Shown in pieces: positions 1 to 64,000 of a DNA stretch of 64,000 nucleotides (its first letter is position 1; every line of letters starts with the position of its first letter). Under the pieces are notes generated by a model. The model saw only the letters and a list, made by a program, of their open reading frames with translations. It ran no database searches and was not told the DNA's origin. Made by a program: the position numbers and the translations under genes. The DNA is taken from NCBI GenBank assembly GCA_964036295.1, contig OZ038470.1, positions 12,219,578 to 12,283,577 on the forward strand. The letters are read 5' to 3'. Source of the stretch: Plumapathes pennacea. Lineage: Eukaryota; Cnidaria; Anthozoa; Antipatharia; Myriopathidae.

Positions 1-414
1 AGTAAGCGCCCCTGTTGAATACGAAATATGAAATATAAGCCCGCCCCTCTAATAAAACCTTAGAGGTCAACCTGCGTTATAAATCAGGTCTACGCTACTC
101 GAGTTGTATTACAATTTATATTAATAAATTTAAAAATTCAGCCGGTACAGTCCGTGATTGTGTTCTCCATGTGCCTGCAAAGCCCTTGATCACACAACAG
201 CTCCTGTTTCAATTTTTAATTTCATGGCTTTACTTTGCCCTGCATGTTTTCTTGTTATTAAGCGCCTTCCCTCGATTTAAATCCAAATCTTAAATTGAGC
301 GCTCCGAGCGCTTATTCCAGAAAATATAATATTTATCACAGTCTATACCATTTTTATTTCAATACCTGAAAAGGGGAAGACGAACTAAGTGTGTTACATT
401 TTTGTTATCTGCAG
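1..414. other. Upstream intron or intergenic, no gene seen
   Basis: AT-rich sequence with no supported coding exon. The pyrimidine-rich stretch ending in CTGCAG at 409-414 is a good splice acceptor for the kinase exon that follows, so at least the right part is probably intron and the first exon of that gene lies to the left. Confidence 0.4.
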
Positions 415-2638
415 ATTTTACGGGAATGATATCACAACCACCCCGGACGAGTCATACAGCTTGGGCGACTAAACGCTTTACAGGCATGAAGGAAGAAGAG
501 CTTGAACAGCTAGTGTCACAGCTTCGCGAAGTGTTAAGCAGAAAAGATAGAGAACTTGAGAATCTCAGAAGAGAGCTAAACGAAGTTTCCTGTACTAAAC
601 AGAGGCAGCTTGAAGAACTGGGTGAACTTATGAGTATGAAAGAGAGGCAGCTTGGGGAACTGAGAGAAGAACTGGATGAAGTTACTAACACGAAAGAAAG
701 ACAGCTTGAGGAACTGAGAGAAGAACTGGATGAAGTTACTAACACGAAAGGGAGACAGCTTGAGGAACTGAGAGAAGAACTGGATGAAGTTACTAACACG
801 AAAGGGAGACAGCTTGAGGAACTGAGAGAAGAACTGGATGAAGTAACAAACACGAAAGAAAGACAGCTTAAAGAAGTGGGAGAATTACTGGATGAAGTTA
901 TCAACACGAAAGAAGGACAGCTTGAGGAACTGAGAGAAGAACTAGATGAAGTTACTAACACGAAAGAGAGACAGCTTAAGGAACTGAGAGAAGAACTGGA
1001 TGAAGTTGCTAACATGAAAGAAAGACAGCTTGAGGAACTGAGAGAAGAACTGGATGAAGTTACTAACACGAAAGAAAGACAGCTTGAGGGACTGAGAGAA
1101 GAACTGGATGAAGTTACTAACACGAAAGAAGGACAGCTTAAAGAAGTGGGAGAATTACTGGATGAAGTTATCAACACGAAAGAAGGACAGCTTAAGGAAC
1201 TGAGAGAAGAACTGGATGAAGTTACTAACACGAAAGAAAGACAGCTTGAGGAACTGAGAGAAGAACTGGATGAAGTTACTAACATGAAAGAGAGGCAGCT
1301 TGAGGAACTGAGAGAAGAGCTGGATGAAATTACTAACACGAAAGAGAGACAGCTTGAGGACCTCAGGACGGAGCTTAATGCAGCGTCAAACGCAAGAGCA
1401 AGATTGGAACGCTCAATTCAGGAAATGCTGGAGCGAGAACGTTTGGCCGTTGACTGGACCGTTAACCGAGAGGAAATTCACTTGACTGACACACACTTGG
1501 GAACAGGAGGCTGGGCTTCAGTAAAAGTTGGCGTATTCCGCGGCATGAAAGTAGCAGTAAAACAAATGCACGAGCTCATTTTGTCGGACTACAACAGAGA
1601 TTTGTTTGCAAGAGAAATGCGTATGGCGTCTCGCTGTCGGCATCCATGCCTTCTCCAGTTTATCGGTGCCACGAACGATGATGGACAAAGTCCGTTGTGT
1701 TTGACTGAAATTCTGGATACGAGCTTAAGAAGCGTCCTGTCTGATCGAAGTCTTGGTGTCGAGGAGGTGCTGCAAATTGCCTTGGATGTCGGTAAAGCCT
1801 TGAACTACCTGCACCTGAATCAGCCTGAAGCCATCATTCACCGCGACATCAGCAGTGCAAACGTGCTTCTTTGGCAAAAAGGCAACTATTGGCGGGCGAA
1901 AGTGTCTGACTACGGCACGGCGAATTTTATGCGTCTGTGCGGAACTGTTAGTCCTGGTGCGCCGCTGTATGTTGCTCCTGAAGCCCTGGATGCTGCACAA
2001 CAATCTCCCAAGGTGAGGATCATGATTATTCAAGAGAATTCAAGTTGATCAAAATGTATTCAAACAAGTTTTTGATCATAATATGAAATTTATGTATTGA
2101 GGCAAGCTGATGTCTATCTGGAGTCTGCGGTATTGGTATTCCAGGTGCGAGCAGGTGACACCATCATGTATTACGTTACCAGAAATTACCATCTTTGCTT
2201 TTGCTTTTCTTCCAGCAGATGTCGTTTCCGTCGTCGTTGTATGTTGGTTGTACCTTCTGTGTGCTCTGCTCTCCAATCTGTCAAATATATGTATTCTTTT
2301 TCATTCTGCCGGGTTTGTATAAATAGTAGCCCCGTACGATTGTTTACTTAAGTCCAAAGACTTCCTTTTCGGTTGGATTCTGGACTTTGAGCCTTGCTCT
2401 TGTAATTTCACTCTGACTATCGTTTGTTTAGATGGATGTCTACAGCTTTGGATTATTATTGTGTGAAATGTGCATTCGGAAACTTCCTGACCCACAGAGG
2501 AGACAAGAACAAATTGGTCGAGTGCAGCACGCCGAGTTGAGGGACCTGGTGACCAGGTGTGTTCGTCGAGAGCCGAGTGATCGACCGGACATGGCCGCTG
2601 TGCTACGTGAATTAGAGGCTCTGGAGCAACGTAGGTAA
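415..2638 (+). CDS. Coiled-coil TKL-like protein kinase, 3' part of gene
   Basis: Two coding exons are visible: 415-2012 (donor AAG|GTGAGG) and 2432-2638 (acceptor TTTAG), joined in phase 0. The exon opens with two bases of a split codon, so an upstream exon is likely; counting from the first in-frame Met (426) gives 597 aa. Residues about 65-330 are a charged coiled coil built of 18-residue repeats. A kinase domain follows: glycine loop GTGGWASV, VAVK Lys about 379, HRD Asp about 474 in HRDISSANVLL, DYG (not DFG) at about 495, VAPEAL, and the C-lobe SFGLLLCEM in exon 2. The layout suits the tyrosine-kinase-like serine/threonine group; the exact family is not recognised. Catalytic Lys and both Asp are present, so it is probably active. 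Substrate is unknown; the coiled coil should oligomerise it (inference). Confidence 0.8.
601..1375 (+). repeat. 54-bp in-frame minisatellite encoding 18-residue helical repeat
   Basis: About 14-15 units of a 54-bp repeat, with unit protein like KERQLEELREELDEVTNT. One variant, with KEVGELLDEVINT, occurs twice, and one unit near the start is shorter. Copies are nearly identical at DNA level, which indicates recent expansion or homogenisation. Apolar residues fall at unit positions 5, 8, 12 and 15, giving 3-4-3-8 spacing. Confidence 0.9.
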
Positions 2639-4954
2639 ATGAGGTCTTGTGAAGCTTAACACTATCTGGGACAGTCTGGAATGAAGCTGAGAAATCAACA
2701 AGTATTTTTATGTTGACCATTTGTCATTTTGGTGGTGAATTTTGTAGAAGTGAATGTATAAAAGTTGACAGCCGACACAGACATAAACAACAGTCCGCAC
2801 AGTTTGTAAAACAAATGAAGGTACGGGAGATATAAAGATACCTTTTATAGATATAGTCCCATTCGAAATATTGGTTAAATACCTGAGTAGTCCAGGGCAC
2901 GTTGCACCTGAATGAAGCTACATTTTAGATTCAGATTCAAACGTAAACATGTATTAATTATACCACAGAGTTTCGTTATATTGTTCCATTATGCCTTCGT
3001 ATTGCTGCGTTTCGACGTTTACTTAAACTGAAGAAAAACACGAGGCGAAGACTGTATAGTCGTTCTAGTGCAACTAGCCCTAGATATTCTTCCATTTTAT
3101 GTGAGGGGTCGGTAGGTAAATGAAGAGACAGTCGAGGTATTAGATATTGCTGATCCACCAACTATTTCCTCTCACGCGTGATTGGTGGAATCGTGACACG
3201 TGTCCGAATACTTTGTTATCGGGCAACTGTTCGCTTCTCGGAACAGATAATATCCTTGGACAATTATCCGTGCATATTTCTTCGCCAAAAGTAGTTTATT
3301 GATTGTATGTTTAGATGTAAGCATAAATATAGATGAAAAGTACGGGTACAAAATTGAATGATGTACAACTATTTATTTAGTCAGTGTTAAGGTATAGATA
3401 TGGCTTTAAATACAAGTACAGATGCAGATGCATTTTATACACGTAACTAGCTAGTTACATAGATATAGCCTCAGGACCGATATAGATAAATAATTTTATG
3501 TTCAGACATGCATACACACAGAATCAATGTAGAGACAGACATAGATACATGTGTAGACACATGAGATAGAGCCAGATCATTTAAAAAGCTTAAATATAGA
3601 TACAAATAAGGTATTATACATATTTTGCCATATACTAACACGTAGCTGTAGTTATAGCCATAAAAGATAGACATCCGATACAGATAAATGTTTAGACATC
3701 CACATACAGTGGAACCTCGTTATACGACCACCAACAGGCCAAAAATTAACTGGTCGTATTAACGGGATTAGGGGCAAGTTTTGTAGCTGGCCTCTTTCAA
3801 ATGACGTCATGACAGGTATGATGAAATTTCACTTCCCTTTTGACTGTTTGTGAGCATTCAGAACGCAGATGCAATTTATTGAAACAGAACTAAGAGTTTT
3901 TAAAACAGGAGCAAAATGTTACATTTTTTTTGTTTCGAAACTAAGCTCTCGAGCTTACGATTTACGGGGGTATTATTAATATTAAAATTTACCATTTACG
4001 GGGTATTAATAATGGTATTTGGTGGTGTTATGAACCAATCACATTCGAGGAAATTGTAATATTTATGATTAACGGGGTGAATTTATAAGGTCATTCGCTC
4101 TGACGAAGGGCTAACGCTCGAAACGTTAGTTATTGTCACTCTTACGGCGTTTCAGTACCTTGATAAACTTCTTGTTGATACACCAGCGTTTGTAGTAACA
4201 AAAGGTATTTTCGACTTCTAAAGGACTCTTACAGTGGTACAAAATGAAATTTGAATCAAGAGTCGACTCTTTTTATCCAATATTACAAGAATTCATGTGG
4301 TAGTATATTACATTAGGACTGTTACTTATTTAGCATTTGTTCTCCTTGTATTTTCGATTCTGTTGGTGGACAAATAGTCCATCCTGTGAACTACTCAACT
4401 GGTGTCAATAAAATATTCTTGTATATGTCTACTGCTACGTGATTGCCACAATTACGTACAAAATGCATCTCAAAAGGAAATAAGCCACTTTTACACTCGT
4501 GCACGGTTGTCAAGGCTGAGATATTCTGGCGGGCCACTAATGATTAATTGACAGAAAGAGTTGAGAATCGTTACAAAGTTCACAGTGGAATTATGTAGAA
4601 ACAAAACCAAACTCAGTAGAGATGGATCTACTTCACAGCCACTATGTACTATTAGATCAGCACTCAGGGATAGAACTTAGTATTTTTTCTTACTAGACAG
4701 CTCCACATTTTACTAGTCCGCCAAGACTTTTACTGGTCCCAATACAAGTGATACGAATTTTTAACGCAATGAAGCGCTCTGGATACAACACTGGCTTGCG
4801 ATAGTTTACTGGACAGCCAGACTAGTTTGTGGCCAATTTTACTAGTCCGCGGTCGTTTTTACTAGTGATCGGACTAGTGGACTACCGCTAACTTCGAACC
4901 CTGGCACTAGTACGTACCAGCTGTGCATGAGCGTGAAAGAGGCTTTTTGCTCAG
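2639..4954. other. Intergenic: 3' flank, transposon fragment, ribozyme-like motif
   Basis: No coding exon is supported. It holds the kinase 3' flank, a fragment at about 3709-3775 that begins like a pogo-type inverted-repeat end (CAGTGGAACCTCGTTATACG), and a hammerhead-like motif at about 4100-4124. It ends at the stop codon of the minus-strand ARM-repeat gene. Confidence 0.5.
4098..4126 (+). ncRNA. Possible hammerhead ribozyme core (retroelement-type)
   Basis: CTGACGA at 4100-4106, then a short hairpin (GGGC, loop TAAC, GCTC), then GAAAC at 4120-4124. This is the order of the CUGANGA / stem II / GAAA core of hammerhead ribozymes, which are known in Penelope-like retroelements of animals. 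Stem III and the cleavage triplet are not clear to me, so this may be a decayed copy. Confidence 0.3.
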
Positions 4955-7900
4955 CTAGACGACAGACGTTTTTCTCTGCAAGTCAATTTTTGGTGGAGCG
5001 TCTTTATCCTCAATCAGGGAGTCCTTCCTGCCCACTGTCTGCTCGATTTTCCGCAGCATCATCAATCCGTGGTCCGCCATGTTCCATGCATCTCGGTCTG
5101 ATGACTCGCTTTTCACTTGAAGCAAAACTTCATCCAACCCAAGGTTTACAATTTCCTCTCTGTAAAGAATGAATCATTATCGAAGAAACTTATTAGACTG
5201 ACTTCACATATCTAGGGTGTACCATGTCGTACAAGACTAGAGTGAGTAGAGTACTGCTTGAAATTATCTTAACATTAAGACGCGCTTAATTAACACGTCC
5301 TCACGTCATACCTCATTAAATTTTACCGCCGTTAGTTGAGAACGCGTCTTGAATTTGATTAATTACTTTCGCTTTGCATTTGGTCCATTACACTCGACGA
5401 CCAGTGAGATTCGGATATTGGTAACTTTAGTGAGTTGTGCAAGGCAATAATATTCCGTGCTGTTAAAAAGAAGCGTTGCCTACTTTTGAGAGAATGCATG
5501 TCTAAGCGATAAATAAAACTCGGCAAAGACAAGACCTCCCCAAAAGGACCACTCCCCGCATTCTCCACCACTCTACTGTGTCACTGTAGGAGATTTGTGT
5601 TTTCTGTGACTCTGTTGTACTCACTTTTTATCACAATACTGGACCCCAACTGGATCAACCCTTAAACTCTCCACGATTGATTCTCTTAACCTTGCTAGCT
5701 ATAGGAGACTGTCTGTAACTCTCTCACTCTTGTAATACCACAATACTAGACCCTAACTGGATCACCCCCCTTAAACTCTCCACGATTGATTCTCTTAACC
5801 TCGCTAGCTATAGGAGACTGTCTGTGACTCTGCTGTACTCACTTGCTACAGAAAGACTCGAGCACAGCCAACACCACCTTGGCCACCACATTAAGGAGAA
5901 GCGGGTCTTCACAAAACACAAACTCCATCAGGCAGGGTTTGAGATCTTCTGATTGGCACAGCTTCTGACAAGCCTTAGAGAAGAGAGACAATGTCATAAG
6001 AGAAGCAAAACGCCACAAAAGAATACAACGAACTAGTGGTCTGTCTAGCAGTGAAGAATATGGATGGATGGAAGGAGGGAACATGGCATTTAATGCCAAA
6101 ATAGAATGTCCAGTATGTTGGATGTGAAGATCAGGGATTCTGAAAATAGTGAGAACTCGACATGTGAATATAGATAACCAGTGAGAGTAACAAACAGAAG
6201 AAACAATGATTCAAATTTAAATGAACAGTTAGTCCTTTACTCTCAAGGTTGATCCCTTCAATTTTCTCTTGCAGTCTCTCACTAGAGATCTATGTATGTA
6301 CTGTATGTGATCAAGAGAATCGCTACTAAGCTGAACAAAGGCACAGTTCATCTTGACACAGCTTCCAGCAACCAGAACTTACCAAGTCATTCTCAGCATA
6401 GTACAGCAGGATTTTACCAGCAAGCAAAAACAACTGCTCATCATCTGTCAGGTTAGGAATATCAAGGAGGAACTCTAAGAGACTGTCCTGAAAACAAGCG
6501 GAGAAACAAAAGAAGTTTTAGTAAAAAATTCTGAAGTGAGTTGGGAAGTTAAATGTTCTCTGAATGGCTTTCTAAACTTCATGAAATTTCCAATCTTTGT
6601 GAAGCCTCTAAATAAATATAATTGTGCCCTTTTATCCCTGTATAGCTGATTTTCATTCTTTCTAAATTACTCAACTACCAAGTGGTGATGGAAAATTGCT
6701 GTTCTGTTGAACTAATTCAGCATTTTTTCATTCCACTTACATGTGTGACAATGACATCTGAATTTTCAATGGCAAGCAGTTCCAGGGTCTGTAAAGCAAG
6801 CCGTCTGGTTTCTGTGTCCCTTTGTTTGCACAAGTGGACAAGTGCAGAAGCTGGAAAAGTAATCGTTTGTCATGAGAAGCTTTACACTCAATATAACCAG
6901 GTGAAAAATGCTTAACCAACATACCTACATGATATAATAACAAAAATATTGTATTATAATGTAAGCTGAAACATTTTGTGAAATAACTCAAAAATACTAT
7001 TCCAACACAAAACGTAATCAAATAGTTCACAGCAAAATAAAGTCATTTGGTACCTGGTAAAGTCTGAGAAGACATCATGACTCGGATTTCAGCACTAAAG
7101 GCAAGTTCTAAGAAAATGCCAGCCACAATGCGAGATGCAGGACCATGGACTAAAAGGGGAGAAGAGAAGACAAAATAACATGAAATCATACTTGTCATAA
7201 TGTACAGCAAGGCATTTGTGTCTAATAGAAATTCTTACAATAATTTTCTTGGAATTCTTAGAATATAATTTTTCTTAGAATTTTTTATTATCAAAATTTC
7301 ATTGCCAAGACCCAAGTAGTTTTAAGTTGAAAAATAAATCAGCCTCCTTGACACTTACTTCTTTCAGCAATGTATGCAAGATCTTCCATTCTGCAAATTA
7401 AAATACACTTCCCAATCAAAAACATGACTTTTCATAATTCATTTGTAATAATGTTAATTTACTCACTGCTGCCATTTCACTGCAGTAGCAAGTTGTTATT
7501 GTTTTACTTTGTCATAATAATCTGGGCCCAGTTGAATGAAACACTTGACTAGCCTGCCTCAATAACAATGGACATTAGTTATTGCCAGTGTTAATTATAT
7601 GTACTAAGAGTACTTACCCATTTTCGGAGATCACAGTCAACCGATTTGCCTCACTGTCTGCGACAATATATGACAGAGCTGTCACTGCTTCATTTACCAC
7701 TCGTGAGTTTTTAGATCTCAACAGAGCACACAGGGTCCTTATACCACCCAGTTCCTTAAACTGGTCCTGTGATGGGAAATAAAAAAAGATTATTCCATTG
7801 GCTAAACACATTTTAACAAAGGCATTACTTATTTTAAACAGTCTTAAGTGGGGTAGTAAGATTCTTGTCTGTTTGGTCTGGGATAGAGAATGATGCTACA

Positions 7901-10900
7901 CATTTTCTTGCACAATTTCTGAATCAGAATACTTTCTGAATTTTGTAAACTGTGGCACCCCCCCCCCCCCCCCAAATTCTGAGAAACTCCCATCACTAAG
8001 TTGTGTGTTGCTGCAACATTACAGTATACTTTTTACCTGAATAACAGGGACTGTCAGAAGCTCAGCAATTGCCTCTGTGGCATACTCTTGGGTGGCCTGT
8101 TGAGAGATCCATGTTAATTTACTTTTGTATCTAATTAAAAGCTATAAAGTTTGGAAATGTAAGTACTAATCATTTAATCATTACATGATTGCTTTATCTC
8201 ATATCTTTTTTAATTGGTTTACATCACAAAGAAATTCTCAATACATGTACTATTTGAATTTTCATCTAGTTTACTATGTCCAATCAAAAATGAAATAGCA
8301 AATGACAGAAAAATGGACAAAGAACCTACAGTAAATTAAAACTATCATTTATAAATTTAAACAAATCGTTATACCTGATCTTGTGCAAGACAAAGATTCA
8401 TCAATGCTTCCAGTCTGGGGAAAAATGTAAAATAACACTATTAAGCTTTGTGAAACAAAATAAGTGACAAAAGGGGAGGAAGTATGATACTCATAATCCT
8501 TCAAATGTAGTACAGACTTTTTACACTACATTATAATTTATTGGGTGACTTGCAAGAATGCCTTGACAAAATTCAAATTATGGTGAATCTTGAATAACTG
8601 TCCACCGTGTTTGGATTTCAAACTTTTCATATATTATTTTGCATCTTTCAAATTGCACCCATTGTCAATCAAAGCGTTCCTACTGTAATCTAACAAAGAC
8701 CAAAATAATTTTGTCACTGTTAACATTAAATGAAGGACTTCTTCTCTCCTGCATTGTCTCTTAAGTTTAATGTTAGAGTCAGTTCAATCCTTACCCTTCA
8801 TCAGCCACAATTTTAAACTTTGTGTCATCTCCAGTAGCAGCAAGACTTGCCAGTTCAAATGCCGCATGCCGTCGCTCCTTGACGCTGCCCACCTTGGCGC
8901 TCTTCATGACCTTGTCAATGTCTCTTGTTTGTACGAGATACATCTCAATCAGGTCTCCAACCTAATCAAAATAAAATAAATAAGTAAGAATAGATCAATA
9001 ACTGCAATATTATAATAACAACAAGCTACACTGTATTAATACAACATGTTAGGACACAATTTCATCAAATAATGTCCTATCTAAAGCAATACAATGAGCA
9101 TGTTTAAATAGAATGGAATGCTGTAGATCATAATATGCATTTGATATTTACCTCAATCTTGAAGTTGTACAAGAGGATCACACAGACAAGTATACTGCCA
9201 ACCAACAGCAGTGTTTGTGTAAAATATAAAATGACTGAAACCAGAAAAGAGAAAAATGATTAAAAATAACAATTCTGGGTGCATCATATTGTAACAGTTT
9301 GCAGTATGGGTGGCTCGATGTGGGCAAGCCAACTTCTAATGGTTGCAAATTGCCCTTACACAAAATGTTAAAATAATGCAAAGTTTCCTTAACTTCCAAG
9401 AATATTGTTATCGACTTCCAAGAATCATGTACTTGCTAACTGTAGATATTCAGTACATAGTATACACTTTTCCTTAGACGTAAGAAATATTCCTAGAAAA
9501 TTAATAGCTTCCAAGAATTTGTTTTGTACATGCATACTTGAACAGTTGATGATTTCCCAAAGATCTCAGAAAAGTTCTGCACAAGTTAGTAACTTCCAAG
9601 AACTGTGTGTACTTACTTGACCAGTACATCTTTTCCTTGGCCCTCAAACAAGAATCTTCCTCAACATTACAATCATATGCCTGGTGGAAAATGTACAATA
9701 ACATTCTTGATACTGACAACAAAAATAACACTATAATTCATAAGACAAACCTTCTCCTAAATGGATATTCATGAGGAAAACGTATGAGTGATGTAGTGAG
9801 AATAGTGTTAAGCAAATTATCAATATTGCCAAATTCTCCATACTCTGTATATCAATGTCTCTGGTGAGACACCGAAGGAGAAATGAAGTTGAAGTTGATC
9901 ATACCCCAATCTGCATACAGTAGTCAACTACGAGACAGGGATAGGGAGCATCTTGCTAGTCAGAATATCAATATTCCGAATACTGCTTATGAATACCTTT
10001 TGTTCAGGAAAGGGTGGGGGATTTGGGCACCAGATGTGGGGCTGAAAGAAATAAAAATATCAACTTACCAGCAAAACAAAAACCATGTAGACTCCCATCA
10101 GAAGTGATGCAACCAGGTTCATGAAAGCTCCCACAGAGTAAAATACCAAGAAGTGATTTTTGCTGAAGACAGAACCAAGACATTCTTGAGCAAGATTTCT
10201 ACCCGAGCGCATACATTTGTACAGTGCATTGTTGTACTCACTTCATGCCATGTTTGCCGACAAATCCTCCAAGTCTAGTAAAGGTTGGACAATACATGAA
10301 ACCAAAGAGCGTCAACAAACCTGTAGAGACAAATGACAATCATGTCTTACTGTAGCTTGGTTTTCATCAAAATAACAGTAATATAACCTGTGTTTTGAAG
10401 AATGCTATATAATAGTTAGGTACGGATGCTGGACACAAAAAAAAATTCATAACATGACATAAAAAAGCACTGAGCCCTCTCATGGCTCACTGAGCATCTT
10501 CTCTGATGAAGGAGGGAGGGGAAGAGTGAAAAAATGCACAAGGACAACACATGTGTGCTCACCAGTCCAAAACCCTGAGTACCAGTAGTTTGTACTAAAA
10601 GAAAGGAGAGAGACCAGGAAATGCATCCACAACAGAACCTGAAATGAAACAACAACATCATGACCATTCAGTGCCTGACCAGTTTATCTGTGGAAGAGAG
10701 AATATGTCTATGTTCTGTGATGGGCTATACAGGGATGCCATCCTTAACAGACTTTCAGATGGGAGATTCAGACCTGGAGTCTGGGTCCTAATAAGTCACG
10801 AGGTAGAGTTCTCTGGGGGGTTGGGGTGGGGGGTGAATTGGTAATCTGAAGCCAACTATTTCCAGAATTACACCACACCTTGAAGTCAAGCAAAAGCTGT

Positions 10901-12692
10901 TCCCTCTTGTCAAAGATGGACACTTCCTTCTTGAGAGCCTTCTGAACATCATCCACTTCCTGCCTTCCCAGCTGATCGTCCTGTTCAGGTTCTTCATCCT
11001 TGACAGTGGCTTTTGACCCAAACACATTGGCAAAGGACTGACAAAAAAAAAAAAAAAAAAGAAAATATACAACAGGAGTTATTCATGTGGTCATGCACCT
11101 ATGCTTCAATTTACCCTTGACCACTTTCAGGGAGTAAGACTGCTACACTTACCCCTCTGACTTTCTTACTCATAGGAACCATCTTGATAACAGAATTTTC
11201 CAGGATCCTATAATCCTGTGGAAATAAAGAAGAATATAAATTCTAGTCCATCTACAGAATTGCAAAAAACGCTATCCAACATGAGTCGAAGAGATAAATT
11301 CCAGTGTTAGAAAAATCTAGCACTCCTAATACATAATTCCCGATCCCTAGAATGCATGGCTACAGTGTGTATATTTTTTGTTATAAATTGATGAGGAAGA
11401 TTCAACTCAAAATGCCAACCACAACATAATCAGGTGGGAGATAGAGGCCAGGAGGCTGAGTCCCACTCAGTTTAGGGGCACATCTTTCTTGGTGAAGCTG
11501 AAGCCAATTTCCTTCTCAAAAAATTTTAATTCAAAATTACACCATCCTCTAGCTCTTTTATGTCATGTAAACAAGAACAAAGTTCTTGGAACTGGCCCAT
11601 TGAAGTAGACAGTTGACATGAGTTCACAGGCAAATGGACAATAATATCATTAATCTTTATTGACGATGCCAACTTCATCTAAAAGTGATTTATTACAGAG
11701 GGGTCCTTGATGCATACTGTAAAGAGTTGATGTGTTGCTCACCTCAAATATGTATGCATCCCTCAGGTATTCCCCCTTGAATCTGAACCTGAATTGATGT
11801 TCAGGACGACCCAGTTCATACAGGATGTGAAGCATCTGCGCTCTTGCTCGCGCAATAGTGTCATGAGGATTGCACACCAAGGTGAATGTCTTGCTCTGTT
11901 TTAAAAAAATATTGCTACAGCATTAGCAATAATGTTGTACCAACTGTCAATTATTCCAACTGTTATACCACCCCCCCCCTCACCCCTAACTTTAATCATT
12001 AAAAAAGGGGGGGAGGGGGGGGAGAATGGGGAAAAAGGTGAAATTGTCAGCTTCCTTCTCATGTGTGGGGGCTGATAATTTGCAGTTCTGCAGAAAAGTA
12101 AGGTAATTAGAAGCTGGAATTAAATGATGCATTGAGTACTACAAAGGAAACAGAGAAAACGAGAAAAGTGAGGAGGACATACTGTGGACTTGTGGAGCAC
12201 TAGATCTTTTTATCATAACAAAAATATAGTGGCTGCAGGGGGGGGGGGGGGGTGCATATAATAACGGTACATGCACCATAAAAGCTGATCTTAGTTGTGT
12301 AAATCCCAGAGATAACAGATAACATAACGCATTGCTGTATGTCGCTGTACAAGAAGGCTATCAATATAGCTAGTTTATTACGACATGATTTAATACAAGA
12401 GATCAAATAATTAGAATTCTCGAATGCTGCAAATTATGGTTTCGTCCACGAATCTTCAGTATTTCGCCTGACAGGGCAGCTCTAAAACTGTATATCCTGA
12501 CAAAACTTGCGGATTCTTCAGCTGAGATTAAGCAAAACTTCCACGACCATAAATGCACAAAATAACCTGGTTACCAGGAAAACAACTATACACAAACTCG
12601 ATTCAGCTAATTACAGCACCGATCTATAACCTTTTCAATCTGCTACCAAAAACACTTACCGGAAACGCCTTGCTTTCTACGTATATGAGCAT
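4955..12692 (-). CDS. Ubiquitin-like, four-TM, armadillo-repeat protein
   Basis: Nineteen coding exons (minus strand): 12692-12660, 11895-11743, 11215-11153, 11037-10879, 10638-10563, 10320-10242, 10162-10069, 9680-9617, 9234-9152, 8961-8795, 8414-8375, 8096-8037, 7766-7618, 7390-7359, 7149-7054, 6850-6741, 6487-6383, 5973-5843, 5159-4955. All borders are GT/AG and phases close to 632 aa. Residues 1-83 look like a ubiquitin-like fold ending DYRILENSVIKMVPM. An acidic/basic linker follows, then four hydrophobic segments at about 137-160, 162-178, 190-218 and 241-265. From about 269 to 600 are helical repeats with ARM character (for example LGGIRTLCALLRSKNSRVVN). A membrane-anchored scaffold is likely. 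I do not recognise a named orthologue. The start codon follows a short upstream region shared with the divergent P450. Confidence 0.85.
5597..5845. repeat. Tandem repeat of about 113 bp containing a splice donor
   Basis: Two near-identical units, beginning about 5597 and about 5711 and each ending in CTATAGGAGACTGTCTGT, run into a third partial unit that carries the real minus-strand donor at 5841-5842. The first unit also carries a donor-like GTGAGTAC. It lies in the last intron of the ARM-repeat gene. Confidence 0.75.
9755..9905 (+). repeat. Fragment of TTAA-type MITE family
   Basis: The stretch with GTATGAGTGATGTAGTGAGAA and CTCTGGTGAGACACCGAAGGAG matches the better-preserved copies at 52742 and 58927. 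Neither end is intact. It is in an intron of the minus-strand ARM-repeat gene. Confidence 0.6.
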
Positions 12693-12943
12693 TCTTACTC
12701 TGGTCTAGTCAAGCTAAACCTGGCTTTCGTTCAAGGTAAAAAGATCAAGCAAAGTCACGCAGCCGCCATGTTTATCTCGAATGACGTCAATGAGCTAAAG
12801 TTCGAGGAGGATTGAGAACGAGGAATATTTGATTGACCAGGGGGGTAGGGGTAGGGGAGGTATGCGGTGGAGGAGAGGACCTTGGGCGAGCGGTGCAAGG
12901 TACAATTTTGATCATATATATATATATATACATAATTATAGTA
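12660..12943. promoter_or_regulatory. Shared head-to-head promoter region
   Basis: The start codons of the ARM-repeat gene (12692, minus) and the P450 (12943, plus) are only about 250 bp apart. The stretch includes a CG-richer part near 12760-12800 with TGACGTCA at 12782-12789 (a palindromic CRE-type site) and a TA microsatellite at about 12916-12931. A bidirectional promoter is inference from spacing. Confidence 0.5.
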
Positions 12944-14538
12944 TGTTTTGTTTTGCTCGTCAGTCTTCAGGTGTGCGATGGATGTTTCGGAGAACTATCA
13001 ACGGAGAAGCACAAAGCAAGCTGAAGACACTCAGTGAACTGCCAGGACCTGATGCGGGTCTCAGCAAATTGGCGTTTGCTACAAAGTACGCAGACAAGAT
13101 TCGAAGGTTGCTTGTGTCCCAGTTTGACGACAAGCCTGTCGGTAGCGTCGTGCTAAACAGCCAAATCCGAGGTGTCGAGAAGTATGGCGACATTTACAGG
13201 ACAGATTTCCTCGGCCTTCGACCAGTAGTCAACGTGAAGATAGCAGCTCCTGCGGATGTGGAGACTCTTTTCCGATCCGAATCAACCCTTCCCCTGAGAG
13301 CCGAGAGTCCGGTCCAGAAATATTACCGCGAAAGAAAGAAGAAGCTTCCAGGGATGCTATTTAACAACGGAGAATATTGGTACAGGCTCCGTCACGTGAC
13401 CAACAAGAAGCTTTTACGACCGAAAGAAGTTCCCGCTTATGCTCCCGCCCTGAATGACGTCACAACCGACTTCTTGACAAGGCTGAGGGAAGTCAGAGGC
13501 AGCAGTGGTCAACCAAATGAAATTCCTCATCTTCAAAATGAACTTTTCAAATGGTCATTCGAGTCGGTTGCCCAAGTGTTATTTGACCAACGACTCGGCA
13601 GCCTTGAGAGTGAGGTAAATTCTGAAGCACAGGGTTTTATAACTGCGGTTTGGCAGTTCTTGGATAGCACAGCTCACATTGAGGTGTTCCCTTTATGGTT
13701 TTACAAGGTCTTCCCAACTAGCATGTACCGGCAGTTCACATGGAGCATGGACCAGTTATATCATTACATAGAGTTGTTCACCTCAAGGAAACTGCAAGAG
13801 CTGGAACAGCAAGGAAAGTTGAAGGCAGGTGAAGAAGATACTGAAGAAAGAGTGGAGTTTTTGCATTTCCTTTTGGCCAGCAACATGTCCAACGATGACC
13901 TGGTAGCGACCACAGTAGATTTGCTGTTTGCTGGGGTAGATACGACAGCTACCACAATGCAGTGGTGTTTATATTTACTGGGTAGAAATCCTCAGAAACA
14001 AGAGAAGTTGTACCAAGAAGTACACTCGGTCCTTAACGGAGACATTCTCTCTTATGAACAGCTCTCTGATCTGCCTTATTTAAAAGCTTGTATTAAGGAG
14101 ACTTTGCGCCTCTATCCCGTAGCTTTTCACCAGCGAGTACTCCCTGGAGATACAGAACTAGGTGGGTATCATATTCCAGCTGGAACTCCAATCATGATAC
14201 TGCACTATGTCATGTGCCAGAATCCAAATTTCTTTGAGAACCCAACAGAATTTGAGCCTGAAAGGTGGCTTCGGTCTTCAGAGCATGTCAGCAGACGAAT
14301 CAAGCCCTTTACCTACCTTCCATTTGGTTTTGGAAAGCGAATGTGTGTTGGTCGGAGAATCGCTGACCTTGAAATGTATTTGCTACTGGCAAGGATCATT
14401 CAGAACTTTGTTGTGCATTATTCTGGTAAGGAAGAAGTGGAAAGGTCTCTTCATGGAGTTGTCATAATTCCAGCTTGTCCCATTGAAATTCAGCTGGTTG
14501 ATAGAGTCAACCAAGAGAGAGCTGTCCCGAGACAGTAA
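12943..14538 (+). CDS. Cytochrome P450, mitochondrial clan, intronless
   Basis: A single exon of 531 aa counted from ATG 12943. An upstream in-frame ATG at 12829 would force translation through a TA microsatellite and is less likely. The N-terminus is short, Arg-rich and lacks an ER anchor helix, fitting a mitochondrial presequence. Motifs: I-helix AGVDTT at about 330-335, ExxR in KETLRLYP (Glu about 386), PERW, and heme loop PFGFGKRMCVGRR with the Cys ligand about 468. The basic residues after the Cys suit adrenodoxin-dependent mitochondrial P450s (CYP11/24/27 clan). The likely reaction is mono-oxygenation of a sterol-like or other lipophilic substrate in the mitochondrial matrix, with electrons from ferredoxin; the substrate cannot be read. 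Lack of introns is unusual among its neighbours. Confidence 0.92.
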   Translation: MFCFARQSSGVRWMFRRTINGEAQSKLKTLSELPGPDAGLSKLAFATKYADKIRRLLVSQFDDKPVGSVVLNSQIRGVEKYGDIYRTDFLGLRPVVNVKIAAPADVETLFRSESTLPLRAESPVQKYYRERKKKLPGMLFNNGEYWYRLRHVTNKKLLRPKEVPAYAPALNDVTTDFLTRLREVRGSSGQPNEIPHLQNELFKWSFESVAQVLFDQRLGSLESEVNSEAQGFITAVWQFLDSTAHIEVFPLWFYKVFPTSMYRQFTWSMDQLYHYIELFTSRKLQELEQQGKLKAGEEDTEERVEFLHFLLASNMSNDDLVATTVDLLFAGVDTTATTMQWCLYLLGRNPQKQEKLYQEVHSVLNGDILSYEQLSDLPYLKACIKETLRLYPVAFHQRVLPGDTELGGYHIPAGTPIMILHYVMCQNPNFFENPTEFEPERWLRSSEHVSRRIKPFTYLPFGFGKRMCVGRRIADLEMYLLLARIIQNFVVHYSGKEEVERSLHGVVIIPACPIEIQLVDRVNQERAVPRQ

Positions 14539-14888
14539 TTTCACTGCCTGCCAGGAACAGGTCTAGACTGGTTACTGCCAGCTCATGGAAACTGGTCAAA
14601 TCTTTGGGATTTAGGTCCATCCTTTGTGGAAATAAGAAATAGTACTTTAGAGAGCAAGATATTTAAAAAAGCATGGCCCTGGAACCCTCAAGAAGTTCAG
14701 GGTTCACAGATTTGGAAATTAGTCAGGTATTCTCTGAAACTAGAGGTTATAAAGTATAAAAGTGTCTTATAAATACTGTAGTGACTATTTTATGATAAGA
14801 TTATGTATTATTTTTTATAATTACTCCATAGTTTTATTGCTCACCAAAGTGCTCATGGTGACATTGAAAAAGCCCTGTTGAGGATGAT

Positions 14889-14894
14889 AATAAA
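14889..14894 (+). terminator. Polyadenylation signal for the P450
   Basis: AATAAA lies 350 bp after the P450 stop and is followed by a GT/T-rich stretch (TTGTACTTGTTATTTGTGC). Confidence 0.6.
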
Positions 14895-14961
14895 ACATGT
14901 ATCTTGTACTTGTTATTTGTGCTCACTTCTTTACATTAACAGTAAGAGGACTGTAAACCTT

Positions 14962-15173
14962 TTTATTATATACATACTGAGACATACTCACGAAAAAGCC
15001 ATATCGTAAAATTTCGTACGCAAATGAGTTCTAGCCAATGAGAGGCCGCGAACGACGCTTTTCACACGTGAAAAAAATCGTTCGTCCAATCACAAGCTGC
15101 GAACGACGATTTTTCACTACTTTTAAAGGGTTTCCCGGTCCCATCATAAATGTCTCAGTATGTATATAATAAA
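14962..15173. mobile_element. MITE with 23-bp terminal inverted repeats
   Basis: Ends are TTTATTATATACATACTGAG... and its reverse complement. The interior carries subrepeats around GCGAACGACG on both strands. No open reading frame. Confidence 0.75.
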
Positions 15174-15182
15174 CAGAAAACA

Positions 15183-15322
15183 TCATGGAAAGTGCTTTGT
15201 ACAGTTTTTATTCACTCGTTGTTTCGTATCATAAAACTCACTCGCTCGCAAAGCCTCGCTCGTTCGTTTTATGATACTTCACAACTCGTGAATAAAAACC
15301 GTACGCGCGCACTTTCCATGAA
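15183..15322. repeat. Imperfect 140-bp palindrome (hairpin MITE)
   Basis: The left arm (TCATGGAAAGTGC ... TTTTTATTCACTCGTTG ... ATCATAAAAC) is matched in inverse by the right arm (TTTATGAT ... CAACTCGTGAATAAAAAC ... GCACTTTCCATGA) around a short centre near 15240-15265. Confidence 0.8.
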
Positions 15323-15834
15323 GTAATCTCTATTCACTCCACAGAGTGATCAACTTCAATTTTCTCTTTTAGCTTCTCACCAAATATGTATACCATACAG
15401 TAATGAGAACTTGGCTTTTTGATAACTTGCTCAGATGAAAGATGCTGATAGAACTATCAACTCTAGCTACGTCATTCATACAGTCTCTTAAAACGTTGGG
15501 AGAATTTGAGCTTTGGTCTAAGAGGTTTAAAGGGGAGGGCGGGTTGTCTTGACTGTCTCAGTCTGAACGGGTGAGCGCGTGCGGGAAAGTGACGTGGTCA
15601 TGTTCGCGCGTGAGAGTGACGTGTGCTCGCGAGAGACGCGGCGCGCGCGTGCCGTGTGCTCGCGCGTGCATTAAGCTTGTGAGAAACAAACCGCGCACGC
15701 CGGAAAGCGACATGATTTTCCAAGACGTGGAAGATTTGAGACGAGACGTGGATGGGAGAGTTGGCATGTTTGCCTTCGGTGTGTGAGTAATTTTGTTTCA
15801 ATTCACTGACGCTAGGAAACAGAACTAATAGAAC

Positions 15835-15840
15835 TTTATT
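15835..15840 (-). terminator. Polyadenylation signal for the acidic protein gene
   Basis: AATAAA on the minus strand, about 125 bp beyond the stop codon of the acidic protein. Confidence 0.55.
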
Positions 15841-15964
15841 CTGACTTCGATCGTGACATCATACACACTCTTGGAGCGTCAATCATCAGTTGCAGAACGC
15901 AATGTCATTCATATGCCTCCTCGAAAGTCTGAGGACACAATGTCTTTGCTTTAAGTTAAACAAG

Positions 15965-17091
15965 TTATTCATCATCTTCGTCATCTTCGTCGTCCTCGTC
16001 ATCTTCGTCGTTCTCATCATCTTCATCGTCTTCATCATCTTCATCATCTTCATCCTTGTCTTCCTTTTCACCGCCGTCATCAGAATCTTCTTCATCATCC
16101 TCATCATCTTCATCATCTCCATCATCTTCATCATCTTCATCATCTTCATCATCTTCATCGTCTTCATCATCTTCATCATTGTCTTTGTCCTCTTTATCGT
16201 CTTTGTCGTCTTCGTCTTCCTTCTCATCCTTGTCCTCTTTTTCACTACCGTCATCAGAATCTTCTTCATCATCTTCATCGTCTCCATCATCTTCATCGTC
16301 TTCATCATCTTCATCGTCTTCATCGTCTTCATCATCTTCCTCGTCTTCATCATCCTCATCATCCTCATCATCTTCATCGTTGTCTTTGTCTTCCTTCTCG
16401 TCTTTTTCGTCCTTGTCTTCTTTCTTGTCTTTCTCATCTTTCTCCTCTTTCTCATCTTCATCCTCCTTCTCATCTTTGTCTTCCTCCTTCTCGTCCTTCT
16501 CCTCTTTCTCGTCTTTCTCGTCCTTATCATCGCCATCATCAGAATCTTCCTCGTCATCGTCATCATCATCGTCGTCGTCCAAATCGTCGGCGTCCTCGTC
16601 GTCGCTCTTCTCGTCTTCGTCGTCAGAAGGAGTGTCTTCATCCTTCTCGGCGTCGTTTGTACTTTCAGTTGAGCTCTCGGCCTCGTTCGTGTTGGCACTC
16701 GCGTCGCTCTCGGGTTCGGGTGACTGTTCGGAGCTCGTCGGGTCTTGGGCGGCGTCCGTTGCATTGGTGTTCTCGGCGATGTAATTTCTGGCCTTAGCAT
16801 CCTGGTTACCTGTAAAATTAGTAAACATTTGTAAGCGTGAAAATGAGAAGGATGATCAGTCACAACTTGACTTCCTTGATAAATTTGAACAATAACAGGC
16901 TTTTTAGTTGGTTGCTGGTCAAAACAAACCCTGCAGTTTTCTGGCCAAGGAGGTCCGTAAAAAAGGTATGGTTGATCCTAGATGAGCTTTTTCGGGCTCT
17001 GTACAATCTATGATATCTTACCTGATGCCGGTGCGCAGTGCACGGCAGCGAAGAGGAGGACAACAGCCAATGATAACAGTAGGGTCTTCAT
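15965..17091 (-). CDS. Secreted Asp/Glu-rich protein, skeletal-matrix-like
   Basis: Two coding exons: 17091-17022 (donor CAG|GTAAGA) and 16809-15965 (acceptor TTTTACAG), 304 aa. Exon 1 encodes a classic signal peptide (MKTLLLSLAVVLLFAAVHC). After a short Asn/Ala/Thr/Ser/Glu segment the rest is almost wholly Asp, Glu and Lys. Three related modules repeat, each starting EEDSDDG and running through Lys-Glu-rich and then Asp-Asp-Glu-rich blocks. A pyrimidine-rich acceptor just 5' of the ATG indicates an upstream UTR exon. Secreted acidic low-complexity proteins of this kind are known in coral skeletal organic matrix, where they bind calcium and are thought to guide mineral deposition; the SDD serines are typical acidic-context kinase sites. 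Low complexity makes homology weak evidence, so function is inferred from signal peptide plus composition. Long Ser- or Ile/Val-rich frames on the other strand are shadows. Confidence 0.85.
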
Positions 17092-20000
17092 TTTAGATAT
17101 CTAGTGGCTTGAGTCTGTAACAAAAAGAAGCAAAGTTCTTTACTCTAAAGCGTCACAGAATTTTTTATTTTGCAGGGATTAGTAGTGCGGCTGTAGATGA
17201 CTATGACAAGTATAGTGGTGACGATGATGATGTTGATTATGATTAAGATGATGATGATGGTGGTGATGCTGATGATAGTGATGATGATGATGATAATTCA
17301 CATATTCGGGCCATCATAAGCACGTACATGTATCTCTCTTATTGTGTCCTTTTGTAGTTACAAACTCATCCATTCCTATCGTAATTCATCTCAGCATAAA
17401 AATTATGCAATATTTCTCTAACAGATCGAGATGATTTCAGGCGTCAAAAGATCAACGAAATTTATTGTCTTCAAATATGGCGAACTAAACCTGCTTGTTT
17501 AGATAGTATGAATACGTCCACAAGAAATTGATGATAAACTTTTGCAAGCGATGCATACAATTTTAACTTAATCGAAATATCTGGGGCAATCACGCGAGCG
17601 ATTCACTTGATATGATGAAAATAATGAAAAATGAAAATTCCGCCGTCAGCTGATTTATCAACCTGACTAAAGTTAGTCTCAGATTTACGCCACAAACAAT
17701 GAAAAGTCTTAAACTTGTCATTTTATTCCAGAGAAAACAACGGTTGTCATGAAGAGTTTACCTAAACTTGCAAAGCCAACCGTTTTGAGAAACGGTTCTT
17801 TTTTTTTACAGCGAAACGAGTTAGAATGTTATATATGTCCCTTCCGTTCCTAGTTCAGTGCTTGCTAATAAATGGGATCTGTTGTTTTTCTCATACGATC
17901 ACTCAAACTGGTGAATCACTACATTTTTGCTGGTGTCAATGATAAACAATCAAATCATCAACGCTTTCAAAAAAGGATCTGTTTAAACAAGGCATCGACT
18001 TCTGCAGTTATCTCTGTCGTTTTTACTGTTTGATACACAGCTCCGATATATGAGGCATTTTTAACATTGGAGTTCGAAACTATACGATCATATTTTGTTG
18101 AAGATTGCTTGCTAGCCTAATATAACAGAGAATGCCTTCGCAATTATTACACATGACGCGATGCAATATGAGCGAGACTGCTTGTACATTGACTGGATAC
18201 AGAATCTTGTTGTGGTAATCGTTTCTCCCCACTAGCATCTCAGTAAATTCGCTGGCCTGATAAACGTTCAGGAATCCATCTAAGATTAAGTCCTTGCGGA
18301 AGACTTGAGAGTGCAGCACAAAACTGAGAATAAATATCTCCAAAATTGTTCAAAAACATTACAAATGTATCTGAGGATTTGCCGTAAATTGCGGGGAAAG
18401 CCAGAAAAAAAAAAGGTAACCCGTATTTAGGTTTTGGATATATCTAATTTTTCTTTGCTAAAGAACCTGTTTTTTAAAGAATTCAGTAGTAGATTAATCA
18501 ACGTTGAGTAATCCAGTCAATACGAAAACTAACTATTGGAGATTAATTTGACAAAACGGCAAGTTAAAAACAGCTTTGCCCTATGGCTTCTGCCTATTTT
18601 CTTTTTCGAGGATATAATGGTGAAGAAATCTCTGTCAAAAGTGTATTTGTCTCGTTCGGGGATTGGATCACTCTAAATCAAAATTAGGCCAGAGTAAATG
18701 TTAAAAAATTTCACTAAAGTCTCAAATCAAGGTTTTTGTTAATTACTATCAAGTTACTTTGGTTTATGTGAGCCATGGTACCAACCTACCGTTGAATCAA
18801 GATCTCTTGTATGCGACACTCTCAACTCGGTTGTTCGTCGAACTGATGTAATTCTTTTGTGTGCCTCTGATCGTTTGAGTTTTGTTTCTCTTCAGGTCAT
18901 GATGTCACTTGTTTAACGTGTAATGGTGAAAAATATATAATTATGTTTGTGTCCCAAGGAGAAATCACGACACGTTTCAAAACAACATGAAGATAAACAA
19001 TCCTTCCCAAATGTTTCAGAACCGAGCAGATTGCGACCGTCTCTGCTTAAAAACCGTCTGCTTATGACAGAATGTCTGCCCTTGTCATCTTATTCCATCG
19101 TATTTAGAAACCTAAGTAAATCATCGACAACAGCTCAAAAGTAAGTTCACCAAATTTCATAAATATTTTTGAATGTTTAAATTTTACTGGCAGGTTAGAC
19201 CTGTGCTAGTTTTGAAAACGTTCTACTGAGAAAATGTCTGTTCAAAACAGTAATTTTAACCTTAATTCATGTCCAAATGTAGCAAGAAACGATTCAGTTC
19301 CTGTTTTGATCTATCTCTTTGTAGTGTTCCTGTATAAGCAAGCTCAAAGTTATCCTTGATCATTTTACCACCAAATCAGTGAATATTACTGGCTCTCGTG
19401 TATCACGTGACCAACATTGACATATCCGAGAAGGCCAAGTCAGCTAAAGAGTTGTTCAGTTCATTGACATCAAATCTGAACATCACAATATTTACGTCTC
19501 CAGATCACGAAACATTTTGTAGTTATTTCTAAAATGAGGGGGATCAAAAGATCGCTTAGTATAATTAACGTATCGGCTGTCTAACTAAACTGGTGTCACT
19601 GCAGGATTTCGGATGACTTTCCGCAAGAACCAAAACCTAATTACAGGACAGCACCAATCACGAAGGCTGCAAGAAAACACTTTCAACTAACCAGAAACCG
19701 AGTATAGTCAGTTAATACTTTCACAAAGAGGCCAACCAACAGTGTAAGAAAACGGCACTGTCGGCACTCCGGATTGCAATCGCGTTTTGCTTTAATCCTG
19801 ATTGGCTGAGAATACTGCAAAACTTCTATAAACCAAGTGATTTTTGTGTGTGAAGGTTGCATACGAAAGACGAAAGCGAACGAAAGATATTCCACAGACT
19901 TCCCATCGTTCTCTGCGCGTGGTTGTACACATCGACTCGCAGCGTGTTTGCAGTTTTAGTTGTAAAGTGCATTGATAAGAACCAGAGGGCGTACTTGAAA

Positions 20001-22145
20001 TCAGAACGATCGACAGCGCTTCACGCAAAAGAATAGATAAAGAAAGGTGCGGCGAAGCAAAAGAAGATAAGACTAATGATTAAAACATTATTTCTACAAA
20101 ATTTGGGTCTTGAGATTTGACCATAATGCAGATTGAGAAAGTGAAAATTATTTTCTACACATCATCATTTGACCCCTTCATCGTTGACTCAAACTTACAA
20201 TTCTATTTTGTGAATTCTAAACGCGAGAAGTGGACACCGAGCTAGTTCTACTAACAGCATTATATACAAGCTGTGCGTATAACTAAACGGATATGTTAGT
20301 TATCAATTCTTTACTGCAAGCTACATGCCGTAAACACCTCTATTATAAAGAACACCAGCCGTTTTCCAGCTTAGCCTAAAAAGGTGTCTACTGAGATATT
20401 AGGCTAGCGTAGGTTCAATCTTAATTAGGTTCTTATTTTTAAAGGGGAAAAGTCCTATAGTTGGTGGTCGGACTAAAAAGTTTATTGTGGGTGTGGTCCA
20501 GGCCCTTTATGACGGTGCAGCAACAAAATTAAACTGTTTTTCATGTTTCAATTTTTTGGGTTAAAACAGGTTCCTATATGTTGGGAGCGTAAACGACAAA
20601 TCTTAGCCTGCAGGTTATTAATCCGCTAGGTTCATATTAGTAGCAAGTGTTTACTGATCTGTATAATATAGGTCGCTATAGGTTTTGTTTCATACTAGTG
20701 TGTAACAGAAAGACTAAAAATCTCAATTGATCCATGCTTGTTAAGATTTAAGTACTGATTCATTGAATAGTTTTACTCTTACTTGTTTATCTGATGTGAC
20801 GTCGCATTGAATTGGCACCTTATTGCCAATTATGTGTAATAGGCAAAAAAGATAAATCACTTGGAACAAACTCTTAAATATTTTAGAGTAATGAGAAATT
20901 TTATTGACTAAGATTGGTTTGATAAGAAGAAGTAATGGAGACTAAACTTTGATACTATCACAGTAGAGCAAACACATTTTGGCAAATTAACTTTTATTCA
21001 GAGTCATATACGACAAAGTACCGTAGCCTGTCAAACCTTTTTGAAAATTGTATATGTTCCAAGTTTTATGTAGTGAACAGGCAAGATATCGGCCACTTTG
21101 CACAATCAGACTACAGAAATTAGAAATTTCAAGGGTTTTCAAGACACAGACACCAGGGTATGTTTTACATCATAATTTCGATATATTTTATTCGATACAT
21201 TGAAGTTTTATGTTAATAAAAAGAAAAGAGAGAAAGCATGAGCTCTGCCTTCGACAGCTATTTGTTGTAATTTAGAACTTTTGAGTTGAAAAAGTTTCTA
21301 TTTAGATTTTATTGCGTCCAGTAGTTTGAGGCGTTTGACAACGTAATCGGGTGATTGCTTTGGTTTAGTTGCGTTTTCGGATTGGTCCGAATAACTCTGG
21401 CATGCAGAATTCAAACATCAGGAACACAACAAAGACCCGATTGAGATCTGCTCACGCAAGATTTTCGACAGTCCGGCAAAAACCGCCCACAAACTCAGTT
21501 TGGGGTTATTTAAATTTAACCAAACCCTTAAATTGGACAAAACTTGTCAAGACACTACAAATCTATTAATTGTTTTCAAGAGCAAAATCGTTAAAAGGAA
21601 AATAGACTGTTCCCCGTCTCAGTCTCTCCTCCCTTATATGTTGATCGGCAGATCCACAGGACTACAATATTTAATACTGGGGAAGGAGGGGAACGGGACG
21701 CGAGAATCAGATGACAAAAGTGTCTAAACATTGTAACCGCCGCTTGCTACTCAAAGACGTTAACGATAGTTACAGAGTTGTGCGTACATTTAGTTTATTT
21801 GAACATTTCTCAGTAATTGAGCAAAAAGAAATCCCTTTTAGCCAATAATACAACCTTAACTAAAGTAATTTTCAAAGTAACATCAATTTTACCGCACTTA
21901 CGATATACGTACTGTGTTTTATTCAATAGATAGTAAGCTGCGTTGTTTGGTCTTTGGAGTGTCGCAATTTCATAGTTTCAAAGTGACCACTTGATTGGGT
22001 TATCTGTGTTTATTATCGGCCTCGCCAAATGGAGTCTTACAGTAGCTTTTAAAGAGTGGAAACAACCGACTGTCCAGTAGACAATAAACAGAAGACGACA
22101 AGAATTAGAGCAACTAAGGCTGAGTCCTTCAGAGGGAAAGAAATT
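17092..22145. other. Long stretch without a recognised gene
   Basis: About 5 kb with no exon I can support. It includes the 5' flank of the acidic gene (with a GATGATGAT microsatellite at about 17200-17295) and decayed copies of the GAGC-TA MITE family at about 19600-19895 and 21310-21400 (recognisable by GTGATTGCTTTGG, CGGATTGGTCC and CTGATTGGCTGA). The remainder is AT-rich with only short random frames. Confidence 0.4.
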
Positions 22146-23235
22146 ATGATTTCTTCAAAGTTAGTTCTCGCTGCGTTTCTGGTGTTTTTCGTGTCGTTTC
22201 AGCTCGGCGCGTTCTCTTTTGAGGCAGATGAAGAGGGTGAGTTTCTCATGCAACTCGATTCCCGTGAGATCCAACCGAGAGGGGTATTTGACAGGCGGCC
22301 TTGTGGAATGACACTTCAATGCGGTAAAAGCCGGTCGAGACGTCGCAGAGGCAAGGTAAATCCTGGTTTAGTCACGCCGCGCGCAAGCAACGAAAACCTC
22401 AAATCGGGAAGTGACAACAAAGTGGGGAAAAAAAAAAAACCCTCTATTCCAAGACTTGTGCTTGCGTCGCTCGTGAAATTATACCAGGTTTAAAAGACTG
22501 GCTGTTAAAGCCTTACATTTTAATGTCGAGCAAAATAGGCCTTTATTTTGATTTAGCGTTGATTCAATTCTACGATGTTAGTTTTTGTATACTTAAGGTT
22601 GTGGGGCAAGGAGCAAATTTTCATTTGAATCCCCCGGCTTATAAAAGGGCACGTTTCCTTTTAGTCAGGTGTAAAAACGGAGAAAATTTCAATGTCAGTA
22701 AAACGGAATACTACAAAGGTCGCGAAAGAAATACAAAGTTTGAAAATAAAGTAAAATATAACTATCCCCAATCTCCTCCTGATCAGCGACTTTCGAGTGA
22801 CTGTCGCGGAAAAACTAAAACCAAAGGAAGTACACCGCCAATCACAGAAGCTGCAGGAAACTTTCAAGCAATCAAAAGCCAAAGTAGTTGTGTTTAGTTT
22901 TACTTTGAAGAAGAAACCAGTCAGCAGTGCGAAGAAACGCCATCGTCACTTGCCAAAGCCGGCTTGCATCATGGTCAGGTTTTGCTTGCCTCTGATTTGC
23001 CAAGAGTGCACCTAAATTTGATTGGACCAATCCGAAAGCGCAGCAAACGCAATATTGACCAAATAATCACACGATTACTTTTAACAGACTTCAAAGGGCG
23101 GTGCTCTGTAGCATCGGCTTTAAGAGCTATAAACTCGGACTAAGCATCTTTTCTTGTTTTACATCTGTAGCGGCAACTACTACGAAACCTGAGGCTGAGG
23201 AACTGGAATTCGAATTGAAAGACTACCCTGCATGA
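22146..23235 (+). CDS. Small secreted peptide precursor
   Basis: ATG 22146 opens a signal peptide (MISSKLVLAAFLVFFVSF...), then an acidic stretch, then RGVFDRR followed by PCGMTLQCGK. Two readings are possible. Unspliced, the frame runs to 22493 (115 aa) and contains the cysteine pair, GK, then SRSRRRRGK, a layout like a neuropeptide precursor: dibasic cleavage, two-Cys loop, Gly amide donor. Spliced, donor GCG|GTAAAA at 22323/22324 joins acceptor CTGTAG|CGGCAAC at 23171 in frame and gives an 80-aa protein ending in an acidic tail. A second donor-like AAG|GTAAAT follows GK. Polyadenylation-like signals follow at about 23370. I do not recognise the family. The putative intron contains a decayed MITE (22785-23090). 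Confidence 0.5.
22785..23090. mobile_element. Decayed copy of GAGC-TA MITE family
   Basis: It shares GAGTGACTGTCG, CCAATCACAGA, GTTTTACTTTG, GGACCAATCCGAAAGCG, GCAAACGCAA and AATCACACGATTACTTT, in the same order, with the copies at 25711 and 47481. Its ends are eroded. Confidence 0.6.
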
Positions 23236-24208
23236 GATAAACAGAAGAAGAAGCTACAAAAAGCCTTTACATCTGACCAAATAGTACAAGGAGGATGTAT
23301 ATGACCGGACCACAAAATTTGTTAAAATGTACTCACACTAAAAAGAGAGACGATATAACTTAAAACCAATAAAAAAATAAACTACTATTGTCATGTCGTC
23401 AGTCGTACAATTTGGTAGTGAATAGCAGCTACATGGATAAAAGAGCTAGATTACTTTAGTGACCATTACCTTTCCTCTCAGTTTTAACGTGCATTATGGA
23501 ATAAAAGAAATGTAAAATTGCAATAATGAGGACGGTTCTCGTTGTTCTTCCAACGAGCAAATACCTGGCCCTGATGAGCAAATACATTGCCCCAACCAGG
23601 TCCTTGCTCGTCCGGTTGTTCCATATATGGAATACGTAGTATAAATACAGATGATGCCGAGTCCCTATTACAAACTACGACGCGGATGTGTACGACCGGA
23701 CCACAGATTTGTTAAATTCACTGAAATTACAGCTAGGAAACATAGTGTCGAGACAAATAAAACTGATTCATCTTCCCATGAGTCGAGTTAATGCACTGAT
23801 GACCGTGACGTCATGGCATGGGCACGATTTGGCGTTCTATCTAAAACTAGCCACACTTATTTGAAGTGCTCTGTATATTATCCCTTTCTGGTCCAGATTG
23901 TTTAGAATTGAGTTATCGATAAAAAACAATCGTGAGTTTCCTTTGTTTATGGTTTGTTCTTCCCCTCGGGTCACCAACAAATCCCCCTTCTCCACCCCCC
24001 ATGTGCAACTTTTCACTTCCTCATGAGCCCACGGCGGCCGGAGGCTGGCTTTCACTTTGAAATAATTGCCCCGACAAAATTCCACTGTTAATGTCGTCAC
24101 CTGGAGGAAACGGGATCCGTTTTTTGAAACACCTGCCCGGCGAGCTGTGAGCCAGGACTTTGTTGGTGTCATTATTCAAACTGTTCCAGTTAAAACCGCT
24201 GGAACACG
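23236..24208. other. Intergenic with partial duplicate of the peptide-gene 3' end
   Basis: At 23690-23770 a segment (GATGTGTACGACCGGACCACAG) resembles 23296-23345 (GATGTATATGACCGGACCACAA) downstream of the peptide gene, so part of that gene's 3' end seems to have been duplicated. No exon is supported before the ACK start codon. Confidence 0.4.
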
Positions 24209-27200
24209 ATGAACAAGATTTGGACTAAACTGACGACTAAAAAGCAACCGCAGGTACGTGTTGTTCCAAACTCGAAGCTTATACGAAGTTCCATGTTAAT
24301 CCTAAGGAATTGATTTGCAGTTCGATCGCGCTGAGACGCGAACTCAGTTCATGACAGTTTTCGCACGCACTGCAATATTTTTGTCGGTCGACTGTACGTC
24401 TACTACCTGGTTCTATTATTAGCAGTTATGACTTCTAATACTGTATGTGATACTGAGATATATTGGCAGTAAAGTGTTCAATATCGTTGAGCGATATCAG
24501 CCAGCATTTTGCCGTTCGCTCTATAACCTAATAATTTGCAGATATGCGAATGCTTGATTGCTCCTCGCGCATCATTCTCCCGTTTATTAATCCATTTTCA
24601 GTTTTGGTCCGCTATCAGCCGCTGGCAAACTGTTGAAATATTCGAAGGATAGCGAAAACAATAAAGTACTTTTAATTGGCTTCAGAAATATGCACAGATA
24701 TTTGTCCTTGGACATTATCTGTTCCTCAAAGTTTCTCGAAATGAACCCAACTGTTCACTTCAGGGCAATTAACAATATATTTCTCACACAGTTATTATGA
24801 AGGGATGATACACTTGACAAATCTGAAACAATGAAATAATGATAAATATTGAAATAACAAATGTAAAAACTAAAGTAAAATCTATTATATTGTATATGAA
24901 TTAACCACATTATCCTTTAGCTATAGGTTAAGCACCACTATAATGTAGAAAGTGTAGCTATATATAGAATGGGATATCAGATGGGAGTATAGTGGAACCC
25001 TGTTATTACGGCCACCTCACTCAGCCACTATTTTTGTCCCACGGAACAAATGCCCAGTCATTTTCTCATCTACAAATCCTGTTAATACGGCCAGATTTTT
25101 ATGTCCCAATGGTGGCTGTATTAACAAGGTTCCATTGTATAGTATTCCCCTCTGGGACATGTAATATATTATATTTATGTGCTATACAAGTTCTGTGCAT
25201 TATAGGGGATAGACGAGGGTGACGGAGATAAGGTGAATTGTCAACTTATCCATGGTGACCATCTGAAAGTCATCAAGGACATTGGTGAAGGCCATTATGG
25301 GTTTGTCAAGTTAGGAGAGTGGACTCAGAACAGTGGCAAAAAGGTAACTTTTGAAAAGTGTGACTTGGACAGAAGATTAGATAGAATTTATTGTAGACTC
25401 TTGCAGATAGCTTTGAAATTTGCGCCATTATGAGACAGTGACGATCTCTTTCCCCACAAAAAACTTTGCACTAAGCTTTTTAATGTTTCCTTAAAGGCAC
25501 CTTTGAACTGGCAAAGTTTAATGAGCTTTGATCTTTTCCAGAGACTTGTGGCCATAAAATACCTGAGGGACTCTGCTGCACAGTTGACAAATGAAATTGT
25601 GAAGGAGGCCAGTGTTATGCAGACCCTGCAGCATGATAACATTCTCATTTTTCATGGCATCTCTTTTCCAATGGATGGGCAACCTCAGCTGCGATTGGTA
25701 AAGATCTTTAGAGCAGTTTTCGGATGACTGTCGAAAGTAATTGTGTGATTGCTTTGGTTTTGCGTTTGCTTTGCTTTCGGATTGGTCCACACAAGTTTGC
25801 CAGCAATTGCCCAACCAATCAGAGACAAAACCAAAACCAAAACCAAAACCAAACACTTCTTACGCAAGCGATGGCGTGTACTCGCACTGCTGATTGGAAA
25901 GTAAAACCAAACGCAAGACCAAACGTGAATTACTTTGGCTTCCAATTGGCTGAACTGTTTTCTCTCAGTCTCTGTGATTGGCCTGTGTGATTACTTTGGT
26001 TTTGGTTTTCGACAGTCATCCGAAAACGGCTCTAAATACTTCTATTTTTTTCAGCAATATTTCTTGCCATAGACTGGTATAACTTGTTTGACTTGCAGGT
26101 GGTAGAGTTCTCCCCTCTTGGGTCGCTACTTGACAACCTGAAGAAGGGTACACCCGGTATTCGACAGGTGACAACGCTTGGCAAATTTGCAGTTCAGATT
26201 GCTGCAGGGATGCAGTACTTGGCCAGCCGGAAGCTTGTCCATCGAGACCTAGCAACTCGCAATATTCTTGTTTTTGAAAATGAAGTGGTATGTTATTATT
26301 GTATACTAGCCTGATGTTATATGCTGTACTTCAACCCCTTTACCAGCTACCCCCAATGCAAATTCTCCCAACCCATCCAGAGGAAAAATAAACTAAGTGA
26401 TGTAGTGAGAACTAATCAACACACATGTATAATATTGATAGTTCAACAATCAGCTTCATCCCTTCAAGACAGCAGGCTATATCAAATATGCCAAATTCTT
26501 TCATGAAAACCTGAAAGAATTAAATCAAGGCTGTAGTAATTAATGATATTTAAATATTGAGTGTACTGAGTTTAAAGAACATCCCCTGAGAACTTTGTAG
26601 ATATGCATCTGGTAAAATATTATTACATATGTCTCCACTGCAATGTTTTGTAAATTTATTATATACACTGTAAGCCTATACAAATAATAATTATATTATA
26701 ATTATATTATTTGTTTAGCTGCATTTCTGTTCCATTTTGCAGCTCATGCTAAAAGTTTTTGCTGTCATTTTGTAGGTGAAGGTTGGTGATTTCGGCCTTG
26801 CACGAGCAATGGGGAACTGTGGGGTTCTAGAGGTAACCATGGGCAGGCGCATGGCTTTTGCATGGTAGGTGACTCATCAAAGCTAAATGTAAAACAAAGA
26901 ATGTGTATCAAATATGTTCACTGCAGGGACACTTCTAAAAACATTAGAGTGAGATATTCATTCTTTGAGAGGTAACTGTATAGGCTGTGTTCATTCCATT
27001 GTTTGGTAATAAGAGATTCTTGTTGGTTTATTTTGTCATGTGCAGGTGTTCTCCAGAGACACTAAGCAAAAGTTTGTACTCATTAGCAAGTGATGTATGG
27101 AGTTATGGTGTCACATTGTGGGAAATGTATTCATTTGGTGAAGTTCCTTGGAATGGTTTGGACCTTAGGGAGGTTTGTACTGCCCACTAAGACAATACTT

Positions 27201-30200
27201 AGCGAACTACTATACTACTACTACACTGCATCGACTACTAACTTCTACTATCACTACCATTACTACTAACTACTACACTGTAGTAGAGTGATTTCAATAA
27301 ACCCGTGAAACAGTTTTTATTAGTGAGGGTGTACTAGTATCTAGTAGAGAGTATTTGTCTATATCTTTGATTCGAAACAAAATGTCGCGATATTGGGAAA
27401 TTGAATATCCGAAGTGGCCGCGATCCGACAGCTAGCAGGTGTTAATGTCCGCGTCAATACAAACATATTGAAGGCATATCTACGGAGCTTCACTAAAAAC
27501 ATGCGAGTCTACGTCAACTCAAGGCAATTCTTGTCCTTTCACTGACCAAATGCCAGTAGTGCATGCAGGCTCATTAGTTTTGCAAATTACGAGGAAAATG
27601 ACAATTCTAGGTTCAGTCCTCTCACACAGCACAACATGCCAATCAAGTGCCCACATTGTTTCCTAACATTAGATGGGCAAGAGTCTAGTTTACTGTGAGT
27701 TTTGTGTAGGGGTTTTTGAGAAGAATTTCCGGTGGCAAATAAACATAGTCCATTGCCGTATAGTCTGACATCTACTTGGAGCAAGTACGTGTCTCTAATA
27801 GTCTCTAATAGTCTAGTATCTGTTTCACGGGTTTATTGAAATCACTCTATACAGCTACACTACAGTGTACTCATACTAACTACTACTAACTACTATTATG
27901 TAGCTGCTAGACTACTACTACTACTACTACTACTACCACAACCACAACCACTACTACCTCTACCACTACAACCACATCACTGCTACAAATATCACTATTT
28001 TAATGACAAAGCAAGAACAATAATATCACTGTCAATAAGTACTCTATGATACTTCAACTACCACTACTACAACCACGTAACGAATTAAAAAGATACGAAG
28101 TAAGTTACTACTGCACAGGACTAAAGCAGCATACATGTTTTGCTGTTTTCTTAGGTTTTAAAAATTGTGACAACTGTGCCTGTGAGAAGACTGGAGAAGC
28201 CTGGTGCATGTCCTGATGGTGTATACAACATCATGATAAGTTGTTGGCAGGACGAGCCACAGAAACGACCCACGTTTCAAGACATACATAAGAGAGTAGA
28301 GGAGGTTAGCAGAGCGTAAAAGTATATCAAGTTTTACATGTACATATGTTTTTTTTTTGGTGACTTTTCTGTATTTTCCTTTTCCTGTTATCTTTGGTTT
28401 TGTGCCCCCTTTTGTTGCCTCATCATTCCTTCCATTTTCCTTTCATTGTGGCCACTCTTCTTGCTTTTTTTTGTGTTTGTTTGTTTAATTGTTTGTTTTG
28501 TTTGTTTGTTTGTTTTTTTTTTTTCTTTTTCTCCCGTTTTTCCTTCTTTCCTTCCTTTGTTCCGGTCTTTTTTCTTTCTTCCTTTCTTTTCGTATTTCCT
28601 TCCATTCTTCTTCCCGCCTGTATTCCTTTCGTTCTTTCTTCCTCCCCTTTTTCTCTTTCTTCCTTCTTGTTGCTCATAAACAGTGCCTCAAAGGTTTTAA
28701 TGTTTTCAACTTTCTTATCTTCATAGTGCCATCCTAAACAAGTCATAACAAAAACTTTTCACAAATCAACAAACGAGGATCTCTTGAACTACGGAGAAAA
28801 AGACATTATCACAGTCATCAGTTCAAGGTTTGTTTTTATTAATCTCCACCACCTCTACCTGCGTTTATTCCTAAAGTCCTGGCCAAACGGAAAAGTTGGT
28901 GCAAGTCTACAGTATAAAACCAAAACTTGCGATGTGTGCCAATCGACATACCAGTCACGTACTGAAACCCTTCAGTTATCACCGGCAGATGCGATTAGCC
29001 TGTCAACGTGACTCAATTTGCGAGTCCATTTGTCCGCTGATTGCCATAACTGCATCCACTGGTCTGTGATTATTGTTCTTTTTTTTTTCTCCCTTTCTCT
29101 TCAATTTAGCAACAAGGAGAGTGGCGTTGGCCTGTGGCTTGGACAACATGAAAATGATCAGATTGGTCTTTTTGAGAAGAAGAACATAAAGTCTTACAAG
29201 AAGAGGTACTAGTGCGGCCGGTTTGAGAACCACTAACTGAATCAACCATCTATTCCTCGCGATCTTGCCTTCCTTCTTTGGAGGTCTACTGACCCCCCCC
29301 CCCCCCCCTCCCCATCTTTCATCTCTCCCCTCTCCCCTCTCCCCTCTCCCCGCTTTTTTTCTTATCAGCGTACTAAATGTATCTTCCAACACGGCACGTA
29401 ATTATGTTTTATGATTTACGAGAAATTTCAAAACTTCGACGCCAAGTCAATGTCAGTTTGCAAGACCAGAAGTTGCGAACAGGCGTGCAATGAGGGGCAA
29501 AACGGCCGGAGACTGAAAATTTGCGTCGACCTGTGTGCTATATCGAGCTCAAACAATGTCAGCTGAGTCAACGCAAGTCGATGTAGCAAGTTAATAGTGG
29601 CCAAACGAAACACAAATGGAACTAATGTTTTACTGAAATTGTTTCCTGTCTGATAAATGACACCTCTTATGCTCGAACGAAAGCTTTCATTGCGTACACT
29701 CCAATGACGTGTTCACTTTGTTGAGTGCGTTCTTTGTTCTTTGTTTTTTGTTTTTTTGTTTGTTTGTTTTCATCAATTTTAATTCGGGCAGAGAAATATG
29801 TCAGTTTGTTAAATTAGAAACCGTTTTTTTTTGGTTCATGTCGCTGTGCATGGACTCAGTTCCACTGCTATCTTTCAAAATTTGTTCCACCTTTTTTTTT
29901 TTTGACACTTTCACAGCTTCATGCAGTACGCATAGCTACCACGTGCAAATAACGGCACTAAAACCACGCCTCTAATAAATCTTTATATGGGTCTTTCACA
30001 GGGACAAAAAGCGCGGAAAGAGTCTCAACTCAGACGCTGTACCACAGCCTCATTCTGGGACCGTGCGTTATGGCGCAGCAGCTCCTCATCCCGAGCGAGA
30101 CGAAAAAGAAGACGAAGAAGAAGATATAACTGCATTTCGAGGTATTTTGTCTGCATTTTTCATACTAAGTCATAACTACAGCATACGCTGCTCTATTATA

Positions 30201-32337
30201 TTCGCTTGGGGCTACGCAGATAATCAGTAAACTACAGACCACCATCCCTCAACGTTTCTGAAGCATACTGCAATGTTTAGTGGCTAAACGTTGAATACGC
30301 ACTACGCAGTGAAGCTACATCACCCCCACCCCCCCCCCCTCCCCCCTCCGAAGTTTCTGAAGCATACTGCAATGTTTAGTGGCTAAAGGTTGGATACGCA
30401 CTACGCAGTGAAGCTACATCACCCCCACCCCCCCCCCCCCCCCCTCCGAAGTTTCTGAAGCGCTACGTACGCGCGCGCACACCCGTGCAGCCATTTCACC
30501 CTCATTTGTTCTACGATGCGTGGGGAGGGTTGCTCTTTAAAAACGTTGGTAGAGGGGTAGTCTAACGTCTTTCCTTTGGTGGAGTGCCTTAGAGAATGCG
30601 GGCTATTCTCTAGTTACTCCATTTCATTTTGTTCCGTTTTTGTTCACGTTTCCATTTTCCCGTTTCTCAGAGCCTGATTACGAGCTAATGGACCCCGCCA
30701 GGCGAGGCAGCCAGCAAGAGACTGAGAATGAACCAGCTCATGACTTAAATCACGACGAATATGTATCGATTCACGCCGACAATGCCGCTTTGCGTCATGG
30801 TTATTCTGTTCCCCGGCGAACGACCCCAGCCGACGATATATTGATCCCACAGACTCCGCGTTTGGAAAATGGGGCCTCGCAATCTGTTCCAACGTACCAT
30901 GCTTTTCCTTCCGAACACGAGCTACAATCCACCTCAGCTGACGATATGTCGACCGGAGCGACTTTGAACGAGCCGTCGCAACAGCCAAGTTGGGTTACTT
31001 TACCAAGAAAAAATCCACCGAAAATCCCCGAGCGAGTTGATCTCATGACAAAGAGGGCACCTAATGGGGAGGGTGCAGGAGGTACGTCTCGCGGGAGAGC
31101 CGACGCGCCGAACGGCGTTGTGAAACGGAAGACACCGGTTCCCACGCCGCGTAAAAAGACAAGCTCTGGAAAAAATCCGAGAGTCGAAGAGAGGCCCAAG
31201 AGTTACCCAGAAGGCGATGAAACGTCTTTGCAAAACGAGGCCATAATGGCCAACTTTGGGTCTGAAGAACAAGGCCCTCAGCGAGGGCCTGCCTCCAAAA
31301 TGGACCCTTCAGATAATAGGGTCCCTCCGCTAGGGGCTGAGGATGATCCTTTGTATATGTCCCAAAAGGGACCTAGTGAAGACAGCGAGTTGATATATGA
31401 GAGGCCTTGGGTGGTCTCTAATCCTTTGTACGATCTGCCAAGGCTTTCGGAGAGATTGACAAGTGAAACCCAGCACGTTTACGCACAGCCTGCAGCGCCA
31501 CAAGATCGCACAGTCAGAGATGACCCTGTGCCTGGTAACCACTTTTATGACCTTCCTAATATGGTAGCACAGCAGGGAACCGCTGACCATATTTACGAAC
31601 GCCCCGATATGTTGCAACCTCCCGTGCGGCCCCAGTCCAACACGGTCGGCCAAGAACCCGCCTCGCCACCTCTGCCTCCAAAAGACATCATGTCACGTGA
31701 TACTGTCCTTGAAACCACTCGTTTACCCGAACCGCTTCGACCAGTCCCATTAAGCCCGACGTCACCGACGACAACCGGGGGTTTCTGTTTTACTTCGGAA
31801 AATCACTTGGGTATGACGTCATCTTCGGTTCAGGCAGCAACGACTCCGTTGGCCGAGAAATTTTACGATAGGCCGTTTGTGCCCCCGCCGCCGCCGGAAA
31901 TACCCGAAGAGACTCTGCACCAGCCCCCGCCGGAGAGCCCGTTCGGCGAATCGCCATTTCCCGGAGGCTTGGATTCTAGCTTCAGTGGCATGACGCTCGA
32001 ATTTCGCCAAGCGCAATCTTTGCACGCGAGATTAGCGTCTGAGGGTGACGAAAGAGAAACTGTTGCTCCAGACGATCTCTCTTCGCTTGACGAGGAACAG
32101 CAAACTTTAGTTAAGCGAGTGCGCGCTGTGTGGGCAGGAGCGGACGCGGACTGGTGCTGTGCCGCGTTCATGCAATGCGACGGGGATTTGACTCAGATTC
32201 TGGAAATGGCCAAAGTTGAGCAGGTCCACTGCATCACAAGCAAGGTAAAGGAACACTGTAAGTTTACACTGAAGCACTGCAACTGGGATGTAGATCGCGC
32301 TGTCAATTGGATCCTTGACGAAGGTTTTAGCGGATAG
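24209..32337 (+). CDS. TNK2: ACK/TNK2-like non-receptor tyrosine kinase
   Basis: Eleven coding exons: 24209-24253, 25206-25343, 25542-25697, 26099-26287, 26776-26864, 27046-27172, 28155-28304, 28727-28827, 29110-29205, 30002-30141, 30671-32337. All borders are GT/AG and the total is 965 aa. The kinase domain has loop [12 protein letters not shown] Lys67, HRDLATRN (Asp163), DFG 181-183, FAWCSPE, and the ACK-like signature EFSPLGSLL. An SH3 region follows at about 299-365 ([13 protein letters not shown] ... [14 protein letters not shown]), then a long disordered tail with YxxP sites (YERP twice, YDLP twice, YDRP, YAQP) and proline-rich stretches. The C-terminus is a paired UBA-like helical region ([14 protein letters not shown]). 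Kinase-SH3-UBA order is diagnostic of the ACK family, which couples receptor and Cdc42 signalling to trafficking. No N-terminal SAM domain and no clear CRIB motif are visible; SAM could lie in an unseen 5' exon. The activation loop has no tyrosine. Confidence 0.93.
24990..25137. mobile_element. Short pogo-like MITE in ACK intron 1
   Basis: TAGTGGAACCCTGTT... at the left is mirrored by ...AACAAGGTTCCATTG at the right, with TA on each side (24988-24989, 25138-25139). Inner CAGTCATTTT and GGCTGTATTAAC motifs recur at 48455-48620. No coding capacity. Confidence 0.7.
25711..26032. mobile_element. GAGC-TA MITE, copy in ACK intron 3
   Basis: 322 bp. The termini GAGCAGTTTTCGGATGACTG and the inverse ...CAGTCATCCGAAAACGGCTC form inverted repeats of about 25 bp, and TA flanks both ends. 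The interior is rich in AACCAAAACC and has many CCAAT-like and ATTGG blocks. The copy at 47481-47794 is highly similar but inverted. TA target use suggests mobilisation by a Tc1/mariner-type transposase (inference). Confidence 0.88.
26325..26480 (+). repeat. Fragment of TTAA-type MITE family
   Basis: CAAATTCTCCCAACCCATCCAG followed by GTGATGTAGTGAGAACTAATC matches the family of 52742 and 58927. It lies in ACK intron 4 and lacks intact ends. Confidence 0.55.
27286..27847. mobile_element. 562-bp TIR element in ACK intron 6
   Basis: GAGTGATTTCAATAAACCCG continuing to GTGAAACAG at 27286-27314 is the exact inverse of 27819-27847, and TA flanks both ends. The interior has no transposase. It is flanked by ACTACT microsatellite sequence. 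Confidence 0.88.
30247..30460. repeat. Two-copy tandem repeat of about 105 bp with poly-C
   Basis: The unit GTTTCTGAAGCATACTGCAA ... CTACGCAGTGAAGCTACATC followed by a C-rich run occurs twice (about 30255 and 30352) in ACK intron 10. The C runs differ in length, as expected for slippage. Confidence 0.85.
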
Positions 32338-33019
32338 TGAGCTTTTTACACCTAATATTGACGAATTTTAATCAGACTCGCGCGGAAATGATATTTTACC
32401 GCAATATCGGAAATTCGGCTCCAGTTGACTTATGGGTACCCATGAACCTTTGCGCGCGTCTGTACGGCGATTGATTTTTGTACGAGAATCGATACGGGTC
32501 GTAGTGTCCTTTGTCGTGTCGTAAGAAAATGAATAACGAGAATAGTATATATTTTATCTTCAAGTCTTCTTTATCGCTGTCATTAAAAGCGATTAATTGT
32601 GATAATAACAAAATCAGTTCCAGTCCAACATGGCCTCCGCCGCGTCTTCATAATCAAGCGAGGTCCGTAAAGATTTATGGGTTATTTATTCCTGACTGCT
32701 GATTGGTCGAAGAAACGATGTTCGAGCACATGGTCAGCATGAATTTTAGCTTGAGTTAAACTTATTGCAAACAATTTTTTCCTGTTAAAAACGTATGTTT
32801 TGGAAGATATATCTAACTAAGTTATACTTGATTGAGTCGACATCTTGTGAGTTTCCTGGCTAAAACGGGTTTTTCAAGCATTGTGCGAACTCCAAAAGCT
32901 AACCTTAGAACTATGTCTTTCAACTTTTGCCCAGATGAGTTGTGCCGTGGTCCTTGTATAAATGACTAAATTGTATTGGTGAAAATTAGTATCAAAGTGC
33001 TTTAACTTTTTATTTCCAA

Positions 33020-33215
33020 GCTCAAAACACAGATTCTCCCAGCCTTTTAAAAAGGAAATGATTGATTGATGTAGTGAGAAATAATGGTGTAATTATTTTT
33101 TTATCTGAGCACGGTATCAAGAGCCAAGTTCTCCACACTGTATCATATATCTCTGGTGGGAAACTGAAGGAGAATATTGAAGTTGATCACTCAGGTGTGA
33201 AAGGGTTCCTACAAA
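33020..33215 (+). repeat. Copy of TTAA-type MITE family
   Basis: Has the family's landmarks in order: CAGATTCTCCCAGCC, GATGTAGTGAGAAATAATGG, GAGCACGGTATCAAGAGCC, CTCTGGTGGGAAACTGAAGGAG and TGAAAGGGTT. Confidence 0.65.
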
Positions 33216-33894
33216 TTCTTCCCACCGTTCATAACGAGAAATAACCTCGTTTCAAGGACCTTTTCGTTGAGAAATGGTGACATGGTGACATTTCAGGTGA
33301 GGTAGCGTTGTAGTATTAAGGAGAAGTGTGTTTTGAGCTTTGCTATACTGACTGGAAGGGTTAAAACAGCTACGCATCAATGCTACAGAAAGTTATCCAG
33401 TAAAGTATAAAACAAAGCCTTAGTTAAATTTGGTAGTGAAATGAAAATGAACAAGATTTATGTAAGGAGCTGGCTTCGCAGAAAAAAAGAAATAATAAAA
33501 ATGTACTTTATCAATGATCAATTTGTTACGATACGTCGCCAAAACAACAAAGTTCAATCGCTGAAGGAATTCCACCGCGCGCGCCTCATCTCCAGTGAAT
33601 TCACGTTGATCTCTCGCCGCATTCACACCTCGTCACGTGCACAGGGCGCAGAGGAGTTCGCTTGCTTTTCATTATGTAAAACCCTGTATATTGACTTGCA
33701 TGAAGGGTACCGCGTCAGTATTATGCCTTTGCGCGCCCGCGATCTGGGAGGCCGTTATGAGGAATAAAGACAGGGTTATTTCTCATAATTTCGGGTGGGA
33801 ATTGCTCTAGTACAGTTGTCTTGTCTCCACCCGGGTCTGAAAACCTTTATCTTTATATCATGAATATCCTCCCTCCCCCCCCCCCCCCCCCCCC

Positions 33895-34174
33895 CTTCCC
33901 TTGTTTCGTGACTTTTGTGCACTTTGTCGTTGTCGATTTTTCCCTTCATCCGAGATGTATTGTTCACATGTGCTTACTAGGATTTTCATGTCGACAGTGA
34001 GATGATATAAAAAAGTAGATCTTTCGATTCTAAAACACGACGGAAAAAAGGAACAGTGCGCATTTCTCTGGTTCACGGGTTCAAGTTCGTTTCATACTGG
34101 AGCTCGTAAAACATTCGAACGAAAGAAATATATAAACACTGCACCTCCTTTGTTTATCTTTCATGAGCTGGCTT
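33895..34174 (+). repeat. Duplicated 280-bp block, copy A
   Basis: Nearly identical to 45557-45870 from CTTCCCTTGTTTCGTGAC through CACCTCCTTTGTTTAT. Copy B has about 30 extra bases near its right end (GAACGAGTTATTTTAGCG). Both contain GATATAAAAAAG, a TATA-like sequence. Confidence 0.85.
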
Positions 34175-34799
34175 AGCTGTTACTCGGACGAGCAGATGCT
34201 ATGAATGAGCCTATCTGGCGTGGGGCCCACGTAAATTACCCCGAATATGATATGATTTCAAGGTACAGTGTCTAGATAGCCTTGTGCAATTACATGACCT
34301 TATTAGCGACTCAGTAGGTAGTTCACGAGGAACATTTTGCAATAAGGCCTGCTGGCACGTGCCCTCTAAATCTCATCCCCGTGCATTAAGAATTACATCT
34401 CGTGGACTTTGATGTTCTCGGCTATTCTCGAAGCTTCCGCGGTGAACTAAAGAACGCAAGACAAAATCGTTTCCTAGCATCCAGTTTATCAGTGCGTGTT
34501 CCACAAAGCCAAAAGGTGTTGAGCTTCGATTAAATGGAGTTAACTTTTACACACAAGTACCGAGCAATTCACTGGTCACACTCGAATTGTTTAACGAAGT
34601 CAATTACGTCATTGCATATCACGTGATAATCTGAACCAATCACCGTGTGCAGATTCGTAACCCAGAAAACTAACATGACGAAAAAGACACGCCGTGTCGT
34701 TTTAAGCTCGACGGGCCACGCCCACGAGCAATAAAAATAATAAAAACAAGACTGGCAGGCCAGTGAGCTCGGGGCCTTCGAGTGAATACACGCATCAAG

Positions 34800-35314
34800 A
34801 GTTTTGAAGCCGTCAAGGCTTTCGATTCTGCGGCGCCAAAGATGCAGGAAGTCGGGCAACCTGACTTCGCTCTGCTGTACAGGTCGCACTCCGCAAGCTA
34901 CAACAGGTACAACCAGGACTTTGTGAAGAAATGGAAGCTGAAAAGTGCTGAGAGCGTTGTGCTGGGTCCAGCTGCCCAGATGTATGTTGCGTATGAATCT
35001 GTACTGGCAGACAAGGATCCAAGGCACCTTTGTATTGGCATACTACCTTGCAATATGTTATGGTCCTGGGTCGCGAAAGAACTCGACCCAACCGTGTCGG
35101 AGACCAGCCTGTACAAGCCGTGGTTCAAAGCAAATAAGTCAGATCACCAGTCGAGCGCAGAGCAATTTGTAAATAAGTTCTTCAGTGAAGCCGACCTTGA
35201 AAAGTGCCAGCCCATTTTTAACGAGGGGATGATTAACGAGCTGAATTTTTTCCTCTCCGCGTGCGATCAAGATCTTGTTGATTACGATTTCGGCAAACCC
35301 ACTCTACTTAATTA
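34800..35314 (+). pseudogene. TenA/THI-4-like gene copy 1, 5'-truncated
   Basis: Homology to copies 2 and 3 begins abruptly at TTTTGAAGCCGTC (about 34800). Residues 1-82 of the full protein are missing, including the Asp/Tyr pair of the ligand pocket, and no promoter or first exon is attached. The remaining frame (FEAVKAF... to the stop) is open, including the PCNMLW cysteine and the NELNFF glutamate, so truncation is recent. It keeps the early TAG also found in copy 2. This is the left edge of a tandem duplication. Confidence 0.85.
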
Positions 35315-35937
35315 GCAGAATAAAGTTGTAGAATAGAGTGATGTTTTTAAGGGCTGGATTTTATCATTAGTTTATATTACACTTCTATAGATTTGGCCGG
35401 CAATAAATTGCGGTGATATCCCAACAGACTAGTGTTTGAACTTAATGCTTTTGCTTTTTTGTTGGTATGGTACTTATGATGGTGCATAAGAAATAAAATA
35501 TTTACTGTTTCACAAAAATATGTTTCATTGCAATCTCCCAACGACACCCATTGGAAAACTTGTTATCAGAGGCAAGTGCGTTAGTGCCCAGCACATGGAA
35601 CGTTCGCCTAAAACTAACTGGTAATCCCAAGCGTCGTATGTGAATATTGGTAACCTTCTTCTGAGCCGTGTGAACGAGATTTGGCCTCGCTTCTGGTGGG
35701 AAAATTGCGCGGCGCCACGCCGAGGGGCCCGTATCTCTTGTCTCATCACCCAAAGCGATAGGAGCCGAGAAACTTCAAGGCCAATTTCGTGTGAACCATA
35801 TTACTGCGAGATCACCTCGCGAACGAAACTCAGCGTGCTTGTGAAAGGCCTGGCCCCGGCCCGCGTATTGTATTATTTGATCACAACATGGCTATTTGTA
35901 AACTTGCGCAGAGTCATTTAGCAGAGTCAACATGAAT

Positions 35938-35945
35938 TATATAAG
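35938..35945 (+). promoter_or_regulatory. TATA-like box upstream of TenA-like copy 2
   Basis: TATATAAG about 240 bp before the UTR-exon donor at 36182/36183. The same box is kept at 39866-39873 before copy 3. Confidence 0.4.
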
Positions 35946-36563
35946 TAAAGAACTGAATACAGACACGCCGAAACACATCATGCCCAAAGGCGATTACACA
36001 TTCCTGCTATTCAAGCTATCAAGATTGACATTCCTGCACGAACGCAACTGCTGTGAAAACTGACACTGCCGAGGTGGCATGATTGACTTGTTGTTCCTGT
36101 TTACAGATTTCCGCAGTGCATTAAAATCAAGTACAGTCTGTGTTTCTCTGTAGCTGGTACGCTGAAGTTCTAAGATTTAAAGGTAAGATAAACTTTTGAA
36201 ATCTCTGGGCAGGGAGGCCGCTGAAGTTCGGATTCCCAGGTGCAGCTTTCTTTTTTTAAGGCCTTGGTAGCGTGGCAGGAGTGAAAAGCTCTGGCTTTTT
36301 TTTTTTTCTTTTTTGATGTTGGGACACAAGCATATGCACCTTCTGTAGCACCATAATGTCTTCAGTCTCCTGTCGTGAATAATGTCAAAGATTTGTACAG
36401 CCCTTTGTTAAGAATGCTTCTGAAAACATAGCTGAAGCGCACTGTAAAGATTCTGATTTTTTTTCGGAAGCCACTCATCGGAAATTAACTCGTTGTGAGT
36501 ATTACCATACAAACGTGATTACTACAGGACTTTTTTCCTTCTAGATATCAAACACCAGTTGGA

Positions 36564-37976
36564 ATGAGTCACTCAAAAGGTTGGTTCAGTATTTCTTCTT
36601 CGACCCTTCCGATGAGGTTCCGTATGTAATTAAATTCTTTCTTGTTTTCGGGGATCCAAACCGAAGATTATTATCAGAGTTAAGCCGGATACACCAGATC
36701 AGTGTCTTTGCAAGTTGGGGTGCAAAACGCTTTCTTATAATGGCGGAGCACGAGCTAACATAACTAAGGCTGACCCTCCAAGGAGAGAGGCCCTCCCAGA
36801 AGGGTCACCCTTCTCTATTGAAATTCCTTGTTCCGTTGACATGATAGGTAGTGTCTCCCTGGGAGGAGGGTTCCCCTATCTAGCTAGGATAGCTCTCCCA
36901 GCAGGGACAACTTTTGGCCATGTAAACGGTTACCCTCCCAGGGGGGGGTCTAAGTTTAGCAGTGCCATGTTACTCTCAAATCCCGCCATATTTTATATTT
37001 TTTAATAGCTTCGCTTTTGGCGAGATAGCCCAAGGAACTATAGCGCTTGGCATGTAAAAGGGGGGGGGACTATCTTTTGACCCTTCTAATAGGGGGGTAG
37101 GGTCACCCTCCTTCCATGTAAACAGGGCTGAAAACTACAGACCAAAATATTGGCTTGAGTTCGAATAGGCTTGTTGTTTATCTTGCATCCTCAAAAATAC
37201 ACACAAGGAACTCTTCTTTTCACTCCATGGCAGCAAAGCAATATGGCACAGGCCGTCACCAGAGATTTCTTTATGGGATCGCCAACGGAACTCCTGCTCA
37301 ACGGGTGATGGGACCCAGTTTTTCTCAAACGCTGTTTGAGAACCCCACCAGTAAAGCGATCTGCAAGGCTGTGATAAATACAAAGTTTTTCAAAGGAATG
37401 GTTCAAGGCACTCTGGATCCGGAGAACTATGGTGGCTACATGGTCCAAGACGCGGCCTACTGTTTTGAAGCCGTCAAGGCTTTCGATTCTGCGGCGCCAA
37501 AGATGCAGGAAGCCGGGCAACCTGACTTCGCTCTGCTGTACAGGTCGCACTCCGCAAGCTACAACAGGTACAACCAGGACTTCGTGAAGAAATGGAAGCT
37601 GAAAAGTGCTGAGAGCGTTGTGCTGGGTCCAGCTGCCCAGATGTATGTGGCGTATGAATCTGCACTGGGAGACAAGGATCCAAGGCACCTTTGTATTGGC
37701 ATACTACCTTGCAATATGCTGTGGCCCTGGGTCGCGAAAGAACTCGACCCACACGTGCCGGAGACCAGCCTGTACAAGCCATGGTTCAAAGCAAATAAGT
37801 CAGATCACCAGTCGAGCGCAGAGCAATTTGTAGATAAGTTCTTTAGTAAAGACGACCTTGAAAAGTGCCAGCCCATTTTTAACGAGGGAATGATTAACGA
37901 GCTGAATTTTTTCCTCTCCGCGTGCAATCAAGATCTTGTTGATTACGATTTCGGCAAACCCACTCTACTTAATTAG
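36564..37976 (+). CDS. TenA/THI-4 (thiaminase II-like) protein, copy 2
   Basis: Coding exons 36564-36579 (ATGAGTCACTCAAAAG|GTTGG) and 37234-37976 join in frame to 252 aa; a 5'UTR exon ends at about 36182. The first exon is conserved in copies 3 and 4. An alternative start, ATG 37227 in the large exon, would replace the first five residues. The protein fits the TenA/PqqC heme-oxygenase-like helical fold. Asp78 and Tyr81 (VQDAAY), Cys165 (ILPCNMLWPW) and Glu228 (INELNFF) match the aminopyrimidine-binding and catalytic positions of bacterial TenA. Those enzymes hydrolyse thiamin breakdown products for salvage; the animal proteins are uncharacterised, so the substrate is unproven. No signal peptide. 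It ends at TAG where copy 3 has Trp. Confidence 0.85.
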
Positions 37977-38145
37977 CAGAATAAAGTTGTAGAATAGAGT
38001 GATGTTTTTAAGGGCTGGATTTTATCATTAGTTTATATTACACTTCTATAGATTTGGCCGGCAATAAATTGCGGTGATATCCCAACAGACTAGTGTTTGA
38101 ACTTAATGCTTTTGCTTTTTTGTTGGTATGGTACTTATGATGGTG

Positions 38146-38170
38146 CATAAGAAATAAAATATTTACTGTT
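38146..38170 (+). terminator. Polyadenylation region of TenA-like copy 2
   Basis: GAAATAAAATATT (AATAAA) about 180 bp after the stop, kept at the same place in copy 3. An earlier AATAAA (CGGCAATAAATTG) lies about 90 bp after the stop. Confidence 0.45.
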
Positions 38171-38458
38171 TCACAAAAATATGTTTCATTGCAATCTCCC
38201 AACGACACCCATTGGAAAACTTGTTATCAGAGGCAAGTGCGTTAGTGCCCAGCACATGGAACGTTCGCCTAAAACTAACTGGTAATCCCAAGCGTCGTAT
38301 GTGAATATTGGTAACCTTCTTCTGAGCCGTGTGAACGAGATTTGGCCTCGCTTCTGGTGGGAAAATTGCGCGGCGCCACGCCGAGGGGCCCGTATCTCTT
38401 GTCTCATCACCCAAAGCGATAGGAGCCGAGAAACTTCAAGGCCAATTTCGTGTGAACC

Positions 38459-39715
38459 GGGCAGGTACAAAACCTGGACCCCCCTATTTGGACCCCCATT
38501 TGGACCCCCATTTGGACCCCCTTTTGGACCCCCATTTGGACCCCCATTTTTTTAAAAAAATAAAATATATATTAATAATTAATGATGATAATATTGATGT
38601 AATAATAATACAATTTCTCATATATAATTAAATGAAAAGCCAATAAAACTGCGAGCTGTGAGCTGCGAGCTGAAAAGTCACTTTAAAAAATTAAAAAGAA
38701 AATAGAAAAAAGTCCGTCTTTTTGTGTTTGCTTCGCTTTGTTTGTCAGCGATTTTTTTCTTAATAGCACTTTTTTTTTGTAGCAACAATTTACAACAAAA
38801 TATAAAGGGGTCAGTTTATTTCTTCACACTGGTTGTCTGCTTTATGTCTTTCCTGCAAGGTAAACGTCACTTATTTATTTAATTTTAACCGTCTTTACTT
38901 GTGGTTTACTTCGCTGTACAGTCAACTCACTGTAATCAAGACGCGAAAAAGCGAAAGAAGAATGCAAGTGATTCCAGTAAAAGGCTGTGCAAGTGTGTGT
39001 TTTCGCCTGTTAAGTGTATATACCTGACGGGAAAAGTGACGATATGCATTGATTACTCCCTACTGTCAGGTCTGGTATATTTTATTATTTCCAGGGACGT
39101 ACCTGTCATCAGGTCTATTTTCAGGTCTGTTATAAAACTTCGTAAACATCCGGTGTCCGCTTTGAAAGGATTTTTTTATTGAAATGTTTAATAAAAATGT
39201 GTCCGCTGTCCGCCTTAGAGATAGTTCAGTTACAGCGGAGAAACAAGTGAAATTCAGCAGGGACCAAATTTGCTGTCCGCCTTTTTAGAGAGTGTCCGCT
39301 TAGAGAGAGTTGACTGTATTCAAACCAGAAATGCCAGTAAAGGCTGGTTCACACGAGCAAGCAAGCGCAAATGCAAACGCAAGCGCAAGCGGTAAAATTT
39401 GTGAAGCAAGTCTCTCGTGTGCCAGGGCCGGAAAGATCCGCTCTACAGGAGTCGTGCAGCGTTTCCGGTTTCACAAAAAGACGGACTTTTTTCCATTTTC
39501 TTTTTAATTTTTTAAAGTGACTTTTCAGCTCGCAGCCCACAGCTCGCAGTTTTATTGGCTTTTCATTTAATTATATATGAGAAATTGTATTATTATTACA
39601 TCAATATTATCATCATTAATTATTAATATATATATATTTTTTTTAAAAAAATGGGGGTCCAAATGGGGGTCCAAATGGGGGTCCAAATAGGGGGGTCCAG
39701 GTTTTATACCTGCCC
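38459..39715. mobile_element. Non-autonomous Mutator-like element, long TIRs, 10-bp TSD
   Basis: 1257 bp. The target duplication CGTGTGAACC is perfect at 38449-38458 and 39716-39725. Termini start GGGCAGGTA and continue as inverted repeats of about 250 bp; each TIR begins with tandem ATTTGGACCCCC units, then an AT-rich block, then a CTGCGAGCTGTGAGCTGCGAG-like block. The interior (about 38715-39480) has no transposase and contains a reused stretch with GTCCGC repeats. The paralogous spacer at about 35783-35803 lacks it, so this is a dated insertion. A 10-bp TSD with long TIRs is typical of the MULE superfamily. Confidence 0.92.
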
Positions 39716-39865
39716 CGTGTGAACCATATTACTGCGAGATCACCTCGCGAACGAAACTCAGCGTGCTTGTGAAAGGCCTGGCCCCGGCCCGCGTATTGTA
39801 TTATTTGATCACAACATGGCTATTTGTAAACTTGCGCAGAGTCATTTAGCAGAGTCAACATGAAT

Positions 39866-39873
39866 TATATAAG
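39866..39873 (+). promoter_or_regulatory. TATA-like box upstream of TenA-like copy 3
   Basis: TATATAAG, identical in context to that of copy 2. The inserted element ends 140 bp further upstream, so the core promoter of copy 3 is intact but its distal upstream region is separated. Confidence 0.4.
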
Positions 39874-40492
39874 TAAAGAACTGAATACAGACACGCCGAA
39901 ACACATCATGCCCAAAGGCGATTACACATTCCTGCTATTCAAGCTATCAAGATTGACATTCCTGCACGAACGCAACTGCTGTGAAAACTGACACTGCCGA
40001 GCTGGCATGATTGACTTGTTGTTCCTGTTTACAGATTTCCGCAGTGCATTAAAATCAAGTACAGTCTGTGTTTCTCTGTAGCTGGTACGCTGAAGTTCTA
40101 AGATTTAAAGGTAAGATAAACTTTTGAAATCTCTGGGCAGGGAGGCCGCTGAAGTTCGGATTCCCAGGTGCAGCTTTCTCTTTTTTAAGGCCTTGGTAGC
40201 GTGGCAGGAGTGAAAAGCTCTGGCTTTTTTTTTTTTCTTTTTTGATGTTGGGACACAAGCATATGCACCTTCTGTAGCACCATAATGTCTTCAGTCTCCT
40301 GTCGTGAATAATGTCAAAGATTTGTACAGCCCTTTGTTAAGAATGCTTCTGAAAACATAGCTGAAGCGCACTGTAAAGATTCTGATTTTTTTTCGGAAGC
40401 CACTCATCGGAAATTAACTCGTTGTGAGTATTACCATACAAACGTGATTACTACAGGACTTTTTTCCTTCTAGATATCAAACACCAGTTGGA

Positions 40493-41922
40493 ATGAGTCA
40501 CTCAAAAGGTTGGTTCAGTATTTCTTCTTCGACCCTTCCGATGAGGTTCCGTATGTAATTAAATTCTTTCTTGTTTTCGGGGATCCAAACCGAAGATTAT
40601 TATCAGAGTTAAGCCGGATACACCAGATCAGTGTCTTTGCAAGTTGGGGTGCAAAACGCTTTCTTATAATGGCGGAGCACGAGCTAACACAACTAAGGCT
40701 GACCCTCCAAGGAGAGAGGCCCTCCCAGAAGGGTCACCCTTCTCTATTGAAATTCCTTGTTCCGTTGTCTCCCTGGGAGGAGGGTTCCCCTATCTAGCTA
40801 GGATAGCTCTCCCAGCAGGGACAACTTTTGGCCATGTAAACGGTTACCCTCCCAGGGGGGGGCTAAGTTTAGCAGTGCCATGTTACTCTCAAATCCCGCC
40901 ATATTTTATATTTTTTAATAGCTTCGCTTTTGGCGAGATAGCCCAAGGAACTATAGCGCTTGGCATGTAAAGGGGGGGGGGGGGGGACTATCTTTTGACC
41001 CTTCTAATAGGGGATAGGGGGGTAGGGTCACCCTCCTTCCATGTAAACAGGGCTGAAAACTACAGACCAAAATATTGGCTTGAGTTCGAATAGGCTTGTT
41101 GTTTATCTTGCATCCTCAAAAATGCACACAAGGAACTCTTCTTTTCACTCCATGGCAGCAAAGCAATATGGCACAGGCCGTCACCAGAGATTTCTTTATG
41201 GGATCGCCAACGGAACTCCTGCTCAACGGGTGATGGGACCCAGTTTTTCTCAAACGCTGTTTGAGAACCCCACCAGTAAAGCGATCTGCAAGGCTGTGAT
41301 AAATACAAAGTTTTTCAAAGGAATGGTCCAAGGCACTCTGGATCCGGAGAACTATGGTGGCTACATGGTCCAAGACGCGGCCTACTGTTTTGAAGCCGTC
41401 AAGGCTTTCGATTCTGCGGCGCCAAAGATGCAGGAAGCCGGGCAACCTGACTTCGCTCTGCTGTACAGGTCGCACTCCGCAAGCTACAACAGGTACAACC
41501 AGGACTTCGTGAAGAAATGGAAGCTGAAAAGTGCTGAGAGCGTTGTGCTGGGTCCAGCTGCCCAGATGTATGTGGCGTATGAATCTGTACTGGCAGACAA
41601 GGATCCAAGGCACCTTTGTATTGGCATACTACCTTGCAATATGCTGTGGCCCTGGGTCGCGAAAGAACTCGACCCACACGTGCCGGAGACCAGCCTGTAC
41701 AAGCCATGGTTCAAAGCAAATAAGTCAGATCACCAGTCGAGCGCAGAGCAATTTGTAGATAAGTTCTTCAGTAAAGACGACCTTGAAAAGTGCCAGCCCA
41801 TTTTTAACGAGGGGATGATTAACGAGCTGAATTTTTTCCTCTCCGCGTGCGGTGAAGATCTTGTTGATTACGATATCGGCAAACCCGCTCCACCTAATTG
41901 GCAGAATAAAGTTGTAGAATAG
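40493..41922 (+). CDS. TenA/THI-4 (thiaminase II-like) protein, copy 3
   Basis: Coding exons 40493-40508 and 41159-41922, 259 aa; 5'UTR exon ends at 40110. Almost identical to copy 2, with the same pocket residues (Asp, Tyr, Cys, Glu). Differences include VLADKD for ALGDKD and a C-terminus of YDIGKPAPPNWQNKVVE, because TGG replaces the TAG of copies 1 and 2. The intron has a 15-bp deletion relative to copy 2 near 40768. About 195 bp of 3' flank are shared with copies 1 and 2 before homology stops at 42118. It is the only one of the first three copies with the longer tail. Confidence 0.85.
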
Positions 41923-42215
41923 AGTGATGTTTTTAAGGGCTGGATTTTATCATTAGTTTATATTACACTTCTATAGATTTGGCCGGCAATAAATTGCGGT
42001 GATATCCCAACAGGCTAGTGTTTGAACTTAATGCTTTTGCTTTTTTGTTGGTATGGTACTTATGATGGTGCATAAGAAATAAAATATTTACTGTTTCACA
42101 AAAATATGTTTTATTGCAATTGGTATTGTAACGGACCGAGGCCAGTGCGCTCTGGCCTTTCACCGGAGCCTAAGAAGGCCGAAGAACAAGTTGATCCGCA
42201 TCCCCCCTATCGAGG

Positions 42216-42340
42216 AGGTTGGAAATCGTCGGGGGTCCACAGGGGCTCGAGATTGGAAATCGTCGGGGGTCCACAGGGGCTTGAGATTGGAAATCGTCGG
42301 GGGTCCACAGGGGCTCGAGATTGGAAATCATTGGGGGTTG
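42216..42340 (+). repeat. Minisatellite, about 36-bp unit
   Basis: Four near-perfect units of GGAAATCGTCGGGGGTCCAC + AGGGGCTCGAGATT; the last unit is diverged. Confidence 0.85.
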
Positions 42341-42417
42341 AAATGCAATAAAAGTGTCCACTTACCCGCCTGATTGTGAATCACAATCAAGCTGGCAAGT
42401 GAACACTTATTGCATTT
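42341..42417. repeat. 77-bp palindrome
   Basis: AAATGCAATAAAAGTGTCCA ... GATTGTGA is followed by its inverse TCACAATC ... GAACACTTATTGCATTT. The RNA or single strand would fold into a long hairpin. Confidence 0.8.
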
Positions 42418-43310
42418 ACAGCGCCTATAAACTCGCTATCTGAGGACTGAGGACTGAGGACTGTCATGAACTATGCCAACAGTTAACTCAGTTTCAACCA
42501 TCGTTTCTGGCCGCCACTGGATCTTTCATTGTACGTGTGCGTGTTTTTCACAGTAGAGGTTCAAGTCTGTCTTAAGTCAGATGTTCTCCAACAATGTTAC
42601 GAATTTCGTTTACCAGAGAGTTCACACGAGTACTTTTCGAGGATTCTTCTGAGGCAAGTTCACTTTTTATTTCCATACTCATTTATTATTAGCCTATAGC
42701 TCAGCAGCTATCACTGAAGATACAAAACAGAAAATATTTTACACGGCGTTCAGTACGCGCTACGAGCGGATTCAAAACGTGTTTACTTATTTCTGATCAG
42801 TGACTGTCATGACTTTTGGCGACGTCCTTCAATAATTCGCGGTTAAGCATGCTCAGGGAGCACGTACAGCGGTTACAAACTTCCGTTTGGGTAAACAACT
42901 AAATTGGATAGCAAAACCACAATGAGATCAGACCGGAAAATGGTGGACAGAATTTCCGCGGCACAGGCGACTACAAAGACTCCGAAGGTGTCTGTGCATC
43001 ACGATGCCGCGCAAACACTTGGCAGCTTGCTCAAATCGTACGGGTAAAGCCTACCGACAGGCACGTTCTAGCGAACCTGGCGTTATGTCTTTCCTGTGGT
43101 TTGTGCTGCACACGCAAATGCTTCGCTGACCTCATTTATGAACTATGCTCCTAAAGGCTACTGCAAACCTAAGTCCGAAGGTCAATCTTGAGTCCTTCCG
43201 TTTGCAAATACAAGTTCGCTCCAGGATAGCCGAAATATTATTCTTTATTATTCCAAGAAGCCCAATTATTCTTTATTATTCCAAGAAGCCCAAAAAACTG
43301 CAGAGCACAG

Positions 43311-44090
43311 TGCACCAGAAGCTGAAAAACATGTGTGGAATCAAGATAAAGAATACCAACAGTTCTTCGAAGTGGGCACTCAAGTTAAAGTAAGATGGAC
43401 CAAAGAAGAAATTGGGGGAACAGGTTGGAGGCCGGGGTGGTACAGTGCCGAGGTACAAGAGGCTGACATTGTATCAGATGAAATCACATTGGTTTACTTA
43501 TCAGAGCCGGATTCGACCTATACATGCGAAGTGACCCCACTTCTTGCAGGGGTGTATCGAAAACGAAGACCCCGAAAACGAAGACCTAAGACCCAGAAAA
43601 CGAAGAGCCCAAAATAAATTAACATAAATTTGCGGGGTCTTCGTTTTCTGGGTCTTCGTTTTCGATTTTCGGTGGTGGGTGTATCGAAAACGGGTGTATC
43701 GAAAACGAAGACCCCGAAAACGAAGACCTAGGACCCAGAAAACGAAGACCCCAAAATAAATTAACATAAATTTGCGGGGTCTTCGTTTTCGATTTTCGGT
43801 GGTGGGTGTATCGAAAACGAAGACCCCGAAAACGAAGACCCCAACAGTAATAGCCAACAGCTTCACTAAGTGGCACTCTATTTCATACTGCTTGTTCAAG
43901 CTTTACGACGAGTGGCAAAAATTGCGGGGTCTTCGTTTTCGATACACCCACCACCGAAAATCGAAAACGAAGACCCCGCAAATTTATGTTAATTTATTTT
44001 GGGGTCTTCGTTTTCTGGGTCTTAGGTCTTCGTTTTCGGGGTCTTCGTTTTCGATACACCCCTTCTTGCAGAGGGTAAACTGAGACTGAT
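43311..44090 (+). pseudogene. Transposon-borne ORF interrupted by foldback insertion
   Basis: The frame from about 43311 (WNQDKEYQQFFEVGTQV...RWTKEE...GWYSAEVQ...TLVYLSEPDSTYTCEVTPLLA) is open to 43549. After removing the 512-bp insert and one copy of its target duplication, it reads on for 12 codons to TAG at 44090. The VGTQVKVRW...GWYSAEV pattern resembles a small SH3-like barrel. A 28-bp tandem duplication at 43237-43292 disrupts the upstream frame. I do not recognise the family; it is probably the tail of a transposon protein. Confidence 0.5.
43550..44061. mobile_element. Foldback element with 10-bp TSD
   Basis: Termini GGGTGTATCGAAAACGAAGA and its inverse, with target duplication CTTCTTGCAG at 43540-43549 and 44062-44071. 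The body is made of repeated GAAAACGAAGACCC modules on both strands plus AAATAAATTAACATAAATTT blocks, so it can fold on itself almost entirely. No coding capacity; Mutator-like by TSD length. Confidence 0.88.
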
Positions 44091-44458
44091 TCAAGGGTAG
44101 TAGACAAGTTTAATGGTACAGAAGTTGTTGGCTGTACTGTAGGTCTTTAATTCTCTTTATGAAGTCTGGCTGAACAAAGTATACTGTATTTTGGCTGTTA
44201 CAAAAGCAGTTGCATTTTTATGATATATTTATTATAAGTATTACCTTCCCATATACTTACTGTATTATAGTTTCTTTGACATTTGATATTTGTCATTCAG
44301 TTTAATACCTAAATGCTGCATGTATTTTTTCAATCAAAATTCTAATCCTTATATTGTACATAGATATCATATTGATATCAGTAATTTATATAAATGTGGT
44401 AATATATAAAACCTTGACTCAACAAAACAATTTAACTGCTTATCTGTTGATGAGCAAG

Positions 44459-44700
44459 ACTGGAAATCCTTAGGGGTCGAATAAACCAAGTGTGGATTTC
44501 CTCAGGGGTCCCCCCAAAATGGGATGTCCTCAATATAGGGGGGAGGGGCAAACATTGGAAATCTTCAGGGGACCAGGGCTCCAAATGCTGGAAATCTTCA
44601 GGGCCGAACAAGGAGAAATGCTGGAAATCTTCAGGGGACCAGGGGTTCAAACACTGGAAATCTTCAGGGGTTCTAGGAGCTTAAGGTAGGATTTCCTCAG
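44459..44700 (+). repeat. Degenerate minisatellite CTGGAAATCTTCAGGGG
   Basis: At least five units, some spaced by GACCAGGG(C/G)TCCAAA-like text. Related to the array at 42216 and in the same orientation. Confidence 0.75.
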
Positions 44701-45556
44701 GGGTCCCCTCTAATAAAGGGACATCCTCGATAGGGGGGTGCGGATATTAAATGGAATAGCCCAACTACGAAACGCAGCTTAGACACGAGTGAAGCAGAAC
44801 GTTTATTAATTGCGAAACCTGAGCTTATATGGGGATCAGTGACAGTCAACTACGTCACATCCGACAGTAGCCAGGTACATGTGTTGTGCAACACTGAAAA
44901 CGAACCATATGGGGTTTCTCTCGACACGACCGGTATAAATCATAACGACATTTCCTAGTGACTACAACACAGCAGAAGAGGGTAAATTCTGACAAACTAC
45001 AAGTTCGTTACAGTATGGTACAAGTAGTAAAACGTTATTTTAACACGCTTGCTCCGCTTCCCCCCCCCCCCCCCCCTCCCCCCCCCCCACTGAAAGGCGC
45101 AATCCAGCAAGCGCAGGGCCGCTGAGGCCACTTCCCTGTCAACAAATGAACACACTATTCAGAAAATCAGAATGTAGGACTTTTTCGGGTGTTTTACTCA
45201 AATGAGATATACCTGGGGGAGGGGATCCTGATTTCAGATCATTCCTTAGTTACCAGTTTCCGGTCTGCCAATATTAACTTTGTACCGGTCTCCTCCTGGC
45301 ATCGTGTGTTAGCTGTCTGAGCTGAGTGACGGGACATCATGATACGGCTTGCCGTGAGTTAAGGTAAAGATGTGTTGCATGTTTACTCACTCGAGTGCTC
45401 TATGTTTGTTGCATGGTTACTGCATGCTGTAAACAAACAAAACTTTAGCATAAAAATTGTCGTCGCCGCCGCCACTTGTACATATTTCTGTATAAAATGT
45501 CGAGTTTCCTTCCCTCGAATTCTGGTTCCCAGTTCAGTTTGTGTTTGCCTGTGATA

Positions 45557-45870
45557 CTTCCCTTGTTTCGTGACTTTTGTGCACTTCGTCGTTGTCGATT
45601 TTTCCCTTTATCCGAGATGTATTGTTCACATGTGCTTACTAGGATTTTCATGTTGACAGTGAGATGATATAAAAAAGTAGATCTTTCGATTCTAAAACAC
45701 GACGGAAAAAGGAACAGTGCGCATTTCTCGGGTTCACGGGTTCACGGGTTCAAGTTCGTTTCATACTGGAGTTCGTGAACGAGTTATTTTAGCGTTACAG
45801 CTGTAAAACATTCGAACGAAAAAAATTATAAACACTGCACCTCCTTTGTTTATGTTTCATGAACTCGCTT
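45557..45870 (+). repeat. Duplicated block, copy B
   Basis: See copy A at 33895-34174. Copy B ends about 200 bp before the splice acceptor of the first PH-gene coding exon, so it may carry that gene's promoter or UTR. Confidence 0.8.
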
Positions 45871-46085
45871 AATCTACTGCATATATATTGCCCCGGGAAT
45901 TAAAAGCTTTACCTAAAACTTATTCGTAAGTATATAGACTCTTTCTTGCTGTTGAAAGATCAACGTCGAATATCTGTCAGGAAGTGTTGCTCACGTTTGA
46001 TGACATTTATATCAAATAGATATTGAAGTGTATGTTTCACCGCTTTTCATTGCTTCTCTTTGATTCTAGTGGTTTTTCGAGAAAG

Positions 46086-49000
46086 ATGGTGGAAGATGGT
46101 TCGAAATACTTCGAAGATTTCATCATAAGGAAGGAAGGCAAAAGTAATGTAAGTCAATACATGCAGGACTCCTTCGAGTTGATCTGAGCAAGTAGGCAAA
46201 CGCTTGGCAGTGCATTCTGTTTTTTTAGCATTAATATTTTTATAAGTCGGAGTAGTGTATAGTTTAAAATAGTTTAGAATCCCTCTTTCATTGGGTTGCA
46301 ATGTTCTATAAACTTGCATTGGAGCAGTTGGTGTCTTAGCATTAATGTAGTAAACTCTATACAGTCTTTCTGGGCTTCCCAAAACGGCTACAATTATAAT
46401 TAAAATTGCAGATCATGTAATATTTATGAAATATATAATGCGTGGCCGTGTAATATATATAGCCTCGAAATCATCTAAACACTTAGAAAGTTGGGAGAAC
46501 ACAAGAGTAGCGGAGGGAAACCACGAGGCTGCCGAGTGGTTCCCCTAGCAACTCAGGTGTTCTCCCAACTTCCCAAGTATTTAGATGAGGCTATATTACA
46601 CAGGAACGCATGATATTTTTCTTTTATAAAATAATTAGTCAATAAAATACATCACGTATCACGTCAGTGTGTAATATACTCTCATCTTAAATGGTTATTT
46701 AGCCAATCGGAACACACGTAGTATCATAGTTATTTTATAATAATAATTAAACGTAACTCTGGGCCATAATTATGCATATTTTGTTGCAATTTCACCTAGT
46801 AAAAGAAGTATTTATCAGGAAGAGTATATACCTTGTGTGCATTATATGTTGCATGAATATACAAAACATTATTCATGTTCATTGGAACAAAAGAAATTTC
46901 TCTTCTGAGAATTGAAATATTCTGGGACTGATTAGACATGACAGCTGCTACATGCAATATAATGTTGTTCATATATGATGTGTTTTAATGCAAGCCAATC
47001 TCATTTTATTCACAATCTTTTAGAAAGTCAAGTGTGCCAAACAAAATATTGCATCTAGAATTATTAGATGATATAGGCCCAACCAAATGAGTACAATATC
47101 GACAACATCATCCAGCATTGTTTTACAGAGTGTGGCCAAATGAGTTCAACAATGTCCAACATGTATTGTAGGATTGAGCCCCTGTAAGTAAGGTTCTTAT
47201 ATTGTGCACTGCACAAATCATATAATGTTGCACAGGCTAGCTGTCGAAATGAATCAAACATTAAGAACATCAAGTTCATCAAACCCAAGAACAAAGTGAA
47301 TGTTGGATGGTGTTGTACAGATTATTTGACAGAAATCAAACTTTGTCCAACATCATAAATATGGTGACCAAAAGAGTTCAAGATGTTCATCCAACAATCA
47401 GTTGGATGATGTTGTATGGTAATGTTGGGATGCAAAACAATTTATTATATTTTATCTTGAAGAGACCAATCAACCGTGTAGAGCCGTTTTCGGATGACTG
47501 TCGAAAACCAAAACCAAAGTAATCACACAGACCAATCACAGAGACTGAGAGAAAACAGTTCAGCCAATTGGAAGCCAAAGTAATTCACGTTTGGTCTTGC
47601 GTTTGGTTTTACTTTCCAATCAGCAATGCGAGTACACGCCATTGCTTGCTTGAGAAGTGTTTGGTTTTGGTTTTGGTTTTGTTCCTGATTGGCTGAGCAT
47701 GCTGACAAACTCGTGTGGACCAATCTGAAAGCGAAGCAAACGCAAAACCAAAGCAATCACATAATTACTTTCGACAGTCATCCGAAAACCGCTCTATTAA
47801 GTAAATGCCATCACCAACACTACTTTTTTCGCCTGCTGTATTTGAGTAGATGGCAGTATTTTTTATTATCAGTAGGTTTTGCTTTTGATCCTGATTCCTC
47901 AATAATGCTGCCAGACATTACCAGTAAATCAAGTTCAATTTTCTCCTTCACTTTTGGTAGCACAAATATATCATAAAGTAAGGAGAACTTGGCTTTTGAT
48001 ACCTTGTGCAGATGATAGCTGATTAAACTATCAATTCTCACTAGATCACTCATACATTTCCTTTTAAAAGGTTGGGAGAATTTGCATTTTGAACTTGGGA
48101 GTGACAGAGTTAATATTGTTTGGATCAATCCAATTGTGTAACATAAAAGCAACACTAAAGAAACCCCACACAAATAACTTCTGAAAGTTTGTTTTGATGC
48201 TTGTTTTGATGGACTTTGATTCTCTCCCAGTGGGTAGAATACTGGGTGGTTCTTCGTGGTCCATGGATGTTGTTTTACAAGGACAGGACAACAACAGACA
48301 GAGATAATGTAAGTATTAGCATGCAGTGATAAACCTCAAATTATCAGATACATATAGGCATTATTAATTATTTAAATAAATAACTTTTGAATTATAATAT
48401 TATTTCAAACATCAACTTATTGTGTGTAAAAAGGGACTGATTGGGTCAGCCAGTATAGTGGAACCCCGTTCATACGGCCACTACTGGTACATAAAAATTT
48501 GGCTGTATTAACAGGGTTTTCAGATAAGAAAATGACTGAGCATTTGTTCTGCATTTGTGGTTGTAATAATGAGGTGATCATAATGATGGGGTGCCAATTA
48601 AGGCAAGGTTCCATGCATCTAAGCCATAGCTTGGCTAGAGATCCTTTACCTTTGTTGATCAAAGAATTTTATTGCTGTGGAACCAAAGTTAAATGAGGCA
48701 AGCTTTTTTTATGTTGATTTTTGTACTTGGTACTTTTGGTAATTGCTTGTTTTCAAAAGGAAGACTACAGTAGCTTTATATAGTAGTTTCTTTTTTTTTC
48801 CACCACTGTGAGTTATAATTACCATTCTGCACATTAACTGCAAATCAAACCTCAACAAAAATTTTTCACTAATTTTGGTCCTTAACTGTGTGTGGCAGTT
48901 GTGTCACCAGAATGGAATCCTACAATGTCCATCACTGATTGATATTAATATTGTGGTAGGGTAAATTAGATGGAGTAAAGAGAAATGGGAAAAGGATGGT

Positions 49001-52000
49001 GGACTTAGGAATTAGAGAGGATATGCCACTGAAGTGAAAAGGGAGAGGCAAATGTATGTAACTTTTGATAGTTTTATTTTATTCCAGTTCAAAGGGTCAA
49101 TCGAATTGACACCAAACACAAAATGGAGTATAGCAAAGAGAAGGTCATACAACTTCCCTTTTTATGTGTCAACTGCCAGAGGAACTCATCTATTTAAGGT
49201 AATGGGTTGCTAGTAGAAACCTGTTTATTCAGAGAGAGGCCAACTTCAAATTATCTGTCTAGGTGTGGGTGTCTTAGTGCTGGGTGTCTTGGTGCTTGGG
49301 TGTCTGGATGTCTGGGTGCTGGGCCCCACTAGTCTAGGATTGCAGAGCCCTGACTGGGGGTGGACGTCAGGGGGTAAATTGGCAATGGGAAATTTAGAGC
49401 TCAAGCCAAGCTCTTTATGTCATATAAATTTACCATCTATTAAAGGAAAAAAGTTCTACTGGCCCTTTAAGTAAGAGATCGATGTAAGTTTGCAGGAGAT
49501 GAGAGACATGGTGGTGGGAATGCAACTACGACCAGAGGTGACATTTGGCAGATACAACTGTTTATGCAGCTGCAGCATTTCCTGTTTCTAATTTGTGTAC
49601 ATACATTCACTGGATTTGTTTGATTGTCATCTATTTTAGTGCCAAAGCAACATCCTACGCCACCAGTGGTTGTATGCCATTAACTTAGCAGCAAAGGTAA
49701 TATTACAACTAAGAATTCTCAATGAGAATTGAAGCCTCTCATAAGACCCTTCCACACATGTCTACATCTCATTGGCTATCATTTGTCACATGACACGATC
49801 ATCCGTCAATCGACTCACAGATCAAGATAAGTGTTGCTGCCTTGGCGAAGCTTTGCCCAATCAGAGCCGAGATCCCAATCCTCAGCAGTAACTACCTACA
49901 GACTCGAACTTAACAGTAACTGTCTGATTTTTGACAGGGTGTCCCACCAATCCGCCCACCATCTCACATTCCACGAAGTTCCGCATTAGTTGTAGAGGAA
50001 GGGGAGTTTTTCTCTTCATGGGATTCTGACAAAACTAAACAAGATGATGACGATGTCGGCATTCCACCTGGCGTCATTCTGGTTACAGCTTTACCCAATG
50101 ACCTGTCAGACGGGACGGAGGATGACACTTCCACAAATAATAATACAGCTGGGACATTATTGTCTACACATTCAAGTGCAGGTACAGTATACCAAAGTGT
50201 ACAGACTGTTTCAGCCCCTTCACTCCCAAGGTCTTTCTATATCCACTTTCAAGGTCTTTCTATATCCAAAGAAGAAAAGTATGAGTATAGTGTTGTGAGA
50301 ATTGACAGTTTAATCGATACTTTTATTTTCTGAAGAAGGTATCAAAAGCCAAGTTCTCATTACTGCATTATAGATTATCTGTGAAAAACTGAAAGAGAAA
50401 TTGATCACTCCCATTAAACACAATCTCTTTCAGTCTTTCGACATACAGTATAATGGAGCATTTTTTTAGGTGAAATTGTCAGTTTGCTATCAGTTCGCAT
50501 GCCTTTTGCGTTGGAAAAATGACACAACAACACTGAATACAAGACCCATTTATTTACCTGTAATTCCTTTGTATTTCTCACAGAACCAACAACAACAGCA
50601 GCAAAGGAGTCACAGTCTGCTCGGCATGTCCCTGGCAGAGCTGTGACTTCAACAGGAATCCTTGGAGCATCACATCTTGGTATGTTTACGCTCAGCCACA
50701 TGTACAATCCTGTTCAAAAGTACATTTACAGTTTCTCTCATAAAATCTTCTTAATAGACCATTTTCTCCCCGGGGGGGGGGGGGGGGGTACTCAATAGGA
50801 ATTTGGGTAGGGGTGTTCCACCAACTCTATAAAACCCTGACCCTATTCAAGACACAAAAATGGAAATTTTGCTACCCTGTCTAAGACAAAGTTCTCTAAT
50901 TGGATACCCTGTTCAAGACTGGACGCGCGAAAAAATGGCGAGTGCAAAAAAATGTGGTTGAGGGGAGAGGGGAAGAGGAGAGGATCTTGAGAAAATAACC
51001 CTGTTTAAGACACGAAAATGTAAAATTTGATACCCTGTTTAAGACAGAAGACCCTGAAAATGATACCCTATCGGGCGGAACATCCCTATATAGGAAATAT
51101 ATGGGAGTACCCCCCCCCCCCCCCCGGGCATTTTCTCAAGGTTGTGCGCGCATCCAAGAATTGTTCTCATGCGCGAGCGTTGTAGAAAACAGATTTTAAA
51201 ACTTCAGATAGCTGTCCTAACTCACATAAGAGCGCAGCATGAAGCATGTACATCCAGGCTGAATACAGTCCGCCGTGAAAGAAACCTAAAAGTTGAATTT
51301 GAAAGTCTTGGCCCGTCAAGCTTGGGCGCGCGCGCAACCTTGAGAAAATGGCTTATTGAACATCCTACTCCTCCCTCCCTTCAAGGGTAGGGGTTTTATA
51401 TGTTTTAACCAATCTAGCCAAATGTAAAGAGGATGATCTGCAGAACATAGCAATACTGTTCTTAACCAATATTATCAGGGTTTCCCGAGCACGTTTGACA
51501 GGTTTAGACCAGCTATATCCTGATATACTGTGGTGGGTCAGAATTGCTTTGTAGGTGTCACGAAATTCTATTACAGGTGGCAGCAGTGCACTTTCGGTCA
51601 ACTGTCGTTTGACAGTCGGCTAGGTGTCGGCTGAGCCTCATTGACGGTCGGCCAGTAGTCGGCAGAGACTCGGTTGGCATTCATGAAGTGTCAATTAACC
51701 GATAGCCAGTCGTCGACAGTTGGTTGACCTAGTGCCTGATAGTTCACTGATCTGGTGAACTGCCTACCATCCTAAATGGATCTCTTTTCTTTTTGCATTT
51801 CAGTAGTACCAGACAGGAACGAAACTCAGATCTCCCAACGTGGTAGTATAGCCGTTGACAACTCGCACACAGCGCATAAGCCTTTTGGACGTGGTACATT
51901 AACACATGGAACAGGTAAAGCTACCCCCACCCCTTGCCGGGAAAGTGCTGTTTCTGTTGCCTCACCCCAAACATGGCAGTTCTCCCGCCTTTGCGCCTCA

Positions 52001-52724
52001 TCTCCCGTGCTTTTTGCGCCTCATCTCCCGCATCCGCACCTCATCTTTCACGAGCCATGATCCGCTGTCAATCATTTGCTTTGTTTTACAGAGCTGGGCC
52101 CAGTTTTTTAAAGCACGATTAGGCTAATCCTGGATTAGGTCTAAACTTTCTTGTCTTTTTTTAGCCTGAAAACGTGAAAGTTTCACCCACAACGACTTTC
52201 TTGATAACGTTGTAAGCTGTAACAAGCTTTTTATTCCATCTTCGAACAAAATCCTGCAGTATATTGGCAGAGAGGTCGAGAAAATGAATTTTGTTAATCC
52301 TGGATTAGCTTAATCGACTTTTGAAAAACCGGGCCCTGGTTAGAACCAGCAATTTCGACTCAGGTTTTTAGATAAGGTCAGTATAGCTTACGATATACCC
52401 CCACCCCCTAACCCCAGAGAGTCCTCCCTTTACGGAGAGAGGCCCAGATTTTCCTGGCTGAATCTCCTGCCAGTAAATTTGTTGATGTTGGTTACTGAGT
52501 CGACGCATTCAAATGACACTGTTTATTTTGATTGCGCAGATTTGTCTAGAAACAGGAAAATTTCTTCTCCATGGAGTCTTTCAGTGGATCGGCCGAATAG
52601 CAGCCCGCAGGCCGACCCACCGAACAAGCAGCGGTTTTCTACGCCGACATATAGGAAGTTAAATTTCTCACGTCACATGGCTCGTTCTGCCCCGGATGTA
52701 CAGGTCCTCTCTCTCGAAGACTAA
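46086..52724 (+). CDS. PH-domain adaptor protein
   Basis: Eight coding exons: 46086-46148 (exon acceptor at 46070), 48231-48308, 49088-49198, 49640-49696, 49938-50181, 50584-50679, 51804-51914, 52540-52724. Phases close to 314 aa. Residues about 6-103 form a PH domain: YFEDFIIRKEG, then WVEYWVVLRGPWMLFYKD, then the strand block FPFYVSTARGTHLFKC, and the C-terminal helix with the invariant-type Trp in HQWLYAINLAAK. The opening resembles STAP-type adaptor PH domains. The rest is low-complexity, Ser/Thr/Pro-rich with an acidic DDDD patch and no SH2 domain. It probably binds phosphoinositides or partners at membranes and is regulated by phosphorylation of the tail (inference). Introns hold several transposons. 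Confidence 0.85.
46438..46612. mobile_element. Hairpin MITE in PH-gene intron 1
   Basis: Arms of about 65 bp: ATGCGTGGCCGTGTAATATA ... GTTGGGAGAACAC and the inverse GTGTTCTCCCAAC ... TATTACACAGGAACGCAT, around a 45-bp centre. Confidence 0.8.
47040..47420. repeat. Repeats with the motif CCAAATGAGTTCAACAATGTCC
   Basis: Variants of (C)CAAATGAGT(T/A)CAA followed by a short gap and (T)CCAAC occur at about 47080, 47134, and (as CCAAAAGAGTTCAAGATG) 47367. An old interspersed repeat in the PH-gene intron. Confidence 0.5.
47481..47794. mobile_element. GAGC-TA MITE, inverted copy in PH-gene intron 1
   Basis: 314 bp with TA at 47479-47480 and 47795-47796. Similar throughout to 25711-26032 but in the opposite orientation. 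Termini GAGCCGTTTTCGGATGACTG / CAGTCATCCGAAAACCGCTC. Confidence 0.88.
47925..48112 (-). repeat. TTAA-type MITE copy, reversed
   Basis: Read on the minus strand it follows the 52742 copy: ...TGGGAGTGA end, TTTAAAAGG, GAGTGATCTAGTGAGAATTG, GGTATCAAAAGCCAAG, ATGATATATT. One end is eroded. Confidence 0.65.
48455..48625 (+). repeat. Pogo-like MITE fragment
   Basis: TATAGTGGAACCCCGTTCATACGG at the left, GGCTGTATTAACAGGG within, and CAAGGTTCCATGCA at the right. Related to 24990-25137, with the internal part rearranged. Confidence 0.5.
50760..51125. repeat. Poly-G/poly-C bounded repeat in PH-gene intron 6
   Basis: Starts with CCCCGGGGGGG at about 50769 and ends with CCCCCCCCGGGC at about 51125. Internally, CCTGTTCAAGAC/CCTGTTTAAGAC phrases repeat about six times. 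An inverted C/G-ended repeat, probably an old mobile element. Confidence 0.5.
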
Positions 52725-52741
52725 GACGATCCAGAAGTTAA

Positions 52742-52930
52742 CCCTGTCACTCCCAAGCTCAAATTACAAATTCTCCCAACCATAAAATAAGAAAATGCAT
52801 GAGGGATTAAAAGAGAATGTTTTAAAGAGCTCTCAATTAAGCAAGGTATCAAATGACAAATTCTCCATACTTTATGATATATCTCTGGTGGGTGACCGAA
52901 AAGAGAAAATTGAACTTGGGAGTGAAAGGG
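52742..52930. mobile_element. TTAA-flanked MITE, piggyBac-like ends
   Basis: TTAA at 52738-52741 and 52931-52934 encloses an element whose ends are CCCTGTCACTCCCAAG and CTTGGGAGTGAAAGGG (inverse, one mismatch). CCC-starting TIRs at TTAA are the piggyBac pattern. It begins just 13 bp after the PH-gene stop, so it lies in the 3'UTR. Other copies or fragments: 9755, 15345, 26325, 33020, 47925, 50215, 58927. Confidence 0.8.
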
Positions 52931-52934
52931 TTAA

Positions 52935-55037
52935 CAAAATAAAGATGGTGCAGTCAAGATTATATCATTCGCCAAACAATCCAAAAAGCGAATATGTGTA
53001 AATACATGTCCTGGGTATCGAAATACAATTCTCCCCGCCATTGATGAAGAGACAGTAAGGGTGACGCAAAGCGAATTTATAGCTGGATCAGATGTCAAGT
53101 TTTCATATCGTACTGCATGTTCCTGTTGGTAAATTTAGTCAGTTTGTCTTGTTAGGACTCAAACGGTTAGCGAATTTTTGGTTAGCATCTCTACGGACAT
53201 TTGCTTTCTTACGTACCGTAAATGCTCTGAAAAGACCCCCCTCTCCCCTTCCCCCCTTCCAATTTAGAAATTGCCCTGTGATCATGCAACATACAAGGGG
53301 TATTGAGGGGGGGGGGGGGGGGTTTAAGGGGTGGGGGGTGGGGGAGTAATATATTCGGGAAGAATTTTGTGGGGCAATAACTACAAACGGGATTTTACAG
53401 TATGTCGGTTCTAATTCTCGTTCGCCTATAGATATTTATAGAAGTTATGCATTTAATGCTCCTGTAGAGTGACTTATTTATTAATTTATTTATTGATAGT
53501 ATTTCATTTGAAAATAAAGGGTAGTGTTCTGCCCAGTTTAGATGTTTTTAAAGCGCTGATAATGCGCTTATTGTTGATAGTTATTTTGCGTATGGATTAT
53601 GTAATGGATACTCCTCTCCTCCCCCCCCCCCCCCCCCCCCGGAAAAAATTATAATGTCGAGCTGCTTTTTTTATCATAATCCTTCGCTAAGGCAGTTTTG
53701 AATCCAGGTAACCCTTTCGCATTGTTCTTCATGACCTCATGACAAAAAGGGTTTCAAGCCATTATCACCGACGCCATGGGCCGTGTGTTATAATCGGGAA
53801 CTCAACACGTTTTATACAGTCAGTCAATCTTGATTACTTTTACAGCACAAGGGAGAAAAATGATAACACTTAGATTCCCCATCGGTAAAACCAAGTAAAA
53901 GTGTTCAACCCCAAGTCTCTTTCGGCTGATTCGCACTGACACACTAATTCTTACATATTTATTTCAATCAGCTCGATTTCTCTTATGGTGAATAGTTTGT
54001 CACTCAAATGACGTATACAACCTGTCAACCGACTTCGAATCGTGCAGTCGGTTGTGTCCCTGATCGAGATTATTCGTCAGTGCCTCTTCAAGATTTGAAA
54101 AAGAGGTAAATATTCAGGCATATCCTTTTGGTTTCAGTTGATAACGGACTTCCCTCAGGTTTTACATGTACGTTTAGCTTTTCGTGACTCGTTTGCCATG
54201 TATACCAAATACATATGGGCGCAAGTAATTCAGTTAGTTGGCCTTTGGGGCGGCGAATGGACCTGAACTCGATGCGTTTTTGACCCTGCATGGACTTGCT
54301 CTGGGCTTGGAAGGCCCAGCAAGACCAAAAGAATGACAAATCAGGAATGGATTTGAAAAATTCAACTATATTGACTCCTTCTCGTGCATGACTGAACGCA
54401 TTCAGTACCAGCTGCGGAGCCGCTCTGTTGGACAAAGCACAGGGCAAGGCCAAAATCGAGAAAAAAGGATTCGGACGAATCCTTTCTAAAAAAGAATGCG
54501 ATGGATTCAAAATCCAGATTTGAAAGTTGTCCAAGGAATACCCTTCACGTCGGCTTTAGGATCAGGAACTCCCGTAACTTTCGGTTCATCTAACACTTGA
54601 TCCGTGTGAGGCCGGCTGATTCATTTCAGTTCCCCTCACACGAAACAAGTCCTTTAGGTCAGAATCTGAAAAGTAAAGATTTTGATACTAAAGCGCATGC
54701 ACGGGTGATTTCACTCCAGAAAGGATTCATTCGAATCTGTTTTTCTCGATTCTAGCTTCTGTTTTGCCCTCGAGCATATAAAATTCTCGGCTGGTATCAA
54801 ATGTGAGTTTAATGCGTTCAGTCATGTACTCGGTACGAGTCAATTATATAGTTGAAATTTTCAAATCCATTCCTGAATTGTTGTTCTTTTGGTCTTGCTG
54901 GGCCTTCGAATCCCAGAGCGAATCCATGCAGGGTCAGAAATCCGTCGCCGGAGTTCAGGTGATTCGCCCAAAGGGAACCAACTAAATGTTTGCGCCTGCT
55001 AACGACTCACGAAAGCAAAACGTACCACTACAAGCCA
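52935..55037. other. Intergenic with foldback element
   Basis: PH-gene 3' flank, poly-G and poly-C runs at about 53310-53345 and 53621-53640, and the inverted repeat 54225-54985. No exon supported; the frame at 54088-54534 on the minus strand lies in the repeat. Confidence 0.45.
54225..54985. mobile_element. Foldback element with arms of about 260 bp
   Basis: 54225-54510 (AGTTAGTTGGCCTTTGGGGC ... CCTGCATGGA ... GCCCAGCAAGACCAAAAGAA ...) is repeated in inverse at about 54715-54985. Arms have diverged, so it is older than the TenA-array insertion. The frame in the left arm looks incidental. Confidence 0.65.
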
Positions 55038-55195
55038 TGCTTCTGAAAACATAACTGAAGCGCGCTGTGAAGATTCTGATTTTTTTCCTTCCGGCGGAAG
55101 ACACTCATCGGAAATTATAAACTCGTTGTGAGTATTACCATGCAAACTTAACTTATAGAATTTTTTTTCCTTCTAGATATCAAACACCAGTTGGG

Positions 55196-56597
55196 ATGAG
55201 TCAATCAAAAGGTTGGTTTAATAATTTCTTCTTTGACCCTTCTGATGAAGTTTCGTATGTAATTAAATTATTCCTTGTTTTGGGGATCCAACCCGAAGAT
55301 TTTTATCAGAGTTAAACCGTATTCATCAGATTTGTCTTTGCAAGTTGGGGCGCAAAACGCTTTCTTACGGCGTAACTATATTTAGTTGGCGGAGCACGAT
55401 ACTGACACAGCTAAGGCCGACCCTCCTATGAGAGACGCCCTCCTGGAAGGGTCACCCTTCTCTATTAAAACTCCTTGTTCCGTTTACATGATAGAGGGTC
55501 GCCCTAGGAGGAGGGTTACCCTATCTCCTTGCTAGGGTAGCCCTCCCAACTTTTGGCTATGTAAACGCTCGAGGTATAGGTTTACCCTCCCAGGAGAGCT
55601 AAGTTTAGCAGTGCCAGGTCACCCTCAAATCTCGCCATGTTTTGTAATGGCTTCGCTCTTGGCGAGATAGCCCCTGGGATAGCGCTTGGCATGAAAAAGA
55701 GGGAGGGAGGGGGGGGGGGGCTATCTTTTGACCCTTCTAGAAGGGTGTCCCTCCTTGGAGTGTCATGCACCCTCCTTCCATGTAAATCTTGTATTCTCAA
55801 AAATGCCCACCTGAAACTTTTCTTTTCACTCCATGACAGCAAAGCAATATGGCATGGGCCGTCACCAGAGACTTCGTTATGGGATCGCCAATTTCGAGAA
55901 CCTCTTCGGAACTCCTGCTCAGCGAGCGCTGAAACCCAGTTTCAGTCAAACGCTGTTTGAAAACCCCACCAGTAAAGCGATCTGCGAGGCTGTGATAAAT
56001 ACAATGTTTTTCAAAGGAATGGTTCAAGGCACTCTGGATCCGGAGGACTATGGTGGCTACATGGTCCAAGACGCGGCCTACTGTTTTGAAGCCGTCAAGG
56101 CTTTCGATTCTGCGGCGCCAAAGATGCAGGAAGCCGGGCAACCTGACTTCGCTCTGCTGTACAGGTCGCAGTCCGCAAGCTACAACAGCTACAACCAGGA
56201 CTTTGTGAAGAAATGGAAGCTGAAAAGTGCTGAGAGCGTTGTGCTGGGTCCAGCTGCCCAGATGTATGTGGCGTATGAATCTGCACTGGGAGACAAGGAC
56301 CCAAGGCACCTTTGTATTGGCATACTACCTTGCAATATGCTGTGGCCCTGGGTCGCGAAAGAACTCGACTCAAAAGTGCCGGATTCCAGCCTGTACAAGC
56401 CATGGTTCAAAGCAAATAAGTCAGATCACCAGTCGAGCGCAGAGCAATTTGTAGATAAGTTCTTCAGTAAAGCCGACCTTGAAAAGTGCCAGCCCATTTT
56501 TAACGAGGGAATGATTAACGAGCTGAATTTTTTCCTCTCCGCATGCGATCAAGATCTTGTTGATTACGACTTTGGCCAAGTCGTTTCCACAGAATAA
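55196..56597 (+). CDS. TenA/THI-4 (thiaminase II-like) protein, copy 4
   Basis: Coding exons 55196-55211 and 55840-56597, 257 aa. The first exon (ATGAGTCAATCAAAAG|GTTGG) and the acceptor are conserved with copies 2 and 3, which supports the two-exon model. The protein has a six-residue insertion near residue 24 (NFENLF), keeps the QD-AAY, PCNMLW and NELNFF pocket residues, and ends FGQVVSTE. Homology to the array starts at 55038, so it lacks the UTR exon and TATA-like promoter of copies 2 and 3 and must use another. DNA divergence is well above that among copies 1-3, so it split off earlier. Confidence 0.85.
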
Positions 56598-57003
56598 AGC
56601 AGAATAAGGTTGTAGAATACAGTGATAGGACGTTTTTAAGGGCTGGATTTATCACTAGTTTATATTAAAAGCTTCTATTGGCCGGCAATAAATTGCGGTC
56701 ACATCCCAACAGACTATTGTTTGAACTTAATACTTTTGCTTGTGATGGTACTTATGATGATAAAATATTTATTGTTTCACAAAAATATGTTTTATTCTTT
56801 ACTGCGGCGTCAACCACTTGAAAAAGTGCCTGTTCCCAGGCCCTTTCCATTTATCCAAAAACGCAAGGGATTGTGGGATCCCCAAAGCGTCCCATGACGC
56901 AGTGCGGTTTCTGCGTGATACGTGTTATTTGATTGGTTGATTCGTGAATTAGTTCGTGTTGCGTTTTCCATTGTAGCAATTCGTTTTGCTCCGCTTCGTG
57001 CTG

Positions 57004-57639
57004 ATGGGAAAATACGAGAAATTTGACGTTTCCTACAAGGAACGTCGCTTCAACTGGCCCGTCTGGCTCATCCCGATATTTGCCGCTTTTCTGATCCTTG
57101 TGATCGCACTTTTCATCTTCGTAACTCTTGATTCAAACCGACGCTTTGGTTGTTTATTGGGCTGCGAAATCGATCAAGAAAAAGAAACATCTGCTCAAAA
57201 TCGCGAAGAGCCCACGCCGTCAGCGAAATCGGAGTTAAAGGCTCAGCAAGATCCTTCACTGACCAAAAAAATGATCGACATAAGTGGCAAGATCATTTTC
57301 CCCGCCGACAAGATTCCCGAAACTTTGCCAGCAAACTCGCACTTGAAGGTCAAATTCGAAGATGTCACCTTGCAGGATGTCAGCTCTCACTTGCTAGCTT
57401 CTACTGAGGTTGACTTGAGCGGCTACGAGAAAGACAAACAACTTGAATACACCCTCAGATGCGAGAAGCCGTCGACAGACGGGACGTACAGTGTTTCTGC
57501 TGTTCTAAATGTTGGTTGGGCGCCATCGGGAGATGACTGGATTCATAAGAATGATTTCCACTGTGATACTATGCATTCTGTCAACATAGAGGACGACAAA
57601 AACGAGTACACCAAGGATATCGAGTTGGTAAAGTATTAG
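57004..57639 (+). CDS. Single-pass membrane protein with YscW/YbaY-like domain
   Basis: One coding exon, 211 aa, ATG 57004. A short charged N-terminus (MGKYEKFDVSYKERR) precedes one hydrophobic helix at about 20-42, then a Glu/Gln/Ser linker. From about 95 to the end is a beta-rich domain: ISGKIIFPADKIPETLPANS, LKVKFEDVTLQDVSS, TYSVSAVLNVGW. The pattern 'G.I.......LP..S.L.V..EDV...D......A' is that of the YscW/YbaY lipoprotein-chaperone fold known from bacteria and found in some invertebrates. Type II orientation (C-terminal domain outside or lumenal) is likely. A donor shortly after the stop (AAAG|GTAAGG) and an acceptor at about 58508 suggest a 3'UTR intron. Function unknown. Confidence 0.75.
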   Translation: MGKYEKFDVSYKERRFNWPVWLIPIFAAFLILVIALFIFVTLDSNRRFGCLLGCEIDQEKETSAQNREEPTPSAKSELKAQQDPSLTKKMIDISGKIIFPADKIPETLPANSHLKVKFEDVTLQDVSSHLLASTEVDLSGYEKDKQLEYTLRCEKPSTDGTYSVSAVLNVGWAPSGDDWIHKNDFHCDTMHSVNIEDDKNEYTKDIELVKY

Positions 57640-58198
57640 ATAAAGGTAAGGGAACGTGAAGTTTTAGATATTCTGTCATGTATGATCGTCATGCATACAT
57701 TTCGAACGCTCACAAGCACTTTAAGTTTTACTTTTAGTTTCTATATAACTCTTTCTTTCTATAATTTCTAATTGTATCTCGTATAAATTATCGGTGATCT
57801 CAGCGGAGTATATCGATTGTAGTAGGTTTTACTTTTGTATTCAGCCAAATTCAATGATAATGTGGACTGCATGATACTGACTTTAATATTGGACTGGTTA
57901 CAAATTTGCATTGCACTTTCATTGTTCAGCTGTTTTGTTGAATTTGATTTGCGACGTGTAACAGTACATATGTACATCTACATAAAACTACATTTACTTT
58001 TTGTCTCCATGCACTGGTCGATCTCTTACTGGTAGCCACTCCAGGCATGAGAAAATTAACATTCTTCACTCTAATAATAATATAATAATAATAAATCAAA
58101 ATAATAATAATCATAGAGTGGTAAATTGTAAAGTCGATGGTAGAAAATCAAATCGATCAATCAATGTCAATTTATAACAACCAAATGGTATTGATAAA

Positions 58199-58350
58199 GT
58201 AGAACCTGGTATCTCAAACTCTCAAGGGAAGCAAGAAATACAGTAGTTTGAGGTAGGGTTGGTATTTTCTACCCATTTATTTAGAAGGAAAATAGTTCGA
58301 GGTAGGGTTGAGTTCAAGATAACTGAGTTTGAGATAGCGGGGTTCAACAG
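58199..58350. mobile_element. Short pogo-like MITE
   Basis: GTAGAACCTGGTATCTCAAA ... and the inverse of ...TTGAGATAGCGGGGTTCAACAG form inverted ends; GAGGTAGGGTTG is repeated inside. A TA target duplication is not clean on the left. Confidence 0.6.
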
Positions 58351-58926
58351 TATTGATATTGAATCGATTGATATTGACATCGGCCGATCACCAATCGATA
58401 GTCATACAGAGTTCTTTCAATTTTATTGATTGCCATTGATTATTGATAGGGTGTTTCAGCTCATACACTTTATGATGGTCAGTTCTGATTTGTCTCTTCT
58501 TTTTTTAGGATATGCCTCTATCTATGTACTGTATATGACTGGTGGATCTGCTGATATATAGATTAAAGATAAAGGTGCAAGTATCTGTAACAGCTAGGCG
58601 TGGTTTAGCTTTAATAACTTTAATCCTTTGAAAATACACTTTATTCATGATATACATTTCTTTTGCTGTGGATTTTTTTTTTTGCTGGGGTTTGTGTACT
58701 CAGGGATTGAACAACACATTATTTGCAGTGTATCATACCCACATTAACCTTTCACTGATAAGGTTTCTGTTTCACTGGTATTAGATTATTGTTGTTGTTG
58801 CTGTTGTTGTTGTTATTAGATTATAACTAGTGCATTACAGGAACTATAGCATTCAGTTTTGGTTTCTGTGAGTTACAAGTTAGTATGGCTTGTACTGTAC
58901 ATCAAAGTAGAAAATGTAAAGTTTAA

Positions 58927-59112
58927 CCCTTTCACTCCCAAGTTCAAAATGCAGATTCTCCCAACCTTTTAAGAGGTTGATGTATGAGTGATGTAGTGTG
59001 AATTGGTAGTTTAATCAGCTGTCATCCGAGCAAGGTATCAAAAGCCAAGTTCTCTTTACTATATGATATATTTCTGGTGAGAAACTGAAGGAGAAAATCA
59101 AAGTGGAAAGGG
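58927..59112. mobile_element. TTAA-flanked MITE, second well-preserved copy
   Basis: TTAA at 58923-58926 and 59113-59116; the left end CCCTTTCACTCCCAAG is intact and the right end is shortened (GTGGAAAGGG). Interior as in the 52742 copy. Confidence 0.78.
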
Positions 59113-59820
59113 TTAAGAAAAAGCAATATTAATAGTAACTTATTTGCATCTGGGCCTGTGAGGCCATTCTTTGGGGTTGTAATGTTTTTTTGTCCCACAG
59201 ATCTGGTGGACTATTAATGCAGCAGTAATTTTGAGTAGCTTGATTCTGTAAACATAATATGCATTTTAATCTTAATTAAAAATTTTAAAACTGCATTTGG
59301 TTTTTGGTTTATTGATTCAAAGCACTGTTTGTTTAATCATGAAAATCAACTTTTTGTGCACCTTGCTCTGTCTGCATACTGCTTATCACAACTTATCCTA
59401 ACCACTGAAGAAGAAAATACAGTATGGGATGAACAATAGGGTAGTGAGTGTTGAATCATCTTTCATCTGAACAAATTTAAACAAGTGCAAATTTCTCCAT
59501 CATAGGGTACAAAATGTATGAATGATATAATTTAAGTGATCCATTTCGTTTCAAGAATTTGATTTCTTTGCAAATGTTGGAAAAGCATTTTGGGACCTGT
59601 GTTTAATAAAAACTGTACAATAAAACAGGACTGAAAAAATATTTTAAAAAATCGCTGACAGTTTATTTTAGTTCACTATTGAGTATTGGAAAATAGTTAC
59701 CTTAGCACCCCACACCCCCTTCTCCCTCTTATTCAAATTTGAAATAAGCACTCAGGATGCTCATTCAAGGATGAACAGAATGGCAAGAAGAAAGGTAAAT
59801 AAAAATAGAAATTATTAGCA

Positions 59821-60343
59821 TTATGATCTCCACAAGAGCCCTCTGATTTTTAGTTTCGGAGGGTTATTTGCTGTCCTGGCACACACAGGAAGTGACTCCA
59901 GACCACAGTGTTCCATAACAAGCTTCACAAGTTCATGTATTTGTCCAGAAGAAGCATGTTCATGAAACTGGTTCAGCAGGAAATGGTACAAAGAGTCTGC
60001 CAACTTGGCCAAAATGCGCTGAAATGACTCCAGGCATCGGTTCTGTTCAATGATATTCAACAGCCAATAGTGGAATGCATCTGATTGTGGTGGCTTCATG
60101 ATCTTTGTTAGAAAGTTGTTTTCCCCTGCATTGCCAAAGAACATGTTGACAGAAATGGACAAGTCCAGGGACGTCACTTGGTGCCACCAGAAGGCAGGAA
60201 AATACAACAAATCTCCAGGTTCCAGAATACACTGCAGAACAGCAACAACATTAGTATTGAATTCAACGTGGTGTACTCCATGCACTCCTGACCACTTAGA
60301 GATCCTCAGCCTAAGCATTCAAGAAGAATTAGTTGTACAGTGT

Positions 60344-60375
<32 letters not shown>

Positions 60376-61862
60376 GGTGGTGGTAGATCAGAATATACTT
60401 TGACCCCAGTGCTTTACACACTTGTATTTCTTGCTGTAATATCAATAGAAAAAAACTGCAATCTTGTTTATTTGAAAAAGTCGCCCAAGAGAACTATTTT
60501 TTTACAGACTATATTTAGCAATCCCTTTTTTCTCTCCAAATCACCTGAGGTGACATACCCACTGGTCAGAAGAGGAAATTAAGACTACTTTGCACCCTAC
60601 AAATGTCTCAAGAACTGCACTTTAGCATTAATTTGTAAAGAAAACCAGAAAATAATATAGAATTTAAACATACTTAAACATATGACCTCCATGATACTGG
60701 TGTGTTGCTATACATGTACATAATGAAGCCTTGTGAAGGTAAGCCAAGAGTAAATTCAGTAAAATGATACCCACCCAGGTGGAATGTGAGGGAAGTGGGG
60801 GTCTGTGTTGGCATGGAAGGGATCTCTTTTGACTACTTGTGTAATGTAAGTTTTAACAGGGTTATGAAAAAATTATGCCCATTTAAACTTATGGTATTTT
60901 AGAGGGTCACAAAGGCTGGACCAAGGAATCATGTATTGACTTGATAAAACTTGTGTCTTGGTTGAGGTCTTTACCCTGGGTTCCAGGTTATTTTCCTATC
61001 TTGTATGTTAGGGCAGGTCTTCACAAATATTGAATAACTTTATGCCGGTTTTTCTGTGCAAAGGTATACAGTCAAAGCTCTCGTAGAGGTGGTAACTAGA
61101 GTTGGTCGCTTACGGAAATTCTTCAAGTACCCCCACTCCCCTTCCTGGGGGACAATTGTGCCAATATGCCCGGCGGGTACTTGAGGAAATTATATTGACA
61201 ATACAGGTTGGATTTGATGCACACAGTGCATTACTAACCTCGTAACAAGAAGCTTGGGCAAAGTTGCCAAACCTCTTCAGGTCCGGTTCATCGCAGTTTA
61301 CTTGCGACTGAATTGTTCGCCCTTTGGACCCAAGCACATTGGGATACATCGTCTTCAAGTCACACCCGTACAGTCTGACGCGCTTCTTACCAGATATCAT
61401 GACAAGAATGTTATCATCTGGGTCGAAGTGACAAAACTCGTAGTGATCGTTCGTTGCTATCCACATATAAGGTCCGCCATGGAGTTTTCCTACAAAACCA
61501 GGAACAATTATGTCGTCTAGCAGTTCAGGAAACGCTTGCTTCAAGTTCTGGACCGCCAGGTAAGAATCCTTTGACCTCTTGTTTCCTTTGAGCAGGTCAT
61601 CGAGGTACTCGCTGAATTTGCTTTGGACAACGTTGTACTTTTTTCCGACTTTGTAATCTTCTTGGCTCGTGTTTCGGCGAACGTGAACAGTGTTTTCTCC
61701 CACTTTTTCTCGCAAGCTATCCCATGTCCAAGACATAGCAGGCCAATTTCTGGCGTAGTTTTCTATTATCACCGGTCTGGCGGGATTGAGGTGACATCTT
61801 AAGAAGTCTTCAGTCGAAATATTTCCGACTCTTTCGATTTGTTGTACTTTTCTGGCCGCCAT
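59821..61862 (-). CDS. JmjC (cupin-8) Fe(II)/2-oxoglutarate hydroxylase, TYW5-like
   Basis: Two coding exons: 61862-61239 (donor GAG|GTTAGT) and 60231-59821 (acceptor TTCTGCAG), phase 0, 344 aa. The cupin core has iron ligands His145 and Asp147 (CHFDPDDN) and distal His225 (FPAFWWHQV); KKRVRLY supplies the basic 2-oxoglutarate-side residue. PGDLLYFPAFWWH is characteristic of cupin-8/JmjC hydroxylases. Layout, length and the segment QVNCDEPDLKRF most resemble TYW5, which hydroxylates the wybutosine base of tRNA-Phe; HSPBAP1- or JMJD7-type relatives cannot be excluded. The C-terminal about 110 residues are helical and extend past the cupin. The start MAARK lies 62 bp after an in-frame region with no better Met. 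Confidence 0.85.
60343..60384. repeat. GTT/GGT trinucleotide microsatellite
   Basis: TTGTTGTTGTTGTTGGTGGTGGTGGTGG run in the intron of the JmjC gene. Confidence 0.9.
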
Positions 61863-62896
61863 GTTGGAAGGTATTGTAATTTACCGCTGACCATAGTGTA
61901 GGTCACCTCGTTCCCAGGGCCAGTCCGCGTGAAAATATAGTCTGGGGATTGGGGTCTAGCAAATGCCTGAAGGGAGGGGGGTACTCCTCTATAACAACCC
62001 ATGAAAAGCACATTTACGGTGCCCACGTTCATCCAAACAGAACACGCTATAGGAGTGGAAATGTTTGAAAAATACGGTTTCATACACTCGCGTGGACATT
62101 TGGCCTCCCTCGCAGCTGTTATTTACAGTCACCATATCCTCTACTCTAAAACTTCGTCGACGAGACACCGCCGAACGATTGATAAAATTTAAAGTTCTTT
62201 CTTCAGTCTCTCACCAGAATTCTACCAAACAATCAACTCTCATTACGCAGTGTGAGTTAGGAGAATATGTATTATGGTAACAGGAGTCATGTGCTGCTTT
62301 TAAAGCTCACGTCCAGCTCCGTTTTAATGGACCGGGGAAACTTGAGGCTTTTTGGGGATTTACTGTATTGTGAATTTTTAAAATTTCTCCGCCATCTTTG
62401 AGTTGTGTCACTTTAGAAATGCATTCTAAGCGCGTGGTACTTTCGACAGCTGGTTATTAGGTACTCATAGACGTGGGGAAGTGCTTTATTTAGGCACAAA
62501 AACAAAGCGACAGTGTAACAAAACGAACACGTACCAAAAATACGATTAGACAGGTAAAAACCGAAAGACAAATTTTCGCGGGAAATTTTTGTACTGCCAT
62601 GTGCGGATCACGTGCTACTCATTCGGAGAAGTATGACGTCACTCATTTACCCTCCTCTGCGGCTTCCGCCGAAGAGTCAGCCATGTTGAATTGAAGAAAT
62701 ATTTCATCCTTTGAAATCTTCTTCTCCGAGACACCATCAAACCACGGGAATTTCGGAGAAGAATAACAGATATTCATATTTTAGTCACCGTGCTTTAGTT
62801 TTGGTCTGACTTTAAAGGCAAAGATACAGCGATAGGAAACTGAAGACCTTCGTGGGAAGCTTCTTCATCTCTGCGTTTTACAACGCTTGATCCACC
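61863..62896. promoter_or_regulatory. Divergent intergenic region, promoter-like
   Basis: Lies between the JmjC start (minus) and a likely plus-strand start at 62897. 62600-62900 is relatively CpG-rich and includes TGACGTCA at 62635-62642. No exon is supported within it. Confidence 0.4.
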
Positions 62897-62936
62897 ATGC
62901 AGAAGGGGAAAGGTCCTAGCGCCTCCCCGGGTTTAG
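62897..62936 (+). CDS. Possible first coding exon of a gene running off the window
   Basis: CACCATGC gives a strong start context, followed by MQKGKGPSASPGL and a donor-like TTTAG|GTAGAC. Read through, the frame stops at 62971 after 24 residues. The setting downstream of a CpG-richer region fits a 5' exon. Another strong donor (AAACAG|GTACGT) at 63135/63136 indicates a further or alternative exon. No family recognised. Confidence 0.3.
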
Positions 62937-62971
62937 GTAGACCCCAACAATCGTATCCTTGTCCAGTTTGA

Positions 62972-64000
62972 TCTTTTTCATTAAGTATTGTACGGAAATC
63001 ATTGACACAACTGTGGCAGTCGGAGTGAGTTCGTTCTTTGTGTTACTTCATTCGAGACTCAGTTGCCGGTATTTTGTTGTGTTCCTTGATCGCTTATTCC
63101 TAGAGTGCCGCGTGGACACACTCCACCTCAAACAGGTACGTTATGATCAATTTCTGATTCTTTAATCGACCGGTTTGGCTCTACAATCATGTTTTCGTTT
63201 GTTAAAAGTGCTGACGTACGACATGGAAATTATTTCTTGCCATGGTAAAAGATTATGCATTTCTGATCGCTCTCATTCCAATACTCTCCAGGCGATTTTC
63301 CCCCAAGACCTGGCCAAGGTTTCCCACATCAGGTACACCTTTATTTCTTTCATAATTGGTAGATTTTGTTTTTTCGGCTTCTACAGTGTGAAAGCAGTGT
63401 TCGTTGTACGGGATGTTGCATAATCTGAGACGGGAGCGAATGCTTCTCACTTCTTCTATTTACCCGGGTTTGTATCGTTTCTATGGGACGAAATATTTCT
63501 GGATAACAGTGGAAAAAAAAAATACACCGGTTTTAGAACTGAGAGAAAGAATTATATAAGACGAAGGGTGAAAATTATTCAACACAATTGTCTACTTCCG
63601 TCGAAGTTGGTTGATCTAGTGAACAATGAATGTAAATTTTTTGTGATATGAAAAGTGCGCGTGTCATCACGCACAATATCGCTCAAGGTCGCTGGCGATT
63701 ATTGAGTTAAAATTAAACATTGTTCATCTTTTCCCGTGATCGAAGCAAAACCGGCGGCGATGGTGGCAAGAGAACTTTATTTTCGACATCTTTCGTTTGC
63801 GTTCTGCTTCGTTTGGTCGAGGGGTCGTGTCAATTGTTTGTATGGCGAAGTTAACCACAATTTTGTCGCGATTTTTCTCACAATGCGCTTAACTGTTATT
63901 GTATGTCAATAAATGTTGATATTTTATCGTCCAAATTTTCACGTGGCTCTTCGAAGTGTAAAGTTTATTTCTTGGGTTTCATTACAATGGGGGGTGTGGC
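62972..64000. other. Likely intron/5' region of the last gene, no supported exon
   Basis: Apart from the donor-like site at 63135/63136 and another at about 63330, nothing is recognisable. Sequence is AT-rich with scattered CpG. Confidence 0.35.

Follow-up and report, generated by a model that had tools for sequence, protein, structure and literature searches.

TenA genes in animals, cnidarians included, were reported in 2023, with a BtTenA-like subclass that also occurs in fish, mollusc, and echinoderm (Stentz et al., PMC10277260). The passages of that paper cited here state that BtTenA degrades thiamin in vitro, that a Cys and a Glu have active-site roles in the BtTenA-like subclass, and that a Ser replaces the Cys in the brown anemone member, so that activity across cnidarians is not to be assumed. 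Zebrafish carries a tandem pair of TenA-like genes, and one recombinant protein of this pair is a thiaminase I according to the cited parts of Richter et al. 2023 (PMC9839694). Given these two sources, as far as the cited parts go, the surprise that an earlier note on the present DNA expressed at finding this family in an animal is out of date; corals, sea anemones, molluscs, and fish all have known members of this family, and the array genes described here are further members. Our literature search found no paper joining thiaminase, cnidarian, and horizontal gene transfer. Specific to the present genome are a young array and a second cluster, signs of exchange between copies, and six intact copies of which five show no clear signal peptide. 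We consider it probable that the locus is a young tandem expansion of a BtTenA-like gene in an animal nuclear genome, with copies mixed by conversion and coding for a putative thiamin-cleaving enzyme.

The window, i.e., the whole stretch of DNA analysed (64,000 nucleotides; C9:12219578-12283577), belongs to an assembly of 290 Mb in 24 contigs. Self-comparison revealed a tandem repeat at window positions 34801-42120 with a period of 2661 bp. When the whole genome was searched at the protein level, with 10 candidates scored, eight matches were identified, four in the window and four on contig C10. The features are listed below (window positions unless a contig is named).

34801-37461, + strand: tandem unit 1, 2661 bp, from self-comparison
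34801-35315, + strand: copy 1, TenA-like gene truncated at the 5' end by 78 codons; nothing matched in Pfam at E 1
37227-37976, + strand: copy 2, full-length TenA-like gene, 249 aa from ATG in one open frame
37462-41386, + strand: tandem unit 2, 3925 bp, its extra length due to an inverted-repeat element
38449-38458 (left) and 39716-39725 (right), no strand assigned: target-site duplication, 10 bp, CGTGTGAACC
38459-39715, no strand assigned: element with long terminal inverted repeats, 1257 bp; arms of 222 nt (97% complementary) and of 70 nt (96% complementary)
41152-41922, + strand: copy 3, full-length TenA-like gene, 256 aa from ATG in one open frame
41387-42120, + strand: tandem unit 3, partial, from self-comparison
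55833-56597, + strand: copy 4, older TenA-like gene, full length with 254 aa
C10:7985354-7990641: four divergent TenA-like paralogues in tandem, 31-34% identical to the window type

Every unit begins inside the gene, and the array therefore consists of one 5'-truncated gene followed by two full genes, each of the three an uninterrupted open frame. Units 1 and 2 match in two blocks, one of 98.2% identity over 997 columns (18 mismatches) and one of 98.0% over 1,687 columns (5 mismatches and 5 gap openings), and a match of this kind by chance is out of the question. The earlier note had proposed a recent tandem amplification of a unit of about 2.67 kb, with one truncated and two full genes in a row and a fourth copy 14 kb away; this description agrees with the self-comparison and with the position of copy 4 downstream of the array. 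Its "half gene" was too strong a term, since copy 1 is indeed truncated at its 5' end but lacks about a third of the gene. Likewise, the spacers do differ by few mismatches and short gaps, as the note said, but it overlooked that the second spacer also carries the 1,257-bp element. Copy 4 lies inside a duplicated stretch (approximately 55037-56796), the surroundings of which are about 79-90% identical to those of copies 2 and 3, a value that varies with the stretch compared and with the counting of gaps.

Profile matches and a predicted TenA fold supported the TenA-like identity that had been suggested for these genes. Copies 2, 3, and 4 scored 25.2, 25.0, and 23.3 bits against PF03070 (TenA/THI-4/PQQC; gathering threshold, 22), copy 1 had no match to this family, and the predicted model of copy 3 was an all-helical TenA-type fold. 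No heme oxygenase was among the matches listed in sequence searches with the window proteins. The aligned pocket residues, numbered from the copy 3 ATG (MAAK), are Asp75, Tyr78, Cys162, and Glu225; the earlier note had named the right residues at numbers three higher (Asp78, Tyr81, Cys165, and Glu228). It had further assigned all four residues to all four copies, which holds for three of them, as the truncation of copy 1 removed the Asp/Tyr part of the pocket. Copy 1 is probably a pseudogene. We take Asp75 and Tyr78 to have pocket roles, as was assumed before. In copy 3, Cys162 and Glu225 line up with the Cys and the single conserved Glu of BtTenA (BT_3146; PDB 2a2m/2a2o), which was the best sequence and fold match of the window genes, with 34-35% identity to copies 2 to 4 over a 185-residue piece of BT3146.

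A tree built from 21 chosen rows placed the window and C10 copies with BtTenA and apart from canonical TenA, a split with support of 100/100 in a sample in which the program flagged two long end branches and all animal rows came from this genome. The rows comprised six window and C10 copies (i.e., excluding copy 1 and a frame-disrupted C10 copy), BT3146, six BtTenA-like loci, and eight other TenA loci. Canonical TenA/thiaminase II, represented by TIGR04306 and Bacillus subtilis TenA, was on the other side of this split, and the two window proteins scanned did not reach the TIGR04306 equivalog (copy 2, 46.3 bits; copy 4, 44.2 bits; cut-off, 130 bits). Judged by their sequences, the array genes are thus best assigned to the BtTenA-like subclass of TenA_C, from which they differ in being arrayed in tandem in an animal genome and in that the activity of the copies is putative.

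The C10 cluster consists of three copies that are open over their whole length and one that is frame disrupted. The dN/dS values among the three intact copies were 0.37-0.41 (p 9e-8 to 1e-5), showing that these paralogues are under purifying selection. Together, the eight copies in the genome include one truncated, one frame disrupted, two near-identical, one older neighbour, and three diverged. The C9 and C10 sets each formed one group in the tree at 100/100; they may stem from two transfers or from one old duplication.

Cleavage of thiamin or a relative on the aminopyrimidine side is the likely activity of these proteins, to go by family and pocket. Cys162, aided by Glu225, Asp75, and Tyr78, would attack the aminopyrimidine part of thiamin or of a thiamin breakdown product, and the other half would be released, to water if the enzyme is a thiaminase II or to another base if, like the zebrafish homologue, it is a thiaminase I. 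The enzyme would probably be intracellular. By plain hydropathy, which leaves an upstream exon possible, the highest 12-residue mean was 0.35-0.61 in five of the six intact proteins and 1.77 in the C10 protein d1; the lack of a hydrophobic N-terminal segment in these five makes an intracellular place plausible. In the same number of copies (five of six), the N-terminal 25 positions include no acidic residue, an absence too weak for the claim of a mitochondrial presequence. The zebrafish genes resemble those described here in being animal genes in adjacent direct repeat, whereas the cited parts of PMC9839694 describe them as having three exons and signal sequences, which sets them apart from copies 2 to 4, each of which is a single open frame without a clear signal.

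What such an enzyme would do for the animal can be read in two ways. Salvage of thiamin, in which aminopyrimidine breakdown products supplied by the diet, by symbionts, or by seawater would be hydrolysed to HMP and thiamin rebuilt by the animal or its symbionts, is a tentative and somewhat unlikely explanation. It accords with the salvage carried out by TenA enzymes in bacteria, yeast, and plants, as given in the cited passages of PMC10277260, with the intracellular place suggested by hydropathy in five of six intact copies, and with a thiamin pyrophosphokinase match in the genome; against it, both scanned proteins scored far under the salvage_TenA cut-off. The other reading is destruction of thiamin by a thiaminase I in an ecological or defensive role, leaving less thiamin for microbes, symbionts, or predators, and we regard it as doubtful but possible. 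The zebrafish pair with its recombinant thiaminase I offers a precedent, and a slowing of bacterial growth and a limiting of predation are among the hypotheses of its authors in the cited parts of PMC9839694. However, the signal sequences of the zebrafish proteins described there have no visible counterpart in five of the six intact copies (d1 being mildly hydrophobic), and the cited passages of PMC10277260 and PMC9839694 were not found to describe an assay of a cnidarian member. With its eight copies, this genome provides material for such assays in an animal lineage outside fish.

That the array is an assembly artefact, with copies 2 and 3 being two haplotypes of one locus laid in tandem, seems quite improbable. 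The spacer mismatch between units 1 and 2 (5 bases in 1,687 columns) could lie within heterozygosity, but the array starts inside a gene at 34801 and stops at 42120, copy 1 is truncated, and the coding differences among copies 1 to 3 (12-20/515) exceed the spacer differences. Moreover, the window sits approximately 12.2 Mb into a 17.4-Mb contig, and the C10 cluster shows that the family is in tandem elsewhere too.

The earlier note had argued that retention of the four residues during amplification suggests selection, and had proposed dN/dS among the copies as a check. Over 241 codons (ending at DLVDYD, with the tail omitted), the dN/dS values for copies 2 to 4 were 0.43, 0.55, and 0.57 (Fisher p 0.37, 0.18, and 0.10), and over the whole frame of 249 codons they were 0.79, 0.63, and 0.61 (p 0.72, 0.14, and 0.15), the two counts differing in the tail, where copy 4 has diverged. 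Six pairs compared over the 3' part common to copy 1 had values of 0.39-0.63. Neutrality was rejected by neither count, and constraint on copies 2 to 4 is therefore not demonstrated. The argument from selection is not supported: the copies are too young for it, and the loss of two of the residues from copy 1 also speaks against it.

The window copies appear to exchange sequence by gene conversion. Over about 450 bp in the middle of the gene, copy 4 shared 96-99% identity with copies 2 and 3, as against 82-90% in the flanking blocks, and its synonymous differences were fewer mid-gene (3/103, versus 7.5/47 and 8.5/47; p 0.004 and 0.0016), with boundaries that were chosen after the profile had been viewed. 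Within the 515 bp shared by all copies, 46 sites are variable (45 in the gapped alignment), of which three join copies 1 and 4 and three join copies 1 and 3; three further sites that join copies 3 and 4 are given no weight here, since they fall within the final 27 bases, a stretch over which copy 4 aligns badly. Copies 1 and 2 had 18/515 coding differences and 0/482 just downstream (p 8e-6), which is not predicted by simple tandem duplication, and copies 2 and 3 had 12/515 coding differences versus 5/1674 in the spacer (p 5e-5; spacer count from units 1 and 2). We prefer conversion because of the mid-gene similarity of copy 4, the conflicting site patterns, and the coding excess between copies 1 and 2. 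Under this conversion reading, the copies would have been born by unequal exchange, the first copy would then have been truncated, a mobile element would have entered one spacer, and conversion would have mixed the copies, with copy number probably near neutral or of mild dosage effect. Diversifying selection as the driver of coding differences between the young copies would account for coding divergence above that of the adjoining non-coding DNA in both comparisons, but it is very unlikely, given dN/dS below 1 in every comparison, differences at synonymous sites too, and site patterns that conflict in the manner of conversion. A fuller scenario, and an improbable one in our estimate, is that of two tandem BtTenA-like sets (C9 and C10) without a clear secretion signal, of which the C9 set would still be re-sorted and diversified by conversion and copy-number change because symbionts or microbes would exert a shifting selection on intracellular thiamin cleavage or pyrimidine salvage.

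Unit 2 is larger than unit 1 because the element was inserted at 38459-39715, and unit 1 retains the intact empty site, with a single CGTGTGAACC at 35788-35797. The element is dispersed in the genome, with at least 51 pieces, counting both ends in the window itself, that match a 277-base query taken from the left end of the element. At several places among these genome matches, ends on opposite strands were paired 1-2 kb apart.

Scans of plasmid and phage collections and single-sequence scans of viral and genome collections, with P0002 as the query, returned no relatives; in alignment scans, 4 of 35 stretches from genomes and 3 of 12 from viral contigs were confirmed. Phages may carry the BtTenA-like subclass between bacteria. 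In both sampled phyla, close relatives seemed to be rare: in the phylum of the cyanobacterial G002, matches above 150 bits were found in 1 of 386 genomes, namely the centre genome (any match, 70/386), and in the phylum of G001 (Bacteroidota) in 2 of 395, including the centre (any match, 30/395). BtTenA-like genes were seen on three viral contigs (L016, L017, and L018); on L016, the sole contig inspected, the gene lies near open frames that resemble phage genes by eye.

The neighbouring genes, a P450 and a Cupin_8/JmjC gene, fit an animal nuclear genome and support the earlier placement of this DNA in an animal. The best PDB relatives of the P450 were vitamin-D 24-hydroxylase and CYP11A1 (cholesterol side-chain cleavage), and the Cupin_8/JmjC gene is split over two separate open frames. 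A rhodopsin-type receptor adjoins the C10 cluster. An open frame at 30553-32337, perhaps TNK2-like, had a UBA-like Pfam match below the cut-off. Another, at 56986-57639 and 0.4 kb downstream of copy 4, has a hydrophobic stretch near its N end by eye and matched Pfam YscW (23.6; cut-off, 22.6), a family whose name comes from bacterial lipoprotein chaperones; it may be YbaY-like. At 612-1360, a 54-bp tandem repeat of 13.9 copies lies within an open frame (402-2048) that runs on into a protein-kinase domain. Additionally, a GGGTCTTCGTTTTCG-like motif occurs in nested inverted and direct repeats at 43536-44075.
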